Below are positions 1 to 64,000 of a DNA stretch of 64,000 bases, one piece after another. The position numbers and the translations under genes were made by a program. Below the pieces are notes generated by a model. That model saw only the letters and a list, made by a program, of their open reading frames with translations, was not told the DNA's origin and ran no database searches. The stretch is from Candidatus Endomicrobium procryptotermitis (GTDB lineage Bacteria > Elusimicrobiota > Endomicrobiia > Endomicrobiales > Endomicrobiaceae), in contig JAITIP010000004.1 of NCBI GenBank assembly GCA_031279415.1, positions 1-64,000 on the forward strand. The letters are read 5' to 3'. Within the stretch, counting starts at the first letter, position 1; each line of letters opens with the position of its first letter.

Positions 1-2964
1 TCCCGCATCTTTAATGCCATCTTTCTCATAAAACTCATCCAAATACTTCCTGAATCCCTCTTCCAAATCAGAGTCTATACTATTCGGAGCTCTCCTAAAC
101 TTAGACACAAAAGACAAGGCCGAACTAATAAACATATTATTTTTAATTGATGCAAACAATTTTGACGACATAATGGAAATAAAGCTTGGAAAATCTCCAA
201 GTGAAACCACCAATTCCTCAAGCCAGTCTATTTTATTACGCTTTACAAATGACTGGAAAGAACCTTTTTTTTCAGCATCTTCAGCAAATTTCACATGCCT
301 CAATTCGTGTCTTATAAATACTTCCAAAAGATTAATATTTTGGATTTGCCCGTTGTCGTTAAAAAACAAAACCGATAAAAGCTGATAATTGAGATGTATT
401 GTCCCATCAAAAAACATGGCAATCGTGTTATCAGAGACGCTTTCGGAAAGTCTGGCCGAAAGCGAAGCTTCTAATTTGTAAAGTTCTTTTTCCAACGCAT
501 CTTTTTCCTCTTTTTTACGATTCCTTTCAGCGTTTCTTTTAGCGTTAAGCACCTTTCTTTTTTGCTTGCTGGCTTTTATTTTTACATCTTTGCTAAGTAA
601 ACCCAATTCGTCATCAATTCTTTTTATATCCGCATAAAGTTTTTCCACTGCTGATATATCTGCTAATATATCTTCTATTATCTTTTCTTCGGCCAGCGGC
701 TGCCCATCTTTAAACATTTTTGATATGAGTTTTTTCTGCAAATCCGGGGAGATAGATGCAAGAATTTTCTGTAAAATTCTGAAATCTTTTCTGCCGCTTC
801 CCGTTTCAGTCATCTTTGCTTTAGCCAACTCGTAGGAGGATTTAATTTTAGACTGTATTCCCCGCTCAAAACCAAATACTAATAAAGATACCAATCCGGA
901 AATTATCGCCACAATTGGAATATATAAAAATCCTCCAGTCAATGTTGTAATTAAGGCAACTGCCGAAGCGGCAACAGAAGCAACAGCAGAAAAAACTAAA
1001 ATAGGATTTCTGCTTTCAACCGACATCTGTTTAGAATCTTGACTTTCAATCGGATTTACAAATTGTTTTCCATCATATGAATAAACAGTTCTTTTACCGT
1101 TGTAATAGATATCAAGTTTTATGTCATCATCGGAATTATATTTGATGTTAGCTGCTGCAGTTTCCCCATGTTCTTTTTTCATCATATCGGAAATGAACTC
1201 ATTAACTCTATTTATTATTGTTTCTCTGTCTGCTTTTTGGGAACCAGTTATCATCGCATTGACTAGTTCTGCGGCGCTTTCAGGTGAGTTTTTGAACTGT
1301 GTCAAAGGTAGAGTAGCCAAAGTCTGAAACAAAACTTTACTTTGTTCTTTTGCTATTTTATAGTATGTTTCTTCAGCGGCTTTTACGCCGTCAGTTACAT
1401 TAGGTGTTATGGTAATGGTTGAAATGCCTTTTTCAGCAAGGTATTGCGAAACTCCCTGAGTATGAAATCCTCCTGTAACTATCACATAAATATTTCTGGC
1501 ATTTTTTAGAGAACTTACCACTTTTTCCGTATCGTTTTCAGAAATATTATCTTCAGAAAGCTTAACAGTATTTTGCAAACCGTCTATATTGTCAAAGAAA
1601 TATTTATTCCTGTCTATATTAACCTTATAAAACTCTTCTGCAATTTTGCGGTATTCGTCTAGAAGCTCTAACTTTGTGTTATCAATATATTTCACCCATA
1701 AAGTTTGAAATTCTTTTTTATTGGCTTCATAATATTTATAATCGTCCGAAGTTATTTTACTGGACATAAAATCGCGCAAATATTTCTGGAAAGAAACAAT
1801 AGACACCACATTGCGTTCTTCAGTATTTGATGAGAAGTTTTCATTTATTTCATCTACAAGTTTGCTTTCTTCTTTTATGAGTTCCAGCGGGTTGATTTTC
1901 TGGCTGAGTTCGACATAATTTAAAAATTTGCTGAGAGCGGAAAAATTGATTTCAAGATTTATTCCATATTCTTTGGAAAACCTTATAAGATATACATATA
2001 ATTTGTCTATTTCCGAAAAATTTTCTGTATTGTCAACAATCATCTTATATGCTTGATAAGGCAGAATTTCTTTGAGTTTTATGATAAGCATGCTAAGCTC
2101 AGCTGAAATTCTCTTATAATCCAAATCTCTTTCTTGGTCCAGAAGAGATTTATAAGTGTTTATATTTTCATATTTGTAAATGTCGATTCCAAGTTTTTCC
2201 GTATGTTTGTACAAAAGCGTAAAATATTTCTTAGCGGCAATCTTCCCCTGTACATATTGCTGTGACAATTCATCGAGTTTCTTTTGTTGTCTTGTGTAAT
2301 ACTGCTTTTTTAAAGTATTAATATCTTCGGATATACTGTTTAAAATTATTGATATTTCATCTTGGGCTTCAAGAATCGTTCCAAATCTCCGAAGGTTTTC
2401 AAGATACTCTTTTTCGTTTTCAAGCCCTTTTATGATATTTGGACGACCGCTGACAACCGAATAGTATTCTGCTCCCGTAAGCCTGCCACTGTCAATAAGT
2501 GATTCCAATACCCATTCTCTCAGATTCTTGTCATCTGAAGAAGACAGCCATGAAGTATCAAGCTGTCCGTACGCACCTTCAAGATATATATCTTTTACGC
2601 CATACTTTTTGTCAAAAACATCTATTATTTTGCTTATATTTTTCTGAACGCGGGGATGCGAATGCAAATCCTGAATATTAATTACGACCGTATCGCTTCC
2701 TGCAAAATTCGAAGAAGTAATTTTACCGTAAGAATATGGAAGCGTAAAATCATCAAAAACCTGTTTAAATTTTTCGACAGCTCTTGCATTATCTGTTATC
2801 GCAGCTACGGCCTCACCATATACCGATGTAAGAAGAAAGCAATTAACGACTATCAAAGCCGTAATTTTTAGAGCGTTTAGCTCCATAAACCAATTTAAAG
2901 TCAGCATCGTGGACTTCTTTAATTGATACAGTGTCCTTGTGATAAAATTATTGATTGTTTTCAT
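1..2964 (-). CDS. Very long membrane protein with HExxH motif, 3' end outside window
   Basis: Reading the minus strand from the ATG at 2964 gives an open frame of 988 codons with no stop before the window edge, so the C-terminus is missing. Seen: a hydrophobic segment near residues 35-50; a DLHSH motif at residues 99-103 in a 'VVINIQDLH' strand; a GGFHT motif near residues 498-502; two adjacent strongly hydrophobic segments at about 650-700; a lysine/glutamate-rich coiled-coil stretch at about 770-835; and HELRH at 886-890 followed by WLEEL (E916/E917). HExxH with a glutamate about 26 residues later is the pattern of gluzincin zinc peptidases. The paired His motifs recall the ChaN/TIKI fold, but that is only an impression. 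GGGAG lies just before the ATG, and the start overlaps the upstream stop as ATGA, implying coupled translation. Function unknown; membrane-anchored peptidase is an inference. Confidence 0.8.
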   Translation of the reverse strand, partial: MKTINNFITRTLYQLKKSTMLTLNWFMELNALKITALIVVNCFLLTSVYGEAVAAITDNARAVEKFKQVFDDFTLPYSYGKITSSNFAGSDTVVINIQDLHSHPRVQKNISKIIDVFDKKYGVKDIYLEGAYGQLDTSWLSSSDDKNLREWVLESLIDSGRLTGAEYYSVVSGRPNIIKGLENEKEYLENLRRFGTILEAQDEISIILNSISEDINTLKKQYYTRQQKKLDELSQQYVQGKIAAKKYFTLLYKHTEKLGIDIYKYENINTYKSLLDQERDLDYKRISAELSMLIIKLKEILPYQAYKMIVDNTENFSEIDKLYVYLIRFSKEYGINLEINFSALSKFLNYVELSQKINPLELIKEESKLVDEINENFSSNTEERNVVSIVSFQKYLRDFMSSKITSDDYKYYEANKKEFQTLWVKYIDNTKLELLDEYRKIAEEFYKVNIDRNKYFFDNIDGLQNTVKLSEDNISENDTEKVVSSLKNARNIYVIVTGGFHTQGVSQYLAEKGISTITITPNVTDGVKAAEETYYKIAKEQSKVLFQTLATLPLTQFKNSPESAAELVNAMITGSQKADRETIINRVNEFISDMMKKEHGETAAANIKYNSDDDIKLDIYYNGKRTVYSYDGKQFVNPIESQDSKQMSVESRNPILVFSAVASVAASAVALITTLTGGFLYIPIVAIISGLVSLLVFGFERGIQSKIKSSYELAKAKMTETGSGRKDFRILQKILASISPDLQKKLISKMFKDGQPLAEEKIIEDILADISAVEKLYADIKRIDDELGLLSKDVKIKASKQKRKVLNAKRNAERNRKKEEKDALEKELYKLEASLSARLSESVSDNTIAMFFDGTIHLNYQLLSVLFFNDNGQIQNINLLEVFIRHELRHVKFAEDAEKKGSFQSFVKRNKIDWLEELVVSLGDFPSFISIMSSKLFASIKNNMFISSALSFVSKFRRAPNSIDSDLEEGFRKYLDEFYEKDGIKDAG

Positions 2965-3581
2965 CTTAAAGCTCCCTTGCATTCTGTTATGAAATGAAAA
3001 ATCCCGTATTTATTGAAAATAAATATGGGAAATGTAAATTTTATATTTATAAAGTTGTTAATTTTTACAGGAATTCCCCTAGGGAAAGCAGCCATAATGA
3101 TAAGCAGCAACAAAAAGCATTTGACAATGCCATTTCGCACAAGAAAATCCGATAAAAAAATATTACTTCGAACTATCCCTGTGATATTTATATTGTTTTT
3201 CAAAAATATTTTATTTCCGCTGATGAAATTAGGAATAAAAGGAACAAAAACATTAGCCAATTTTTTCACCTGTTTAATCAAAACAAATAAGGCAAAAGTA
3301 TCATTGTTCTTATTTTTATCATCATTTTTGCCAGTGTTGGACATAGTTTTATCTTTTTTAAACAAGTCGTTTACTATTTTTATAGGAAGATTTGTCATAT
3401 TATATATTCCTGCCAATTCCGATTCTGCTAAATTAACGGAAAAACCGCCGTCTTCGTATTTTGCAGAGATACCCACTCCTAAATTTATCATATTCACAAA
3501 CATCAAAAAAATGATAACAGATGTTATTTTGCACTGACATTTTTTAATTATATCATAATATTTTATTTTTGCTTTTTTCAT
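2961..3581 (-). CDS. Small hypothetical membrane or exported protein coupled to the long HExxH protein
   Basis: A 206-residue protein of unknown family. The N-terminus has basic residues followed by a hydrophobic stretch (about residues 18-40, containing ITSVIIFLMFVNMINLGVG), fitting a signal anchor or signal peptide. A second hydrophobic stretch lies near residues 152-168. Between them is a Lys/Asn/Asp-rich segment. Its TGA stop overlaps the ATG of the next gene as ATGA, which argues that this strand, not the overlapping 174-codon plus-strand frame, is the real gene. No clear ribosome site precedes the start at 3581, so the exact start is unsure. It may act with the downstream protein; nothing in the sequence names its function. 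Confidence 0.55.
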   Translation of the reverse strand: MKKAKIKYYDIIKKCQCKITSVIIFLMFVNMINLGVGISAKYEDGGFSVNLAESELAGIYNMTNLPIKIVNDLFKKDKTMSNTGKNDDKNKNNDTFALFVLIKQVKKLANVFVPFIPNFISGNKIFLKNNINITGIVRSNIFLSDFLVRNGIVKCFLLLLIIMAAFPRGIPVKINNFINIKFTFPIFIFNKYGIFHFITECKGALR

Positions 3582-4224
3582 AATAGTAGTTTAACACTTA
3601 TTCGTTTATTTTTCAAATGCTTTATGGTTATTTAATTTATATCAAATTTAAAAATTCTTTATATTTGTAATCTTTATGTCTAAAAAAACACATGAAAAAA
3701 ATAGATTTTCATTTTTTAATATAAATTTCTAAAAATCGCATCCTAATAAACATACAATTAAAAAAATGTAAACAATATTACCATTATTATTAATTCTATA
3801 TATTTTTTCTTTTTTTACCAATATCAAATTGTAAAATATTATTGAATTTATTTTGTAATTCTTTAAATTTTTTTATTATTTACATTTTATCCATTTTGAT
3901 AATATAATCGTTAATAATGAATATCAATAACCCTCAATCTTATAAAAATCTGTTTATTCGTTTGCTTTCTATAAATGCCTTTCTGTCATATTGATTACAT
4001 CTACATCCTTTTTTATGCTTATTGGCAGCGATTTTGCTTTATGGTAAAACTGTCCCAAATTTGACATATTGAAAGTCTTTCTTCAAAATATCAGATTTAA
4101 TCTTTCAATAACGGCTTATCTTAACATTCAGGTTTTTATGCCGCACTATTATTTTATCTCTTGCACAATGTCATTCTAACATCGGGCAGCACAATTTTTA
4201 CGGACGTTTAAAACGCCTGCATTT
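3582..4224. other. AT-rich gene-poor stretch with decayed coding traces
   Basis: More than 600 bases without an intact gene. The left two thirds is extremely AT-rich with homopolymer runs and no recognisable signal. The right third holds the frameshifted membrane-protein trace described separately and then uninterpretable sequence up to the ATPase gene. No tRNA, repeat array or long dyad was seen. Confidence 0.5.
3917..4047 (+). pseudogene. Possible decayed N-terminus of a membrane protein
   Basis: From an ATG at 3917, 25 codons read MNINNPQSYKNLFIRLL and then stop (TGA at 3992). Shifting to the -1 frame at that point continues with LITSTSFFMLIGSDFALW up to a TAA at 4045. Joined, they resemble the polar start plus first transmembrane helix of an inner-membrane sensor or similar protein. 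No downstream part is readable. The protein family cannot be named; chance is possible because the region is AT-rich. Confidence 0.3.
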
Positions 4225-4257
4225 ATGCAAGAGAATAAATTTTGTATAATATTTATT

Positions 4258-4806
4258 ATGGATAAATTAATTGATGATTTGAAAATTTGGCTTTCAAAAG
4301 ACAGCGTTAGCAATATCTTTGAAAACAATAAAAACCTGCATTGTCAATTTAGAAATATATTTCAGTTTCAACAATATCAGTTTCTTAAACTAGTCAACGA
4401 TCCTTTGCTTGCAGCAGTTGTCGGAGAGATAGGGAATAACTCTTTTGACCATAATTTTGCTAAGTGGAAAGATATATTCGGAGTTGTTTTTGTATATGAT
4501 ATAGAAAAAAGAATTGTAATTATTGCAGATAGAGGGCAAGGCATTAAAACAACTCTTTTAAATGTTAAACCAAATATACAAAATGATGAAGAAGCAGTTA
4601 AAATGGCTTTTATGCAAGTAATCTCAGGCAGAGCACCGGAGCAACGCGGCAATGGTTTAAAATTTTCGGCAAGTGTGGCTAAAGCTAGAGGTTGGAATTT
4701 GTTTTTGCAGTCAGGCAACGGCTGTGCAATAATAGATCTCGGTAAAATGGAATTTAAGTCCAACGCATCTATTGTCAAAGGCTGTTTAACTATTATTAAA
4801 TATTGA
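4258..4806 (+). CDS. GHKL-type ATPase domain protein (anti-sigma/histidine-kinase-like)
   Basis: About 182 residues from the ATG at 4258. It carries the boxes of the HATPase_c (GHKL) fold: an N-box (EIGNNSFDHN), a G1 box (DRGQGI) and a G2-like box (RGNGLKFSASVA). There is no phospho-accepting dimerisation domain or transmembrane segment, so it is a stand-alone ATP-binding protein like anti-sigma kinases rather than a complete sensor kinase. The following STAS-like gene starts 9 bases after the stop, making a two-gene operon. A possible -10 (TATAAT, 4245-4250) lies so close to 4258 that the mRNA may be leaderless; an upstream in-frame ATG at 4225 is the alternative start. Likely a regulatory switch with its neighbour; target unknown. 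Confidence 0.75.
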   Translation: MDKLIDDLKIWLSKDSVSNIFENNKNLHCQFRNIFQFQQYQFLKLVNDPLLAAVVGEIGNNSFDHNFAKWKDIFGVVFVYDIEKRIVIIADRGQGIKTTLLNVKPNIQNDEEAVKMAFMQVISGRAPEQRGNGLKFSASVAKARGWNLFLQSGNGCAIIDLGKMEFKSNASIVKGCLTIIKY

Positions 4807-4815
4807 GGGGGAGTT

Positions 4816-5079
4816 ATGAAAATCAAAATAGGGAATTTTGGAAATAATTTAGTTTCAAGACCTGAAGGCAGAGAAGCATTTTTATCTGCGCGCGCTTATA
4901 TAATAAAAAAAGACGAAAAAGAATTTATTTTAGATTTTTCAGGCGTTGAAGTTTTAACGCCTTCTTGGATAGACGAATTTATTTTAAATTTAAAAAAAGA
5001 ATTCAATACAGCCGCCGTATCATATGAAAATACCAATAACCCGTCAGTAAAAGAATCTCTAAAATGGCTAAGTAAATAA
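4816..5079 (+). CDS. STAS-like DUF4325 domain protein
   Basis: An 87-residue protein matching the compact STAS-like DUF4325 pattern: N-terminal basic strand, GREAFLSAR helix, then EFILDFSGVEVLTPSWIDEF, where an acidic strand is followed by a Ser/Thr-containing loop as in anti-anti-sigma STAS proteins, and a C-terminal helix (VKESLKWLSK). A strong GAGGGGGAG ribosome site precedes the ATG. The preceding ATPase gene fits the known pairing of DUF4325 with GHKL ATPases. By analogy with SpoIIAA/SpoIIAB, the pair may form a partner-switching module; no sigma factor is adjacent, so the output is not visible. Confidence 0.75.
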   Translation: MKIKIGNFGNNLVSRPEGREAFLSARAYIIKKDEKEFILDFSGVEVLTPSWIDEFILNLKKEFNTAAVSYENTNNPSVKESLKWLSK

Positions 5080-5118
5080 TTTTTATTTTCAAATAAAAAA
5101 AATGCCCATCCATATTGA

Positions 5119-5205
5119 CAATTAAAAGATATTGGTAAGATTACAGATGACAAAGAAAAAGCAAAAGAACTTTTATATAGATTCGCTCCTAAAGCACAAT
5201 TGTAA
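5119..5205 (+). pseudogene. Short coding-like fragment of unknown origin
   Basis: Between two stops an open stretch reads DIGKITDDKEKAKELLYRFAP and ends at TAA 5203-5205, overlapping the 3' end of the convergent pgeF gene by 17 bases. It has no start codon or ribosome site. The helical, charged composition looks like the C-terminal end of a lost gene, but it is too short to identify. Confidence 0.25.
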
Positions 5206-5863
5206 TCATTCTGTCGGCCGTTTTGTCCCTTCTGTAAGAAAAAAACAAATCGCTTTCACAGCAGGTGCAGTGCGGGCTTACATAAATTCCGTTCACGCCC
5301 TCTTTTTCTAAAATTTTACACGCAACCGCGGCCAAATTAAGTCTGCAGTTTTTAAGTTTGGTTTCAAATATATCTCCGAAATCTGCGCTGACTTCATAGC
5401 AGCATTCTTTTATGTGAGGAGCAATATAAACGGCAAGAGTTTCTGGATTTACTCCGAAGCCTTCTTTAAAAATTTTTACAGTGTTTATAAGTATTCCGCT
5501 TGCAAGCCCTTTCCAGCCAGCATGAACGACCGCTTTTGCCGATTTTGACTTATCTTTCGAAACCATTAAAACCGGCATACAATCAGCCGTAAAAACGCCG
5601 AGCATAATATCTTTGTCGGCCGTTATAAGTCCATCACAATCGTTAATAAAACTGCCTTTATGTTTTTTTGTGACTATTGCGACGTTATTTCCGTGCGGCT
5701 GTTTTGCCAAAACTAAATTGTCGACATCTAAGCCTAAAGAATGTAACAAAACGTTTCTTGCCGCTTCGTCTTTCATGTCTGCACACAATTTTATGGTGGT
5801 AAAATGTCTGCTTGGGAAGTTATTTTCTTCGATAAGTTTTTCTTTCATTGGCGTTAATGACAA
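5189..5863 (-). CDS. pgeF: Peptidoglycan editing factor / laccase-domain protein
   Basis: A 224-residue member of the YfiH/PgeF (multicopper polyphenol oxidoreductase-like, DUF152) family. Seen: the VVHAGWKG motif with the metal-binding His, an earlier GVFTADCMPV motif with the Cys, and CYEVSADF plus the C-terminal SPHCTCCESD segment. Family knowledge: these enzymes act on purine nucleosides, and PgeF removes wrongly built muropeptide precursors containing L-Ser. Its position as last gene of the ftsZ cluster supports a peptidoglycan-linked role. The first codon is TTG (5863) with GAGAT just upstream; an ATG five codons later (5848) is possible. Six bases separate it from the ftsZ stop. Confidence 0.88.
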   Translation of the reverse strand: MSLTPMKEKLIEENNFPSRHFTTIKLCADMKDEAARNVLLHSLGLDVDNLVLAKQPHGNNVAIVTKKHKGSFINDCDGLITADKDIMLGVFTADCMPVLMVSKDKSKSAKAVVHAGWKGLASGILINTVKIFKEGFGVNPETLAVYIAPHIKECCYEVSADFGDIFETKLKNCRLNLAAVACKILEKEGVNGIYVSPHCTCCESDLFFSYRRDKTADRMITIVL

Positions 5864-5869
5864 GTGATC

Positions 5870-6961
5870 TCATTTAAGCTTTTTACCTTTCCAATAAGTG
5901 TAAGCCGGTTTTGTAAAATCAATAGACAGAGGTTTGCCATCATTGGCGGTCATGTCAAAAAGGCTGGACTGTCCGACTTCTTTTTTTAGCGGCATATCGC
6001 TTTTAAAACCGGTGGCTATAACAGTTATTTTAATTTTATCGTCAAGCCTGTTGTCTATGGCATGGCCGTAAAAAATATGACCTTTCATTTCATAACTTTT
6101 TATTACCTCGCCTATCTCTTTCAATTTTAAAGCAGAAAAATTTGAATTTGTAGTGATATTGACCAGCATCTTTTCGGCCTGAGCTATATCGTAATTGTCA
6201 AGCAGAGGACTTGAAATGGCTTTTGCTATCGCTTCTTTTACGTTGTCCGAGCTTGCGCTTTCGCCTATGCCTATCAAAGCCGTTCCTGAATTGGCCACTA
6301 TGTTTCTAACATCCGCAAAATCCATATTAATTTCACCTGGAACCGTTATTACATCGGTAATCGCCTGCACGCTTTGTCTTAAAACATCATCGATTATCTG
6401 ATATAAAGCTTTCGCTGACATTCTTTCATCGACAACATTAAAAACCCTTTCGTTCGGTATTATTATAAGAGTATCCGTATAATTTTTTAAATTATTGATT
6501 CCTTCTTCGGCTTGCGACATTCTCACCTGCCCTTCAAAACTAAAAGGTTTTGTCACGACACCAACGGTAAGAATACCTTCAGATTTGGCAATCTGCGCTA
6601 CTATCGGAGCAGCTCCAGTACCCGTTCCGCCGCCCATTCCCGCGGTAATAAAAACCATATTGGCACCTTTTATCGTTTCGCGGATAATATCCATACTTTC
6701 TTCTGCGGCCTTTTGACCGACAACGGGATTTCCTCCAACCCCTAGCCCTTTTGAAATTCTCTCTCCTATCTGTAAACGTACAGGAGCTGTCGATTCTCTT
6801 AAAACCTGCACGTCCGTATTTATCGCTATAAATTCAACACCACTGACATTGGCGGCAATCATTCTGTTTACTGCGTTCGAACCGCCTCCGCCTACGCCGG
6901 CTACTTTTATTATGGCCGGCTGAGCAACGCCAGAATTTTCAGCAGGTAAAATTATCTTCAT
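5870..6961 (-). CDS. ftsZ: Cell division protein FtsZ
   Basis: A 363-residue tubulin-like GTPase that forms the Z-ring at midcell. The N-terminal GVGGGGSNAVNRM and the GTP-binding GGGTGTGAAP signature are intact, as is the catalytic T7-loop region (INMDFADVR). The C-terminal linker is short and ends PAYTYWKGKKLK rather than the usual acidic-IPxFLRR type tail that binds FtsA, so the tail is divergent but keeps the proline-aromatic-basic layout. The ATG follows the ftsA stop directly (TAAATG), so the two are translated together. It lies in the minus-strand queF to pgeF operon. Confidence 0.97.
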   Translation of the reverse strand: MKIILPAENSGVAQPAIIKVAGVGGGGSNAVNRMIAANVSGVEFIAINTDVQVLRESTAPVRLQIGERISKGLGVGGNPVVGQKAAEESMDIIRETIKGANMVFITAGMGGGTGTGAAPIVAQIAKSEGILTVGVVTKPFSFEGQVRMSQAEEGINNLKNYTDTLIIIPNERVFNVVDERMSAKALYQIIDDVLRQSVQAITDVITVPGEINMDFADVRNIVANSGTALIGIGESASSDNVKEAIAKAISSPLLDNYDIAQAEKMLVNITTNSNFSALKLKEIGEVIKSYEMKGHIFYGHAIDNRLDDKIKITVIATGFKSDMPLKKEVGQSSLFDMTANDGKPLSIDFTKPAYTYWKGKKLK

Positions 6962-8203
6962 TTAAAATGTTTCCTCAAACCATTTTCCAATTCTAGAAAA
7001 AATGCCGTTTCCCGAAGATTTTGGGGCATATACCGCATATGCATTTGTCATAGTGGAAGAAACCGCGCCTATTGCAGCCGTATAAACGGGATTTAAAACT
7101 ATTTCATGCGGACCGACGACCTTATCCGAATTAGGCGCACCGACTCTTACCGAACAGCCGAAATATTTTTCAAACGCTTCCGACAGCGCTTCGAGCTGAC
7201 TTCCTCCACCGGTAAGAACGATTCCTCCGGACAAAAACTGCGAACCATACGAACTTTTTTTCATCATATCTTCAATCACAAACAGAACTTGTTCCACTCT
7301 CGGCTGTATTATCTCAACAAGATGGTTCCTTTCATATTTTTTCACACTTCTCCCGTCGGCCGCCTTATATTCAAACTCTGAATTTTTCAGTCCGGAATAA
7401 GTAAAAGCTGCACCGTACATCTCTTTTACTTCTTTCGAAACGGCAAAAGACGCTCTCAATTTATGCATTATGTCCCGCGTAATATAGTCCGACCCGACCT
7501 GCGCTTCGTCAGTATATCTTACTATTCCATCGGCATAATGAACAAGTCCCGTCGTAAGTCCGCCGAAATCAACGACAAGACAGCCCAGCTCTTTTTCTTC
7601 TTTAGTAACTAAAATATCGCCGGCAGCAAGATAACCGTAAACCTTGTCATCGCAATTTATATCCACGGAATTCATCGCTTTAATAATATTTCCTATATTG
7701 CTGCTGGCAGCGACAAGAGCGTGGACATCCACTTCTATAAAAGTTCCTTCCATCCCTATGGGATTCTGTATTCCGTGCTGCTGGTTTAAAATAAATTCTC
7801 TGGGAACTATCTGCAAAATCTCGTGTTCGCTATCGATTTTTATCATTTTTCTGGCGCTGTCTAAAGCGTTTGCAACGGTATCTTCCGTGATTTCTCTGTT
7901 GGAATGATTTATATTTGCTACGCCTTTTGAATTTTTAGCCTCGACAAAACTGCCTCTTATTGCGACAACAACGCTTCTTATATAGCTTCCGGCGGCTTTT
8001 TCCGTCTCCTCAAAAGCCCTAGCCATAGACATTGCGGCTTCTTGGATGTTTATTACCGCTCCCGCTTTGATTCCATCGCTGCAGGGAACGCAGGCACATC
8101 CTAAAATTTTTACAAGACGCGCATCTTCATCTCTTGCTCCGGCGACGCAGCACACCTGGCTGCTTCCGATATCAAGTCCCGCTACAAGCTCTTGTTTGGC
8201 CAT
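6962..8203 (-). CDS. ftsA: Cell division protein FtsA
   Basis: A 413-residue actin-fold ATPase that tethers FtsZ to the inner membrane. Seen: the phosphate-1 loop GLDIGSSQVCCVAG, the phosphate-2 motif VVDFGGLTTGL, the adenosine motif IVLTGGGSQLEAL, and a C-terminal amphipathic helix (IFSRIGKWFEETF) preceded by a short linker, which is the membrane-targeting sequence of the family. The length is typical. It sits 12 bases after ftsQ and directly abuts ftsZ, the standard ftsQ-ftsA-ftsZ order. Confidence 0.97.
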   Translation of the reverse strand: MAKQELVAGLDIGSSQVCCVAGARDEDARLVKILGCACVPCSDGIKAGAVINIQEAAMSMARAFEETEKAAGSYIRSVVVAIRGSFVEAKNSKGVANINHSNREITEDTVANALDSARKMIKIDSEHEILQIVPREFILNQQHGIQNPIGMEGTFIEVDVHALVAASSNIGNIIKAMNSVDINCDDKVYGYLAAGDILVTKEEKELGCLVVDFGGLTTGLVHYADGIVRYTDEAQVGSDYITRDIMHKLRASFAVSKEVKEMYGAAFTYSGLKNSEFEYKAADGRSVKKYERNHLVEIIQPRVEQVLFVIEDMMKKSSYGSQFLSGGIVLTGGGSQLEALSEAFEKYFGCSVRVGAPNSDKVVGPHEIVLNPVYTAAIGAVSSTMTNAYAVYAPKSSGNGIFSRIGKWFEETF

Positions 8204-8215
8204 TGTTTATTTCCT

Positions 8216-9055
8216 TTAATTTATGTTTTGTGCGGCAGCCAAAGGTTCTTGTGCCTTAGGTTTTACAACCGCCTTTCCCATTTCGTAAAAACTCATATCT
8301 ATAAGCTCTATATGTTCGTATTTTACGTCTGCATCCGCATAAATTCTACGGAGTTTGTCGTATTTATGATCCATATGTTCCGGCCTTTCTTCTCCCCAAT
8401 AAATAACTGTTCCGTCATAAGTTTTAAAAACTATATCATGTGAATTCGAATATTCAATTTTGGCTATATTGTCAAAAAAATTGTCGCATACCGGTTTAAA
8501 TATTTTTATGAATTTCAAAATTTCCGACCTTTCTGCGTCAGTTTTATAAATTATCGTCGGTATTTTCATGCCGCTCATAAAACCGCGTAAAGGAAAAGGT
8601 TTGTCTTCAAAATCTATTCCGAGAACATCATTTCCGAAAACTATAAAGGCTTCGGGGGTTCTCTCGTAAAGTTTAATCTTCACTTTCTGCCATCTTCTTT
8701 TGATGGAAATGTCTTTGAGTTCGGGCTTAACTTCCATTATTTTGCTTTCGGCTTCGGACACATTTATTTTTAAAATATTATCTCCGATTTTAAAAGGAAG
8801 CAGTGCTTTAATTTCTGTTTTTGTCACATTTTTGCAGCCTGTCACATCTATCTCTTTAATTGTCATGCTTTCCGAAGCGTACACATATCCGACGAGTTTT
8901 TTTCCTCCGGCATAAGCAAGAAAACATATTAAAACAAAAATACAGATATAAACAAATAATTTCCCGAGCTTTCTTCCTTTTTTTGAAGAACGCGTATAAT
9001 TGGGCATTATAACGACTCTGCGCTGATAAGAATATTTTTTTCTTTTTGCGGACAT
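8216..9055 (-). CDS. ftsQ: Cell division protein FtsQ (POTRA domain)
   Basis: A 279-residue bitopic protein. A basic cytoplasmic N-terminus (rich in K/R up to about residue 30) is followed by one transmembrane helix (LFVYICIFVLICFLAYAGG) and a periplasmic POTRA domain starting near SMTIKEIDVTGCKNVTKTEI. The later WQKVKIKLYERTPEAFIVF segment matches the FtsQ beta domain, whose 'ERxPxA' motif is characteristic. It scaffolds FtsB/FtsL in the divisome. The gene begins one base after the ddl stop; position between ddl and ftsA is the classic one. The C-terminus ends in an Ala/Pro/Lys-rich tail. Confidence 0.93.
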   Translation of the reverse strand: MSAKRKKYSYQRRVVIMPNYTRSSKKGRKLGKLFVYICIFVLICFLAYAGGKKLVGYVYASESMTIKEIDVTGCKNVTKTEIKALLPFKIGDNILKINVSEAESKIMEVKPELKDISIKRRWQKVKIKLYERTPEAFIVFGNDVLGIDFEDKPFPLRGFMSGMKIPTIIYKTDAERSEILKFIKIFKPVCDNFFDNIAKIEYSNSHDIVFKTYDGTVIYWGEERPEHMDHKYDKLRRIYADADVKYEHIELIDMSFYEMGKAVVKPKAQEPLAAAQNIN

Positions 9056-9056
9056 T

Positions 9057-9968
9057 TTACAATGAACACTCTATGATTTTAAGAATAAGTTCTTCAAACT
9101 TTATCCCCGACACTTTTGCTTCGTCCGGCAGAAGAGAAGTTTCGGTCATCCCAGGTATGGTATTGTTTTCCAATACCCATATTTTCTCATCGCGGTCTAT
9201 TATCATGTCCACCCTGCACACGGCCTTGCATTTAAACAATTTGTAAACTTTTTCAGCGGCACGAGCTGCAAGGTTATGCATTTCTTTGCTTATGCGCGCG
9301 GGAATGATGTGTTTCGAGCCACCTTTGGCGTATTTTGATTTATAATCGTAAAATTTTCCTTTAGGCATTATTTCTACGGCAGGAAGCGACTTTCCATCTA
9401 GAACGCCGACTGTAATCTCTTTGCCTTTTATAAACTGTTCGACGATAACTTCATTGCCGTATTTAAAAGCAGTTTTGGCGGCTGCTGCAAATTCCGAAGC
9501 CTTTTTCACTATCGATATTCCTATGGCTGACCCCTGATTTGCGGGCTTTACCACAACAGGATATGTTTTTATTTCATTAATCCGTTCGTATTTTCTTAAA
9601 ACAAACCAATCGGGAGTCAAAATTCCAGCACAATTAAAAAGAAGTTTCGATATGTTTTTATCCATCGAGGCCGAGCTTGCAAACACGCCACACCCCGTAT
9701 AAGGTATGCCCATAACTTCAAGCATTCCCTGTATTGTTCCATCTTCGCCGTGCTGTCCGTGAAGAGCGACATAAGCTATGTCTATTTTTTCTTTTTTTAT
9801 CTTTTCGGCGGCATTTTTGTCTACATCGATGGCAGCGACTTTAAATTTCATTTTTTTAAGCGCGTTAATAACGGCTTTGCCGGATTTCAAAGATATTTCT
9901 CTTTCGCTTGAAGTTCCGCCGTACAAAACACCGATTTTTTTATTTTTAAGCTTTTCCGCTGTCATCAT
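9057..9968 (-). CDS. ddl: D-alanine--D-alanine ligase
   Basis: A 303-residue ATP-grasp enzyme that makes D-Ala-D-Ala for the UDP-MurNAc-pentapeptide. Seen: VLYGGTSSEREISLKSG at the N-terminus, the HGQHGEDGTIQG motif, PYTGCGVFASSASMDK, the ATP-grasp VVVKPANQGSAIGI loop, and the C-terminal metal-binding WVLENNTIPGMTETSL. Length and motif order match DdlB-type ligases. The ATG at 9968 is followed by a second ATG; either could be used. Located between murB and ftsQ with gaps of 9 and 1 bases. Confidence 0.96.
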   Translation of the reverse strand: MMTAEKLKNKKIGVLYGGTSSEREISLKSGKAVINALKKMKFKVAAIDVDKNAAEKIKKEKIDIAYVALHGQHGEDGTIQGMLEVMGIPYTGCGVFASSASMDKNISKLLFNCAGILTPDWFVLRKYERINEIKTYPVVVKPANQGSAIGISIVKKASEFAAAAKTAFKYGNEVIVEQFIKGKEITVGVLDGKSLPAVEIMPKGKFYDYKSKYAKGGSKHIIPARISKEMHNLAARAAEKVYKLFKCKAVCRVDMIIDRDEKIWVLENNTIPGMTETSLLPDEAKVSGIKFEELILKIIECSL

Positions 9969-9977
9969 TGATTTCTT

Positions 9978-10895
9978 TTATGCTTTGATAACTTTTATTT
10001 CAAGTTCAAGATCTATGTTAAATTTGTCTTTTACGGTTTTTCTTACGGTATAAATCAAATCAAGTACATCATCCGCTGTAGCATTGGCCACGTTTATTAT
10101 GAAATTCGCATGAATTTCCGATACTTTTGCTCCTCTTTTTTTTCTCCCTTTGAGACCAGCATCTTCTATAAGTTTTCCGGCGCTTAATCCTAAAGGATTT
10201 CTAAATATGCAGCCCGCACTTGGAAACGGCAACGGCTGAGTTTTTGCGCGATTTTTGATTTTGTCCGAAACAACTTTTAAAATACCATTTCCTGTTTCTT
10301 TTTTCAAGGTAAAATTAACTTTGGAAATTATAAAATTTTCAAGCCCGCTTTTTCTGTAGTCAAAATCTATTTTTTCCTTGTTTATAAGTTCTTTTTCTCC
10401 GTTTCTATTATAAACTTCAACACTTTCGATTGTATCGCTTATCCAGTTTTGCCCACTCCCCGCATTTCCTAATACAGCGCCGCCTACGGTTCCCGGAATT
10501 CCGGCGCAGCATTCAAGACCGGAAAGATTTTCGCAGATGCTTTTTTTTACAAGAGATGGCAAAAAAACAGCGCCGCCACACGTGATTTTAACGCCGTCAA
10601 TGCTTATATTTTTAAAATCCCCCATCAATTTAATCACGCAGCCGCTGAAACCTTTATCACTGAAAAGAACGTTTGTGCCGCCGCCTAAAATAAAAAATCG
10701 AAAATTTTCGACTGAAGCCGTTTTTAAAAAGAATGACAAAGCAGGTTCATGAGGAATTTCAATAAAATAATTCACATTTCCACCTATTTTGAAAGAACAA
10801 ACTTCCGACAGCTTCCTATTTTCAAAAACTTTACATCCCGCGGCAGCTAATTTGTTTACTATATCAATGTTAATAGCTCTTCTCCTTTTTTCCAT
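9978..10895 (-). CDS. murB: UDP-N-acetylenolpyruvoylglucosamine reductase MurB
   Basis: An FAD enzyme that reduces UDP-GlcNAc-enolpyruvate to UDP-MurNAc. Seen: SFKIGGNVNYFIE and the FILGGGTNVLFSDKGF flavin-binding segment, GLECCAGIPGTVGGAVLGNAGS, the catalytic PFPSAGCIFRNP (here with Ser as in type II MurB) and the C-terminal HANFIINVANATADDV. The start chosen is ATG 10895, which has GGGGG just upstream; it overlaps the 3' end of murC by 37 bases. The frame stays open to an earlier ATG at 10985, but that would add 30 residues foreign to the family. Confidence 0.95.
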   Translation of the reverse strand: MEKRRRAINIDIVNKLAAAGCKVFENRKLSEVCSFKIGGNVNYFIEIPHEPALSFFLKTASVENFRFFILGGGTNVLFSDKGFSGCVIKLMGDFKNISIDGVKITCGGAVFLPSLVKKSICENLSGLECCAGIPGTVGGAVLGNAGSGQNWISDTIESVEVYNRNGEKELINKEKIDFDYRKSGLENFIISKVNFTLKKETGNGILKVVSDKIKNRAKTQPLPFPSAGCIFRNPLGLSAGKLIEDAGLKGRKKRGAKVSEIHANFIINVANATADDVLDLIYTVRKTVKDKFNIDLELEIKVIKA

Positions 10896-12211
10896 ACGTC
10901 CCCCGCACCCAAGGTCAATACTATATCGCCCGGCCGCAATTCTTTGGAAAAATTTTTCAAATTCGTAAAAATTTCCACACTGCAATTGTTTTCTTTAAGA
11001 CTGTCAAGAATAAGCTGCGAACTTACTCCTTCTATAGCTTTTTCGCCGGCAGCATATATCTCTAACACTTTCACAAAATCTGCGTCTTTAAAGCTTTTAC
11101 CAAACTCACCAAAAAGGTTCTGCGTGCGCGTATATCTGTGCGGCTGAAATAATACCCAGAGCTTTCTTTCTGGCCAGAAATGTTTTATCGCTTTAATAGT
11201 CGCGTCAACTTCAGTCGGATGATGTCCATAGTCGTCAATTACGGTTATGCCATTTTTTTCTCCTTTTATTTCAAGCCTTCTGCCGACGCCGTCAAACTTA
11301 TTTATGGCGCTGGCTATATGATTAAAAGGTATCGCGAGATATAATCCCACTCCTATAGAAGCAAGAGCATTTAAGATATTGTGTTTACCCGGTATTCTGA
11401 TGCAGACATTGCCTGCTTTCTTTCCTTCGTATATGACATCAAAACTTGTGCACTGCGGCAAAACTTTTATATTTTCGGCTTTGATGTCGGGATTTCCAGA
11501 AAGTCCATAAGTCACATATTTTCTGTTTATTTGCGGAATAATTTCTTTTACGATTTTATCATCCGAACATATTATCGCCGCTCCGTAAAAAGGAACGCTG
11601 TTTATATGATTTATGAAAGCATTTTTAAGATTTTCCATATTCCCGTAATAGTCGAGATGATCGTTATCAATATTTGTCACTACAGTTATCGCGGGAGAAA
11701 GTTTAAGAAAAGAGCCGTCTGACTCATCGGCTTCTGCGACGATATATTCGCCTCTGCCCAGACGTGCGCTTGTGTTGAGATTTTTCAGCCTTCCGCCGAT
11801 AACTATCGTCGGATCAAACCCGCCTTCATCCAAAACCAAAGCCGTCAGAGAAGTAGTTGTAGTTTTACCGTGCGTGCCGGCAATCGTTACCGAATATTTA
11901 AGCCTTGCAAGTTCCGCAAGCATTTCAACACGCGGTATTACGGGAATTTTATTTTTAAGAGCGGCCATTACTTCTGGATTCGATTTACTTACCGCTGTTG
12001 AAGTAATGACAACTTCGGTATTTTTAATATTTTTTTCATCGTGGCCGATGTAAATTTTCGCGCCGATTGCCGCGAGATGTTCAGTAACGTCAGTTTTTTT
12101 CAAGTCCGAACCTGAAACATTATGACCCAGATTTATTAAAACTTCGGCAATGCCAGACATACCAGATCCGCCAATTCCGACAAAATGCATATTGCGATGT
12201 TTTCTAAACAT
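10859..12211 (-). CDS. murC: UDP-N-acetylmuramate--L-alanine ligase MurC
   Basis: A 450-residue Mur ligase adding L-Ala to UDP-MurNAc. Seen: the N-terminal Rossmann FVGIGGSGMSGIAEVL, the P-loop TIAGTHGKTTTTSL, VAEADESDGSFL, NIDNDHLDYYG, and IDDYGHHPTEVDATI plus FQPHRYTRT in the C-terminal domain, all diagnostic of MurC. The ATG directly follows the queF stop (TAAATG). murB starts inside its last codons, so murC-murB translation is probably coupled. Other mur ligases and ftsW/murG are not in this window. Confidence 0.97.
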   Translation of the reverse strand: MFRKHRNMHFVGIGGSGMSGIAEVLINLGHNVSGSDLKKTDVTEHLAAIGAKIYIGHDEKNIKNTEVVITSTAVSKSNPEVMAALKNKIPVIPRVEMLAELARLKYSVTIAGTHGKTTTTSLTALVLDEGGFDPTIVIGGRLKNLNTSARLGRGEYIVAEADESDGSFLKLSPAITVVTNIDNDHLDYYGNMENLKNAFINHINSVPFYGAAIICSDDKIVKEIIPQINRKYVTYGLSGNPDIKAENIKVLPQCTSFDVIYEGKKAGNVCIRIPGKHNILNALASIGVGLYLAIPFNHIASAINKFDGVGRRLEIKGEKNGITVIDDYGHHPTEVDATIKAIKHFWPERKLWVLFQPHRYTRTQNLFGEFGKSFKDADFVKVLEIYAAGEKAIEGVSSQLILDSLKENNCSVEIFTNLKNFSKELRPGDIVLTLGAGDVWKKGEELLTLI

Positions 12212-12601
12212 TTATTTTCCTTTCATATTTTTAGAAGAATATTGTGCGCTGACTGTGGTAGTTATTCCGCCGCGTATTCTGAATTCAAGTTTGACCGTCA
12301 TATTCTTTGGTTTTAAAGTCTCAACCAAATCTTTCATTATTCTGTTGACTACACTCTCGTGAACCATTCCAACCATCCTGAAACTTTGAATGTACATTTT
12401 TAAAGATTTAAGCTCAACAACGGTTTTTGAAGGCGTATAATTAATAGCGAGGTAAGCATAATCCGGCAGTCCCGTCCATGGACACAGGCAGGTAAACTCT
12501 TCCGTTTCAATGCATACGTTTATATCTTTTCCGGCATACTGATAAGGCATCACTTCAAGAAGTGAAGTCGTTATTTTATCAAATACTGGCATATTTTTCA
12601 T
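12212..12601 (-). CDS. queF: NADPH-dependent 7-cyano-7-deazaguanine reductase (short QueF)
   Basis: A 129-residue protein of the short, single-domain QueF family, which reduces preQ0 to preQ1 in queuosine synthesis. Seen: the catalytic Cys motif TCLCPWTGLPDYA, the substrate-binding ELKSLKMYIQSFR and the GMVHESVVNRIM motif. It is the first gene of the division cluster, abutting murC without a gap, and has the only convincing promoter of the run (12629-12657). Nothing in queuosine synthesis surrounds it, so its operon placement looks incidental. The leader is about 20 bases, too short for a preQ1 riboswitch. Confidence 0.93.
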   Translation of the reverse strand: MKNMPVFDKITTSLLEVMPYQYAGKDINVCIETEEFTCLCPWTGLPDYAYLAINYTPSKTVVELKSLKMYIQSFRMVGMVHESVVNRIMKDLVETLKPKNMTVKLEFRIRGGITTTVSAQYSSKNMKGK

Positions 12602-12628
12602 ATAAAACCCCGTTTATTTTTTGTTGCT

Positions 12629-12657
12629 ATTATACCATTTTTAGCGAATAGTTTGAA
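12629..12657 (-). promoter_or_regulatory. Sigma-70-type promoter for queF and the division cluster
   Basis: On the minus strand TTCAAA and TATAAT are separated by 17 bases, and TGG before the -10 makes it an extended -10. Transcription would begin near 12622, about 20 bases before the queF ATG. The close packing downstream suggests this promoter can serve the whole queF-to-pgeF run. Confidence 0.6.
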
Positions 12658-12844
12658 TGCGGATAAAAATAATTTAAAAACATATTTAAAGCTGATAAAG
12701 ATAAGGTTTCTTGTTTTTTTTACTTTCATAGCAAAAGCAATTATGCAAAAAGCAAAATGCCCTATCAAATAAAGTCCAGAAAAATATGAAAAACCGATAA
12801 AAAACTTGTATAATATGTATTAGCAAATATATCGGAGAGACATT

Positions 12845-14116
12845 ATGGAATGGAAAACTGTAGCCGAACATACACTTAAACTGAAAAATCTTGCAAACAA
12901 CGAAGAAATAAAAAGCAAGCTTGAAGGCTTGTCATTGTACAACTGCCAGCTTAAACAAATATTGGACGGCGAAGAAGCCGGAACCGATATAACGGCTTTA
13001 GTGCTTAAAGAAAATGAACTTAAAAACAATACTTTAGCGAAAATTTATGAACTTCAAAAAGAAACCGAGCAGGCGCAAACGACTGAAGAAGAAGCTTCAA
13101 AAGTTATAGAATGTTTTCTGTACATAGACAATTATTTAAGTCTCTATTCAGAGCCGGAACTGTTTTTTATAAAAGATTACGACAAACTACAGCTTTGCGA
13201 TTCTGTTGAACTTCTAAACTCAAAAAAGAAGTTTGGCGATATAGTGCAAAGCATGTTTTTTTTCCAAGAACTTAATGAAAAAGCACATATATCGATTCAT
13301 ACTTTATGCAGTTTCCTCAGGGAAAGCGTAACCAATGTTTCAGAATTTATAATAGATAAAACCGATTATGTAATGGATAGGCTCGATATTCTTAACCGCA
13401 CTGTGCTTGAAGGAAAAAGTCCCGATATCTTTCTGAGACAATTATATCCTTTTATTTTAATTATTAATTTCACGGCACAAAAACTTATGCTTCACCGCTT
13501 TACAAGTATCTATCCTTCAAATGTCAATAAAAAAGTTTTTCAGGAAGCTTTGAAGCAAAAAGAATATGCTCTTGACAGGCTCAAAGCTAAAATTATAAAA
13601 AGAGCGGCAATAATAAAACAATTAAAAGAAAGAATTAACTCTCCAATGAACCAGGAATTCTGGTTTGACACAAGATGTATTGAAATATACGACGAGGGAA
13701 TCGTAGTAAAAAGAAAAGAACTGTATTATGAAGACGGGGTCGATTGCGTAATCATAACTGCCGACAGGATAAATAAATGCTGTATGACTGCATACTGGAC
13801 TGCATTTTTAGCAGCAAATGATAAAAAACTCGCACAGGACGAAAGAAATGCAGAAGCCGATGAATGGCTCAATCTTTATCTTGCGGAATCAAAAAATGAT
13901 AAATATGCGGTAGTTTATTCTCTGCACAAATTTCTTATAAAAAATGAAATTTCAAATTCATACTCTTTTAACAATATAAAAATTAAACCTGTAAAAAAAT
14001 CCGATACGGCATTTCAAAAAGTGATGCCTTTATGGCTTGTAGGAGTAATTTCGGTAATTCTTGCCGCGGTTTTTATCCTTTTAATTATTTATTCAACCAA
14101 ATCAATAGTTCACTAA
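12845..14116 (+). CDS. Hypothetical tail-anchored protein
   Basis: A 423-residue protein with a clear GGAGAG ribosome site and a TATAAT-like box at 12809-12814. It is largely helical and charged, with predicted coiled-coil stretches near residues 50-90 and 225-260 (ALDRLKAKIIKRAAIIKQL), a middle segment that includes IYDEGIVVKRKELYYEDGVD, and a single C-terminal transmembrane helix (LWLVGVISVILAAVFILLIIY) with only a few residues behind it. That layout fits a tail-anchored inner-membrane protein with a large cytoplasmic domain. I do not recognise the family. It stands alone, ended by the hairpin at 14171-14215. Confidence 0.75.
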   Translation: MEWKTVAEHTLKLKNLANNEEIKSKLEGLSLYNCQLKQILDGEEAGTDITALVLKENELKNNTLAKIYELQKETEQAQTTEEEASKVIECFLYIDNYLSLYSEPELFFIKDYDKLQLCDSVELLNSKKKFGDIVQSMFFFQELNEKAHISIHTLCSFLRESVTNVSEFIIDKTDYVMDRLDILNRTVLEGKSPDIFLRQLYPFILIINFTAQKLMLHRFTSIYPSNVNKKVFQEALKQKEYALDRLKAKIIKRAAIIKQLKERINSPMNQEFWFDTRCIEIYDEGIVVKRKELYYEDGVDCVIITADRINKCCMTAYWTAFLAANDKKLAQDERNAEADEWLNLYLAESKNDKYAVVYSLHKFLIKNEISNSYSFNNIKIKPVKKSDTAFQKVMPLWLVGVISVILAAVFILLIIYSTKSIVH

Positions 14117-14170
14117 TATTGGAAGCAGGGAAAGGAAAAAAGGCAGAAACTGCCATCACATATTTGAAAA

Positions 14171-14215
14171 TAAAAATCTGCAGGCTTATTTCGTATATAA
14201 GCTTGCAGATTTTTA
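14171..14215. terminator. Bidirectional rho-independent terminator
   Basis: Two 19-base arms (14171-14189 and 14197-14215) pair with one G-U position around a 7-base loop. The stem starts with an A-run and ends with a T-run, so it can act on both strands, between the convergent 423-residue protein gene and glyA. Confidence 0.8.
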
Positions 14216-14280
14216 TTAACTATTTATATTTTTTAGTATATATTTCTAAAATATTACTAATTTTCAATATTTTTTTGTTT

Positions 14281-15531
14281 TTAATATTTTAAATTACTAT
14301 AAATTGGAAATGCTTTGCAAAGTGCTGTCATTGCAGATTTTATTTCAGCGATAACTTTTTTATCATCTATATTTTTAAGCACTTTTACTATAGCTTCGCC
14401 TATTTTTGCCATTTCAGGTTCTTTCATACCTCTTGTTGTTATTGACGGTGCGCCTATTCTTATGCCGGAAGTAATTGTAGGTTTTTCTGGATCATAAGGT
14501 ATGCCATTTTTATTTAAAGTGATTCCTGCTTTTTCCAAAATTTCCTGAGCATCTTTGCCTTTGACATTTAAAGGTCTTAAATCTACCAAAAACATATGCG
14601 AGTCCGTGCCTCTGGAAACTATACGCAAACCGCCTTTTTCAAGAGTTTCAGCTATCTTTTTGGTATTTGCCAAAACCTGTTTTTGATATTCTCTAAACTC
14701 CGGCTTTAAAGCTTCTCCAAAAGCTACCGCTTTAGCGGCTATAACATGCATTAAAGGTCCACCCTGCTCTCCAGGAAAAACTGCCGAATTAAATTTTTTT
14801 GACAGTTCTTCACTGTTTGTGAGAATCATTCCGCCGCGCGGGCCGCGCAAAGTTTTATGAGTAGTTGTCGTTATGACATCCGCATATTCTACAGGAGAAG
14901 GATAAACTCCGGCTGCAATCAAACCTGCATAGTGAGCCATATCGCACATATGGTATGCCCCGACATTTTTTGCTGTTTCGTCTATTCTTTTCCAATCCCA
15001 AATTCTCGAATATGCACTTGCTCCGCTTATAATGAGTTTAGGCTTATGCTCTTTTGCAAGTTTTTCCATTTCTTTATAATCTATATATTCGGTTTCTTCA
15101 TTGACATTATATGCTACTATATTGAACCATTTTCCCGAAACATTGAAAGGGTTACCGTGAGTTAAATGTCCCCCGTGAGATAAATTTAATCCCATTATAG
15201 TATCGCCCGGCTTTAAAAGCGCAAGAAGCACCGCAAAGTTTGCCTGCGCACCAGAGTGCGGCTGAACATTTACAAATTTCACATTGAAAAGTTTTTTTGC
15301 TCTTTCAATGGCAATGGTTTCGGCCATATCTACGATTTCACAGCCTCCATAATATCTTTTTGCAGGATACCCTTCGGCATATTTGTTTGTAAGACATGAC
15401 CCCTGAGCTTCCATGACAGCTTGTGAAACAATATTTTCTGAAGCGATAAGCTCTATCGTGTCTTTCTGTCTTTCAAGTTCTTTAGTCAAAATAGAATGAA
15501 TTTCGCCATCGGTTTTTTTCAAGTTTTCCAT
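14281..15531 (-). CDS. glyA: Serine hydroxymethyltransferase
   Basis: A 416-residue PLP enzyme converting serine plus tetrahydrofolate to glycine plus 5,10-methylene-THF. Seen: [49 protein letters not shown], the PLP-lysine motif [13 protein letters not shown], and [14 protein letters not shown] near the end. Full length and intact. It lies 13 bases after the HerA-like gene and may be co-transcribed with the restriction cassette. The folate link with the MetF-like gene at 39.4 kb is metabolic, not positional. Confidence 0.97.
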
Positions 15532-15544
15532 TTTCCTACTCCTA

Positions 15545-17176
15545 TTATAAGATTTTGTTTAAACGCGGCGTATTGTACACCGGAGGACAGTCCGGCTTGT
15601 CGATTTTTAAAAGCAAAGGCATAGGAAAATCAACGCCCACAAGCAAAACTTCTCCTTCTCCTAAAGCAGGCAGAAATGATAACATATTTTTTCCGGCTGA
15701 GGAAGCAGCATTTTCAACGACTTTTTTGTCGCGCTCATTTATAATCCTGTGAACTATAAAAGAACCTATCTGACTTAATGTACCTTCGGGAATATCTCTC
15801 GGCATCTGAGTCGCAAGACATAAAAATAGGCCGTACTTTCTGCACTCTTTTGCGATTAAATCGAAAGCATCAAGAGTCAGGCTTTCAAAATGTTCATCCG
15901 TAATGTTTTTGTTGAGAAACTGATGAGCTTCGTCAACTACAAGTAAAACAGGAGAATCTCTAAAAGTTTTATTTCTCGCTTTATCAAGCAGATAAGAACC
16001 TATCGCATTTGCAGTAATTTCTTTGGCAGAAAACAAAGATGAAACATTTTCGAGATTAATTCTCAATATCTTTTCCCCACCATAAGAGCTGCCGGTGAAA
16101 TTTTCTATAGCATCTATAATCGAGATATTATTTTGCACAGCGTTTTTAAATCCAAAAAGCTTATTAAAAACATCTGTATTTATCAAATTTACTATTTTGT
16201 TTACCATAGAAGCCTGCTGATCGTAAAGTTTTGTATCAACGGCCCCCCATCCTTCCGGAAAATACGAAACACTCTCTTCTTTTATCTGCGGCACAAGATA
16301 GTTTATGTCAAAATTGCACGTATTGTCCTCTATTTCGGTAACAAATTTTTTGTAAAATGCATTATACTCTTTTCTCTGATGGTAAGCTTTTTTAAAAGTT
16401 CCCGTTTTTTCAGACAAACGCATGATTTTAAGAGAACGCACAGCTTCAAGCAAAATCGATTTTTGCGATTCTCCGTTAGGCCTTAAAAGAATAAACAAAT
16501 CCGAGACGGAAAGTTTTTGATAAGGAAAATAAGAATCTTCTCCTAGAATCAGCGTTTTTGATTTCAGCATACCGTATTCGCCCGTTGCGTCAAAAAGTAT
16601 TATTCCGTTATTAGTTTTGGAAATTACCGACTCAATAAGTTTTGAAACCGTCCAACTTTTTCCCGAACCCGTCGTTCCTATAACAGCACAATGTCTAGCA
16701 AACAGCGAATTTAAAGAAATATTGCAACGAGCGTTCGATGAAACCAGCGTTCCTAAAGGCGCGTACAAATCGCCGTCGGTTTTGCCTGCAAATCTTTGTA
16801 TATATTTTTCAATTTGTTCTTCTGGACAATAATAAACTTTTGCGCCGGCCGAGGGATATGCAAAAACAGTTTTTTCGGCTTTATCCGGATCAGACAGTTT
16901 AAAAGTAAGAAGAAATTCAGCTTTGCCTAAAATCCGCAAGTCTTCATGCGAAGATCTCAGCGTTTTATTGTGGCTGTCATGCATTCCTGTTTCGGTAAGT
17001 CTTGCCAAAAAACCACGCTCTTTTCCTTCAATAATGATAAAATCGCCCACATTTACGCCGGATTTGCCGCCGTATTCTTTTGACAAATCCGATAAAGAAG
17101 GAAAATATATGCCTGCATATTGAGGATTTATTTCATAAACATAACCTAAAAATTCTTTTTCATTAAATAAGTTCAT
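15545..17176 (-). CDS. HerA-like DNA translocase ATPase (DUF87)
   Basis: A 543-residue hexameric-ATPase-type protein of the HerA/FtsK branch. An N-terminal beta-rich region (about 1-100) matches the HAS-barrel; then GTTGSGKS (Walker A, 167-174), a central DUF87 region, and [12 protein letters not shown] (Walker B, about 409-420), followed by an [10 protein letters not shown] sensor motif. Family knowledge: HerA pumps DNA, usually with the NurA nuclease, and also forms HerA-SIR2/DUF4297 defence complexes. No NurA is adjacent. The start lies three bases after the stop of the BcgI-like specificity gene, so it is in the same transcription unit; a role in the restriction system is inferred from this. 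Confidence 0.85.
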
Positions 17177-17179
17177 TGT

Positions 17180-18160
17180 TTAAATTTTATCACTGTATGG
17201 TAAAGACTTAATATAATTTTCCATATATTGCCAATCTGGATTATTATCTTTATCTACAGGAAGCTTAATTGATTCATTTTCAAATTTATTCCAAAATGCT
17301 TTCCGTCCAAATTTAAATTTATATTGGTTTTGCTTCATTATAGTTGTTATAAATAATGCATTATATTTATTTAATTTGGAATTATAAAAAGCATATATCT
17401 CATCTGATGCTGTAAACTCTTTCTCAACCCAAAAAGCAGTTCCAAAAGTCGAATAAATAATACAATTTTCTTCAGTAAATAAAGGGTTGGATATTCTATC
17501 TGTCATACCGTTATTGTTTTGTGACGCAGAGTAATATGGTATTTCGCCTGCTGCTCTGTCAGACTCTATTAACCTTTGTCCATGAGTTATTCTTTCCCAG
17601 AGTCTTTTATCAGTAAATTTAAACTCTTTCCATTCTTTCATATTAAGTTTATCAGGCTTTGTAGATATTGTCGTTTTTATAGATTCAAATTTGACACAGC
17701 TTTCCAAAGACTTAATATAATTTTCCATATATTGCCAATCTGGATGATTTTTTTTTGCAGGCAGAAGCAGATAAGTTGTTTTTATATTTTTTATTGCCGC
17801 AGGCCTTCCATAAGAATATTTATAGGCATTCTTTCTCCAGACAGTTTTAATAAATAATGCCGTATATTTATTTAAAACAAACCCCTTAGGTTTCAGTACG
17901 GCTATATGATCACCTGTAGAAAACTCATAATCATGATAAAAACAAAGTCCGGAAAGCGTTGTTTCTATGGTCAATACAGATGAACTATTATTTTTACAGT
18001 TATAGAATCCGGACAAGCCATTATTTTTTTCAGTTCTGGTAATATACGGATAATCTCTGCATCCATATATTGAATTAAGTTCCTCAATAGAAACAGCAGG
18101 AGACCCTGCAACATCAAATAAAATGCCGATTTCAAATTCTTTCCATTTGGAAGTATTCAT
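17180..18160 (-). CDS. BcgI-type specificity (B) subunit
   Basis: A 326-residue DNA-recognition subunit. Two half-repeats are visible: each begins with KEFEIG or KEFKF (Lys-Glu-Phe), contains a target recognition segment with IPYYSASQNNNG or YPYITRTEKNNG, then a KYTALF/KYNALF helix, and closes with PDWQYMENYIKSL. This duplicated TRD plus conserved-helix plan is that of type I HsdS and BcgI-B proteins. Size (about 330) fits BcgI-B better than the larger HsdS. Its ATG overlaps the stop of the catalytic subunit as ATGA. Recognition sequence cannot be read from the protein; a bipartite target is expected. Confidence 0.82.
   Translation of the reverse strand: MNTSKWKEFEIGILFDVAGSPAVSIEELNSIYGCRDYPYITRTEKNNGLSGFYNCKNNSSSVLTIETTLSGLCFYHDYEFSTGDHIAVLKPKGFVLNKYTALFIKTVWRKNAYKYSYGRPAAIKNIKTTYLLLPAKKNHPDWQYMENYIKSLESCVKFESIKTTISTKPDKLNMKEWKEFKFTDKRLWERITHGQRLIESDRAAGEIPYYSASQNNNGMTDRISNPLFTEENCIIYSTFGTAFWVEKEFTASDEIYAFYNSKLNKYNALFITTIMKQNQYKFKFGRKAFWNKFENESIKLPVDKDNNPDWQYMENYIKSLPYSDKI
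17202..17241 (-). repeat. 40-bp exact direct repeat, copy 1 (specificity subunit)
   Basis: Identical, base for base, to 17706-17745. It encodes the conserved helix at the C-terminal end of the second recognition half. The copies are 504 bases (168 codons) apart, so recombination between them would remove one recognition half in frame. Confidence 0.9.
17706..17745 (-). repeat. 40-bp exact direct repeat, copy 2 (specificity subunit)
   Basis: Second copy of the repeat at 17202-17241, encoding the same helix at the end of the first recognition half. The flanking recognition segments are clearly different, so the identity is local to this helix. Confidence 0.9.
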
Positions 18161-20178
18161 TTGTCATCCTTACTAAAATAAGAACTCAACACTGCCAGCA
18201 ATTCTGCTTCAGATAAATCATCTTTAAATAAAATCCCAATATCCTTTTTTGCTTCAAAAATCATATAATCTGATATTGACTTAACAAAATCAGCTTCGGA
18301 GAGAGAAGAGTAGTCGGTTTTTGAATGGGCATATATGGTCCACTCATCATTTTTTTTAATTTTTGTCTTAACTAATGTTATATCATCAGCTATGGAAAGA
18401 GTGGTCAAGGAATTAAGTAAATCCTGCTCTGCCTTGCTCCATTTGTTATAAATATCAGTTCTTCCTTTATTTTTTGATAACACAAATCCGTCATCCCTTA
18501 AATCGTAAAAAGTAACTTCATCCTTTTCATAATCAAATGACCTGTTTGTCTCAAAGACGGCAATAGCTGTATGAGTTGAAGCATTAGGCTGAAATAGATC
18601 AACCGGCATATTTATAACAGTTTTAAGAGTATGCTTTTTTAAAATTGATTCGCGAATATCATTATCTTTAAAATAAGTTGAAAGAGGAGCAATAATAACA
18701 CCATACCTTGAGCAGTTGTCAAGCAATTTTATTAAAAATGTAATTTCTTTTGGTGTCGGATCAGACTTATTTTCCTTGCCGCTGTATGGAGGATTAATAA
18801 AACCAACTGTTGCCTTAAATTTATCTAATTCATCTTGAGCTTTCGGATTATTAATTGAATCATAGTTATGTATTGAAGATTTCCCATCCCCTCTAAACAA
18901 CATATTTGATACGGCACAAATATACATTGTCGGATTTATTTCAAAACCCAATAGCTGTTTTTCTTTTACATTATCTATTGCTTTCATTTTATCTGTTCTG
19001 CCGCTTTTATTGATTTTTTTAATCAAAGCATTCATGCCGGCAATTAGAAAAGCTCCGGTTCCACAGCATAAATCTACAATTCTATCATCATCTTTTAAAG
19101 GAATTATTTTTGTAAACAATGCGGCAATATGTCTTGGCGTTAGAACTATTCCTTTTTTTACGTTTGATACACCTGCATATTTTAAAAATTCTTCATAAAA
19201 TTTTCCTAGAATATCATAATTAGAATTCGTGGAAAAGCGTTTACTAAATAAAGGTATTACATTGGTTTCAAGTTCAATCAGAATATTTTTAAGAATATCA
19301 CTGTTTCTTAAAATTTGATCTGTTTTCAAAAATGCAAGCTCTGTAAACAAAGTTTCCAGTTTTTCAGAAAGAATCCCTTCTACATCAAGAACACTGTTAA
19401 CAGTATCAAAAATATTAGTAATAATGGTTTGTGCTGAATATGTCTTATAATGATCAGGAAAATCATTGAGATAATTAGATTTATTCTTTTTTACTTTATG
19501 TAAACAAATCATTAAAGCAGAAAGCAAAACAGGTCTCTTTTGTGAATCAATAGAACGAAGCAAATTATTTATTTTTACACTTGACGCACTGACAGAACTT
19601 ACTGCTTTTTCTTCATCAATAGAATTAAACAATGCCAAAAATTGTTCTTCCGTCATAAAATTTGAAACTTGCGGCAGCAAGAGTATCTTTTCACTTTTAC
19701 AATCGACTGTATAACAGCTGAATTTATGCTGATAATCCAATGATAAGTCTCCGCTGGCTGCTATTCCTAAAATTTTCCAGTTATCAAAATAATGCTTTAA
19801 TTTTTGGGGCAGTTGAGAATTAGTAAACCGTTCCAAATACCACTTTATACCACTTACAGCTCCTTTCTTCTTGTCGGGATTATCATGATCTTTTATTGAC
19901 CTCTTTTCTTCAACTAATATGAGAAGTTTTTCATGAGTGTTAATATATATGCGGTCTGGATATCCAGTTTTTCCATTGCCTTGTTTTGATGCAGTCGATA
20001 AAACAGTTTTTATTTCCTCTTTGATTTTTGAAGATGAATCATCCCAATCTGCAACACTATATCCAAGATTCTGTAATTTTTCAGTAACACTCGGACTTAT
20101 GTTTTTATCTTTTCTAGGCACCATTAATCTCCAAAAATTATTCTTTTTGCAAAGATTACATAATTTATTGTATTCCAA
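18157..20178 (-). CDS. BcgI-type restriction/modification (A) subunit: PD-(D/E)xK nuclease fused to N6-adenine methylase
   Basis: A 673-residue fusion. The N-terminal part has PD (residues 74-75) and E90-x-K92 in LILVEEKRS, a PD-(D/E)xK nuclease core. A helical middle domain leads to a gamma-type N6-adenine methylase with motif I DLCCGTGAF (369-377) and motif IV NPPY (462-465). Length and order match the A subunit of BcgI, a type IIB enzyme that cuts on both sides of its site and needs S-adenosylmethionine. The first codon is TTG at 20178, without a good ribosome site; an ATG at residue 19 is the alternative. No frameshift was seen, so the system may be active. Confidence 0.85.
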   Translation of the reverse strand: MEYNKLCNLCKKNNFWRLMVPRKDKNISPSVTEKLQNLGYSVADWDDSSSKIKEEIKTVLSTASKQGNGKTGYPDRIYINTHEKLLILVEEKRSIKDHDNPDKKKGAVSGIKWYLERFTNSQLPQKLKHYFDNWKILGIAASGDLSLDYQHKFSCYTVDCKSEKILLLPQVSNFMTEEQFLALFNSIDEEKAVSSVSASSVKINNLLRSIDSQKRPVLLSALMICLHKVKKNKSNYLNDFPDHYKTYSAQTIITNIFDTVNSVLDVEGILSEKLETLFTELAFLKTDQILRNSDILKNILIELETNVIPLFSKRFSTNSNYDILGKFYEEFLKYAGVSNVKKGIVLTPRHIAALFTKIIPLKDDDRIVDLCCGTGAFLIAGMNALIKKINKSGRTDKMKAIDNVKEKQLLGFEINPTMYICAVSNMLFRGDGKSSIHNYDSINNPKAQDELDKFKATVGFINPPYSGKENKSDPTPKEITFLIKLLDNCSRYGVIIAPLSTYFKDNDIRESILKKHTLKTVINMPVDLFQPNASTHTAIAVFETNRSFDYEKDEVTFYDLRDDGFVLSKNKGRTDIYNKWSKAEQDLLNSLTTLSIADDITLVKTKIKKNDEWTIYAHSKTDYSSLSEADFVKSISDYMIFEAKKDIGILFKDDLSEAELLAVLSSYFSKDDK

Positions 20179-20209
20179 GTCAATAATATCTACTTATTAA
20201 TTGATTTTT

Positions 20210-20830
20210 CTATATGTATTTTAAAATCTCATTCGTGTCAAGACAGCCTTTGCGCACTATAACGTAAGGGAATTTTACCATATCTATTACAGTAGACTCA
20301 AAAGAAAAATTACATTTTCCACCGTCCACTATAATGTCGACTGTTCCGTCAAACCACAGCGCTTCTTCAAAAGTTTTAGCGCTTTTTTTATTTGAAATGT
20401 TTGCCGAAGTGGTCATAACAGGACTGCCGGTTTCTTTTAAAAATTTTAGCATGAAGTCATCATCCGGTATTCTGATACCGAGATTGTCTCTCCCTCCGGA
20501 AAGAATTTTGCCCGCCTGCGTCGTAGAAAAAATCAAAGTAAGCCTTCCAGGCCAAAACTTTTCAGCTATTGTTAAAGCTTTGTCAGGTATTTCGACAAGA
20601 ATTTTTGCACTTTCAATATCCGTAGTCATCGCCACCAAAGGCTTTCTAAAACTTCTGCCTTTGATTTTATATATCATTTTCTGCGCTTCAATATTAAAAG
20701 CGTCAACGGCAAAACCATAAACAGTTTCCGTAGGCACAATGGCAATGCCGCCAGTTTTTATAATTTCTGCTGCTTTTTTATGCGCTTTTTTGTTTTTTGC
20801 AGGTATTTTTATTGTATTTTTATTATTCAT
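20210..20830 (-). CDS. tsaC: L-threonylcarbamoyladenylate synthase (TsaC/Sua5 family)
   Basis: A 206-residue YrdC-domain protein that makes threonylcarbamoyl-AMP for the t6A37 tRNA modification. Seen: the KTGGIAIVPTETVYGFAVDA motif, YKIKGRSFRKPLVAM, the WPGRLTLIF segment, DNLGIRIPDD and SPVMTTSANISNKKSA, all standard. It lacks the C-terminal Sua5 domain, so it is the short form. It lies 18 bases after argJ's upstream end on the same strand, likely co-transcribed with the arginine genes. Confidence 0.94.
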   Translation of the reverse strand: MNNKNTIKIPAKNKKAHKKAAEIIKTGGIAIVPTETVYGFAVDAFNIEAQKMIYKIKGRSFRKPLVAMTTDIESAKILVEIPDKALTIAEKFWPGRLTLIFSTTQAGKILSGGRDNLGIRIPDDDFMLKFLKETGSPVMTTSANISNKKSAKTFEEALWFDGTVDIIVDGGKCNFSFESTVIDMVKFPYVIVRKGCLDTNEILKYI

Positions 20831-20848
20831 GCTTTTTTCCGCAAGAGA

Positions 20849-22063
20849 TCAACTGCGGTAATCGCCGTTAATCTTTACATAATCGTACGAAAAGTCGCAT
20901 GTATAATATTTCGAACTTTCTTTTCCCGCTTTTAAATCTATTACTATTTTAATCTCTTTTTTGAGCAATGCTTTTTTTGCTTTACTTTCAGAAAAATTTA
21001 CTGCCATTCCGTTTTTTGAAGTTAAAATCCCGCACATATAAATATCCATTTTTTGGGGATTAAAATTCACTCCTGATCTTCCGACTGCCGCCGCGACTCT
21101 TCCCCAGTTTGCATCTGCACCGAAAATTGCTGTTTTGAACAGAGGAGAAATAGCTACCGTCGAAGCTATCGCTTTGGCATTATTTTTGGTTTTAGCATTG
21201 CACACTTCTATCTCGATAAATTTTGTCGCCCCTTCGCCGTCTTTTGCAATCTGTTTTGCAAGCGATAAAGTTACCGCGTCTAAAGCTGTGGAAAATTCTT
21301 TTAAATCTGCACGCGACAGTTTTTTCGTTTTGCTTTGGCCGTTTGCAAGAATTATCAAAGTATCGTTCGTAGAAGTATCGCCGTCAACACTGACGCAGTT
21401 ATACGATTTATCCGCTGAAGATTCCAAAAGCTTTTGCAGAGTTTCTGCCTCTATCTCGGCATCGGTAAGTATAAAAGAAAGCATTGTGGCATGAAGTCCC
21501 CGCATGTTCGGATGAATCATTCCAGCGCCTTTTGCACAACCCCATACCGAAATTTCTCCGCCGGCAGTTTTGACTTTTTTGAATGCCGTTTTTATGAAAG
21601 TATCTGTTGTCATTATCGCTGAAACTGAATCATCCTTGTTTTTCTTTGAAGTTCCGACGGCATTTTTAAGCTTTTTTATGCCGCTTCTGAAAGCGTCCAT
21701 ATTTAAATGCTGTCCGATAACGCCGGTTGAAGCACACAACACAGAATTTTTTGAAAGATTAAACTCTTTTTCAATTTCAGAACAAACAGTCAAGGCATCA
21801 GTTCTGCCTTTAATTCCCGTGCATGCATTCGCACAACCAGAATTTACGATAATTGCAGAAATTCTGCCGCCTTTTTTCATTTTCTCGATATCGACAATAA
21901 CTGGAGCGGCTTTCGTAACGCTTTTGGTAAACATTCCCGCAGCGGACGCAGGTACGCAAGAAATAAATAAAGCCAAATCTTTTTTGCCTTCTTTTTTATG
22001 CAGCCCACAACGGACGCCGCCGGCTTTAAACCCTTTTGGAAACATCTTTCTTTTCTCCCGCAA
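20849..22063 (-). CDS. argJ: Glutamate N-acetyltransferase / ornithine acetyltransferase ArgJ
   Basis: A 404-residue Ntn-type enzyme that self-cleaves into alpha and beta chains and recycles the acetyl group in arginine synthesis. Seen: VNSGCANACTG, CASTGVIGQHL, the KGAGMIHPNM segment followed by the autocleavage site ATML (nucleophile Thr), SVDGDTSTNDT and FGADANWGRV. Intact and of normal length. The start may be an internal Met (MFPKGFKAGG) six codons later. argC lies two genes upstream, separated by the Sel1 gene. Confidence 0.96.
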   Translation of the reverse strand: MREKRKMFPKGFKAGGVRCGLHKKEGKKDLALFISCVPASAAGMFTKSVTKAAPVIVDIEKMKKGGRISAIIVNSGCANACTGIKGRTDALTVCSEIEKEFNLSKNSVLCASTGVIGQHLNMDAFRSGIKKLKNAVGTSKKNKDDSVSAIMTTDTFIKTAFKKVKTAGGEISVWGCAKGAGMIHPNMRGLHATMLSFILTDAEIEAETLQKLLESSADKSYNCVSVDGDTSTNDTLIILANGQSKTKKLSRADLKEFSTALDAVTLSLAKQIAKDGEGATKFIEIEVCNAKTKNNAKAIASTVAISPLFKTAIFGADANWGRVAAAVGRSGVNFNPQKMDIYMCGILTSKNGMAVNFSESKAKKALLKKEIKIVIDLKAGKESSKYYTCDFSYDYVKINGDYRS

Positions 22064-22088
22064 ACATAGTTTCGAATATTGCTCCTTT

Positions 22089-22775
22089 TTATTTTAATCC
22101 AAAAAAATGGAGTATTTTTTCTTTATAACTTAGCACAGTTTGTTTTACTACGTTGAATACTTTTCTTTCCGCGGCAATTCTTTCGGCTTCGGCGGCTTTC
22201 TCGGCTGCAAGTCTTGCAGCTTCTGCTGCGGCTTTTGCTTCTGCTGCGGCTTTTGCTTCGGCGGCCAATTTCGCCACTTCGGCCTCAGCCGCTTCTTTTG
22301 CTTTTCTTTCGGCATCAGCGGCAGCTTGCTTTTTAGCCGCGGCGGCGGACTTTCTCTTAGCATCGGCCGCTTTTACCTGTTCAATAAGTTTTTGTTTTGC
22401 CGAAGCGATTAGTTCATCGACTTTTGCGCCTTTATATGTCGTTTCTTTCGAGGCTTCAAACCATTTTATCGATTTCTCATAATCGCGTTTAATTTTATCG
22501 TTTCCATTATAATAAAGATTTCCGAGAGTATACTGTGCCCTGCCATAACCGTTTTCGGCGGATTTGTTGAGCCATTTTAAAGCGTTTTCCGTATCTTTTT
22601 TATAGGTATAAACCATGCTGAGCTCATATTGCGCACCCCTGTCACCTCTTTCGGCATCGGCTTTCAAATCGGCAACGTCTTCTGGCGAGTTAGGATTTAC
22701 CGCTTTTTTTTGTGCAAAAGTAAAACTTGAAAACAACAAACAAAGAATAATTGCAGTGAAAAAATTTTTTTTCAT
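22089..22775 (-). CDS. Exported Sel1-repeat protein with Ala/Lys/Glu-rich tail
   Basis: A 228-residue protein. The N-terminus is a clear signal peptide (FFTAIILCLLFSSFTFAQ). Residues about 35-110 hold Sel1/TPR-type repeats, for example AQYELSMVYTYKKDTENALKW and AQYTLGNLYYNG. The rest is a long Ala/Lys/Glu-rich coiled coil (repeats of the AEAKAAAEA type) followed by a hydrophobic C-terminal end. Such proteins often serve as periplasmic adaptors; the partner is unknown. It lies between argJ and argC without an obvious link to arginine. The low-complexity region gives long but false frames on both strands. Confidence 0.85.
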   Translation of the reverse strand: MKKNFFTAIILCLLFSSFTFAQKKAVNPNSPEDVADLKADAERGDRGAQYELSMVYTYKKDTENALKWLNKSAENGYGRAQYTLGNLYYNGNDKIKRDYEKSIKWFEASKETTYKGAKVDELIASAKQKLIEQVKAADAKRKSAAAAKKQAAADAERKAKEAAEAEVAKLAAEAKAAAEAKAAAEAARLAAEKAAEAERIAAERKVFNVVKQTVLSYKEKILHFFGLK

Positions 22776-22857
22776 TTTTTTTCCTTTTATTTTTTTAACT
22801 TGTCTTTTGTCTTTGCTAAACTTCCAAGATTGCTGCCTTCTAATCTTCTGCTGTTAG

Positions 22858-23880
22858 TTACACCAACCCTTCTGTTTCTGATAAATTGAACATTATATTC
22901 ATGTTCTGCACCGCTTGTCCGCTTGCGCCTTTAACAAGGTTGTCTATTACGGAAATTATTATAAGAGTGCCGGTTCTTTCATCGATTTTTAACGATATTT
23001 CGCAGAGATTTGTATTTTCTACATCTTTTATGCCTGGCATTTTACCTTCATCAAAAATTTTAACAAAAGGCTTTCCTTCATAAAATTTTTTGTATGCGCC
23101 AATGATCTCTGTAGTTTTAGTATCTTTTTTAAGTCTTACATAAATCGTCGAAAGCATTCCTCTTTCTACGGGAATAATATGCGGAGTGAAAATAAGCGTT
23201 ATGTTTTCTCCGGACAACTTTGCAAGTTCCTGCTCTATTTCAGGTATATGCCTGTGGCTTCCAGCTATTTTATAAGCTCTAAAATTTGGATGTTCATTTG
23301 CAAAATATTCCTGCGAAGCTTTTCTCCCTGCTCCAGAAATTCCGCTTTTAGCATCGACAATCATTCCTTTTAAATCAACAAAACCGTTTTTTACCGCAGG
23401 CGCACAACCTAAAAGAATGCTGGTAGGGTAACATCCGGGATTGGCGACGATGGACGCATTTTTTATACGAGCTTCATTCAGCTCCGACAGTCCATAAACA
23501 GCTTTTGCAATATAATCTTTTGCCGTATGAGCCACTTTATACCATTTTTCATAAACCACAGCATCGTTTATCCTGAAATCCGCAGACAAATCTATGACTT
23601 TGATTCCCGCATCCGCAAGTTTAGGCACAATTTCAAAAGCTACGGCATGAGGCAATGCAAGAAATACCACATCGCTGCCATCTTTAATTTTATTTATATC
23701 TAAAGCTTCGACTTTCAAATTTAGACCTGCAAAATGCGGATAAACATCTTTTAAATCTCTCGCTGCAGAAGAATTCCTACCATAAAGACCGCATATGCTA
23801 GCATGTGGATGCTTTGAAAGGATTTTTAAAAGTTCTTCTCCTGTATAACCCGTTATCCCTACAATTGAAACTCTAATCAT
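22858..23880 (-). CDS. argC: N-acetyl-gamma-glutamyl-phosphate reductase
   Basis: A 340-residue NADPH enzyme of arginine synthesis that reduces acetylglutamyl phosphate to the semialdehyde. Seen: the Rossmann [17 protein letters not shown], the catalytic Cys in [20 protein letters not shown] and the [14 protein letters not shown] His motif. Normal length, intact. Its start overlaps the end of rsmI by 8 bases, implying coupled translation. Confidence 0.97.
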
Positions 23881-24592
23881 ATTTCTTCTCCGCTTTGAAT
23901 TCTTTATTATTTGAATTTTCCGGATAAATCAGTACGGTAAATTCACCCCGCAGACTTTGTCTGTTTTTTATGTTTTCGAACACTTCTTTAATACTTCCTC
24001 TTATAAACTCTTCAAACTTTTTTGTCAGCTCCCTTGCAAGACACATATCGGCTTTTTCACCAAAAAGTTCAAGACAGTTCTCAACGGTTTTCAAAATTCT
24101 GTGAGGAGATTCGTAAAAAACTATAGTTTTGCCAAGCGAAGAACACAGCGCAAGTTCCTTTTTTATCTTACCTGCCTTTCTTTTTAAAAACCCGCAAAAA
24201 ACGAATCCATCTGAAGGCAGACCGGAGCCTACCAAAGCTGTTATCACGGCACTTGCTCCGGGCAGAACTTCGATTTTTATATTTTTGTCTAATGCTTCTT
24301 TTATGAGCATATAACCCGGGTCAGAAACTGCAGGTGTTCCGCCATCAGAAACAAGAGCTACGTTTTTCCCGTTGATAAGCTTATCCGCAATTTGTGGCAG
24401 GCGGCAATGCTGATTATAGGAATAAAAACTTATAAGTGGTTTTGATATTTCAAAATGCGTAAGAAGTTTCAAACTCTGTCTGGTATCTTCACAGGCAATT
24501 AAATCACATTCTTTAAGAACTCTTAAAGCTCTTAATGTTATATCTTCAAGATTTCCTATAGGTGTTGGAACTATATACAGAGTACCGCTCAT
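23873..24592 (-). CDS. rsmI: 16S rRNA (cytidine-2'-O)-methyltransferase RsmI
   Basis: About 239 residues from ATG 24592 ([20 protein letters not shown]). It 2'-O-methylates C1402 of 16S rRNA with SAM. Seen: the SAM-pocket motif [15 protein letters not shown], the [17 protein letters not shown] segment and CFGFLKRK-like FCGFLKRK. It is of the TP-methylase fold. The frame is open for eight further residues upstream (to 24616), but the family start is at 24592. Upstream of argC on the same strand. Confidence 0.95.
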
Positions 24593-24663
24593 AATTATTA
24601 AAAACCGGCAATCCATCTTTAAAAAAATGGATTTGCTTATTATATTAAAATTCTCTCTTGCCG

Positions 24664-26250
24664 CTACTTATATATCCTACGGTAATTTATGTGCGGGAAA
24701 ATATTGTTTTTGTTTTCTAGATCGTTAAGATAAAATTCGTCAATCGAATTGCCAGTTATCTGCCCATAAAGATTTGTGAAATTCACGATATGATCTCTGG
24801 TGCGTTTTTGCGCATATTCAACCATCGTTCCAGTGGTCATGATAAAAGCCCAGTCCGAAGATTGAGCAAGAAGAAGTTCCCTTGCCGACTGATTTAAAGC
24901 CCTTTCAAGAACATCTGAAGCATTCGGAAATCTTTCTGTAAGTTCGACCATTCTTTCCGCGGCTTTATGTAGATGTCTGTAAATATAATCGTTGGATTCA
25001 TTCAGCCAGACCTCATAATAGCCTTTGTCACCCCAAGACGAAGCAGCAGGCGTAAGAATCTGGTTAACCGGAAACTTTTCTAAATATTCAATCGGAGTAA
25101 TCGGTTTTATTATATTTTGATCATAATGCATTTTTCTGAAAAGAAAATTTATAAAGTCAGGACCTTCAAACCACCAATGGCCGAAAAGTTCTGCATCATA
25201 CATTGAAGTGACAAGCGGCGGCCTTCCCAAAATTTCCGCAAGATATTCAGCCTGTTTTATTCTATTAAAAAGAAAATTTCCGGCATGTTCTGCCGCCTTA
25301 TTTTTTGCCTGTTGCGGATTATAAGGCTGCTTGTCGCTGAGCGAAACTTTGCCGGTAATTCTGTGATATTTTATGCCTATATTTCTTCTTATTCCATCTG
25401 AATGTAGATAAGGTTTTATGTATTCATATTCCAAATCGTAACCCAAATCCCTGTAAAATTCTCTGTAATCCGGATCTCCTGGATAACCGGATTCGGCGCT
25501 CCATACCTGATGAGCTGTTTCCATATCTCTTGAAAACGCCGCTACGCCGCTCGGACAATAAGCAGGAGCAAAAACTCCGAATTTTGGACGCGGCGTTCCG
25601 TAAAGTATTCCGTGAGCTTCAAGAAAAAAGAATTTTATGTCTTCTTCTTTCAAAATTTTGTCTATTCCAGGATAGTAAGCACATTCGGCGAGCCAAATTC
25701 CACGCGGAACGCGGCCGAAATGCCTTGCATAATCGTCAACAGCAACTCTTATCTGCGCCCTTTGAGCTTTTTCATTATCCATAAGCGGAATAAAACCATG
25801 CGTCGCACAGCAAGTTATGATTTCTATCTTTCCCATATCCTGCATATTTTTAAAACCCGTCAGAATATTGCCGTTATATTTTTCCCAAAGCCTTCTGCAT
25901 TCTTTAAAATGTGCGTCATACATCAGCGCCACAGGATGAAATTCTGGCAAAGCTTTTGTGCGATGCAATTCTTTTTCTGCAAACTCTATATGTTTATTTA
26001 ACCTTTCATAATATCTGGACTGAAGCAAAGAATCCGCAAGCATGTTGGCAAGAGGAGGAGTGATTGTCATTGTAAGACGGAAGTCAATGCCATCCTCGAC
26101 AAGCTTTTCAAAAACCGACAATAAAGGGAGATAAGTTTCCGAAACGGCTTCGTAAAACCAGTCTTCTTCTAAAAAATCGGGATATTCCGGATGTCTGACA
26201 TATGGAAGGTGAGCATGCAACTGTAAGCACCAATATCCTCTAGGATCCAT
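24664..26250 (-). CDS. GH57 1,4-alpha-glucan branching enzyme-like protein
   Basis: A 528-residue glycoside hydrolase family 57 protein of the DUF1957 branching-enzyme type. Seen: LQLHAHLPYVRHPEYPDFLEE at the N-terminus, the nucleophile motif GIWLAECAYYPG (Glu near residue 189), the acid/base region TSMYDAELFGHWWFEGP, and the C-terminal helical domain with LLLAQSSDWAF typical of family 57 branching enzymes. It would add alpha-1,6 branches to glycogen-like glucan in the cytoplasm. The neighbouring DUF4912 gene, a frequent partner, is broken. Intact frame; ATG 26250 chosen over the preceding ATG. Confidence 0.9.
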   Translation of the reverse strand: MDPRGYWCLQLHAHLPYVRHPEYPDFLEEDWFYEAVSETYLPLLSVFEKLVEDGIDFRLTMTITPPLANMLADSLLQSRYYERLNKHIEFAEKELHRTKALPEFHPVALMYDAHFKECRRLWEKYNGNILTGFKNMQDMGKIEIITCCATHGFIPLMDNEKAQRAQIRVAVDDYARHFGRVPRGIWLAECAYYPGIDKILKEEDIKFFFLEAHGILYGTPRPKFGVFAPAYCPSGVAAFSRDMETAHQVWSAESGYPGDPDYREFYRDLGYDLEYEYIKPYLHSDGIRRNIGIKYHRITGKVSLSDKQPYNPQQAKNKAAEHAGNFLFNRIKQAEYLAEILGRPPLVTSMYDAELFGHWWFEGPDFINFLFRKMHYDQNIIKPITPIEYLEKFPVNQILTPAASSWGDKGYYEVWLNESNDYIYRHLHKAAERMVELTERFPNASDVLERALNQSARELLLAQSSDWAFIMTTGTMVEYAQKRTRDHIVNFTNLYGQITGNSIDEFYLNDLENKNNIFPHINYRRIYK

Positions 26251-26274
26251 CACATACCCCCCCCGTATCGCAAT

Positions 26275-27168
26275 CTATTTGGTTTTTTTACACATTTTAA
26301 ACGTAATATGATTTTTCATTGTCCCAGATGAAGATATTGCTTCTATAGGGCAGCCTTGCTATCCATCAGGAAGATAAAATCTTAAAGAAAACAAACCGTC
26401 GACAGCAAGAGGTACATTTTTCCCTGAACAATAAGAGAAGCATCGGGTTACACAGCTCCATAAATATCATCTCTCGCTATCGGTTTTAAGTTAGAAGTTT
26501 TTTTCTTTTACATCCACGGTTTTTACAAAAGGGAACTCTCCACTTTTAAAAGAAGAACTGGCTCCTTCAGGCATTCCGCTTGCGGAAAGTTTCGTAAGTT
26601 CTTCCCAGCGTTCTCTCATAAGTTTTACTAAATCATATGAACTTTGTCCGATATGTCTCGCTCCGGAAATTTTGAGAAGTCTTTCAAATTCAACATGTAA
26701 AAGCGCCCACTGTTCATCAGTAACGCTTGAAATACCATGTCTTGGCATAGCTGTCGAATTTGTTCTCGCAACGGTGATAAATTCACCGTTTTTAAGAATA
26801 TACCCTACATCTGCACACCATGAACAGTTAAACTCTCCGACGTTTACATACCAACTCAAAGCATTTGGATTAACTGAAATATCAAACGATTTATTAGCAT
26901 TTCTCCCGTCAAAGTTTACATTAGTGACATCATATACTCTTATTGTAAGGTTGGAAGGATCGAAGTTTTGTCCGTATTTATTTTTGATTTCTTCTATTGT
27001 ATTAGCACTGATTTCCCAATAAATATATATCCATATCGCATCCCTAGGAAGCATAACCGCCTTCGTGTCTCCGTAATTGGAAGGAAGTCCCGATTTATTT
27101 ACCCTGCTGCTTTTGTCTATGCCTTGTATTTTAGAGCTTAAATTTTCGCTCATGGTATATTTCTCCAA
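26275..27168 (-). pseudogene. DUF4912 protein gene, C-terminal domain lost by frameshift and stops
   Basis: The first 225 codons (26491-27168) form a DUF4912 domain: AVMLPRDAIWIYIYWEIS, RVYDVTNVNFDG, WYVNVGEFNCSWCADVGYI and ARTNSTAMPRHGISS. The frame then stops. Beyond the stop, other minus-strand frames still read PIARDDIYGAV, then DASLIVQGK, then VPLAVDGLFSLRFYLPDG, a stop, and PIEAISSSGTMKNHITFKM before TAG at 26275. That is the glycine/proline-rich beta domain that ends full-length DUF4912 proteins ('DGtFslRfaLPDG ... AvS.DG'). So at least two frameshifts and two stops have cut the gene. The shortened product might persist, but the full gene is broken. The GH57 gene follows. Confidence 0.75.
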
Positions 27169-27244
27169 TCTTTTATATTTACTAATAATGCTGAAATTTC
27201 GTATTGATTTTATATTTTTTAATAGTTTAAGTCAATTCTTTTTT

Positions 27245-27274
27245 TTGACAAATTTTTTAAAATTTAGTTACAAT
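27245..27274 (+). promoter_or_regulatory. Promoter for dprA, probably giving a leaderless mRNA
   Basis: TTGACA (27245-27250), an 18-base spacer and TACAAT (27269-27274). The dprA ATG begins 7 bases after the -10, at the expected transcription start, and there is no ribosome site. Confidence 0.6.
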
Positions 27275-27280
27275 TAGTTC

Positions 27281-28387
27281 ATGAATGAAGAAAATCTGTC
27301 AATTCTAAAATTATTTTTGGCGGCAGATATAGGAACTGTTCGCCTTTTTAAACTCTTAGAAAAATTTGGCAAAGCAGAAAACGTTTTTAAAGCAAAAAAA
27401 GACGATATTATCAACATTGCCGGCATAGGCGAAAAGACTGCGGAGTCGATTATTGAAATAAAAAATTCCGGAAGAGCCGAAAAAGAGCTTGCAATGGCAA
27501 GAAGCAATAACATTGATATGGTAATATTTACCGAAGAAAATTATCCCGAACCGCTGAAACATTATGCGGATATGCCTTTAATATTATATGTTAAAGGCGA
27601 TATTATCAATAAAGATTATGTTTCGCTTTCCATAGTAGGTTCAAGAAAGGTTACAAATTATGGCAGAACAGTAACAGCAGATTTTGCTGGTTATTTTGCC
27701 AGAAAAGGCATTACCATAGTTTCAGGACTTGCAAGGGGAATCGATACTTGCGCGCATATGGCGGCAATTCAAAACAAAGGAAGAACCATAGCCGTTTTAG
27801 GTAATGGACTTATGGTAAATTATCCGCCAGAAAATATGATTTTGCAGGCTAAAATACCAGAAAATGGAGCCGTTATAAGCGAATATCCACTTACAAAACA
27901 GCCCGACAAAAGTACTTTTCCAAGAAGAAATAGAATAGTGGCAGCTTTTTCAAAAGCAACGCTTGTAGTAGAAGCGGGCATGCAGAGCGGGGCTCTTATC
28001 ACGGCAAGATGTTGCGCAGAGTATGGCAAAGACGTTTTTGCAGTACCCGGCAGCATTTACTGCGATTTTTCTAAAGGAACACATATGCTGATAAAAGAGG
28101 GCGCCGCATTAGTTTTAAGCCCCGAAGATATGTCTGAGCAAACGACTTATTTCAACATAATATCTGAAGAATGCGCGGAACGTCGTCCAGAATTTTCCGA
28201 TATGCTCAATGAAGCCGAACAGACGGTTTTGGATTTAATATCAAAAAACGACGCAGGGCTACATATGGATGAAATTTCACAGAATCTGAGTATTGAAATT
28301 TCAAACGTAGCACCCATAATTTTAAAACTTGAAATTAACGGTTTGATAAAATCAATGCCGGGACAGTTATACGTTAAAATAAGATAA
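27281..28387 (+). CDS. dprA: DNA processing protein DprA
   Basis: A 368-residue protein that loads RecA on incoming single-stranded DNA in natural transformation. An N-terminal helix-hairpin-helix-like region (AGIGEKTAESIIEIK) precedes the Rossmann core with SIVGSRKVTNYGR, SGLARGIDTCAHMAAI, AVLGNGLMVNYPPEN, SEYPLTKQPDKSTFPRRNRI and GALITARCCAEYGKDVFAVPGSI, then a C-terminal winged-helix domain (HMDEISQNLSIEISNVAPIIL). All motifs are intact. First gene of dprA-topA-xer, a common order. With comM at 33.8 kb it suggests DNA uptake capacity is or was present. Confidence 0.96.
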   Translation: MNEENLSILKLFLAADIGTVRLFKLLEKFGKAENVFKAKKDDIINIAGIGEKTAESIIEIKNSGRAEKELAMARSNNIDMVIFTEENYPEPLKHYADMPLILYVKGDIINKDYVSLSIVGSRKVTNYGRTVTADFAGYFARKGITIVSGLARGIDTCAHMAAIQNKGRTIAVLGNGLMVNYPPENMILQAKIPENGAVISEYPLTKQPDKSTFPRRNRIVAAFSKATLVVEAGMQSGALITARCCAEYGKDVFAVPGSIYCDFSKGTHMLIKEGAALVLSPEDMSEQTTYFNIISEECAERRPEFSDMLNEAEQTVLDLISKNDAGLHMDEISQNLSIEISNVAPIILKLEINGLIKSMPGQLYVKIR

Positions 28388-28403
28388 AAAGGATTATCAA
28401 AAA

Positions 28404-30641
28404 ATGACAAAGTATCTTGTTATAGTCGAATCTCCAGCTAAAGAAAAAACCATATCAAAAATATTGGGCAGAGATTTTATTGTGAAAAGTTCTTATGGGC
28501 ATATAAGAGATTTGCCGAAAAGTAAATTCGGCATAGACATAGAACGCGATTTTGAACCCACATATACCAATATGGCAAAAGCAAAAAAGATTATCGCAGA
28601 CTTAAAGAAGAGTGCTGAAAATTCGGATAAAATTTATCTTGCAACCGATTTCGACAGAGAAGGTGAAGCCATTGCATGGCATTTAAAAGAAGCTTTGGGT
28701 TTGAAAGATTCAAAAACTGCCAGAATAACTTTTCACGAAATCACTCCAGAAGCTATAAAAGAATCACTAAAAAAGCCAAGAATCATCGACATGGGACTTG
28801 TGGACAGCCAGCAGGCGAGAAGAATACTCGACAGGCTTGTAGGTTATAAACTTTCCCCTCTTTTATGGAAAAAAATAAAAATCGGACTTTCCGCGGGAAG
28901 AGTTCAGTCCGTGGCAGTTATGATTATTTGCGACAGAGAAGAAGAAATCAAAAATTTTGTCCCTATAGAATATTGGAGTATTGAAGCCGAACTTGCAAAA
29001 AAAGAAAAAGACTTATCGGCTTTTAAGGCTTCTCTCATCTCGAAAAACGGCATAAAATTCGAAAAGTTTTCAATAAAAGACAAAACTCAGTCTGATGACA
29101 TTTTAAAAGAGCTTGAAGGTGCTGTGTATGTTGTACAAACCACGGAGACAAAACAGCGCAGACGTTGCCCATACGCTCCTTATATGACTTCAACCATGCA
29201 ACAGGATGCTTCGAGAAGGCTCGGCTTTTCCGCTTCGAAAACTATGATGATAGCACAGAAATTGTATGAAGGCATCAACGTTGGAGATTCTTCTTCTTCG
29301 GGTTTGATAACCTATATGAGAACCGATTCTCTAAACGTAGCAAAAAGTGTTCAACAGCAGACGCTTAAATTTCTGGCTGAACAATATGGAGCAGATTTCG
29401 TTCCACAAACTCCAAGATTTTACAAAACGAAATCAAAAGGAGCACAGGAAGCTCACGAAGCGATAAGACCGACTTCTCCGCACAAAATTCCACAATCGAT
29501 AAAACAATATTTGTCTAATGACGAGTTCAAACTTTACGACTTGATATGGAAAAGATTTGCCGCCAGCCAAATGGCCGACGCCGTTTATAATACGGTAAGT
29601 GCAGATATATCGGCAAAAGATTATATTTTTAGAGCGTCAGGCAGCACTCTTATTTTTGAGGGTTTTTTGAAAGTTTACAATATAGATGATACGGAAAAAG
29701 ACGCGAAACTTCCGCAGTTAAACGATGGTGAAATTTTGGATTTAAAAGCGCTTATTCCGCAACAGCATTTCACGGAACCGCCACCGCGCTACAATGAAGC
29801 CAGTCTGATAAAAGCGCTGGAAGAACACGGAATAGGAAGGCCTTCGACATATGCGCCGACAATTAAAACTATTTTAGACAGATTATATGTGCGTTTTGAA
29901 GGCAAAAAGTTTGTGCCAACGAATTTAGGCATAGTCGTAAATAATGTGTTGAAAAAACATTTTGGAAACATAGTAAACGTCGAATTTACTGCTGAAGTCG
30001 AAGAAAAATTTGATGCTATAGCATCCGACAAAACTCAATGGCGCAACGTAATAAGAGATTTTTACAAACCGTTTGAAATGGATTTGGTACAGGCGGAAAA
30101 AAATCTTGAAAGGCAAAAAATCGAGCCTCAAAAATCCGATGAAATATGTCCGAACTGTGGCAAACCTATGGTTATAAGAGACTCTAAAAACGGACAGTTT
30201 TTAGGCTGTTCCGGTTATCCTGAATGTAAAACTGCGATGCCGCTTGGGAAAGACGGAAAAACCGCTGCAGAACCCGAAGAAACAGATATGACATGCGACA
30301 AATGTGGAAGCATTTTGATTAAGAAAACGGGCTTCAGAGGAAAATCGTATTTGACATGCAAAAATCGGGAATGCAAATCTATATACTATATAGACAAAAA
30401 CGGGAATAAAATTTTAAAGCCCGAACCGGAAAAAACCGATATTAAATGCGAAAAGTGCGGTTCAATAATGCTTAAGAGAGTAGGAAAAAGAGGACCGTTT
30501 CTTACGTGTTCGGCGTTCCCAAAGTGCAGGAACTTACAATGGATAAAACAAGAAAAACCTGTGAAAACAGCCAAGAAGAAAATGAAAAAAGTTATGAAAA
30601 CGGCGACAAAAACTTCGGCTGGCAAAAGCAAGAGCATATAA
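28404..30641 (+). CDS. topA: DNA topoisomerase I
   Basis: A 745-residue type IA topoisomerase relaxing negative supercoils. Seen: the Toprim domain with VIVESPAKEKTISKIL and ATDFDREGEAIAWHL, SAGRVQSVAV, the active-site Tyr in GLITYMRTDS, and ALEEHGIGRPSTYAPTI. Three C-terminal four-Cys zinc ribbons start with CPNCGKPM, CDKCGSIL and CEKCGSIM, and a Lys/Thr-rich basic tail follows. Sixteen bases after dprA. The last 100 or so bases overlap the start of the recombinase gene. Confidence 0.97.
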   Translation: MTKYLVIVESPAKEKTISKILGRDFIVKSSYGHIRDLPKSKFGIDIERDFEPTYTNMAKAKKIIADLKKSAENSDKIYLATDFDREGEAIAWHLKEALGLKDSKTARITFHEITPEAIKESLKKPRIIDMGLVDSQQARRILDRLVGYKLSPLLWKKIKIGLSAGRVQSVAVMIICDREEEIKNFVPIEYWSIEAELAKKEKDLSAFKASLISKNGIKFEKFSIKDKTQSDDILKELEGAVYVVQTTETKQRRRCPYAPYMTSTMQQDASRRLGFSASKTMMIAQKLYEGINVGDSSSSGLITYMRTDSLNVAKSVQQQTLKFLAEQYGADFVPQTPRFYKTKSKGAQEAHEAIRPTSPHKIPQSIKQYLSNDEFKLYDLIWKRFAASQMADAVYNTVSADISAKDYIFRASGSTLIFEGFLKVYNIDDTEKDAKLPQLNDGEILDLKALIPQQHFTEPPPRYNEASLIKALEEHGIGRPSTYAPTIKTILDRLYVRFEGKKFVPTNLGIVVNNVLKKHFGNIVNVEFTAEVEEKFDAIASDKTQWRNVIRDFYKPFEMDLVQAEKNLERQKIEPQKSDEICPNCGKPMVIRDSKNGQFLGCSGYPECKTAMPLGKDGKTAAEPEETDMTCDKCGSILIKKTGFRGKSYLTCKNRECKSIYYIDKNGNKILKPEPEKTDIKCEKCGSIMLKRVGKRGPFLTCSAFPKCRNLQWIKQEKPVKTAKKKMKKVMKTATKTSAGKSKSI

Positions 30642-31501
30642 TTTCGTTCAAAAAGTATCTCAAAGCGGAAAGAAATTTTTCGGCACATACTTTAAGAGCT
30701 TATATAACAGACATTTTGGATTTTGCATCTTATTGTCGGGATAAATCGCTGGAATTTGCTCAAACGGACAAATATTCAATGCGCGAATATCTTGGGCTGC
30801 TTAATCAAAAAAAATTGAGCAAAGCCACTCTCATGAGGAAATTTGCTGTATTGCGCACCTTTTACAAATTTTTGATAATAAACAATGCTATAGAAAAAAA
30901 TCCTCTTGAAGATATGTCCGGACCAAAAAAAGAGAAGAAAGTTCCTGAATTTCTTACCGAAGAAGAAATGCACAGCCTTTTTAGTTTGCCCGGCATGAAA
31001 CTGCGCGACAAAACGATGATAGAAATGCTCTATTCATGCGGACTGAGAATTGAAGAGCTTATGAGCCTTGACATAAAAAACATAGATTTTTTCGGTAATA
31101 CCGTAACTGTGCGCGGAAAAGGCAACAAAGAAAGAGTTGTTCCTGCTGGGGACAAATGTCTTGCCAGTATGTCGGATTATATTAAAGAGCGGCAGGCTTT
31201 GGGACTTGCTTGCGGCATACATTCCCCTGCTTTTCTCGGATACGGAGGAAAAAGACTTGGACAAAGAAGTGCAAGAAGAGCGCTTCACAGATGGTTTATG
31301 TTCGCGGGACTTAAAAAAAAAGTAAGTCCTCATACTTTAAGACATACTTTTGCGACGCATATTTTAGACAGAGGCTGCGACCTGCGCAGCGTTCAGAAAA
31401 TGCTGGGACACAAAAATCTTTCGACAACGCAGGTTTATACGCATGTAACAATAGAAAGTTTAAGAAAGGTTTACGAAAAATCTCATCCGCGAGCAAAATA
31501 A
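30539..31501 (+). CDS. xerC: Tyrosine recombinase XerC/XerD
   Basis: A tyrosine recombinase of about 320 residues that resolves chromosome dimers at dif. The N-terminal SAM-like domain starts at ISFKKYLKAERNFSAHTLRAY; catalytic residues are in SCGLRIEELMSLD (Arg), HTLRHTFATHI (His-x-x-Arg), LGHKNLSTTQVY and the Tyr of VYTHVT. The start is unclear: the only ATGs in frame (30506, 30539) lie inside topA, giving an overlap of about 100 bases and an unusual Lys/Glu/Asn-rich N-terminal extension; a non-ATG start near 30640 is possible. The dprA-topA neighbourhood suggests XerC over XerD; the sequence alone does not settle it. Confidence 0.88.
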   Translation: MDKTRKTCENSQEENEKSYENGDKNFGWQKQEHIISFKKYLKAERNFSAHTLRAYITDILDFASYCRDKSLEFAQTDKYSMREYLGLLNQKKLSKATLMRKFAVLRTFYKFLIINNAIEKNPLEDMSGPKKEKKVPEFLTEEEMHSLFSLPGMKLRDKTMIEMLYSCGLRIEELMSLDIKNIDFFGNTVTVRGKGNKERVVPAGDKCLASMSDYIKERQALGLACGIHSPAFLGYGGKRLGQRSARRALHRWFMFAGLKKKVSPHTLRHTFATHILDRGCDLRSVQKMLGHKNLSTTQVYTHVTIESLRKVYEKSHPRAK

Positions 31502-31507
31502 ATTCAA

Positions 31508-32407
31508 ATGAAAGACAAAGATAATGTAATGCTTTTGATGGAAGAAACGGGCTGCGATCAGGGAGAAGCAGAACTCGCGCTGATACTTTCTGATAACGAT
31601 TTGGAGAAATCAATAACAAAAATCAGTATTCTTCTTAAATTCATTACCGCTTTTAAAATCAAATTAATCTTCCCTCAGGATAATATTTATGGGCTTATGC
31701 ACGTTGCCGTAAACATGAAAAACGCTGAAATTCTTCGTTTCAGTATGGTCGTTTCATATAATCCATCAGTTTACGAAAATTCGGCTTCGATGGATTGGTT
31801 TTCTTTTGAAAAAGCGATTTTTTCATGCCGTCTCGACGCCGGCGCGATGGAAGATTATACCCAAAGAGTAGAAGAAAAACTAAAAAATCACATAGCCAAA
31901 GAATTAAAACAAGTTCCCGTAATTTCAAAAGATGAAATTTCAAAAATCATATCTTTATTTTTTAATCCTATAATAGTCAAAATTGAAATTATAAGCGAGG
32001 AGTTAAACCTATCACAATTTAAAAAGCTGCCAGATTACAATAAAATACAAAATGAAACCTCTTTTACAGGCTATGATTTGGGATTTGTACGGCTCGATGT
32101 TGAAATACTAAAAGATTTAAACGGCAAACCCGCAGAAAAGCTGTCCAAAGGTGACGTTGTTTTGTCAATGATAACCGATGAAAGAGACATAGCGCATTAT
32201 CTTGCGCACCTAATCGGAGGAAGAAAAGACGGAAACATGATTCCTCTTCCTGCAACGATAAAAAAAATTACGGTAAAAAATGAAGATTTTGAAATATATT
32301 TGAGTTATGCACCTTCAATAACAGGCGTAGCGAAAATAAACGGTAAAACGCTTCTGAAAGTCCTTACAAAAAATCGTTCTCTTTGGAGAAGAATAATACC
32401 GTGGTAA
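31508..32407 (+). CDS. Hypothetical protein with N-terminal UBA-like helix bundle
   Basis: A 299-residue soluble protein, starting 6 bases after xer. Residues 8-40 (LLMEETGCDQGEAELALILS and then NDLEKSITKI) match the three-helix UBA/EF-Ts-type pattern (hydrophobic, TGC, A..AL, DLEKSI). The rest is an unrecognised mixed alpha/beta region with no signal peptide or transmembrane helix; the last third has GDVVLSMITDERDIAHYLAHLIGG and a basic end. No catalytic motif is evident. Its placement after dprA-topA-xer hints at nothing specific. Confidence 0.8.
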   Translation: MKDKDNVMLLMEETGCDQGEAELALILSDNDLEKSITKISILLKFITAFKIKLIFPQDNIYGLMHVAVNMKNAEILRFSMVVSYNPSVYENSASMDWFSFEKAIFSCRLDAGAMEDYTQRVEEKLKNHIAKELKQVPVISKDEISKIISLFFNPIIVKIEIISEELNLSQFKKLPDYNKIQNETSFTGYDLGFVRLDVEILKDLNGKPAEKLSKGDVVLSMITDERDIAHYLAHLIGGRKDGNMIPLPATIKKITVKNEDFEIYLSYAPSITGVAKINGKTLLKVLTKNRSLWRRIIPW

Positions 32408-32422
32408 GCGCATTTGTAAAAA

Positions 32423-32480
32423 AATCTAAAAGCTGAGTAACAGTGGAAGTGTCAGAAGCTTAGATTCAGAAGTTTTTTGC
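32423..32480. terminator. Possible terminator hairpin between convergent genes
   Basis: AATCTAAAAGCT (32423-32434) can pair with AGCTTAGATT (32457-32466) with two bulged A's, followed on the plus strand by a T-run (32473-32478). Imperfect stem, so only moderate support. Confidence 0.4.
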
Positions 32481-32499
32481 ATTTTTAACTTATCGTCCG

Positions 32500-33129
32500 T
32501 TAGGAACGGATAAAGTTTGTGCGCTCGCGTTTAGGTTCAGGTGGTGGGATTTTTATTCCAGCTTTTTTACCGGCTTCAAAACATTTTAACATCCATGCCA
32601 TATTTCTTCCCAAAACGCGCATTACCTGCATTCCTTCCAAATCTTTTAAAACGTCTGACGGCGCATTACCGTGCACCATGTTCCAATATTGAGAAGAAAC
32701 AACTGGCATTGAAGATATGGCAAAATATTTATTAAGCTGGTCTAAAGTTGCAGTAGTTCCAGCGCGTCTTGCACAAACTATAGAAGCACCTGGCTTATAC
32801 GCAAACGCTCCGGAAGAAGCGTAAAACATTCTGTCTAAAAAAGAACTTATCGTTCCCGAAGCCGAAGCATAATGCACTGGAGAACCAATGATAAGCCCGT
32901 CAATTTCATCAGCCTTTTTAAGAACTTCATTTACACCGTCATTAAAAATGCAACGTCTTGAACCGTCTAAACATTTTCCGCATGCCGTACAGCCCTGCAC
33001 TGCTTTATTTCCTATATGAAAAATTTCGGTTTCTATTGCTTCTACATTTAAAGTTTTGGCAATTTCGGCAAGAGCAGTGTATGTGCAGCCCTTTTCTCTG
33101 GGACTTCCGTTAATAAGCAGTACCTTCAT
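32500..33129 (-). CDS. Flavodoxin-fold iron-sulfur flavoprotein (NAD(P)H-dependent FMN reductase family)
   Basis: A 209-residue FMN-binding protein. The phosphate loop is INGSPREKGCTYTAL. Cysteines in CTACGKCLDGSRRC could bind an iron-sulfur cluster as in archaeal Isf proteins. GLIIGSPVHYASASGTISSFLDR is the second flavin-binding motif. The C-terminal part (WMLKCFEAGKKAGI) is typical of this family. Probably an electron-transfer or detoxifying reductase in the cytoplasm; the substrate is not evident. It stands alone between a putative terminator and a 150-base gap. Confidence 0.85.
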   Translation of the reverse strand: MKVLLINGSPREKGCTYTALAEIAKTLNVEAIETEIFHIGNKAVQGCTACGKCLDGSRRCIFNDGVNEVLKKADEIDGLIIGSPVHYASASGTISSFLDRMFYASSGAFAYKPGASIVCARRAGTTATLDQLNKYFAISSMPVVSSQYWNMVHGNAPSDVLKDLEGMQVMRVLGRNMAWMLKCFEAGKKAGIKIPPPEPKRERTNFIRS

Positions 33130-33279
33130 TTTATCCCCCCGGATAAGTCTTTGCAGACGTCAAATTAAAGCGACAAAACACAGTTAGCTCACGCCGAAAA
33201 CCTGCGCTTGTCGACTACAATCTTCAAAGGCAGGCATGCTTTAGAATCGCCTCTGTCTGTCTTTATAACATGTCAGCCG

Positions 33280-33663
33280 CTAGGCCTTTTCTTTGGCTTT
33301 AATTTTTTTCCATATGATTTCTATGTCTTTTGTAGTTTTTACTTTATAATTTCCGAACACATGAGGGTGCCTGCGTATTAGTTTTTTGTTGAGTGTGCTT
33401 ATCACACTTGCAATGTCAAACTGTTTGTTTTCTTTTCCTATCTGCGCATGAAAAACCACCTGAAGTAAAACGTCGCCTATTTCTTCTTCAAGATTTTTCA
33501 TATCTTTTTTCTTTACGGCATTTTTCAATTCTTTTGATTCTTCAATAAAATATTTAACTAAAGATTCGTGCGTCTGTTGCCTGTCCCACAAACAGCCTGT
33601 CGGAGAACGCAGTTTTTCCATAATATTTACAAGCTTTTCAAACTCTTTCAGATACTTTTTCAT
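33280..33663 (-). CDS. mazG: MazG nucleotide pyrophosphohydrolase (single domain)
   Basis: A 127-residue protein with the MazG fold. Seen: LRSPTGCLWDRQQTHESL, the metal-binding EESKELKNAV and EEEIGDVLLQVVFHAQIG (EExxE ... ExxD), and RRHPHVFG. It hydrolyses NTPs/dNTPs to monophosphates. E. coli MazG has two such domains (about 260 residues); here only one is present, which is common in shorter family members. Followed by a short membrane-protein frame and comM upstream on the same strand. Confidence 0.92.
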   Translation of the reverse strand: MKKYLKEFEKLVNIMEKLRSPTGCLWDRQQTHESLVKYFIEESKELKNAVKKKDMKNLEEEIGDVLLQVVFHAQIGKENKQFDIASVISTLNKKLIRRHPHVFGNYKVKTTKDIEIIWKKIKAKEKA

Positions 33664-33674
33664 GTTTTATCCTT

Positions 33675-33827
33675 TTAATGCACTATGGGTTTTGAAAATA
33701 TGTTCATTATCAAAACTCCGATAAGTATAAACACGATTCCTATCAAAGATGGCAAAAGAAAATAAAACAAAACGCCGTAAAAAATAAAAAAGCTAGTTTT
33801 TCGTTTTCCCTCTTTAAGATTTTTCAG
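33675..33827 (-). CDS. Possible 50-residue membrane peptide
   Basis: A short frame between comM and mazG on the same strand, with no ATG. A CTG at 33827-33825 overlaps the comM stop and follows CAGGAG closely. The product would be a basic start (KNLKEGKRK) and a strongly hydrophobic segment (FFIFYGVLFYFLLPSLIGIV and beyond), ending MNIFSKPIVH. Its base pattern is consistent with coding, and it fills an otherwise empty gap in the run. It could instead be a gene remnant; start and reality are uncertain. Confidence 0.35.
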   Translation of the reverse strand: MKNLKEGKRKTSFFIFYGVLFYFLLPSLIGIVFILIGVLIMNIFSKPIVH

Positions 33828-35350
33828 TAACTCCTGTCAAAAGAACGATACTGTACAGCTTCGGCTATATGCGCAGTTTTAATGTTCGGACTTTCTTCCA
33901 AATCGGCAATTGTTCTGGCGACTTTTAAAATTCTGTCATACGCTCTTGCCGACAAGCCCAGTTTTTCTATGGCATTTTTTAAAATATTTTTGGTTCCACC
34001 ATCAAGAATACAGTGTTTTTTTATCTCTTTTACACCCATCTGTGAATTCGAATGTATTTTTGTATTCTTAAATCTTTCAAACTGTATTTTTCTTGCTTTA
34101 CAGACGCGCTCTTTTATTTTTGCGGAACTCTCTGAAGCAATCGACGGCTCGGTAAGTTCCGAAACTTTTAAAGACGGAACTTCAATATGAATGTCTATTC
34201 TGTCCATCAAAGGACCAGAAATTTTATTTTTATATTTTTGTATCTGATAGGGATTGCAAATACATTGTTTTTCTTTATGTCCGAGATTTCCGCACGGGCA
34301 TGGATTCATTGCAGCAACAAGCATAAAGGACGCGGGAAAAATTATGCTATTTTTTGCGCGCGATACCGTCACGCATTTATCTTCCAAAGGCTGTCTTAAA
34401 ACTTCCAGAGCGTCCCTTCTGAATTCTGCAAATTCATCTAAAAATAAAATTCCGTTATGCGCAAGGCTTACTTCGCCGGGTTTTGGATAACTTCCTCCGC
34501 CCGCAAGAGCTACGGCGGAAACAGTATGATGAGGGCTTCGGAAAGTTCTCCGTTTTATAAGTCCTCCACAAAAAGAGTGACCCGAAGCCGACCATATTTT
34601 TGTCGTTTCGATGGATTCCTCAAAAGACATCGGCGGCAAAATGCCGGGTATTCTTTTTGCTATCATAGTTTTTCCAGAACCCGGAGGTCCGGACATTATC
34701 ATATTATGGCTTCCTGCTGCGGCAATTTCCGCAGCTCTCTTTGCCGCAAACTGTCCCTTTATATCGGAAAAGTCGTATTCCCAAAAAATGCAATCTTCTT
34801 CATTCGGATTTGTTTCGCATTTAAATGGATTCGTTTTCAGTTCTCCGTTTAAAAATTTTACAGTCTCTAAAAGAGTTTTAAAAGGATAGACATTTACGGC
34901 TGCCGCAACGGCGGCTTCTTCCCTATTTTCGAAAGGAACTATAAAATTTTCTATTTTATGTTTTTTTAAGCTTAAAGAAATCGGCAGGATTCCACTTACA
35001 CTTCTTATTTTTCCATCAAGAGCGAGCTCTCCTGCTGCACAGAATTTAAGAAGATTTTCTTTTTTGATTTTTCCGATCGAAGCCAGAATGCCAAGTGCTA
35101 TGGGAAGGTCAAAAGCTCCACCTTCTTTTTTTATGTCGGCAGGCGCAAGATTTACGGTAATTTTTTTAGCGGGAAAATCAAAACCGGAATTTTTTAGCGC
35201 GGCAACTACTCTGTCTCTGGACTCTTTTACGGCAGCATCCGGCAATCCGACAATCGAAAAAAACGGCATGCCAGAAGAAATGTAAATTTCAGCTTCGACA
35301 ATATTTGCGTCTATGCCATTTATTGCAGCCGAATATATAAACGAAATCAT
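33824..35350 (-). CDS. comM: ComM/YifB family AAA+ ATPase (Mg-chelatase-like)
   Basis: A 508-residue protein. The N-terminal Lon-like domain has GLPDAAVKESRDRV and VNLAPADIKKEGGAFDLPIA. The AAA+ core has MSGPPGSGKTMIA (Walker A), NGILFLDEFAEF (Walker B), FRSPHHTVS and the ChlI-type AAMNPCPCGN with its Cys cluster (HKEKQCICNPYQI), then a C-terminal helical domain (LSARAYDRILKVARTIADL). In Vibrio, ComM is a helicase that extends branch migration in natural transformation. It fits with dprA upstream in the window. Confidence 0.95.
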   Translation of the reverse strand: MISFIYSAAINGIDANIVEAEIYISSGMPFFSIVGLPDAAVKESRDRVVAALKNSGFDFPAKKITVNLAPADIKKEGGAFDLPIALGILASIGKIKKENLLKFCAAGELALDGKIRSVSGILPISLSLKKHKIENFIVPFENREEAAVAAAVNVYPFKTLLETVKFLNGELKTNPFKCETNPNEEDCIFWEYDFSDIKGQFAAKRAAEIAAAGSHNMIMSGPPGSGKTMIAKRIPGILPPMSFEESIETTKIWSASGHSFCGGLIKRRTFRSPHHTVSAVALAGGGSYPKPGEVSLAHNGILFLDEFAEFRRDALEVLRQPLEDKCVTVSRAKNSIIFPASFMLVAAMNPCPCGNLGHKEKQCICNPYQIQKYKNKISGPLMDRIDIHIEVPSLKVSELTEPSIASESSAKIKERVCKARKIQFERFKNTKIHSNSQMGVKEIKKHCILDGGTKNILKNAIEKLGLSARAYDRILKVARTIADLEESPNIKTAHIAEAVQYRSFDRSY

Positions 35351-35401
35351 TTTTTCCCACTTGTATTTTAATATTATATATTATATAACAATTTCATAAC
35401 A

Positions 35402-35439
35402 TTTTGCCTGAAAATTTGGGCAAAAAGTGCTAAAGGAGG
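35402..35439 (+). promoter_or_regulatory. Leader hairpin and strong ribosome site of the beta-barrel gene
   Basis: TTTTGCC (35402-35408) pairs with GGCAAAA (35419-35425) around a 10-base loop, shortly before AAAGGAGG (35432-35439). The GGAGG spacing favours the second of two ATGs (35446). Confidence 0.5.
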
Positions 35440-35445
35440 ATTATG

Positions 35446-36024
35446 ATGAAAAAATTATTGACTCTGTTTTGTTTTATGTGCTTATTGTCTGCGACGGTTT
35501 TTGCTAAAATAAACGACGATCAAGAATTTATAATAAAAGCCGGCATTCAGCCCCAGTCATCAGCGGCTCTGGGAGGCGAAAGTTATGACACAAATATCGG
35601 CATCAGCGCAGGCTTTGAATATTTTAAATATTTCGGCAGCATTGCCGCAGTGGGAATGGGTGCGGTTTACGATTTACCAAGAAACTTTAAAGATGATAAT
35701 CTTAGCGGAAATATAAGTTTTGTGCCGATGTATGTTGGAGTTAAAGTGCGCACGCCTCTTGAAGGTCTCAACAACAATTTTGCTTTTTTGTCCGGAAGGC
35801 TCGGGTACGGAGCCTTTATATATAACGATATAGACATGATAAAATCTTCTTCAGGAGGAATTTATTACGCCGTAGGCTTAGGTGTAAGCATAAGCTATCT
35901 TGTTCTTGAAGCGGTATACGGGGTAAGCAATTACAGCTATAAAACAGGACAAGGGGTAACAAGTAAAAATTATGACGACAAGTATTCCACAATTTCGGTT
36001 TATATAGGATTTAAATTCGAATAG
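35446..36024 (+). CDS. Small outer-membrane beta-barrel protein
   Basis: About 192 residues. A signal peptide (KKLLTLFCFMCLLSATVFA) is followed by alternating polar/hydrophobic strands with Gly and aromatic residues (YDTNIGISAGFEYFKYFGSI, VGVKVRTPL, LSGRLGYGAFIYN, GGIYYAVGLGVSISYLVLEA) and a C-terminal strand ending YIGFKFE, where the final hydrophobic/aromatic pattern suits outer-membrane insertion. It resembles the OmpA/OmpW-like eight-stranded barrels. Strong Shine-Dalgarno suggests good expression. Exact family not assigned. Monocistronic, ended by the hairpin at 36041-36073. Confidence 0.82.
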   Translation: MKKLLTLFCFMCLLSATVFAKINDDQEFIIKAGIQPQSSAALGGESYDTNIGISAGFEYFKYFGSIAAVGMGAVYDLPRNFKDDNLSGNISFVPMYVGVKVRTPLEGLNNNFAFLSGRLGYGAFIYNDIDMIKSSSGGIYYAVGLGVSISYLVLEAVYGVSNYSYKTGQGVTSKNYDDKYSTISVYIGFKFE

Positions 36025-36040
36025 TTAAACGCGATATTTT

Positions 36041-36073
36041 AAAAAGCAGAAGATTTCATGTCTTCTGCTTTTT
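36041..36073. terminator. Bidirectional rho-independent terminator
   Basis: A 13-base perfect stem (36041-36053 with 36061-36073) around a 7-base loop, flanked by an A-run and a T-run, exactly between the convergent beta-barrel and subtilase genes. Confidence 0.9.
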
Positions 36074-37936
36074 TTATTTTTGTATGGCTATTTTTTGAAC
36101 TTTCTTTTTAGCTGACGGAATGTCTATGGTTAAAAAATAAATTCCAGGAGCTATTTGCATACCGGATTGATTTTTAAGATTCCACTCTATTGTCATTCGC
36201 CCGTTTTTAGATTTTAAATCTTCCACATTGAAAGATTTGACAAATTCCCCAGTTACGGTGTAAACGTTTAAGTTTATCAATGAGGTATTGTACGGAAGAT
36301 TCGTAATATTTATGCGTCCGTTTTTACTTATGCTTACGGGGTTTGGATAACAAACAATATTTCCTACAGCATCGGTATTTCCACTCGGTATGTCAACCAT
36401 GTCAAGAACCAGTTTGCCCCTGCCATAAATATTGTCCGGAGACGAAGCTATCTGTCTATAATAAGAAAGAACTTTTTCTTTCAACTGTCCCGCGCTCAAT
36501 GTTCTGTCAAGAGAAAGCAATAAAGCGGCGGATGCCGCAATATGTGGAGTTGCGGCGGAAGTACCGTCAAACCCGCGTGTTCCATATGTATATGTAGTGA
36601 CGCGTGTTGGAGCTACAATATCTGGTTTTTGTGCAGGAGGTAAATTTGAGGAGGCCATTGTCGGTCCCCAAGAACTGTAACTTTCTATAGGTCCATTGCT
36701 CCAGTTATTTATACCTACCGCTCCAACCGATAAAACTTCTCTTGAATCCGCTGGAGATGAAAGGCTCGATTCCGACCTTTTATCTGACGCGTTTATATAT
36801 TTTCCGTCAAAATATAATCTTATATATAAATCTTCTTGGACGTTTTCTTTTTTTATTTTAACTCTGACTTTTCTGGAGTTACCAGTATTATTGTAAACAT
36901 TGACGCTTGGTTCGTCGCCATTATTCCATTTGGAAGAATCCAAAAGCGTCGTTCCTGTATTATTATACATATATAAAGTATATTTTTTATCTTTTGCCGC
37001 AAAATCATCCCACATCATACGAACATATTTACCTGCGTCAACGGAAAGTTCAAGATAATCCCTGCCATTTGGAAAAATCATAAAATTTTCCGAATTTCCA
37101 TTGAATTTCCCAAACCATGACTTTTCGGCTTCGTTTCCCGCGGCAAAAATAGGCAAAATGCCGTTATCATAAGCTTCCGTTGCAATTGCCGCAATGCCTC
37201 CTGTTCCATCACACCAAAAATCGTACGAAAAACCTATTGAAGCGCTTACTATTTTTATGCCTTGCGATCTGCAATAATCAAAGGCAAGCTGAAATGACGG
37301 AACATCGTACATTTTTAATAAATATATCTGTGATCCAGGAACAAAATCATAAATAATTTCCGCGCAGGCTGTGCCATGAGGCTCGGTTTCATAATTGGAA
37401 TAAACAGGCGGTTCGCCTGGAGAGGAGAAATTTTTTGTTATAAGATTTTTCGGAAGTTCCCCGATGGACTGTAAATCCTCATAGCCCTTAAACCCAATAT
37501 CTATTATGGCTATTTTTATACCTGAGCCGTCTATATTATTATATGTGTAAACCGAAGCGTTTACTGCATCGCGGCCTTCGGAAACAATTTCAAGAGCTTT
37601 TGCTTTTTTATTCAAACCTATATATTTAACGCCCTTTATTTGGTCTAACTGCTCTATGACATTTACTGGAATTTTCGCACTTAAAAAATTTCTTGACTTA
37701 ATATATTCTATTGCTCTTGATTTAAAAAAGAAAGTGTCAATTTTATCGGAATTATTGTCTTCGGGGTAAAAAAGAACGTCGATTTTTTCATCTGATGCGG
37801 ATTTTGTTCTGGAATCGGTTTTTATGCGCGACGCTTCTTTAAAAAGACTTTGGCTTATATGAGGAACACCCTGTGCAAAGAGGATATTCGAAAATAAAAA
37901 TATTAAAAGAAGAATAAAAGTAAATTTAATTTTCAT
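36074..37936 (-). CDS. Secreted subtilisin-family (S8) serine protease with C-terminal sorting-type domain
   Basis: A 620-residue exported protease. Signal peptide at 1-21 (ILLLIFLFSNILFAQG). Catalytic Asp in IAIIDIGF (D146; DIG in place of the usual DTG/DSG), His in ETEPHGTACAEI (H187) and Ser in FDGTSAATPHIAASAALLL (near 465). A beta-rich insert lies between His and Ser. The last 90 residues (IVCYPNPVSISKNGRINI ... LNVYTVTGEFVKSF ... APGIYFLTI) are a FlgD/T9SS type A-like Ig domain, the module used for outer-membrane export or surface attachment in Bacteroidota. The next gene on the strand is a PorV-like protein 7 bases away. Confidence 0.9.
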   Translation of the reverse strand: MKIKFTFILLLIFLFSNILFAQGVPHISQSLFKEASRIKTDSRTKSASDEKIDVLFYPEDNNSDKIDTFFFKSRAIEYIKSRNFLSAKIPVNVIEQLDQIKGVKYIGLNKKAKALEIVSEGRDAVNASVYTYNNIDGSGIKIAIIDIGFKGYEDLQSIGELPKNLITKNFSSPGEPPVYSNYETEPHGTACAEIIYDFVPGSQIYLLKMYDVPSFQLAFDYCRSQGIKIVSASIGFSYDFWCDGTGGIAAIATEAYDNGILPIFAAGNEAEKSWFGKFNGNSENFMIFPNGRDYLELSVDAGKYVRMMWDDFAAKDKKYTLYMYNNTGTTLLDSSKWNNGDEPSVNVYNNTGNSRKVRVKIKKENVQEDLYIRLYFDGKYINASDKRSESSLSSPADSREVLSVGAVGINNWSNGPIESYSSWGPTMASSNLPPAQKPDIVAPTRVTTYTYGTRGFDGTSAATPHIAASAALLLSLDRTLSAGQLKEKVLSYYRQIASSPDNIYGRGKLVLDMVDIPSGNTDAVGNIVCYPNPVSISKNGRINITNLPYNTSLINLNVYTVTGEFVKSFNVEDLKSKNGRMTIEWNLKNQSGMQIAPGIYFLTIDIPSAKKKVQKIAIQK

Positions 37937-37943
37937 ATTTCAC

Positions 37944-38879
37944 CTAAAAATATATCTGTAAAGATAACATGCTCGTGTTTCCCAGCTCTCCGAAAGGCAG
38001 CCATGCGTAATCTACTGAAAAAAAACCGTATTCTACGCCGAATCCCACAGAAAGATTTTTATCGTACCATTCCCCTAAAGAATTGTTGTCATTATTTAAA
38101 GGCAGGCTATAACCCAATCTGGCAAAAAACATTTTATTATAATTGAATTCACAGGCGCCTTTTAACCACATTGTTTCATCGGAAAAAGCTCTGAGTTCAA
38201 ATCCGTACATAAACATGGAGCCTATGTCTTGCGGAGCATCGACAATAGAAATATGTGCACTAGCGGGCATTTTATAGCCGTCAATATCAACCCCTGCATT
38301 GTCTATTCCACCGCAGACATACCATGTTTTATCTGGCATGTATATGCCCGAAGCGCTTAATGCTATTGCTTCCATTATACTGCCGTCTATTGTCTCCCAT
38401 ACGTACTTAAAACCTACTCCAACGTATATTTCACTTGTAATTATTGTACCATACGATGCTGCGATAAACGCGTCATTTGCGCCAAAAGTGCCGTCTTTAA
38501 TATAATCTCCCGAAGAATCTTCGAGATAAGAATCCATTTTACCGTAATCAAAACCGCCATAAGCGATATTTATGCCGTGATATCTGCTTTTGAAAGGTAT
38601 CGTAATATTTAATGAATTGAAAGAAGTATCCTGAAAATACGCGCTGTAAGAAGCCGAAAGCGACACATTGTCAAAAAAAGGTATCATCGCGGGATTTGAA
38701 CCAGCGGAAGACACGTTGAAAGCACTCATTGATGCCATTGCGGCTTGGGAAGCGTTAAGCGGTATTTTTAAAAAATTAAAAAGAGTCGTCCCTGCAGTGC
38801 CAGCAGCATATAAATTGTTTAACGCAAAGAAGATGCAAAAACTACAGAGAAATACTTTCTTTAATCTTGGTGTCAACAT
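37944..38879 (-). CDS. PorV/PorQ-like outer-membrane protein (UPF0164)
   Basis: About 311 residues from the ATG at 38879 (the frame is open to 38915). Signal peptide LKKVFLCSFCIFFALNNLYAAG. The start of the mature part, TTLFNFLKIPLNASQAAMAS followed by NVSSAGSNPAMIP, is the hallmark of the PorV/PorQ/UPF0164 family, in which the 'G..alGGA..A...dd..a...NPAgLa' type pattern precedes a 14-stranded barrel. The remainder is beta-rich and ends in an aromatic strand (MLSLQIYF). In Bacteroidota PorV shuttles type IX cargo. Adjacent to the subtilase with a sorting-type C-terminus, so the two may act together. Confidence 0.82.
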   Translation of the reverse strand: MLTPRLKKVFLCSFCIFFALNNLYAAGTAGTTLFNFLKIPLNASQAAMASMSAFNVSSAGSNPAMIPFFDNVSLSASYSAYFQDTSFNSLNITIPFKSRYHGINIAYGGFDYGKMDSYLEDSSGDYIKDGTFGANDAFIAASYGTIITSEIYVGVGFKYVWETIDGSIMEAIALSASGIYMPDKTWYVCGGIDNAGVDIDGYKMPASAHISIVDAPQDIGSMFMYGFELRAFSDETMWLKGACEFNYNKMFFARLGYSLPLNNDNNSLGEWYDKNLSVGFGVEYGFFSVDYAWLPFGELGNTSMLSLQIYF

Positions 38880-39126
38880 TTGGAATATCAAACATAATTT
38901 TTTATAATAAATCAAGAGTTTTTCAAGTGTATTTTGCCGCCAGTTTTATTATTTGCACAAGCATTATTTGTTCATATGTCGATTTTGTCATAACCTTCAA
39001 TGTTTTATATAGATACGGAATTATCCCTTGACATATTGTTGAGCATTAGTACCATCTGCCAGCCATCAACCCACTTAAAATGTTGATGACATAACAATTA
39101 ACAACTTTTAGAGACACTCAATCACC

Positions 39127-39255
39127 GTTTAGTCATTGCCGTCATTACCAGGATGACTGACAGCAGCTACAAAGCAATCCAAAAAGCTAACAGAAACGAC
39201 ATTCTTATTCATATATTGCTTCGGCGATAAAACCGACTCGCAATGACGACTAAAC
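39127..39255. repeat. Palindromic intergenic element, 129 bp, MITE-like
   Basis: The ends GTTTAGTC (39127-39134) and GACTAAAC (39248-39255) are exact inverted repeats. Inside, the left arm has GTCATTGCC...AAAGCAATCC and the right arm has ATTGCTTCGG...CTCGCAATGACG, a degenerate inverted pair. The core (GTCATTGCGA ... GAAGCAAT) resembles a palindromic repeat type seen between genes in many bacterial genomes. It sits in the 480-base gap between the PorV-like and metF genes. Confidence 0.55.
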
Positions 39256-39397
39256 CTGTGTCATAAATGAAGTGAATCAATTACAAAATATAATTAATAT
39301 TTCAGTAACAATGCTGCCTTGATATGACAGAGCAAGATATCAAGGAATAATTCCGAAAGTTTTTTATAAATTTGACGGCAGGCTGCGTTTCCCGTTT

Positions 39398-40255
39398 CTA
39401 TAATGAACTTTTTATTATTTGCGGTATATGTTCTTCCATACCTATTGCCATTATATGCACGCCATCGGCAAAAGAGCGCAGTTCTTTTATAGTTTCTGCG
39501 CATATACGTATACCTTCTTCAAGCGGGTCGGAAGCATTATTTATTCTGTTACGAACGTTTTGCGGTATGTTTACTCCCGGCAGTTGCTGCAAAAAGTTCA
39601 TAAATTTTGGCGACTTGATAAGCATGATTCCCGGCAGTGTTTTTACACCGAAATGTTTGATTTTATCATGAAACTCGCCGTAACTTTTTGCGTCAAATAT
39701 CGTTTGAGTTTGAAAAAATTCTGCGCCGGATTTAATCTTTTTTTCATACATAAGAATTTGAAGTTCGCTCGGTTCGGCTAAAGGATTTACCGCTGCTCCC
39801 AGACAAAACGTCGGACTTCCTGAAAGTTTTTTACCGGCAAGGTCGGTTCCTGTTTCAAGAAGCCTTGCGGCTTTTATCAGCTGCACTGTATCCAAATCGT
39901 AAACCGCTTTTGCGCTAGTATATTCGCCGGTATTCGGATGGTCGCCGCTGATAATAAGTATGTTTTCTATGCCTAAAATATCAGCGCTTAGCAATTCGGA
40001 TTGTAAAGCTATTCTATTTTTATCTCTGCACGCAAGCTGCATAATCGGTTCAATTCCCATATCAAGTAAAATTTTACTCATTGCAAGCGAACCCGCCCGC
40101 ATTGAAGCGCGCTGGTTGTCCGTAACGTTTACGGCATCAATACCGACAAGGCACGATGCTCTTTTTAAAAAGGCCGAAATGTCAGTGCCTTTTGGCGGAT
40201 AAAGTTCTGCAGTTATAATAAATTTGCTGGATTTTAATTTTTCTTTGAATTTCAT
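39398..40255 (-). CDS. metF: 5,10-methylenetetrahydrofolate reductase (MetF family)
   Basis: A 285-residue TIM-barrel flavoprotein reducing methylene-THF to methyl-THF. Seen: FIITAELYPPKGTD (the catalytic Glu in the first strand), VNVTDNQRASMRAGS, PIMQLACRDKNRIALQSELL, NILIISGDHPNTGEY and FCLGAAVNPLAEPSE, FFQTQTIFDAK, PGIMLIKSP. This is the short MTHFR form without the MetV-type zinc domain. Monocistronic. It feeds methionine/SAM synthesis, consistent with two SAM-using restriction systems nearby only in a general sense. Confidence 0.93.
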   Translation of the reverse strand: MKFKEKLKSSKFIITAELYPPKGTDISAFLKRASCLVGIDAVNVTDNQRASMRAGSLAMSKILLDMGIEPIMQLACRDKNRIALQSELLSADILGIENILIISGDHPNTGEYTSAKAVYDLDTVQLIKAARLLETGTDLAGKKLSGSPTFCLGAAVNPLAEPSELQILMYEKKIKSGAEFFQTQTIFDAKSYGEFHDKIKHFGVKTLPGIMLIKSPKFMNFLQQLPGVNIPQNVRNRINNASDPLEEGIRICAETIKELRSFADGVHIMAIGMEEHIPQIIKSSL

Positions 40256-40392
40256 ATTTTTATCCTTTTAACAATTTGCAATATTTAACATATATATTAC
40301 AAAGTTTTCAGCATAATAATAAAGTTTTTAAAAAAAATGGTAAAATAATAAAATTATTTCTTAAGTATTAATCTATAACTTTCGAGGGAAAT

Positions 40393-41259
40393 ATGGTAAG
40401 CAGCAGATTTAATATGGTCAATAGCTTTGATAAATTAGTGAAGAATATCGAAAAAAAACCTAAAAAGTCCAAAAAATCTGAAAAAGAAATATTAGTGAAA
40501 TCTCCCCTTCGTTACCCAGGTGGAAAAAGCCGGGCAGTACCGCAAATAATCGATGAATATATCCCAAAAGGTTTACCTGCGCTTTGCTCGCCTTTTATTG
40601 GCGGCGGTTCTATTGAATTAGCATTAGCGAGCCGGGGAACTAGAGTATATGGTTATGATGCTTTTGAGCCTTTGGTTCGTTTTTGGCAGGTGCTTTTAAA
40701 GGATGCTCCTCATTTAGCAGAAGTTGTACGTAAATATAAAATAATGACACCAGCCATGTTTTACAATTTACAAAAAACTTTCTTTAACTTAAAAGATCGT
40801 GTAGAGATAGCAGCTGCATTCTTCGCATTAAATCGTTCTTCTTTTAGCGGAACGACTTTATCGGGTGGTATGTCGCCGGGACACCCCCGTTTTACCCCGA
40901 GCATTATTGAACAGTTAGAAAAATTTTCAATTAAAAATCTTACTGTAAATTTAATGGATTTCAAAAAAAGCATTCCAAAACATGCTAATGATTTTCTGTA
41001 TTGCGATCCTCCTTATCTAACAGAACAAAAGCTATATGGTAATAGAGGTGACCAACACGTAGGTTTTGACCATAAGGGACTTGCTGAGCTATTAATTTCT
41101 CGTGACGGCTGGATTTTATCGTATAATAACTGCGAACAAATAAGGAATATGTACAAAGGACATCGAATCATTACGACTAAATGGACTTATGGCATGGGCA
41201 ATTCTAAAAAATCAAATGAAGTGTTAATATTGAGCAAAGATTTTAAGAAGGCTGTATGA
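40393..41259 (+). CDS. D12-class N6-adenine DNA methyltransferase
   Basis: A 288-residue alpha-class adenine methylase. After a Lys-rich N-terminal extension of about 35 residues come SPLRYPGGKSRAV (motif X, start of the Dam/D12 domain), SPFIGGGSIELALASRG (motif I, SAM binding), FYNLQKTFFN, ALNRSSFSGTTLSGG and the catalytic DFLYCDPPYL (motif IV). The family includes Dam, DpnIIA and EcoRV methylases. A GAGGGA ribosome site precedes the ATG. Its stop overlaps the start of the endonuclease gene as ATGA. Normally it would protect the target of its partner; here the partner's family raises a mismatch (see findings). Confidence 0.93.
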   Translation: MVSSRFNMVNSFDKLVKNIEKKPKKSKKSEKEILVKSPLRYPGGKSRAVPQIIDEYIPKGLPALCSPFIGGGSIELALASRGTRVYGYDAFEPLVRFWQVLLKDAPHLAEVVRKYKIMTPAMFYNLQKTFFNLKDRVEIAAAFFALNRSSFSGTTLSGGMSPGHPRFTPSIIEQLEKFSIKNLTVNLMDFKKSIPKHANDFLYCDPPYLTEQKLYGNRGDQHVGFDHKGLAELLISRDGWILSYNNCEQIRNMYKGHRIITTKWTYGMGNSKKSNEVLILSKDFKKAV

Positions 41260-42152
41260 ACAATACATCTCATGGCAAAGCATTTGAATACGCTTTAGCG
41301 GCTGCGTTTAGTCAGATTACTAAAGTAAATATTTTAGAAAACCAAGCTTTAGAAACTGCAAAAAAATGCTATGAATTATTAGATTTATCTCATAGAAATT
41401 TATTACAAAAATCTTCAGATGAAGCAGCTTTATTTTTGTCTGCTCACGATACTAAAATTCAAAAAGCCCGCTCTATCATGCTTCAAAATGATGCCATAGG
41501 AATACAAGGAGATGTGAGAGACATTGTCATTGAAGTTCCTATAAGTCAGCAAGTGGGAATTTCTGCAAAGCATAATCATAATGCTGTAAAGCATTCCAGA
41601 TTATCCGATAAAATAGACTTTGGTAAAGAATGGGCAGATTATCCTTGCAGCGAAAAGTATTTCAAAGCTGTTAATCCTATTTTTTCACAATTGCGTGAAA
41701 TGAAAGCTCAAAAAATGTTTTTCAAGGAAATACAGGGTAAAGAAGGAAGAATTTATTTACCTGTACTCATTGCCTTTGAAGATGAGCTAAAACGTTTATG
41801 TGAAAATTTTAGAAGCATTTTTGTTGAAAGATTCTTCAGGTATTTGTTAGGTCGTCATGATTTTTACAAAGTCATTCTAAACAATAAAGATAAATCAAAA
41901 GAAGTTGTTATTCAATCGGTAAACATCGGTGGCACACTTGATTATGGTAAAAAGTGGAAAATACCAAATCGTATACATTCAATAAATAGGAAACGATACT
42001 CTTCCAGCACTATTGAAGTAATATTTGACGGCGGATGGAATATTTCTTTTAGGCTTCACAATGCTAGCAGTAAAGTTGAGCCTTCATTAAAGTTTGATAT
42101 TCAATTTATCGGTCTTCCTAATTCCGTTTCTTCACATCAAATTAAAATTTAA
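41256..42152 (+). CDS. HaeIII-family type II restriction endonuclease
   Basis: A 298-residue protein recognisable as RE_HaeIII family: GDVRDIVIEVPISQQVGISAKHNHNAVKHSRLS in the middle (quoted in parts: GDVRDIVIE, then ISAKHNHNAVKHSRLSDKID), with D..(E)..S-A-K residues that could form the PD-(D/E)xK site, FFRYLLGRHDFYKVI, and a C-terminal FRLHNASSKVEPSLKFDIQF. These segments are family hallmarks as I know them. Known members (HaeIII, NgoPII) cut GGCC. Full length and no frameshift. Four-base ATGA overlap with the methylase makes a tight two-gene module. Recognition site here is uncertain. Confidence 0.82.
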   Translation: MNNTSHGKAFEYALAAAFSQITKVNILENQALETAKKCYELLDLSHRNLLQKSSDEAALFLSAHDTKIQKARSIMLQNDAIGIQGDVRDIVIEVPISQQVGISAKHNHNAVKHSRLSDKIDFGKEWADYPCSEKYFKAVNPIFSQLREMKAQKMFFKEIQGKEGRIYLPVLIAFEDELKRLCENFRSIFVERFFRYLLGRHDFYKVILNNKDKSKEVVIQSVNIGGTLDYGKKWKIPNRIHSINRKRYSSSTIEVIFDGGWNISFRLHNASSKVEPSLKFDIQFIGLPNSVSSHQIKI

Positions 42153-42187
42153 GATACTAGAGACTGTTCACTCTAATGGTCTAGATA

Positions 42188-42263
42188 TTCCACTATGGCA
42201 AGTTGCCATGTAACTGCGCAAGGCAGACTTCATCACGCAGCTTCACGGCAGTGGAAATTCCAC
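42188..42263. repeat. Nested inverted repeats, possible structured element
   Basis: TTCCACT (42188-42194) pairs with AGTGGAA (42250-42256). Between them are a near-perfect dyad ATGGCAAGTTGCCAT (42195-42209) and CTGCG...CGCAG arms. GTGGAAATTCCAC (42251-42263) is itself a palindrome. It lies between the endonuclease gene and the cspA terminator. Could be a small palindromic element or an RNA junction; no coding frame. Confidence 0.35.
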
Positions 42264-42322
42264 GGGAATGATTAAAAATTTGAGATTTACGCTGAAAACA
42301 ACGTCCCAATGCCGACTCCAAA

Positions 42323-42360
42323 ATAAAAAAACCCTTGGGAATTTTTATCTCAAGGGTTTT
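42323..42360 (-). terminator. Rho-independent terminator of cspA
   Basis: On the minus strand a 10-base stem (42351-42360 with 42328-42337) around a 13-base loop is followed by a T-rich tail, 16 bases after the cspA stop. Confidence 0.85.
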
Positions 42361-42375
42361 GGGCATTTGGTTAGA

Positions 42376-42579
42376 TTAGATTTTCTTTATGTTCGCCGCT
42401 TTAGGACCTTTGTCTGAATTTACAACCTCAAATTCAACGCTATCGCCTTCTGCCAACGATTTAAAACCTTCGGACTGAATAGCTGAATAGTGTGCAAATA
42501 CATCACCTGATCCATCATTGTTGGAAATAAATCCATAACCTTTCTGGTCGTTAAACCACTTAACTTTGCCTTGTGCCAT
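42376..42579 (-). CDS. cspA: Cold-shock domain protein
   Basis: A 67-residue single cold-shock domain. RNP1 is KGYGFISN and RNP2 is [24 protein letters not shown] is intact. It binds single-stranded RNA/DNA as an RNA chaperone. The ATG at 42579 is chosen because AAGGAG lies 9 bases upstream; a TTG three codons earlier directly abuts that site and cannot use it. Strong leader structure and a terminator suggest high, regulated expression. Confidence 0.95.
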
Positions 42580-42690
42580 TTGCTGCAACTCCTTGTTTTT
42601 TCCTATCCGGTTTGTCCCGGATAACTTTATTTTTAGATTACATATTTGTAATCGTTTTGTTATTTAATAAAATAATTATATAATTGTCAA
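42580..42690 (-). promoter_or_regulatory. cspA promoter and structured 5' leader
   Basis: On the minus strand TTGACA (42690-42685), a 17-base spacer and TTAAAT (42667-42662) would start transcription near 42655. The leader of about 75 bases begins with GATTAC/GTAATC arms (42636-42641 with 42648-42653) and continues with ATCCGG/CCGGAT arms (42605-42610 with 42617-42622), just ahead of the AAGGAG. Cold-shock mRNAs often use such leaders as thermosensors; that role is inferred. Confidence 0.5.
42657..42684 (+). promoter_or_regulatory. Promoter candidate for pepP
   Basis: TTGTTA (42657-42662), a 16-base spacer and TATAAT (42679-42684), about 70 bases before the pepP ATG. It overlaps the divergent cspA promoter, so the two may interfere. 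Confidence 0.45.
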
Positions 42691-42756
42691 GTAGAAAATA
42701 TATTTTTTATTTTGCACGTTTACAAAATAAATTACGTTTGGACATGGAAGTATATA

Positions 42757-43809
42757 ATGTTTGAAAAAGTAAAAATACTAAAAAAACAATTTTATAAGAA
42801 ATCGCTGCTTTTTACGAATACACTGGAAACTTTTTATCTTACTGGTGCAAATTTTGGAGGTTTTTGGATTTTGACGCTGAAAGGCAAAATATGTCTAATC
42901 GCTTCAAAAATGATTGAAAATCAAGTAAGAGAGTTTTTTACCGGACAAAATATACATATATATATATGTGTTCCTTTCGCACAAAAAGCTGCGGAAATAA
43001 TTAAAGAGCATAAAGAGAATTTAGTTTTGACTGACTCCAGATACATCAGCACATCCGGGTATTTAACTTTAAAGACAGACTTTTCTAAAAACGATATAAG
43101 AATTGAAATAAAATCCGGTATTCTAGATAAATTGCGCGCGGTTAAATCTGAAAATGAAATAAAAAATTTGAAAGAGGCTTGCCGTATAGTTTCACAAGTG
43201 TGCGAAACTGTAAAAAGCAAACTTAAACCCGGCATTATGGAGCTTGACGTACATTATAAAATATTGGAATTGTTTGCTAAAAATAAAGTTAAAGAAAGTT
43301 TTACACCGATTGTGGCGGCGGGTAAAAATTCGGCAAATCCGCATCATGCAAGTTCTAATTATAAAATTAAGAAAAATGATACAATAATGCTGGATATAGG
43401 CTGCATGTATAACGGGTATTGTTCCGATTTGACACGTACTTACTATTTAGGTAAAATTAACGATAAATTCAGAAAGATTTGGGATACGGTAAAACAATCC
43501 CAAAGCGCTGTTTTGAAAAAAATAAAAGCAGGACTGCCACTGTCTTGGGCAGATAAAACGGCAAGAGCCGTTATAGATATGGCAGGATATAAAGACAATT
43601 TTATTCATATGACCGGACATGGAGTAGGAATAGAGATACATGAGATGCCTTCGCTTTCGTCAGATGCAGAAGGTATTTTTTTACGGAATATGGCCGTTAC
43701 CATAGAGCCGGGTATATATTTAAATGATGACTTCGGTGTAAGAATAGAAGATACGGTACTTATAACTGATAAAGGCTGCGAAATTTTAACTTCCGCTGCT
43801 TATGAATAA
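42757..43809 (+). CDS. pepP: Xaa-Pro aminopeptidase-like M24 metallopeptidase
   Basis: About 350 residues from ATG 42757. An N-terminal creatinase-like domain precedes the pita-bread catalytic domain. The five metal ligands are in place: Asp in MLDIGCMYNGYCSDLTRT (two Asp), His in HMTGHGVGIEIHEMP, Glu in TIEPGIY and Glu in GVRIEDTVL. It removes N-terminal residues before proline. The frame is open upstream to 42712 but those 15 residues look non-native. Next is efp, the standard pepP-efp-accB-accC order, and EF-P resolves proline stalls while PepP degrades proline peptides. Confidence 0.92.
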   Translation: MFEKVKILKKQFYKKSLLFTNTLETFYLTGANFGGFWILTLKGKICLIASKMIENQVREFFTGQNIHIYICVPFAQKAAEIIKEHKENLVLTDSRYISTSGYLTLKTDFSKNDIRIEIKSGILDKLRAVKSENEIKNLKEACRIVSQVCETVKSKLKPGIMELDVHYKILELFAKNKVKESFTPIVAAGKNSANPHHASSNYKIKKNDTIMLDIGCMYNGYCSDLTRTYYLGKINDKFRKIWDTVKQSQSAVLKKIKAGLPLSWADKTARAVIDMAGYKDNFIHMTGHGVGIEIHEMPSLSSDAEGIFLRNMAVTIEPGIYLNDDFGVRIEDTVLITDKGCEILTSAAYE

Positions 43810-43834
43810 AAAATGTAAAATTTAGGGAGATAAA

Positions 43835-44392
43835 ATGATTTCAACATCTGATTTTAGAAACGGACTCAATATTTTGGTTGATGGAGAGCCTTATCAGATT
43901 ACATGGTTTCAAAATCATAAGCCCGGAAAAGGCGGCGCCGTAATGCGCGTAAAGCTCAGACATCTTAAAAAAGGCGGCACAATAGAACGCACTTTCAAAT
44001 CCGGCGAAAAGTTTGAATCTTTAAGCGTTACAAGGCAGAAAAAGCAGTTCCTTTATAAAGAAGGCGAAAAGTTTAATTTTATGGACATGAACTCTTACGA
44101 ACAAGTAAGCGTCGCACCTGAGTTTATCGGAGAAATGGTAAACTATCTTAAAGAAAATCTTGAAGTTGAAGCTGTATATCTTGAAAATGAACTTATCGGC
44201 ATGGAGCTTCCTTTGATTATAGAAATGACAATTTCTGAAGCGGAACCTGGAATTAAAGGCGATTCGGTTTCCAATATGACAAAGATGGCAAAACTTGAAA
44301 CTGGCGCGGATATCAGGGTTCCTTTATTTATCAAAGAAGGCGATAAAATTAAAGTGGATACAAGAACCGGAGAATACGTAGAAAGAGTATAA
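43835..44392 (+). CDS. efp: Elongation factor P
   Basis: A 185-residue EF-P that relieves ribosome stalling at polyproline. Seen: the KOW-like N-domain with STSDFRNGLNILVDGEPYQI, the tip of domain I HKPGKGGAVMRVKLRHLKKGGTIERTF, where the modifiable residue is the Lys of PGKGGA (K33-34 region), and the OB domains ending IKVDTRTGEYVERV. No modification enzymes (EpmA/B) are in the window. A GGGAGA ribosome site precedes the ATG. Confidence 0.97.
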   Translation: MISTSDFRNGLNILVDGEPYQITWFQNHKPGKGGAVMRVKLRHLKKGGTIERTFKSGEKFESLSVTRQKKQFLYKEGEKFNFMDMNSYEQVSVAPEFIGEMVNYLKENLEVEAVYLENELIGMELPLIIEMTISEAEPGIKGDSVSNMTKMAKLETGADIRVPLFIKEGDKIKVDTRTGEYVERV

Positions 44393-44420
44393 ATGAGTAG
44401 AGTTCAAATAAGAGGTGGAT

Positions 44421-44852
44421 ATGAATCCGAATGAAATTAAAGATTTTTTAAAGTCTATACATGATACAGACATCGAAGAAATGCACTTTGAAAGCGGTGA
44501 AAATTCTTTATATTTTAAAAAGAATTATATCGAAGCGATCATGCCGGCGGCTGCTGTAAAAATAAAAGAGGAGCCGCTAAAAGAAAAACCTACTGTGCCG
44601 AAATCAACCATAACAGCTATCAAATCGACTATGGTGGGAACTTTTGCAAGTGCTCAAAACAACGACAAACCGCCGTTTGTCATGGAAGGTGACAGCGTAA
44701 AGCCGGGACAAAAAATCGGCCAGATTGAAGCGATGAAAATTATAAAAGATGTCAACTCGCACCTAAGCGGGAAAATAGTAAAAATCAGCGTTTTAAATGG
44801 TCAGTCGATCGAATACGGGCAGGAATTGTTTCTTATAGATACGAGCAAATAA
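44421..44852 (+). CDS. accB: Acetyl-CoA carboxylase biotin carboxyl carrier protein
   Basis: A 143-residue BCCP. The biotinyl domain at the C-terminus has the Lys of EAMKIIKDV, which carries biotin, and is preceded by a Pro/Lys/Ala linker. The N-terminal part is IKDFLKSIHDTDIEEMHFES. The thumb-like insertion seen in E. coli AccB is reduced. ATG 44421 fits AGAGG upstream; a GTG at 44415 is less likely. Carries carboxyl groups for malonyl-CoA in fatty-acid synthesis. Confidence 0.95.
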   Translation: MNPNEIKDFLKSIHDTDIEEMHFESGENSLYFKKNYIEAIMPAAAVKIKEEPLKEKPTVPKSTITAIKSTMVGTFASAQNNDKPPFVMEGDSVKPGQKIGQIEAMKIIKDVNSHLSGKIVKISVLNGQSIEYGQELFLIDTSK

Positions 44853-44891
44853 ATTTAGAATTTGGGAAAATTTTTTCTCAGGAGATAATTG

Positions 44892-46241
44892 ATGTTCAAG
44901 AAAGTTTTGATAGCGAACAGAGGCGAAATCGCTTGCAGAATAATAAGAGCGTGTAGGGAACTCGGCGTTAAAACGGTAGCGATACATTCTGAAGCAGATA
45001 AAGAAAATATGCATGTAAAACTTGCCGACCAGTCCATATGCATAGGGCCCGCCTCTTCATCGGAAAGTTATCTTAATATCCCGAGCATCATTGCCGCTGC
45101 GGAAATTTCAGGAGCGGACGCCATACATCCGGGATATGGATTTCTTGCTGAAAATACTTATTTTGCTGAAGTCTGTGAAGCGTGTGGAATAAAATTTGTA
45201 GGTCCTAAAAAAGAGTCCATTGAAAAAATGGGCGATAAAATTGCCGCGATTGATCTTATGAAAAAAGCCGGCGTTCCAGTTGTTCCAGGTTCAGGCGTTC
45301 CTGTAAATGCAGACGACCCCAAAGTTGCAGCGCTTGCCAAAAAAATAGGTTATCCCGTAATCATAAAAGCGACTGCCGGCGGTGGTGGAAAAGGTATGAG
45401 AATAGTCGTCTCAGAAGAAACTTTGAAAAATTCCATAATTATGGCTCAGGAAGAAGCAAAAAGAGCGTTCGGCAATCCCGACGTTTATATGGAAAAATAT
45501 ATTGAAGAGCCTCATCACATAGAATTTCAGATTTTGGGCGATTCTTATGGAAAGGTATGCTATTTGCCGGAAAGAGATTGTTCGATTCAAAGAAGACATC
45601 AAAAATTGGTTGAAGAAAGTCCTTCTCCTTTTGTCGATGACGTTTTAAGAAAAAAAATGGGCAAAGCCGCTAAAAATGCAGCCGCTGCCGTCAATTATAT
45701 TACAGTCGGCACGGTCGAATTTCTTGTAGATAAAAAGAAAAACTTTTATTTTATGGAAATGAATACAAGAATACAGGTTGAACATCCCGTAACAGAAATG
45801 ATAACCGCAATAGATATTGTCAAAGAGCAGATAAAACTTGCAGCAGGAGAAAAACTTTCTTTCAATTCGGAAAAAGTAAAAATATTGGGGCATGCCATAG
45901 AGTGCAGAATAAATGCGGAAGATCCAGATAAAGATTTTATACCTTCTCCCGGTACTATAGGAAGGCTTTATCTTCCTGGCGGTCCCGGAATAAGGTTGGA
46001 TACGCATGTTTATTCAGGTTATACGATACCTCCATTTTATGACAGTCTTATAGCAAAAATCATAGCACAGGGAGCGGACAGGGAAGAAGCGATTATGAGG
46101 ATGCAAAGAGCATTGAAAGAAGTTGAAATCGAAGGGATAAAAAATACTTCGACGCTTCATTATAAAATTATGGCAAACGAGAAGTTTCGTAAAGGCGGAG
46201 TGGCAACTGATTTTCTGCCGAAATATATTTTTGGCAGGTGA
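44892..46241 (+). CDS. accC: Acetyl-CoA carboxylase biotin carboxylase subunit
   Basis: A 449-residue ATP-grasp biotin carboxylase. Seen: VLIANRGEIACRIIRA, AIHPGYGFLAENTYFAE, KMGDKIAAIDLMKKAGVP, the Gly-rich ATP loop ATAGGGGKGMRI, ERDCSIQRRHQKLVEESPSP and MEMNTRIQVEHPVTEMITAIDIV. Complete and intact. It carboxylates AccB-biotin with bicarbonate and ATP. ATG 44892 with AGGAG upstream. Thirty-nine bases after accB, followed by a terminator. Confidence 0.98.
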   Translation: MFKKVLIANRGEIACRIIRACRELGVKTVAIHSEADKENMHVKLADQSICIGPASSSESYLNIPSIIAAAEISGADAIHPGYGFLAENTYFAEVCEACGIKFVGPKKESIEKMGDKIAAIDLMKKAGVPVVPGSGVPVNADDPKVAALAKKIGYPVIIKATAGGGGKGMRIVVSEETLKNSIIMAQEEAKRAFGNPDVYMEKYIEEPHHIEFQILGDSYGKVCYLPERDCSIQRRHQKLVEESPSPFVDDVLRKKMGKAAKNAAAAVNYITVGTVEFLVDKKKNFYFMEMNTRIQVEHPVTEMITAIDIVKEQIKLAAGEKLSFNSEKVKILGHAIECRINAEDPDKDFIPSPGTIGRLYLPGGPGIRLDTHVYSGYTIPPFYDSLIAKIIAQGADREEAIMRMQRALKEVEIEGIKNTSTLHYKIMANEKFRKGGVATDFLPKYIFGR

Positions 46242-46279
46242 AAAATGGCGGTATGTTTTAATTATTGCATAATTTAAAA

Positions 46280-46309
46280 AAAGCCCGCTTTGTATGTCAA
46301 GAGGGCTTT
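46280..46309 (+). terminator. Rho-independent terminator after accC
   Basis: Arms 46280-46290 and 46299-46309 pair over 11 bases with one mismatch, 8-base loop, followed by a T-rich tract. Ends the pepP-efp-accB-accC unit. Confidence 0.75.
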
Positions 46310-46336
46310 AATATTTTTTATCGTTGAAAAGAAAAA

Positions 46337-46924
46337 ATGAGAACAAAAGAAATTATTCAAAAACTTATCTCCGAAAGCATTGAAACAAAACAAAAAATGC
46401 TCGATTTGAAGCATGTAGATTATATTCGGGCTGTGTCGGATAAAATTGTCGAAGCTTATAAAAACAATAAAAAAACCATAATCTGCGGTAATGGCGGATC
46501 AGCTTCAGACGCTCTTCATTTTGCAGCTGAAATGGTGTGCAGGTTTGAAAAAAACAGGGCTGCTATAGCATCAATCGCTTTGTCTGAAAATGTTTCCACT
46601 ATAACTGCAATCGGAAACGATTTCGGATATGACCAGGTTTTTTCAAGACAGCTTGAAGCTTTCGCTGCACCGGGAGATATTTTTATCGCTATTTCAACCA
46701 GCGGAAATTCGCCGAATGTCATAAAAGCCGTAGAGTCGGCAAAAAAAATGAAGATATTTACGATAGGCATGACCAATGAAAACGGTGGAAAGATGAAATC
46801 TATGTGCGATTTATGTTACTGTGCGCCATCAAAAGTTACTGCAAGATCTCAGGAATGTCATATACTATTGATACATATAATTGCAAAACTGGTGGAAGAA
46901 AAAGTTTTTGTATATAAAAAATAA
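46337..46924 (+). CDS. gmhA: Sedoheptulose-7-phosphate isomerase
   Basis: A 195-residue SIS-domain enzyme making D-glycero-D-manno-heptose 7-phosphate, the first step to the heptose of LPS inner core. Seen: ICGNGGSASDALHFAAEM, IALSENVSTITAIGNDFGYDQVFSRQL and ISTSGNSPNVIKA, plus the C-terminal QECHILLIHIIAKLVE with the metal/active-site His. The adjacent adenylyltransferase supports the pathway. Indicates heptose-containing envelope glycans and hence a diderm cell. Confidence 0.95.
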   Translation: MRTKEIIQKLISESIETKQKMLDLKHVDYIRAVSDKIVEAYKNNKKTIICGNGGSASDALHFAAEMVCRFEKNRAAIASIALSENVSTITAIGNDFGYDQVFSRQLEAFAAPGDIFIAISTSGNSPNVIKAVESAKKMKIFTIGMTNENGGKMKSMCDLCYCAPSKVTARSQECHILLIHIIAKLVEEKVFVYKK

Positions 46925-46932
46925 GGTTGAAA

Positions 46933-47433
46933 ATGAAAAAAAAAGCAAAAATTATAAAACGCGCACATACAGTAGAAGAAATTCGAAAAGAAGCTGCAGA
47001 ACTTAAAAAACAGGGTAAAAAAATCGTTTTTACAAATGGCTGTTTCGATTTGGTGCATTTGGGACATACAAGTCTTTTTGAAAAAGCTAAAACTTTGGGA
47101 GACGTTTTAATTGTCGCTATAAATTCCGACAAATCTCTTGCAAAACTTAAAGGATCTAAAAGGCCGCTGGTATGCGAAAAAGACAGAGCAAAACTGCTGC
47201 TTGCGTTAAAGCCGGTAGATTATGTAGTAGTTTTCAGCGAAGACACTCCGAAAGAAATTTTGAACAAACTTAAGCCTGACATTTTGGTAAAAGGCGGGGA
47301 CTATAAACTTGAAAATATTGCAGGCAGAGAGTACGCTAAAAAAGTGTACCGTTACCCTCTTGTCAAAGGTAAATCAACTACAAATTTAATTAATTTAATA
47401 GTGAAAAGGTATGGAGGCAAGCCGCAAGATTAA
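46933..47433 (+). CDS. rfaE2: D-glycero-beta-D-manno-heptose 1-phosphate adenylyltransferase
   Basis: About 166 residues, the cytidylyltransferase-like C-terminal module of HldE as a separate protein. Seen: FTNGCFDLVHLGHTSLFEKA with the HxGH motif, VAINSDKSLAKLKGSKRPL and ILVKGGDYKLENIAGREY. It activates heptose-1-phosphate as ADP-heptose. Start at ATG 46933 (AAGG upstream) rather than the TTG at 46927. The kinase module (HldE N-terminus) and GmhB are not in the window. Confidence 0.93.
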   Translation: MKKKAKIIKRAHTVEEIRKEAAELKKQGKKIVFTNGCFDLVHLGHTSLFEKAKTLGDVLIVAINSDKSLAKLKGSKRPLVCEKDRAKLLLALKPVDYVVVFSEDTPKEILNKLKPDILVKGGDYKLENIAGREYAKKVYRYPLVKGKSTTNLINLIVKRYGGKPQD

Positions 47434-47646
47434 AAGATGAAACTTATCATAACGGCAGAAAATTGGCAAAGTAAAAGTCGTAAAAGCAGAAATTGGGCAA
47501 ATGCAGAGAACCTGCAAGTGACCGACTTACATCGGGAGTTCGTTTTTGCAGGATGACATATTTGGGAAAATTTTTTTTGATATGCTTGCTTAAGCGATTT
47601 CAGGTTCTATGCCGTTTCTCAACTTCTAAGTTTCCGCTTTAAAAAA
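47434..47646. other. Intergenic gap with a weak dyad
   Basis: No gene seen. CCTGCAA (47511-47517) and TTGCAGG (47546-47552) are exact inverted arms around 28 bases. A loosely similar CCTGC...GCAGG pair lies at 33203-33236 in another gap. No T-run follows, so it is not a clear terminator. Confidence 0.3.
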
Positions 47647-48066
47647 ATGAAAAAAGAACAGAATTCTTCTTTAAGAATAATTGATGCAAATTTGAATCGC
47701 TGCCGTGAGGGGTTAAGAGTTGTTGAAGATACTTTGCGGTATGCATTAAACGACGCGGTTTTATATAAAAAAATACGACTAATACGCCATAATGCCGATA
47801 AAATTTTAAGAAATGATTACGGCGGTTTGATAATTGAACGCGACACAATTACGGATTACGGAAGAGTTATGCCCGAAACTGTTAAAAAAAAACTGTCCGC
47901 AATAATAATCGCAAATTTTAAAAGAGCGCAGGAATCTTTAAGAGTGCTTGAAGAGTATTCAAAAACGATATTTCCCGAAGCGTCCCATTTATTTAAAAGA
48001 CAAAGATATGCCATATACGACTGTGAAAAATCTGTTTATTTAAAATATAAAAAATTTTTTGGATAA
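47647..48066 (+). CDS. thiD2: Stand-alone ThiD2-domain protein (ThiE N-terminal type)
   Basis: A 139-residue protein with the ThiD2 signature: RIIDANLNRCREGLRVVEDTLRY, then KKIRLIRHNADKIL and ANFKRAQESLRVLEEYSK. In many bacteria this helical domain is the N-terminal half of a ThiD2-ThiE fusion and is proposed to act as a hydroxymethylpyrimidine phosphate kinase. Here no TIM-barrel ThiE domain follows; the frame ends cleanly at TAA. thiC, which makes HMP-P, lies 4 kb downstream, so a role in the HMP branch of thiamine synthesis is likely. A partner ThiE must be elsewhere if the pathway works. Confidence 0.82.
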   Translation: MKKEQNSSLRIIDANLNRCREGLRVVEDTLRYALNDAVLYKKIRLIRHNADKILRNDYGGLIIERDTITDYGRVMPETVKKKLSAIIIANFKRAQESLRVLEEYSKTIFPEASHLFKRQRYAIYDCEKSVYLKYKKFFG

Positions 48067-48176
48067 AATTTCATAATAAACAAAAAACTGCCATATACGA
48101 TTTCCTGCACAGTGTCAAATGTCAGGAAAGTTGAATCAGAATCTTATTATAGAGCAGAATTTGTTAAGGTGAAAAA

Positions 48177-48524
48177 ATGTTTAATGGAATCTTTTTAAAA
48201 ATGTCGGATAAACCGCGGACACAGGCTGGTATATTTGCGGCTTTTTTCGGCATCTTTTTATTTGTTTTTTTCATATTTTCGACAGCCTTTATCGTAATTC
48301 ATTCCAATCATGAACATGACACTGACGGACATAACGGCAGCTGTGCCGCATGCGAATATATTTTGACCGCGACGGCAAATGTTTTTAAACAGTTTCACCA
48401 GCCTTCAGTCATTTGTGCATTTATTTTTGCCTGCCTATTTTTTGCTCCATACATTTTAAAACACATTTCTTTTCAACAAATCTTTCATACTCCTGTCACT
48501 TTAAAAGTCAGATTAAACGATTGA
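48177..48524 (+). CDS. Small membrane protein with His/Cys loop, next to zinc transporter genes
   Basis: A 115-residue protein with two transmembrane segments (about residues 18-42, AGIFAAFFGIFLFVFFIFST, and 78-98, VICAFIFACLFFAPYI). Between them is a metal-binding-like loop HSNHEHDTDGHNGSCAAC. Such loops are common in proteins that accompany zinc or other metal transporters. AAGGTG precedes the ATG. It lies upstream of znuA on the same strand and is likely co-transcribed. The exact family is not recognised; a sensing or metal-buffering role is inferred from composition and context. Confidence 0.78.
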   Translation: MFNGIFLKMSDKPRTQAGIFAAFFGIFLFVFFIFSTAFIVIHSNHEHDTDGHNGSCAACEYILTATANVFKQFHQPSVICAFIFACLFFAPYILKHISFQQIFHTPVTLKVRLND

Positions 48525-48603
48525 AAAAATCTCCGTAATTTTTGTTTTTTCAAATGGTATTTTTATGCCGTTTACAAATTTTTATTTTAATACGGAGATA
48601 ATC

Positions 48604-49560
48604 ATGAAATATTTTATACTTTTTTGTGCCGTACTTTTTATGCTTGGCACAGGTTTGTTCAGCTGTAAAAAGAATTCTGATAAAAATGTCAATTCTGACA
48701 AAATCAATGTCACAACGGTTATTTTTGCTCCTTATGATTTTGCGCGTCAAATAGCGGGCGATAAAGCAAACGTAAGTATGCTTTTGCCGCCGGCCTCCGA
48801 AAGCCATTCTTTTGAGCCTTCTCCTAAAGATATTATCAAAATTCAAAACAGCAGCGTTTTTATATATGTCGGCGGTGAATCAGACGAATGGGTCAGCGGA
48901 ATTTTAGAGTCCATAGATACAAGCAAAATGAAAATCATCACGCTTATTGACTGCGTAGATAAGTTTGAAGAAGAAATAGTCGAAGGCATGCAGGAAGAGG
49001 AAGAAAAAGAAGAAGGCGGAGAAGAAGAAGCTGAATATGATGAACACGTGTGGACTTCCCCAAAAAACGTGAAACTCATAGTTCAAAAAATAGCAAGTGC
49101 ACTTTCTGAAGCAGATCCAGCAAACGCCGCTTACTACAATCAAAACGCTGAAAAATATATCAGTGAACTGGATTTACTTGACGGCGAATTCCAAAATGTC
49201 GTAAATAAAGCAAAACGTAAAACAATAGTTTTTGCCGATAGATTTCCTTTCAGATATTTCACAGAGGCTTATGGGCTTCAATATTTTGCAGCTTTTCCGG
49301 GATGTTCAACTGAAACTGAAGCAAGTGCGGCTACTATAAAATTTCTTATAGATAAAATAAAAGCTGAAAAGATCCCCGTAGTATTTCACATAGAACTTTC
49401 AAACGAGAAAATGGCAAATGCCATTTTAGAAGCGACTGGAGCAAAAAGTATGCTTTTGCACAGCGCACACAATATTTCAAAAGTGGATTTTGAAAAAGGA
49501 ACGACATATCTAGATTTGATGAAACAAAATGTTTTAAATCTCAAGGAGGCGCTGGAATAA
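48604..49560 (+). CDS. znuA: Zinc/manganese-type ABC transporter substrate-binding lipoprotein
   Basis: About 318 residues from ATG 48604. The N-terminus is a lipoprotein signal (FCAVLFMLGTGLFSC, lipobox Cys). Cluster A-I binding protein features: AGDKANVSMLLPPASESHSFEPS (a metal-ligand His), YDEHVWTSPKNVKLIV (second His in the HxW motif), and FHIELSNEKMANAILEATG. Between them is a Glu-rich loop (EEEEKEEGGEEEAEYDEH) at the position where ZnuA normally has a His-rich metal-scavenging loop. It delivers metal to the ZnuB permease. The frame runs upstream to 48565 but the lipoprotein start is at 48604. Confidence 0.92.
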   Translation: MKYFILFCAVLFMLGTGLFSCKKNSDKNVNSDKINVTTVIFAPYDFARQIAGDKANVSMLLPPASESHSFEPSPKDIIKIQNSSVFIYVGGESDEWVSGILESIDTSKMKIITLIDCVDKFEEEIVEGMQEEEEKEEGGEEEAEYDEHVWTSPKNVKLIVQKIASALSEADPANAAYYNQNAEKYISELDLLDGEFQNVVNKAKRKTIVFADRFPFRYFTEAYGLQYFAAFPGCSTETEASAATIKFLIDKIKAEKIPVVFHIELSNEKMANAILEATGAKSMLLHSAHNISKVDFEKGTTYLDLMKQNVLNLKEALE

Positions 49561-49561
49561 A

Positions 49562-50305
49562 ATGTCTCTTATAGTTTGTAAAAATGTTTCTTTCGGATAT
49601 GAAGGAAATAGCATAGTCGGCGGAATTAATTTTGAAGTAAACGCCGGCGATTATTTGTGCATCATTGGCAAAAATGGTTCTGGAAAAAGTACACTTATCA
49701 AAGGACTGCTCGGACTTAAAAAAGCTGACATCGGCAGTGTGTCGTTTTCAAAAGAGCTTTACCGAAACCAGACGGGCTATCTGCCGCAACAGATGGCAGC
49801 GCAAAAAGATTTCCCGGCCAGCGCATATGAAGTCGTAGTTTCAGGACGGCTTGGATTGTGCGGGTTTTTGCCATTTTATTCGCATAAAGATAAAGAAGTG
49901 GCACTGGAAAATATGAAACGGCTGGATATTTTTGATTTGCGTGATAAATGTTATGCACAACTGTCAGGGGGCCAGCAGCGCAGAGTACTGCTGGCCCGTG
50001 CGCTGTGTACCGACGGCAAACTTTTATTGCTAGATGAACCGGCTTGCGGACTTGATGCTGTTGTCACTCAGGAAATGTACGATTTAATAAAAATGTTGAA
50101 CCGCAGCAGAAAAATCGCAATCATAATGGTATCGCATGATATAAGCGAGGTGCTAAAATATGCGAGCCATATTCTACATTTAAAAAAATGTCAGGCTTTA
50201 CAAAATTTAAACTGTCAAAATGTTCAGGCTTTTTTTGGGAAAATTCAGGAATATGTAAAATCGCCGGCCGCGGCGGATTTTATTGGAGGAAAAATATATG
50301 ATTGA
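49562..50305 (+). CDS. znuC: Zinc/manganese ABC transporter ATP-binding protein
   Basis: A 247-residue ABC ATPase. Walker A IIGKNGSGKSTLIKGLLG, Q-loop GYLPQQ, signature LSGGQQRRVLLARAL, Walker B LLLLDEPACGLD and switch His IMVSHDISE are all intact. It begins one base after znuA. The last 8 bases overlap the permease start. Energises metal uptake across the inner membrane. Confidence 0.95.
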   Translation: MSLIVCKNVSFGYEGNSIVGGINFEVNAGDYLCIIGKNGSGKSTLIKGLLGLKKADIGSVSFSKELYRNQTGYLPQQMAAQKDFPASAYEVVVSGRLGLCGFLPFYSHKDKEVALENMKRLDIFDLRDKCYAQLSGGQQRRVLLARALCTDGKLLLLDEPACGLDAVVTQEMYDLIKMLNRSRKIAIIMVSHDISEVLKYASHILHLKKCQALQNLNCQNVQAFFGKIQEYVKSPAAADFIGGKIYD

Positions 50306-51152
50306 TATTTTAAGTGAAATGTTTTCATATGCTTTTCTTGTCCGCGCAATGATAGTCGGGCTGCTTATTTCGCTTTGTTCTTCGTTACTTGGAGTAAGCC
50401 TTGTTTTGAAACGATACTCTATGATAGGCGACGGGCTTTCACATGTAGGTTTCGGAGCACTTGCTGTTGCGGCCGCATTAAACGCCGCTCCGTTAAGCAT
50501 TGCGATTCCTGCAGTGGTGGCTGCGGCTTTTATTTTGCTGTACATAAGTGAAAATGCAAAAATTAAAGGAGATGCCGCAATTGCGCTTATTTCTACAAGT
50601 TCTCTTGCAATCGGCGTGGCGGTAGTTTCACTGACTACGGGAATGAATACCGATGTTTGCAATTACATGTTCGGCAGCATTCTTGCCATGAGCAAAAGCG
50701 ACGTGAATTTAAGCGTGGCTTTGTCTGTCTGTTCACTTGTTTTATTTATCGCATTCTACAATAAAATATTTGCCGTGACTTTTGACGAAACTTTCGCACG
50801 TGCCATCGGCGTTAAGGCGGGCATTTACAATATGTTAATAGCTTTTCTGACGGCAATTACCATTGCACTCGGCATGAGAATGATGGGAGCGCTTCTGATT
50901 TCAAGTCTTATTATTTTTCCATCTCTTACCGCTATGCGCGTATTTAAAACGTTTAAAAGTGTGACAATATGTTCAGCTTTTACTTCTGTTATATGTTTCA
51001 TTGCCGGAATTATATGCTCATATCTTTATGCAACGCCTGCTGGAGCAAGCGTTGTCATAATAAATATTGTGGCTTTTATATTGTTTTCTTTTATAGGTTT
51101 TGCCCGCGGCAGTGCAAGATTGAAAGTATTTTTTAAAAGAGGAAAAATATGA
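50298..51152 (+). CDS. znuB: Zinc/manganese ABC transporter permease
   Basis: A 284-residue ABC-3 family permease with about eight transmembrane helices. LGVSLVLKRYSMIGDGLSHVGFGALAVA is the conserved EAA-like loop region (quoted in parts: VLKRYSMIGDGLSHVGFG), and RMMGALLISSLIIFPSLTAM matches the family. ATG 50298 has a GGAGG site. It forms the channel with the ATPase and binding protein to its left. Four-base overlap (ATGA) with the next gene. Confidence 0.94.
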   Translation: MIDILSEMFSYAFLVRAMIVGLLISLCSSLLGVSLVLKRYSMIGDGLSHVGFGALAVAAALNAAPLSIAIPAVVAAAFILLYISENAKIKGDAAIALISTSSLAIGVAVVSLTTGMNTDVCNYMFGSILAMSKSDVNLSVALSVCSLVLFIAFYNKIFAVTFDETFARAIGVKAGIYNMLIAFLTAITIALGMRMMGALLISSLIIFPSLTAMRVFKTFKSVTICSAFTSVICFIAGIICSYLYATPAGASVVIINIVAFILFSFIGFARGSARLKVFFKRGKI

Positions 51153-51592
51153 AAATTTTGACACTTTTTACGGTATTTTTTGCCGCAGCTTTTTTTTATA
51201 GTTCTTCAGTTAATATGGCAATTGCCGGCAAAGAAGTAATAATAGAGATAAAAGAAAGATTTTTCATAGCTCAGACAAACGAAATATATTTAAACGCGCA
51301 AGATTATATAGGTAAGACCGTTAAGTACGAGGGAATTTTTAACGTATATGAATCCGATATAAATGGCAAAAAACGTTATTTTGTCATAAGATATGGACCA
51401 GGTTGCTGTATCTTTGACGCAACCGCCGGTTTTGAAGTGTATTGGAATAAACAGTATCCTAACCAAAACGATTGGGTTGAAGTCGTAGGAGTTGTGGAAG
51501 AGTATGATGAAAAAGGCATAAAATATTTGCGGTTGGCTTTAAATTCTCTTACCGTACTTCAAAAACGTGGTAAAGAAACGGTTACCCGCTGA
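51149..51592 (+). CDS. Exported protein, DUF1980-like, coupled to the metal transporter
   Basis: A 147-residue protein with a signal peptide or anchor (LTLFTVFFAAAFFYSSSVNMAIAG). The mature part has LNAQDYIGKTVKYEGIF, RYFVIRYGPGCCIFDATAGF with a CC pair, and NDWVEVVGVVEEYDEKG. This strand pattern resembles the C-terminal OB-like domain of DUF1980/YcgQ proteins, which often sit beside metal transport genes; the similarity is judged by eye. The ATGA overlap with znuB ties it to the transporter. It may bind metal in the periplasm. Confidence 0.75.
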   Translation: MKILTLFTVFFAAAFFYSSSVNMAIAGKEVIIEIKERFFIAQTNEIYLNAQDYIGKTVKYEGIFNVYESDINGKKRYFVIRYGPGCCIFDATAGFEVYWNKQYPNQNDWVEVVGVVEEYDEKGIKYLRLALNSLTVLQKRGKETVTR

Positions 51593-51802
51593 TAACATAT
51601 AATATAAGTAATTTTTATTTTTCCCCCTTTGTTTTCAATTTTTTAACTGCATTTCTACCTCATGGTAATGTTTAATAAATTTTCGCAAAATGCTATTATT
51701 TTAACGTTCAAAAGTCCGTATAATAATCAAAAAACTATGAAGTTTGTACCGAACATTTGACAGATCTTTTTTTATATGGAATAAACTGAAATAATAAAAT
51801 TA
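51593..51802. other. Intergenic stretch before thiC, no riboswitch seen
   Basis: AT-rich sequence without a gene. No conserved TPP-riboswitch segments (CUGAGA, ACCUGAuc) were found here or up to the thiC ATG, although thiC is a common target. Confidence 0.45.
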
Positions 51803-51923
51803 ATGGAAGTTATAACAAAAATATTTAGGCTTATATAATAAAGACGGCAAACTGTTGAGCGCAATTCCAGATAAACCTAAAAGTAAATATCAAAAATACG
51901 CTGCAAGAGGACATAAAAAATGA
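51803..51923 (+). pseudogene. Frameshifted short frame overlapping the thiC start
   Basis: An ATG at 51803 starts MEVITK and soon stops. In the next frame the sequence reads KYLGLYNKDGKLLSAIPDKP and on to KYAARGHKK, ending at a TGA (51921-51923) that overlaps the thiC ATG as ATGA. Removing one base from the A-run near 51816 would join them into one 40-residue product. It could be a decayed gene end or a translated leader coupled to thiC. Confidence 0.35.
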
Positions 51924-53185
51924 CATTAATGATTGACGCTCAAAACAAAAAAACTAATAATTTGATAAAAGAGGCCGCTAAAGCGGAATGTCTGAGCGAA
52001 GAATTTATAGCTGAAGGCGCCGCAAACGGCACGATAGTTATTCCAAAAAACGCTAACAGAAAACTTAAAAGAATCGTTGCCATAGGAAAAGGGTTAAAAA
52101 CAAAAGTTAACGCCAATCTCGGCACGTCGCCCGACCATATATCTCTTGATGAGGAATTGGAAAAGCTCAATGTTGCAATCGCGGCGGGCGTGGACGCAGT
52201 TATGGATTTGTCTACCGGAGGCGACCTCACAAAAATAAGGAAAGAAATTCTTAACGCCTCACCTGTTCAAGTCGGTACGGTTCCGATTTACGAAGCAGCT
52301 TGCAGAACGGTAGCAAAAGGTAGAAAAATATCGGAAATTGACGGCGGTGAACTTTTTGAAGTCATAGAAGAACAATGTGAACAAGGTGTAGATTTTATTA
52401 CTGTTCACTGCGGAATAACTAAATCCATAGTTGAAATTCTAAACAGGCAGGGACGTCTTGCCGGAGTTGTCAGCCGCGGCGGCTCTTTTTTGGTTAAAGG
52501 CATAAACGCTACTGGAAAAGAAAATCCGCTCTACGAGCGTTATGACAAACTTCTGGAAATAGCAAAAAAATATGATGTTACTTTATCGTTAGGAGACGGT
52601 TTTCGTCCGGGTGCAATGTTCGACGCTTCCGATGCCGTACAGCTTGGCGAACTTGCCGTTTTAGGCGATCTTGTCTTAAAGGCGAGAAAAGCTGGAGTTC
52701 AGGCAATGATAGAAGGTCCCGGCCATGTTCCGATAGACCAGATAGAAGCAAACGTGCGGCTTGCAAAAAGGCTTGGGCATGATGCCCCTTTATATTTTTT
52801 GGGACCTCTTGTAACAGACATAGCGCCGGGATACGATCATATAACTTCCGCTATAGGCGGAGCTTTAGCTGCTTCTTACGGAGTCGATTTCATATGTTAT
52901 GTTACGCCTGCTGAACATATAAGGCTGCCTGACGTTTCGGACGTTCGCGAGGGCGTTATGGCCGCAAGAATAGCCGGACATGCCGCTGATATAGTAAAAG
53001 GTGTAAAAGGTGCCAAAGAACAAGATAACGAAATGTCAAAATGGCGTAAAGCAAGAGATTGGAATAAACAAAAAGAGTTCTGTATAGATCCACAAAAACT
53101 TGCAAGCGAAAGAGCAAAACTTCCTCCACAGCAGGAAGACGTCTGCACGATGTGCGGAGAATTTTGTGCCATGAGGGACGAATAA
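51920..53185 (+). CDS. thiC: Phosphomethylpyrimidine synthase ThiC
   Basis: A 421-residue radical-SAM enzyme converting AIR to HMP-P in thiamine synthesis. Seen: VNANLGTSPDH near residue 60, PVQVGTVPIYEA, DFITVHCGITKSIVEIL, SRGGSFLVKGI, LSLGDGFRPGAMFDASDAVQ, EGPGHVPIDQI, and the C-terminal 4Fe-4S motif CTMCGEFCAM (CX2CX4C). Length is that of the short bacterial/archaeal form. ATG 51920 with AGAGGA upstream; a second ATG three codons on is possible. Thiamine partner thiD2 lies 4 kb upstream. Confidence 0.96.
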   Translation: MTLMIDAQNKKTNNLIKEAAKAECLSEEFIAEGAANGTIVIPKNANRKLKRIVAIGKGLKTKVNANLGTSPDHISLDEELEKLNVAIAAGVDAVMDLSTGGDLTKIRKEILNASPVQVGTVPIYEAACRTVAKGRKISEIDGGELFEVIEEQCEQGVDFITVHCGITKSIVEILNRQGRLAGVVSRGGSFLVKGINATGKENPLYERYDKLLEIAKKYDVTLSLGDGFRPGAMFDASDAVQLGELAVLGDLVLKARKAGVQAMIEGPGHVPIDQIEANVRLAKRLGHDAPLYFLGPLVTDIAPGYDHITSAIGGALAASYGVDFICYVTPAEHIRLPDVSDVREGVMAARIAGHAADIVKGVKGAKEQDNEMSKWRKARDWNKQKEFCIDPQKLASERAKLPPQQEDVCTMCGEFCAMRDE

Positions 53186-53234
53186 ATCAAAATTACGCTC
53201 AGCGCGTAATAAATTTAATACAGGGAGAGCAGAG

Positions 53235-53711
53235 ATGAGAATTTTATTTGCAGTTTTATTTTTTTTGATTTCGGCGCTGCATCTTTATGCAGCTGACAAA
53301 CTTGTTTTTGACAATTACGGTTTTTCAATAGACAAACTTACATTTTCTGAAAAAGAAACACCTGAAAATTTTCAGGCCATTATCATGTTTTTGCCGGGCG
53401 ACGTGACTTTTACGCCTAACGTCAACGTACAAAAGCAAAGATTTGCCGCTACAGCAGACGAATATGTGAAGCTGTCCATTGAGCAGTTTGAAGATTTCGG
53501 TATGAGGCTTATAGAAAAAAAACAAAACGAAAAATTTGCAACTTTTGAGTACACTGCATCGATGGGTGGAAAAGATTTGCATTTTTATGCTAAAGCCATT
53601 TTTTCAAAAGGTTACGTATATCTCGTAACAGGCACGGCCCTCGTATCGCAATGGGATAAAGTCGGAAAAATTTTAAAGAAAAATGTTGATTCACTGGAAG
53701 TATTAAAATAA
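53235..53711 (+). CDS. Small exported protein of unknown function (PsbP/DUF1795-like fold suspected)
   Basis: A 158-residue protein with a signal peptide (ILFAVLFFLISALHLYAAD) and a compact mixed alpha/beta domain. FDNYGFSIDKL, then PGDVTFTPNVNV, EYVKLSIEQFEDFG, FEYTASMGGKDLHFYAKAIF and KGYVYLVTGTA follow the strand order of the Mog1/PsbP-like and DUF1795 (DcrB) families; the resemblance is by eye. A GGGAGAG site precedes the ATG. Probably periplasmic; function unknown. Stands between thiC and thrB. Confidence 0.75.
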   Translation: MRILFAVLFFLISALHLYAADKLVFDNYGFSIDKLTFSEKETPENFQAIIMFLPGDVTFTPNVNVQKQRFAATADEYVKLSIEQFEDFGMRLIEKKQNEKFATFEYTASMGGKDLHFYAKAIFSKGYVYLVTGTALVSQWDKVGKILKKNVDSLEVLK

Positions 53712-53768
53712 AACCTTTTATCCAAATTGATATAATTTTACACAAAATAGAGTTAAGGAATAAAAAAA

Positions 53769-54683
53769 ATGAAAGTAAAAATGCGCGTGCCTGCTACTAC
53801 GGCAAATTTAGGTCCGGGTTTTGACATTTTCGGAGCCGCTTTATCTTTGTACAACGAGTTTGAAGCAGAATATGTTCCCAATGCCAATAGGACAAAATTT
53901 GAACTGAAAGGAGACGGGAAAAAGGTTCTTCCAAAAGGTGATAAAAATCTTCTCTGGAAAGCTATGTCGGAAACCTTTAAATTTCTCAAATGCGATAAAT
54001 ATAATTTGAGAAATTTAAATATCGCCATAAAAACCAGCATACCGCTCAGCGGTGGGCTGGGTTCAAGCGCATCGGCAATAATAGGCGGTATTGCCTTGGC
54101 AAACGTTTTGTGCGGAGATAAACTCGATAAACTACAAATTGCACGGCTTGGCATGAAAATAGAAGGACATCCCGATAATATAGCTCCGGCCGTTTACGGT
54201 GGTCTTTGTGTCTGCTACAAAAACGAAGAAGGACTCAGCGATGTTATGGCTCTTCCCATACCAAAAGCAAAGGTCGTATTATGCGTACCTTCCTTTGAGC
54301 TTAGAACAAAACGTTCAAGACAGATTTTGCCTAAACAGATAGATTTGCAAGATGTGGTTTTCAATGCGTCAAGAGTGGCAATGCTTACTGCCGCTTTTTG
54401 CACAGGAAATTATAAGCTGCTGCGCATCGGCATGCAGGACAAACTGCATCAGCCTTACAGAGGAAAAATGATTCCTGCAATGAACGCAGTCATAAAATCG
54501 GCAATGGATAGCGGCGCATACGGGGCATTTTTGTCGGGATCAGGACCTTCAATAGCAGCTTTTTGCGGCGGAAAAGACTGCGGGAAAATAGAAAAAACCA
54601 TGATAAAAGTCTGGAAAAAAGAAAGCGTGGCGGTAAAGTCGTACATATTGGATTTTGACATAAAAGGCGTTACAAAAATATAA
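53769..54683 (+). CDS. thrB: Homoserine kinase
   Basis: A 304-residue GHMP kinase phosphorylating homoserine on the way to threonine. Seen: RVPATTANLGPGFDIFGAAL, the ATP loop IPLSGGLGSSASAIIGG, KIEGHPDNIAPAVYGGL and GAFLSGSGPSIAAF. Full length. TATAAT at 53731-53736 and AAGGA before the ATG suggest its own promoter. With lysC at 56.8 kb it covers two aspartate-family steps; thrC and hom are not in the window. Confidence 0.95.
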   Translation: MKVKMRVPATTANLGPGFDIFGAALSLYNEFEAEYVPNANRTKFELKGDGKKVLPKGDKNLLWKAMSETFKFLKCDKYNLRNLNIAIKTSIPLSGGLGSSASAIIGGIALANVLCGDKLDKLQIARLGMKIEGHPDNIAPAVYGGLCVCYKNEEGLSDVMALPIPKAKVVLCVPSFELRTKRSRQILPKQIDLQDVVFNASRVAMLTAAFCTGNYKLLRIGMQDKLHQPYRGKMIPAMNAVIKSAMDSGAYGAFLSGSGPSIAAFCGGKDCGKIEKTMIKVWKKESVAVKSYILDFDIKGVTKI

Positions 54684-54698
54684 AGCCCGTTAAAGCAA

Positions 54699-54720
54699 CA
54701 GCTTATATGTACGTAAGCTG
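54699..54720 (+). terminator. Possible terminator hairpin after thrB
   Basis: CAGCTTA (54699-54705) and TAAGCTG (54714-54720) form a 7-base stem with an 8-base loop, followed by CCAATTTTT. Short stem, weak T-run. Confidence 0.45.
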
Positions 54721-54795
54721 CCAATTTTTGCCAAGACATGCCTAAACAATAAAATTTTCGTTTAAAAATGTTTGAAAAAAAGCAGATTCAAGCTG

Positions 54796-56316
54796 CTAAT
54801 GCGCTGGCTGCTTGTCCATCTTAACTATGCCTTTCTGCACATACACTTTTTCTTGCGTATAATACCAGCTATTAGTAAGTTCCTGCGTTCTATATTTTGA
54901 CAAATCCACTTTTTCTTCTATAGCTCTTTCCACTAAAACATAAAACTCCGAATACTTTTGTGGAATATTATCTATATTATGCGTAAAAAAATATTTCTGC
55001 TCATCTAAAAAGTGTGGAATAATCTCTTCGGCTTTCCAAGTTTTCTCTAAAATTATTACAACTGGAATTTGTGCCTCTTTTAAAAACTCAAATTTTGCAG
55101 CCTTGCCTTTAAAAAGGGCGTCTATTTTATCAGCATTAACTGAATTGAGGCTAAAAGCCAAACATATTGCCGCAATGCCGGCATAAAAAATTTTCTTATT
55201 TTGTATGTTTACTATAAACGCGGCGATAATTATTGAAAAAAGCGGAAAGACAGACATAATGTAACGCACTGTTTTATACGGTGCATACAGTAATACCCCG
55301 AGAAATAAAAAAGCGCAAAGAGAAACAGCCATTTGATTTGGCGAAACAATTATTTTTGTTCCGAGTTTTAAGAAATAAACGCTTATTATAGATAATAAAA
55401 CTATTATGACAGATGTGGAAAAATAATATTCATGCAAAATTTCACAAGTTTTATTAAAAACAAAACCAATATTTGAAAGGAAATTAGCATTGCCGGCTGC
55501 TGCAATCATCTCTTTGCCTCGATATGAAGAAAAGCCTTGAAAATACTGAAGATAAAACAATTTTAAAAAAATTAAAGACAACAGTATAATCCCGAAATAT
55601 ACAATTAAATTTCTGCCTAAATGAAGTTTATAATTGCAGCAAATAAAATATATTAAGAGCAGCGTGACAAATATAATTGAGTAATAGTGGGTAAGCAAAG
55701 TCAATGCAAGAATTAAACTTGCTGCAAAGCAGAATTTAACATCTTTAAAGATATTGCCACTTTTAAACAATAATCTCGGGTTATGCAAAAATCTAAAAAC
55801 ACAGAAAGCAAAAATGATAAAAAATGTTTCTTGCAATTGGTACGGACGGATAAAAATAGTATTTGAAATTGTTCCACTTGAAATAAACGCCAGAAAACAT
55901 GCGGCATAAGACAATGCCTTATTTCTGCCAAATAAAAGCATTGCCAGAAAATAAAACGCTAAAAACGATATTGAAAATAAAATAAGATTTAAAATTGCCG
56001 ACCGGGCAATTATCGTTTTCATATCATATGTTTTAAGTCCTGTAAAAGCAATTCTTAACAAAGAATAATAAAAATTAGTGTGGGGGCTGTCTGTATTTTT
56101 AAGCCATAAGTTTTTTATGTCATTTAAAACGTCTTTTAGCGTATCGTCGTCAAAAAAGCATCTTTCTTTTATTTCTTTTCCAGACATTTCTCTATCTTTT
56201 GGCAGTAACTCATTAATACGAGAGTTATGATTGCAGACTGTAATACTTGCAACTTCATCAACATGCAGAGATTCTTTTTGGCAAAACCAATAGACCCTAA
56301 ACGAAAGCAGTGTCAA
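54796..56316 (-). CDS. Polytopic membrane glycosyltransferase-like protein (GT39/ArnT type), ATG out of frame
   Basis: A 506-codon frame from a TTG at 56316. About ten or more transmembrane helices, a first periplasmic loop with HVDEVAS (the acidic Asp-Glu of GT-C transferases) and a C-terminal soluble part (EKTWKAEEIIPHFLDE). This is the layout of dolichyl/undecaprenyl-phosphate-sugar mannosyl- or arabinosyl-type transferases, which glycosylate lipids or proteins in the periplasm. The TTG cuts into the first helix: the open frame continues upstream through SLIILFIIYL. The only nearby ATG (56407) lies beyond a 7-bp tandem repeat and is one base out of frame with this protein. Two copies instead of three would join them. 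Off-state contingency gene or fresh frameshift. Confidence 0.75.
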   Translation of the reverse strand: MTLLSFRVYWFCQKESLHVDEVASITVCNHNSRINELLPKDREMSGKEIKERCFFDDDTLKDVLNDIKNLWLKNTDSPHTNFYYSLLRIAFTGLKTYDMKTIIARSAILNLILFSISFLAFYFLAMLLFGRNKALSYAACFLAFISSGTISNTIFIRPYQLQETFFIIFAFCVFRFLHNPRLLFKSGNIFKDVKFCFAASLILALTLLTHYYSIIFVTLLLIYFICCNYKLHLGRNLIVYFGIILLSLIFLKLFYLQYFQGFSSYRGKEMIAAAGNANFLSNIGFVFNKTCEILHEYYFSTSVIIVLLSIISVYFLKLGTKIIVSPNQMAVSLCAFLFLGVLLYAPYKTVRYIMSVFPLFSIIIAAFIVNIQNKKIFYAGIAAICLAFSLNSVNADKIDALFKGKAAKFEFLKEAQIPVVIILEKTWKAEEIIPHFLDEQKYFFTHNIDNIPQKYSEFYVLVERAIEEKVDLSKYRTQELTNSWYYTQEKVYVQKGIVKMDKQPAH

Positions 56317-56374
56317 GTAAATTATAAATAATATTATCAGGCTTAAAGTATTGCTTTTAATGAAAGCTTTCTTA

Positions 56375-56397
56375 GGCTGTTGGCTGTTGGCTGTTGG
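56375..56397. repeat. Heptanucleotide tandem repeat, GGCTGTT x3
   Basis: Three exact 7-base units (56375-56381, 56382-56388, 56389-56395) plus GG. On the minus strand they lie inside the first codons after ATG 56407. With three units the frame hits TAA right after the repeat; with two or five it enters the glycosyltransferase frame. Confidence 0.9.
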
Positions 56398-56577
56398 AGA
56401 AAATCATTTTTTATCTATCTCAATTTAATATTAGACGGCTAAAAAACAGGTTGAAATTACATAAGTCGCATAAATCTTATTTTTATTATCATTTTAAAAA
56501 GCTTTTGTCTACCAAAAATATAATGTTATTTTAACTTTGTTACGTCTCCATTTGAAAACATCTTAGAATTTTCCAGC

Positions 56578-56700
56578 TCAACACATCAATGCAACAGTAG
56601 AATTAAAGACCTCCTGTGATGTAAGATAGTTAAAGTATTTCCTTGGTCTGTTGTTAAGCCAAAATTCTACTGCTGGATTAACTTCTTTCTTTTGCTTCGT
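56578..56700 (-). mobile_element. IS30-family transposase remnant (C-terminal end)
   Basis: Minus-strand codons read EVNPAVEFWLNNRPRKYFNY, then LTSQEVFNSTVALMC and a stop (56578-56580). The LNNRPRK...L(T)SQEVF pattern is the end of IS30-type transposases (LN.RPRK.L...TP.EVF). An in-frame stop lies just upstream, and nothing readable precedes it, so only this 3' end survives. No terminal inverted repeat was recognised. Confidence 0.7.
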
Positions 56701-56732
56701 TTAGCATGTTGAACTTGGTAACGGAAAATTTG

Positions 56733-56762
56733 TTGTCTAAACTTAAAAAAGTTTTATATAAT
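56733..56762 (+). promoter_or_regulatory. Promoter for the lysC-to-ilv run
   Basis: TTGTCT (56733-56738), an 18-base spacer and TATAAT (56757-56762), about 30 bases ahead of the lysC ATG and its AAAGGAG ribosome site. Confidence 0.55.
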
Positions 56763-56795
56763 GTTTAAATATTATCTATTTAAAGGAGAAGCGAG

Positions 56796-58025
56796 ATGGG
56801 AGTGGTTGTGATGAAGTTTGGCGGTTCGTCGGTTGCCGACGCCGATAAAATGAAACTCGTTGCCAGAAAAATCATTGCTAAGAAAAAAGCAGGAAATAAA
56901 GTTGTGGCAGTCGTTTCTGCCCCCGGAGACACCACGGATGACCTTCTTGAAATGGCGGATAAAATTACGTCAAATCCTCCGGCGAGAGAAATGGATATGC
57001 TTCTTGCCACAGGAGAAATGGTTTCGATTTCGCTTCTTGCCATGTCCGTGGATTCCATGGGCGAAAATGTTATTTCTATGACAGGACCTCAGGCTGGGAT
57101 TTCCGCCGATGCGGATCATTCACGCGCGCGAATAAAAAAAATTAACTCTAAAAAAGTTAAAATACATCTTGCCAAAAACAATATAGTAATCGTTGCTGGT
57201 TTTCAGGCTATAAACCCAAAAGGCGACATAACAACTTTAGGAAGAGGCGGTTCAGATTTGACCGCAGTGGCTCTGGCAGCAGCCTTGAATGCCGACTTGT
57301 GCGAGATATATTCCGACGTTGAAGGCGTGTTTACCGCTGATCCGAGAGTTGTCAAAAATGCTAGAAAAATAGATTTTATCTCTTATGAAGAAATGCTTGA
57401 AATGGCGGGAGCCGGAGCTCAGGTTCTCCAGAGCAGAAGCATTGAAGTGGCAAAAAAGTTCAGCGTTGAAATTCATTCCAGAAGCACATTCAGCGACAAT
57501 ATAGGAACAATAATAACAAGCGAAGAAAAAATCGGGAGGAAAAAGATGGAAGCATTGCTCGTTTCCGGAGTAACATTTGATAAAAATCAGGTAAAATTTA
57601 CGATAATCGATTTGCCAGATATGCCAGGTGTCGCTGCAAAAATTTTTGGACGTCTTGCAAAAATCGGTGTAAACGTAGATATGATTATTCAATCCGCAGC
57701 AGTGGATAAAAAGAATGACATATCTTTTACCGTAAGTAAAGCAGACATGAAAAAGACACAGTTAGAGCTTGGCAAGACAGCTTTGGAACTTAAAGCATCA
57801 AGTGTCATATGCGATGAGCACGTTGCTAAAGTTTCTGTAGTCGGCATAGGCATGAGGAGCAATCCAGGAGTCGCCGCACAGATGTTTGAAATACTGTCAA
57901 AAAAAGGCATAAACATAGAAATGATTTCAACAAGTGAAATAAAAATTTCATGTATAGTTGACGAAACGGATACGGTTAAAGCCGTGGAAGAATTGCATAA
58001 AGGTTTTAAACTTTCAAAAAAATGA
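56796..58025 (+). CDS. lysC: Aspartate kinase
   Basis: A 409-residue monofunctional aspartokinase, the first step to lysine, threonine, methionine and diaminopimelate for peptidoglycan. Seen: MKFGGSSVADADKMK, VVAVVSAPGDTTDDLLEMA, FQAINPKGDITTLGRGGSDLTAVALAAAL, EIYSDVEGVFTADPRVV and MLEMAGAGAQVLQSRSIEVAKKF. Two ACT domains in the C-terminal third (GVTFDKNQVKFTIIDLPDMPGVAAKIF and VGIGMRSNPGVAAQMFEIL) imply feedback control by lysine and/or threonine. AAAGGAG upstream of the ATG. The stop overlaps the next gene as ATGA. Confidence 0.96.
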   Translation: MGVVVMKFGGSSVADADKMKLVARKIIAKKKAGNKVVAVVSAPGDTTDDLLEMADKITSNPPAREMDMLLATGEMVSISLLAMSVDSMGENVISMTGPQAGISADADHSRARIKKINSKKVKIHLAKNNIVIVAGFQAINPKGDITTLGRGGSDLTAVALAAALNADLCEIYSDVEGVFTADPRVVKNARKIDFISYEEMLEMAGAGAQVLQSRSIEVAKKFSVEIHSRSTFSDNIGTIITSEEKIGRKKMEALLVSGVTFDKNQVKFTIIDLPDMPGVAAKIFGRLAKIGVNVDMIIQSAAVDKKNDISFTVSKADMKKTQLELGKTALELKASSVICDEHVAKVSVVGIGMRSNPGVAAQMFEILSKKGINIEMISTSEIKISCIVDETDTVKAVEELHKGFKLSKK

Positions 58026-58459
58026 AAAACATAAAAGGGTTTACTCTTATAGAACTCATAGTCGTAATTGTCATCATCGGGATTTTAACGTTAGTTTCTC
58101 TTCCGATTTACAGAGGTTATGTCCTTAAATCGAAAATAACAGAAGGCAGATCTCTTGCAGCTTCGATTATAACGGCGCAGAGAGTATATTATTCTGAAAA
58201 TGGAGAATGGTATATTATCAACGATTGGGTTGAAGAAAGTACGGTACTTACTGTAGATGCCAGACAGAATAATTATTTTAGAAAAGCAAAAACTGGCATT
58301 TCAAATAAATATGCAAATGTTATAAGCGCCGCAGCTTTTTCAGAAAATGAAAATATAATCGTTTATCAGTTCTGGCCGATGGATATGCAGCTGCCTGCAC
58401 ATTATCCTAGATGGCTTATCACCGACGGCAGTGACGCCGTAATTTCCGAAGAATGGTAG
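58022..58459 (+). CDS. Type IV pilin-like / pseudopilin protein
   Basis: A 145-residue prepilin. A short basic leader is followed by GFTLIELIVVIVIIGILTLVS, the class III cleavage site (after Gly, with Phe+1 and Glu+5) and hydrophobic N-helix, then a globular domain with aromatic residues (YYSENGEWYIINDWVEES). Cleaved by PilD and assembled into type IV pili or a type II secretion pseudopilus. No other pilus gene is near. It overlaps lysC by four bases (ATGA), so it is translationally tied to an amino-acid gene, which is odd. Confidence 0.9.
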   Translation: MKNIKGFTLIELIVVIVIIGILTLVSLPIYRGYVLKSKITEGRSLAASIITAQRVYYSENGEWYIINDWVEESTVLTVDARQNNYFRKAKTGISNKYANVISAAAFSENENIIVYQFWPMDMQLPAHYPRWLITDGSDAVISEEW

Positions 58460-58471
58460 TTTCAGGGAATA

Positions 58472-60058
58472 ATGATGAAAAAAATTTTAATACTTGATGC
58501 TACACTAAGAGATGGCTCGCAGGGAGCTGGAATATCTTTCGGCGTTGAAGATAAAATAAAAATAACAAAAGCTCTGGATGGGTTTGGTGTCGATTATATT
58601 GAAGGCGGCTGGCCGGGTTCGAATCCAAAAGACGAACTGTTTTTTTCTAAGGCTAAGAAGCTTGTTTTAAAAAATTCAAAACTTACTGCTTTTAGTTCCA
58701 CACGACGCAAAAATATAAAAGTATATGAAGACTGCAATCTTAAAGCCGTCATAAGTTCTGGAGTGAAAGCGGTGTGTATTTTCGGAAAATCATGGGACTT
58801 ACACGTAAAAGTTGCTCTTAAAACGACCTATGAAGAAAATTTAAAAATGATTTTTGAAAGTGTATCTTTTTTGAAATCAAAAAATATAGAAGTGATATAT
58901 GACGCGGAACATTTTTTTGACGGATACAAAAGCAATAAAGAGTATGCGCTGCTGACAATCAAAACTGCATGGGACGCCGGCGCTTCAGTGATATGTTTAT
59001 GTGATACCAACGGTGGAATGATTCCTTCGGATATATGTGGAGCGGTTAAAGCTGTAAAAGAGGCTTTCCCAAAAATGCCGCTAGGCATACATGCGCATAA
59101 CGATTCCGGCTGCGCAGTGGCTAACTCTATATCGGCCGTTGAAGAGGGATGTATAATGGTTCAGGGAACGATAAACGGACTTGGGGAAAGATGTGGAAAT
59201 GCGAATTTGTGTTCGATAATTCCCGGACTGCAAATAAAAAGAGGCTACAAATGTGTTCTTGAAAAAAATCTTTTCAAACTTACAGAACTTTCAAGGTACG
59301 TCGATGAAATAGCAAACCTTATACCGAACGACGCCAAACCTTACGTAGGCAGAAACGCTTTTGCTCATAAAGCGGGCATGCATGTTTCCGCCGTCAAAAG
59401 AAATTCGAAAACTTACGAACACATAGACCCTGCTCTCGTGGGAAACGAGAGACATATTTTGGTAAGCGATTTGTCGGGAAAGAGTAATGTCATTTCCAAA
59501 GCCGCGGAGATGTCCATAGTGCTCGAAGACGAGGAAAACATAAAAAAAGTAATAAATATAGTCAAAGAAAAAGAAAACAAAGGCTATCAGTATGAAGATG
59601 CCAACGGTTCTTTTTATCTTCTGACAAAAAAAACGATTGAATTGTTTAAACCTTTTTTCTCTCTTAAAAGTTACAGAGTGTCCGTCGAAAAAGATGCAGA
59701 CGGAAATATAGTTTCAGAAGCCACGGTCAAGCTCGATATAAAAGGTAAAGAGGAACATACTGTAGCCGAAGGGGAAGGACCGGTCAATGCTTTGGACAAT
59801 TGTCTTAGAAAAGCTTTGGTAAAATATTATCCTGTTATAAAAGATGTTTTTCTTACAGATTTTAAAGTCAGAGTGGTAAACAGCGATGCAAATACCGCGG
59901 CAAAAGTGAGAGTGCTTATAGAATCTTCGGATTCCTCAAAAAGCTGGGGAACTGTCGGGGTAGACGAAAACATAATAGACGCCTCATGGCAGGCCTTGTC
60001 CGATGCAGTTGAATATGAATTGATAAAAACGGCAAATAAAAAAACAAAAAGAAAATAA
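58472..60058 (+). CDS. cimA: (R)-citramalate synthase
   Basis: A 528-residue DRE-TIM metallolyase of the CimA type. It condenses pyruvate with acetyl-CoA to citramalate, giving isoleucine without threonine. Seen: [60 protein letters not shown] and [16 protein letters not shown] (metal-binding HxH), [12 protein letters not shown], then a C-terminal regulatory domain. The WPGSNPKD motif distinguishes citramalate synthases from LeuA. A second ATG follows the first. Followed by ilvD and ilvB, consistent with a branched-chain operon. Confidence 0.94.
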
Positions 60059-60068
60059 TGAGGAAAAA

Positions 60069-61718
60069 ATGAGAAGCGACCAAATAAAAAAAGGAGCCGT
60101 AAGAGCGCCGAATCGCTGTTTACTGTATTCTACTGGAGTGAGCCCAAAAGATTTGAACAAACCTTTTATAGGCGTCGCTTCATCCTTTACGGATTTGGTT
60201 CCTGGTCACGTTTCAATGCGCGAATTGGAAAGATATATAGAAAGAGGTATTGCCGCAGGCGGCGGAGTTCCCTTTATTTTCGGAGCGCCGGCGGTTTGCG
60301 ACGGTATAGCTATGGGTCACAGCGGAATGCATTATTCGCTTGCTTCGAGAGAAATTATTGCTGATTTAATCGAAACTGTTTCTAATGCACATATGCTTGA
60401 CGGGCTGGTTTTGTTGTCTAACTGCGACAAAGTTACTCCGGGCATGCTTATGGCCGCAGCAAGACTTAATATTCCTTCCATAGTTGTTACAGCGGGTGCA
60501 ATGATGACTGGAATGTATGAAAAAAAAAGGCGTTCGATGGTAAGAGACACTTTTGAAGCAGTAGGGCAGTTTCAAGCGGGCAAAATTGATGAAAAACGGC
60601 TTGAAGAACTGGAAATGGCTGCATGTCCTGGTGCAGGAGCTTGTCAGGGAATGTATACAGCGAACACAATGGCATGTCTTACCGAAACTATGGGAATGTC
60701 TCTGTGCGGCTGTGCAACAGCTTTAGCTGTAAGCGCAAAGAAAAAAAGAATAGCTTACGAGTCAGGCGTAAAAATCGTTGAACTTGTAAAAGAAAATATA
60801 GTTCCAAGACAGATAATGACTTTAGACGCGTTTAAAAATGCCATTACCGCGGATATGGCCTTAGGCGGTTCAACAAATACGGTTTTACATCTTCCCGCGA
60901 TTGCACATGAAGCAGGCATAGATTTGCCGCTCGAACTATTTGACGAAATTTCCAAAAAAACTTCGCAGATTTGTTGTCTGGAACCTGCCGGTGACCATTA
61001 TATGGAAGATTTAGACAATGCCGGCGGAATGCCAGCGGTTCTGTCGGCTTTACGGAAAGAACTTAAATCCTCAAAAACCGTTACCGGTCATGATATTCTT
61101 AAAATTGCCAAAGAAGGAAAAATATTGGACGGTGATATTATAAGGGCTGAAAATCCATATAAAACTGAAGGAGGCATTGCCATTTTAAGAGGAAACATAG
61201 CTCCTGACGGCTGTGTTGTTAAACAGGCTGCCGTAAGCGAAAAAATGAAAGTATTTTCAGGAAGGGCAAGAGTATTTAACTGTGAAGATGATGCGATGAA
61301 AGCCATTTTGGACAACAAAATTGTTTCAGGAGATATAGTGGTTATAAGATACGAAGGTCCCGCAGGTGGACCCGGAATGAGAGAGATGTTGAGCCCCACA
61401 AGCGCGCTTCACGGGATGGGATTAAGCGACAGCGTGGCTTTGCTTACCGACGGACGTTTTTCAGGAGGAACAAGAGGACCTTGCATAGGACATATTTCTC
61501 CGGAAGCGGCAAGCGGCGGAGCTATAGCTGCCATAGAAGAAGGAGATATAATAAATATTGATATACCGAAGAGGACTTTAAATGCTAAACTTTCACAAGA
61601 AACAATAGAAAACAGAATGGCAAAAACCGTCAAACCTGAACCGAAAATAAAAGTGGGCTATATGGCTAGATATGCAAAACTTGTACAATCGGCCAGTACG
61701 GGAGCAGTTTTAAAGTAA
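60069..61718 (+). CDS. ilvD: Dihydroxy-acid dehydratase
   Basis: A 549-residue Fe-S dehydratase, third step of valine/isoleucine synthesis. Seen: [93 protein letters not shown] (cluster Cys) and [19 protein letters not shown] with [12 protein letters not shown]. Intact. It starts 10 bases after cimA with AGGAAAAA before the ATG. Confidence 0.97.
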
Positions 61719-61723
61719 TCTTT

Positions 61724-62076
61724 ATGAGGAAGAATTTCGAAGAAATTATCGTCAAGGTTACTAATACTTTTGCTATTTACGACACAGTTTTTTTGTTTTC
61801 ATATAAGGTGATTTGATGAATGAAAAATGCGGCGACTGCTTGAAAATGCCATTTTTCTCCTAAACGAACATCTAGAAAATATAATCCTTTTACATGAAAA
61901 CCAGACACATAATCAGCAAAGCACATTTGTCCGCCATAGATGAAACAGATTTGCTTGAATAAAATCCTAGTGACATTTATAAAGTCGTCAAAAGCGGGCT
62001 TGCCAAACTGAAAGAGAACAATTCTTAAGAATATATAAGATGGTAATATGTCAAATAAAAAAGGAGGGTACACGCT
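61724..62076 (+). pseudogene. Decayed coding traces between ilvD and ilvB
   Basis: A 353-base gap in an otherwise tight operon. A short frame starts at 61724 (MRKNFEEIIVKVTNTFAIYD) and ends TGA. Next, frames read NEKCGDCLK, then NAIFLLNEHLENIILLHENQ, then ISKAHLSAIDETDLLE and DIYKVVKSGLAKLKENN, each cut by stops or frame changes. This looks like one broken gene of unknown family, not a leader attenuator; no run of Ile/Val/Leu codons was found. Confidence 0.35.
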
Positions 62077-63810
62077 ATGGAAAAGACAGGCGCGCAGATT
62101 TTAATTGAAAGCTTATTGAAGGAAAATGTCGAAGTAGTGTTTGGCCTTCCGGGCGGTCAAGCGCTGCCGATTTTTGACGCTATTTACGGTTCGGGGTTAA
62201 ATTTCATTTTGGTAAGGCACGAGCAGTCGGCTGCGCATATGGCGGACGGCTATGCACGTTCAACGGGAAATACGGGAGTATGCATAGCAACGTCCGGACC
62301 AGGAGCGACAAATTTAGTTACCGGTTTGGCGACTGCGTATATGGATTCTGTTCCGATGGTGGCTTTTACTGGACAGGTTTCCACTGCCGTAATAGGCCAG
62401 GACGCTTTTCAGGAAGCGGATATTACGGGAATAACAAGACCGATAACAAAACATAATTTTTTAGTTAAAGACGTAAAAGAACTTGCAAAAACCATTAAAG
62501 AAGCTTTTTATATCGCTTCAACCGGAAGGCCGGGGCCGGTTTTGGTGGATATCCCTATCGATGTCCAAAGGGGAAAATGCGAATTTATATATCCAGAAAA
62601 AGTGGAAATACGTTCGTATAAACCCACTTACAGCGGCCATGCCGGACAAATAAAAAAAGCCTCCGAAATAATAAATAGAAGCGAAAGACCAGTTTTATAT
62701 ATAGGAGCTGGAGTCGTAGTTTCCAGAGCAGAAAAAGAAGTTTTGGAAATTTCTGTAAAAGCTGAAATTCCGGTAACAAATACCCTGCTTGCCATAGGCG
62801 CTTATCCTACAGATGCGGAATTGGCTCTCGGAATGCTCGGCATGCACGGCACGTATTGTGCAAATAAAGCGATACAGGCTGCGGATGTGATTATTGCCGT
62901 CGGCGCAAGGTTTGACGACAGATGCACAGGCAAAGTCTGCGATTTTGCCGGAAAAGCCAAAATTATTCATATTGACATAGACCCTGCTTCTATTTCAAAG
63001 GTGGTTGATATCGATATTCCAGTTGTAGGAGATGCGAAAATAATTTTGAAAGACATGTCAAAGCAGATAGAAAAGAAAGAAAGAAAGAAATGGCTCAAAC
63101 AGATAAACGCGTGGAAAGAAGAACATCCGCTTTCGTATGAAAAAAATGACAATAAACTTCATCCGCAGTATGTCATAGAAAAAATATCCGAACTTACAAA
63201 AGGAGAAGCCGTCATCGCAACAGAAGTCGGGCAGCATCAGATGTGGGCAGCTCAATATTATAAGGCAAAAAATTCCAAATTGTTTTTGAGTTCCGGAGGA
63301 CTAGGCACGATGGGTTACGGTTATCCGGCGGGCATAGGCGCAAAGTTCGGAAATCCAGACAAAGAAGTTATAGTCATCGCGGGGGATGGGTCATTTCAAA
63401 TGAATATGCAGGAAATGTCCGTTGCAATATTAAACGAGGTTGATGTTAAAGTCGTTATACTGAATAATCATTATTTGGGAAATGTCCGTCAATGGCAGGA
63501 AATGTTTTATGGAAAAAGATATTCACATACCTGTCTTTCAAAACGTAAAGACTGTCCTCCTTTGTGCAATACGCCCAACAGAGACAGATGCCCGGTATAT
63601 ATTCCAGATTTTGTAAAATGGGCAGAATCTTATGGAGCTCTCGGCATGCGCGTGACGGAGAAAAAGGAGATTGAATCTGCATTGAAAAAGATGTTGGAAA
63701 CAAAAAATTCCGTCGTCCTTGATACATGGGTCGAGATTGAAGAAAATATTTTTCCTATGGTGCCAGCTGGCGCTTCCCTTGACGACATCATAACGAGAAT
63801 AAACGGTTAG
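62077..63810 (+). CDS. ilvB: Acetolactate synthase large subunit
   Basis: A 577-residue ThDP enzyme condensing two pyruvates, or pyruvate with 2-ketobutyrate. Seen: [51 protein letters not shown] (catalytic Glu), [45 protein letters not shown] region [16 protein letters not shown], and the ThDP motif [17 protein letters not shown] with [13 protein letters not shown] Cys-rich insert, [18 protein letters not shown], near residue 490 is unusual. AGGAGGG before the ATG. Followed 8 bases later by the small subunit. Confidence 0.96.
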
Positions 63811-63818
63811 GAGGAAAA

Positions 63819-64000
63819 ATGCGGCATACGATTTCTGTTTTAGTTGAAAACAAGTTCGGCGTTTTGGCAAGAATAGCGACTTTGTTTGCAGCGCGTGGGT
63901 TCAATATAGATTCTTTGGCCGTCGGAGAAACTGAAGATCCTGCAATCTCAAGAATGACCATAATGGTTAAAGGCGATGAATCCGTTTTAGAACAGGTGAC
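63819..64000 (+). CDS. ilvN: Acetolactate synthase small subunit, 5' part
   Basis: The first 60 codons of a gene cut by the window edge. After a strong GGAGGAAAAA site it reads [40 protein letters not shown], quoted here as [20 protein letters not shown] and [19 protein letters not shown], the ACT domain of IlvN/IlvH, which confers valine feedback on IlvB. The rest is outside the window. Confidence 0.93.

Follow-up and report, generated by a model that had tools for sequence, protein, structure and literature searches.

The window analysed here (the 64,000-nucleotide stretch of a Candidatus Endomicrobium procryptotermitis contig given above) holds a perfect heptanucleotide array between a start codon and an intact membrane-protein gene, and the number of repeat units determines whether the two are in the same reading frame. 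We give an even chance to the reading that this is a slipped-strand contingency locus that was captured in a short and OFF state. The same heptamer forms longer and variable arrays ahead of surface-protein genes in related genomes, which suggests that the array in the window is a probable member, now short and slow, of a set of on/off switches.

The repeat array and the reading frames

The array, the frames and the stop codon are certain. The features of the locus are as follows.

54684 to 56795, no strand: lineage-specific insert between thrB and lysC, from spacer comparison with close relatives
54781 to 54797, minus strand: terminator-like hairpin and T-run over the stop codon of the gene, from a hairpin search
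54796 to 56403, minus strand: intact long frame, multi-helix membrane protein, probable GT-C glycosyltransferase, with a homologue in genome G139 and a weak relative in G025
56314 to 56316, minus strand: TTG, first conventional start of the long frame; TM1 cut off and no Shine-Dalgarno
56359 to 56361, minus strand: in-frame ATT, rival non-canonical start; complete TM1 kept
56372 to 56407, minus strand: short frame MIFSNSQQPTA-TAA, taken with three units from ATG 56407
56375 to 56397, minus strand: heptanucleotide array, AACAGCC x3.3, unique in 387 kb; long arrays of AACAGCC occur in relatives
56588 to 56679, minus strand: remnant of a decayed IS30-type transposase C-terminus upstream of the gene, sequence FWLNNRPRKYFNYLTSQEVFNSTVAL

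An earlier sequence-only reading had placed three GGCTGTT units between ATG 56407 and a glycosyltransferase frame, and a perfect array was found there (23 bp, 3.3 copies, 100% match; GGCTGTT on the plus strand, AACAGCC in the sense direction). The minus-strand sequence at this site is ATGATTTTCTCC(AACAGCC)3TAAG. When perfect arrays with a period of at least 7 and at least 3 copies were sought, this one was unique in a 387,365-base genome sample, and five Markov sequences of equal size and the same dinucleotide content contained zero arrays of period at least 7. The doublet GGCTGTTGGCTGTT has no other occurrence in the 2.0-Mb genome. As in loci of the neuO type, a perfect tandem array beyond chance expectation is thus found in or just ahead of the 5' coding region.

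Translation from ATG 56407 agrees with the claim that the assembled three-unit allele encodes MIFSNSQQPTA and then meets TAA after the repeat. The long frame, shifted by one base relative to the ATG frame, is open from the TGA at 56406 down to the TAG at 54796-54798, and its earliest ATG, GTG or TTG is TTG 56316, which gives 506 aa. For n units the offset between ATG 56407 and the long frame is (n-2) mod 3, so n = 2, 5 or 8 puts the ATG into the long frame whereas n = 3 stops immediately. This arithmetic reproduces the claim that one unit fewer (n = 2) or two more (n = 5) would bring the ATG into register with the long frame; by frame analysis, unit number modulo 3 sets full-length versus truncated product, again as in neuO.

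Each of the other five frames across the long frame contains 22-43 stops, so the long frame is a real, undecayed coding sequence. Decay elsewhere in the gene had been named as something that would count against a switch, and none was seen: the frame has no second lesion across more than 530 codons and can be aligned along its length to a homologue. This bears on the possibility of a recent, fixed frameshift, in which a 7-bp duplication or the contraction of a longer array locked the gene OFF with decay still to begin. The array has only three units, the gene was acquired beside decayed IS sequence, and degraded IS30 copies show that broken genes persist in this genome, all of which would fit such an event. 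However, the absence of a second lesion argues against it, and AACAGCC is the exact unit that is expanded in relatives, which would be unlikely for a random duplication. A fixed frameshift is considered unlikely.

Start codon of the long frame

TTG 56316 was rejected as the natural start because TM1 is lost and a Shine-Dalgarno is missing. From this codon only 4 residues remain before the sequence SFRVYW and the best 19-residue hydropathy is 0.35, compared to 2.2 for the full N-terminus, in which KKAFIKSNTLSLIILFIIYLTLL ahead of SFRVYW forms a full TM1. The expectation that joining the ATG to the long frame would restore a complete TM1 was therefore upheld. A homologue with a full N-terminus had also been called for, and the one in G139 has a fitting length, with 33 residues before its S-x-R motif (SIRLYW) compared to 32 (SFRVYW) when translation starts at ATG 56407 with a two-unit array.

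ATG 56407 has a weak Shine-Dalgarno (-2.7 kcal/mol), which was counted against the proposed switch. The corresponding energies are -1.3 kcal/mol for ATT 56361 and +1.8 kcal/mol for TTG 56316, and those of other genes in the window lie between -2.7 and -12.1 kcal/mol, with a pilin-like gene equal to ATG 56407 at -2.7. The sequence-only reading had allowed for a start at a TTG or an ATT; the first does not hold, but ATT 56361 does keep the complete TM1 and has a weak SD-like AAGAAAG upstream. The gene might always be ON from a non-canonical start, either ATT 56361 or CTG 56340, with the array as a feature of the 5' leader that is untranslated or encodes MIFSNSQQPTA as a leader peptide. We consider this quite unlikely, given that initiation at ATT and CTG is rare, that the SD energy of the ATT is so small, and that the placement of the array behind an ATG and ahead of the frame, which relatives share, is left unexplained.

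The encoded protein

The protein has no match in Pfam, NCBIfam, PHROGs or PDB. One homologue was found among 341 genomes of the phylum, a protein of 547 aa in G139 with 30% identity (E = 1e-30). Its gene comes after a GT2 gene of the polyprenyl-phosphate sugar transferase type, within a polysaccharide cluster that on our reading would also include genes for an NDP-sugar epimerase and a carbamoyltransferase-like protein. A profile built from these two sequences, the window protein and its G139 homologue, detected a third, weak relative in an LPS-like cluster of G025. The gathering cut-off of PMT_2 (PF13231) was not reached by either end of this comparison, as the window protein had no match and the G025 relative scored 25.7 bits, just under the Pfam cut-off of 26.1. 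AlphaFold models (pLDDT 42 and 40) were too poor for a structure search.

The window protein is nevertheless likely to be a GT-C glycosyltransferase, based on an HVDE / HTDE motif after TM1 and the near-cut-off PMT_2 score of the G025 relative. It shares with GT-C / PMT_2 proteins many hydrophobic helices, an HxDE motif after TM1 and a homologue encoded beside GT2 within a polysaccharide cluster, but differs in that its own sequence matches nothing in Pfam, NCBIfam or PDB. The label 'GT39-like' that had been given to it is thus pointed to by two distant relatives and not by a direct profile match.

Genomic setting

The gene belongs to an Endomicrobiaceae MAG, where it is flanked by thrB and lysC and lies on the strand opposite to theirs. 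The thrB-lysC spacer of close relatives is about 180-350 bp (about 180-230 bp in G004, G001 and the complete genome G014), and that of G002 is about 880 bp and holds an unrelated ORF; the lysC contigs of relatives are titled Endomicrobium, Candidatus Endomicrobiellum and Elusimicrobiota. Because thrB and lysC are nearly adjacent in relatives, the gene is a lineage-specific insertion. It is missing from four congeners, and its G+C is 31% compared to 41-42% for its neighbours. The IS30 remnant upstream overlaps in sequence with other degraded IS30 pieces elsewhere in the genome, none of which scored above the family cut-off. A second allele or orthologue was not found in Endomicrobium congeners, GTDB species contigs, IMG/VR or plasmids.

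Rfam gave no match at the locus, so a riboswitch or another known RNA element was rejected. As a separate observation, the thrB-lysC spacers of G004 and G001 (L115, L116) contain an imperfect palindromic repeat of ACGAATT-like heptamers and their reverse complement, clearest in G004.

AACAGCC arrays in other genomes

The 341 phylum genomes were searched for three AACAGCC units, with the reversed pattern as a control. At least three units were present in only 5 genomes, namely the window genome, G005, G018 and G009 (all Endomicrobiaceae, with G005 and G018 in one genus) and G113 from another family; the control pattern had no occurrence in any of the 341. A widespread dispersed repeat was rejected on this count. 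Arrays were found in 4 of 77 Endomicrobiaceae compared to 1 of 264 other phylum members (Fisher p = 0.01), and those in the three other Endomicrobiaceae have 4-16 units. All 6 Endomicrobiaceae arrays (two in G005, one in G009, two in G018 and the one in the window) are sense-oriented behind an ATG that is open into the array. Where assembled, the genes 3' of the arrays encode an OMP beta-barrel or PMP-type/autotransporter proteins.

The clearest examples are two paralogous leaders in G005 (contig C129; L202 5012-5160 and 6620-6733), each consisting of an RBS, ATG, array, short frame and terminator hairpin. Their arrays are GAGGGAAAAGTATGC(AACAGCC)9, upstream of the OMP beta-barrel gene, and (AACAGCC)4, upstream of a gene for a Chlamydia-PMP-repeat protein that is followed by an autotransporter. 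The flanks of the two leaders agree at 79 of 82 downstream positions and are nearly as alike over 85 bases upstream. That near-identical leaders hold 9 and 4 units shows directly that AACAGCC arrays do gain or lose units. A perfect 14-bp hairpin with a T-run closes each leader (z -5.7 and -4.4), so that, as in pil1, a terminator lies between array and gene. The leader frame of the 9-unit copy terminates 31 nt short of the hairpin, and that of the 4-unit copy runs through it. An attenuator model of this kind was rejected for the window locus because there is no terminator-like site between its array and its gene.

The arrays in G018 and G009 lie at contig ends and have 7-16 units, so unit number varies within the lineage. 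Two arrays of 14 and 16 units stand at two contig ends in G009 (L203 6413-6510 at the end of C48; L204 3-114 at the start of C97). In C48 a GGAGG-ATG is followed by the array that closes the contig, and the array that opens C97 is in frame with a 1,266-codon open frame carrying autotransporter and OmpA domains. These are probably a single locus broken by the array. In G018, ATGAAAATAGCC(AACAGCC)14 lies at the end of contig C55 (L205 1-120), downstream of an N6/N4 DNA methyltransferase gene that points the same way, and the assembly breaks off before the gene behind the array. A second array behind an ATG is likewise at a contig end.

One caveat is that AACAGCC arrays are not always switches. 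The twelve units in G113 (L224 4450-4533) lie between the 3' ends of the convergent genes metG and recG with no gene start beside them, and this array looks non-switching. Viral contigs carry the array very rarely: at least 4 units occur in four of them, close to the 3' end of a long ORF in three cases and at a contig end in the other. The G113 array could point to a dispersed repeat, neutral or acting at the RNA level, whose AACAGCC arrays fall near gene starts by chance, like the TAACTGA heptamers of Beggiatoaceae; TAACTGA heptamers located just 5' of start codons have been proposed as regulator-binding sites (PMC4679880). However, the uniform orientation of all six Endomicrobiaceae arrays behind an ATG, units that are nearly all perfect, as slippage-prone arrays should be, and the very few copies per genome make this explanation improbable. 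Arrays of AACAGCC in Endomicrobiaceae are likely to be phase switches, based on their position, orientation, purity, the copy-number change in the paralogous leaders, and the match to the neuO and pil1 mechanisms.

Proposed switch

The model proposed here is a slipped-strand simple-sequence-repeat contingency locus, neuO-like and acting at translation, in which the AACAGCC units just 3' of ATG 56407 would decide the frame that is read. At 2, 5, 8 or further such numbers of units, the ribosome would go from the ATG into the membrane glycosyltransferase with a complete TM1 (ON), and with the 3 units of the assembled allele it would terminate after 11 codons (OFF). Gain or loss of a unit at replication would switch the gene, which in this model reached its site between thrB and lysC as part of a mobile-element insertion. 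The encoded enzyme would probably alter a surface glycan. Slippage at the locus, use of the ATG, enzyme activity and a surface role of the putative glycosyltransferase are all inferred.

Three units are at the bottom of the range where slippage is seen, and because the array is short, switching at the window locus is expected to be rare. The number is within the neuO range (2-93) but low, so either rare switching or a locked OFF gene is expected. The assembled allele has probably contracted to an OFF state that is nearly stable, and the chances that the three-unit array is still switching are about even. For the family as a whole, we propose, with slightly less than even confidence, that Endomicrobiaceae use the lineage-specific AACAGCC as a hypermutable element in a small surface contingency set with two modes. 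In one the array would set the reading frame at a gene start (the window glycosyltransferase and perhaps the G009 autotransporter), and in the other its length would control leader translation through a terminator (the two G005 leaders, before OMP and PMP-like genes).

Simple-repeat phase variation is known mainly from pathogens, whereas the Endomicrobiaceae include many termite-gut members and their phylum is mostly uncultured. A search of openly accessible literature found nothing linking Endomicrobium with phase variation, tandem repeats or autotransporters, and for Elusimicrobia and phase variation nothing on topic by title. In Endomicrobiaceae the candidate switches precede autotransporters, outer-membrane proteins and one glycan enzyme. 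If the model is true, it would mean stochastic surface variation in gut-symbiosis bacteria, in a phylum without such a report in the literature searched, and would suggest a use of surface switching for symbionts or phage avoidance as well. The recurring heptamer makes switching testable by unit counts in existing metagenome reads.

Comparison with known systems

The TAACTGA heptamers of Beggiatoaceae, Cyanobacteria and Bacteroidetes (PMC4679880) are likewise direct repeats near start codons with a patchy spread. However, there are 169 sets in one genome, mostly intergenic, whereas AACAGCC forms one or two arrays per genome, inside short frames. The pil1/pil3 loci of Streptococcus gallolyticus are a proven attenuator, in which GCAGA repeats lie within a leader peptide that precedes a terminator (PMC3894217). 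They share with the G005 leaders the order of RBS, ATG, array, short frame, terminator hairpin and surface gene, whereas the window locus, which lacks a terminator-like site between array and gene, is a coding-frame case.

The system to which the window locus is compared most directly is neuO, the O-acetyltransferase gene of the CUS-3 prophage in E. coli K1, which has 2-93 copies of AAGACTC 2 nt after its ATG (PMC3046976) and 3-53 repeats in 64 genomes, 3-unit alleles included (PMC13001214). The two differ in that the window unit is AACAGCC, the product is a multi-helix membrane protein rather than an O-acetyltransferase, and the host belongs to another phylum. Also, neuO is ON at n = 0 mod 3 and the window gene would be ON at n = 2 mod 3, and the copy-number series is that of neuO whereas the window locus is known from one assembled allele. 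In both, a perfect heptanucleotide array lies a few bases from the start codon, full-length translation is decided by unit number modulo 3, and three units make one heptapeptide (RLKTQDS in neuO, NSQQPTA in the window). Both also have a surface-glycan enzyme (putative in the window) in a mobile-element setting, and low unit numbers, as neuO alleles with 2-3 units are on record (PMC3046976, PMC13001214). This kind of switch is already known in other bacteria, and the window locus probably adds a candidate member to it.
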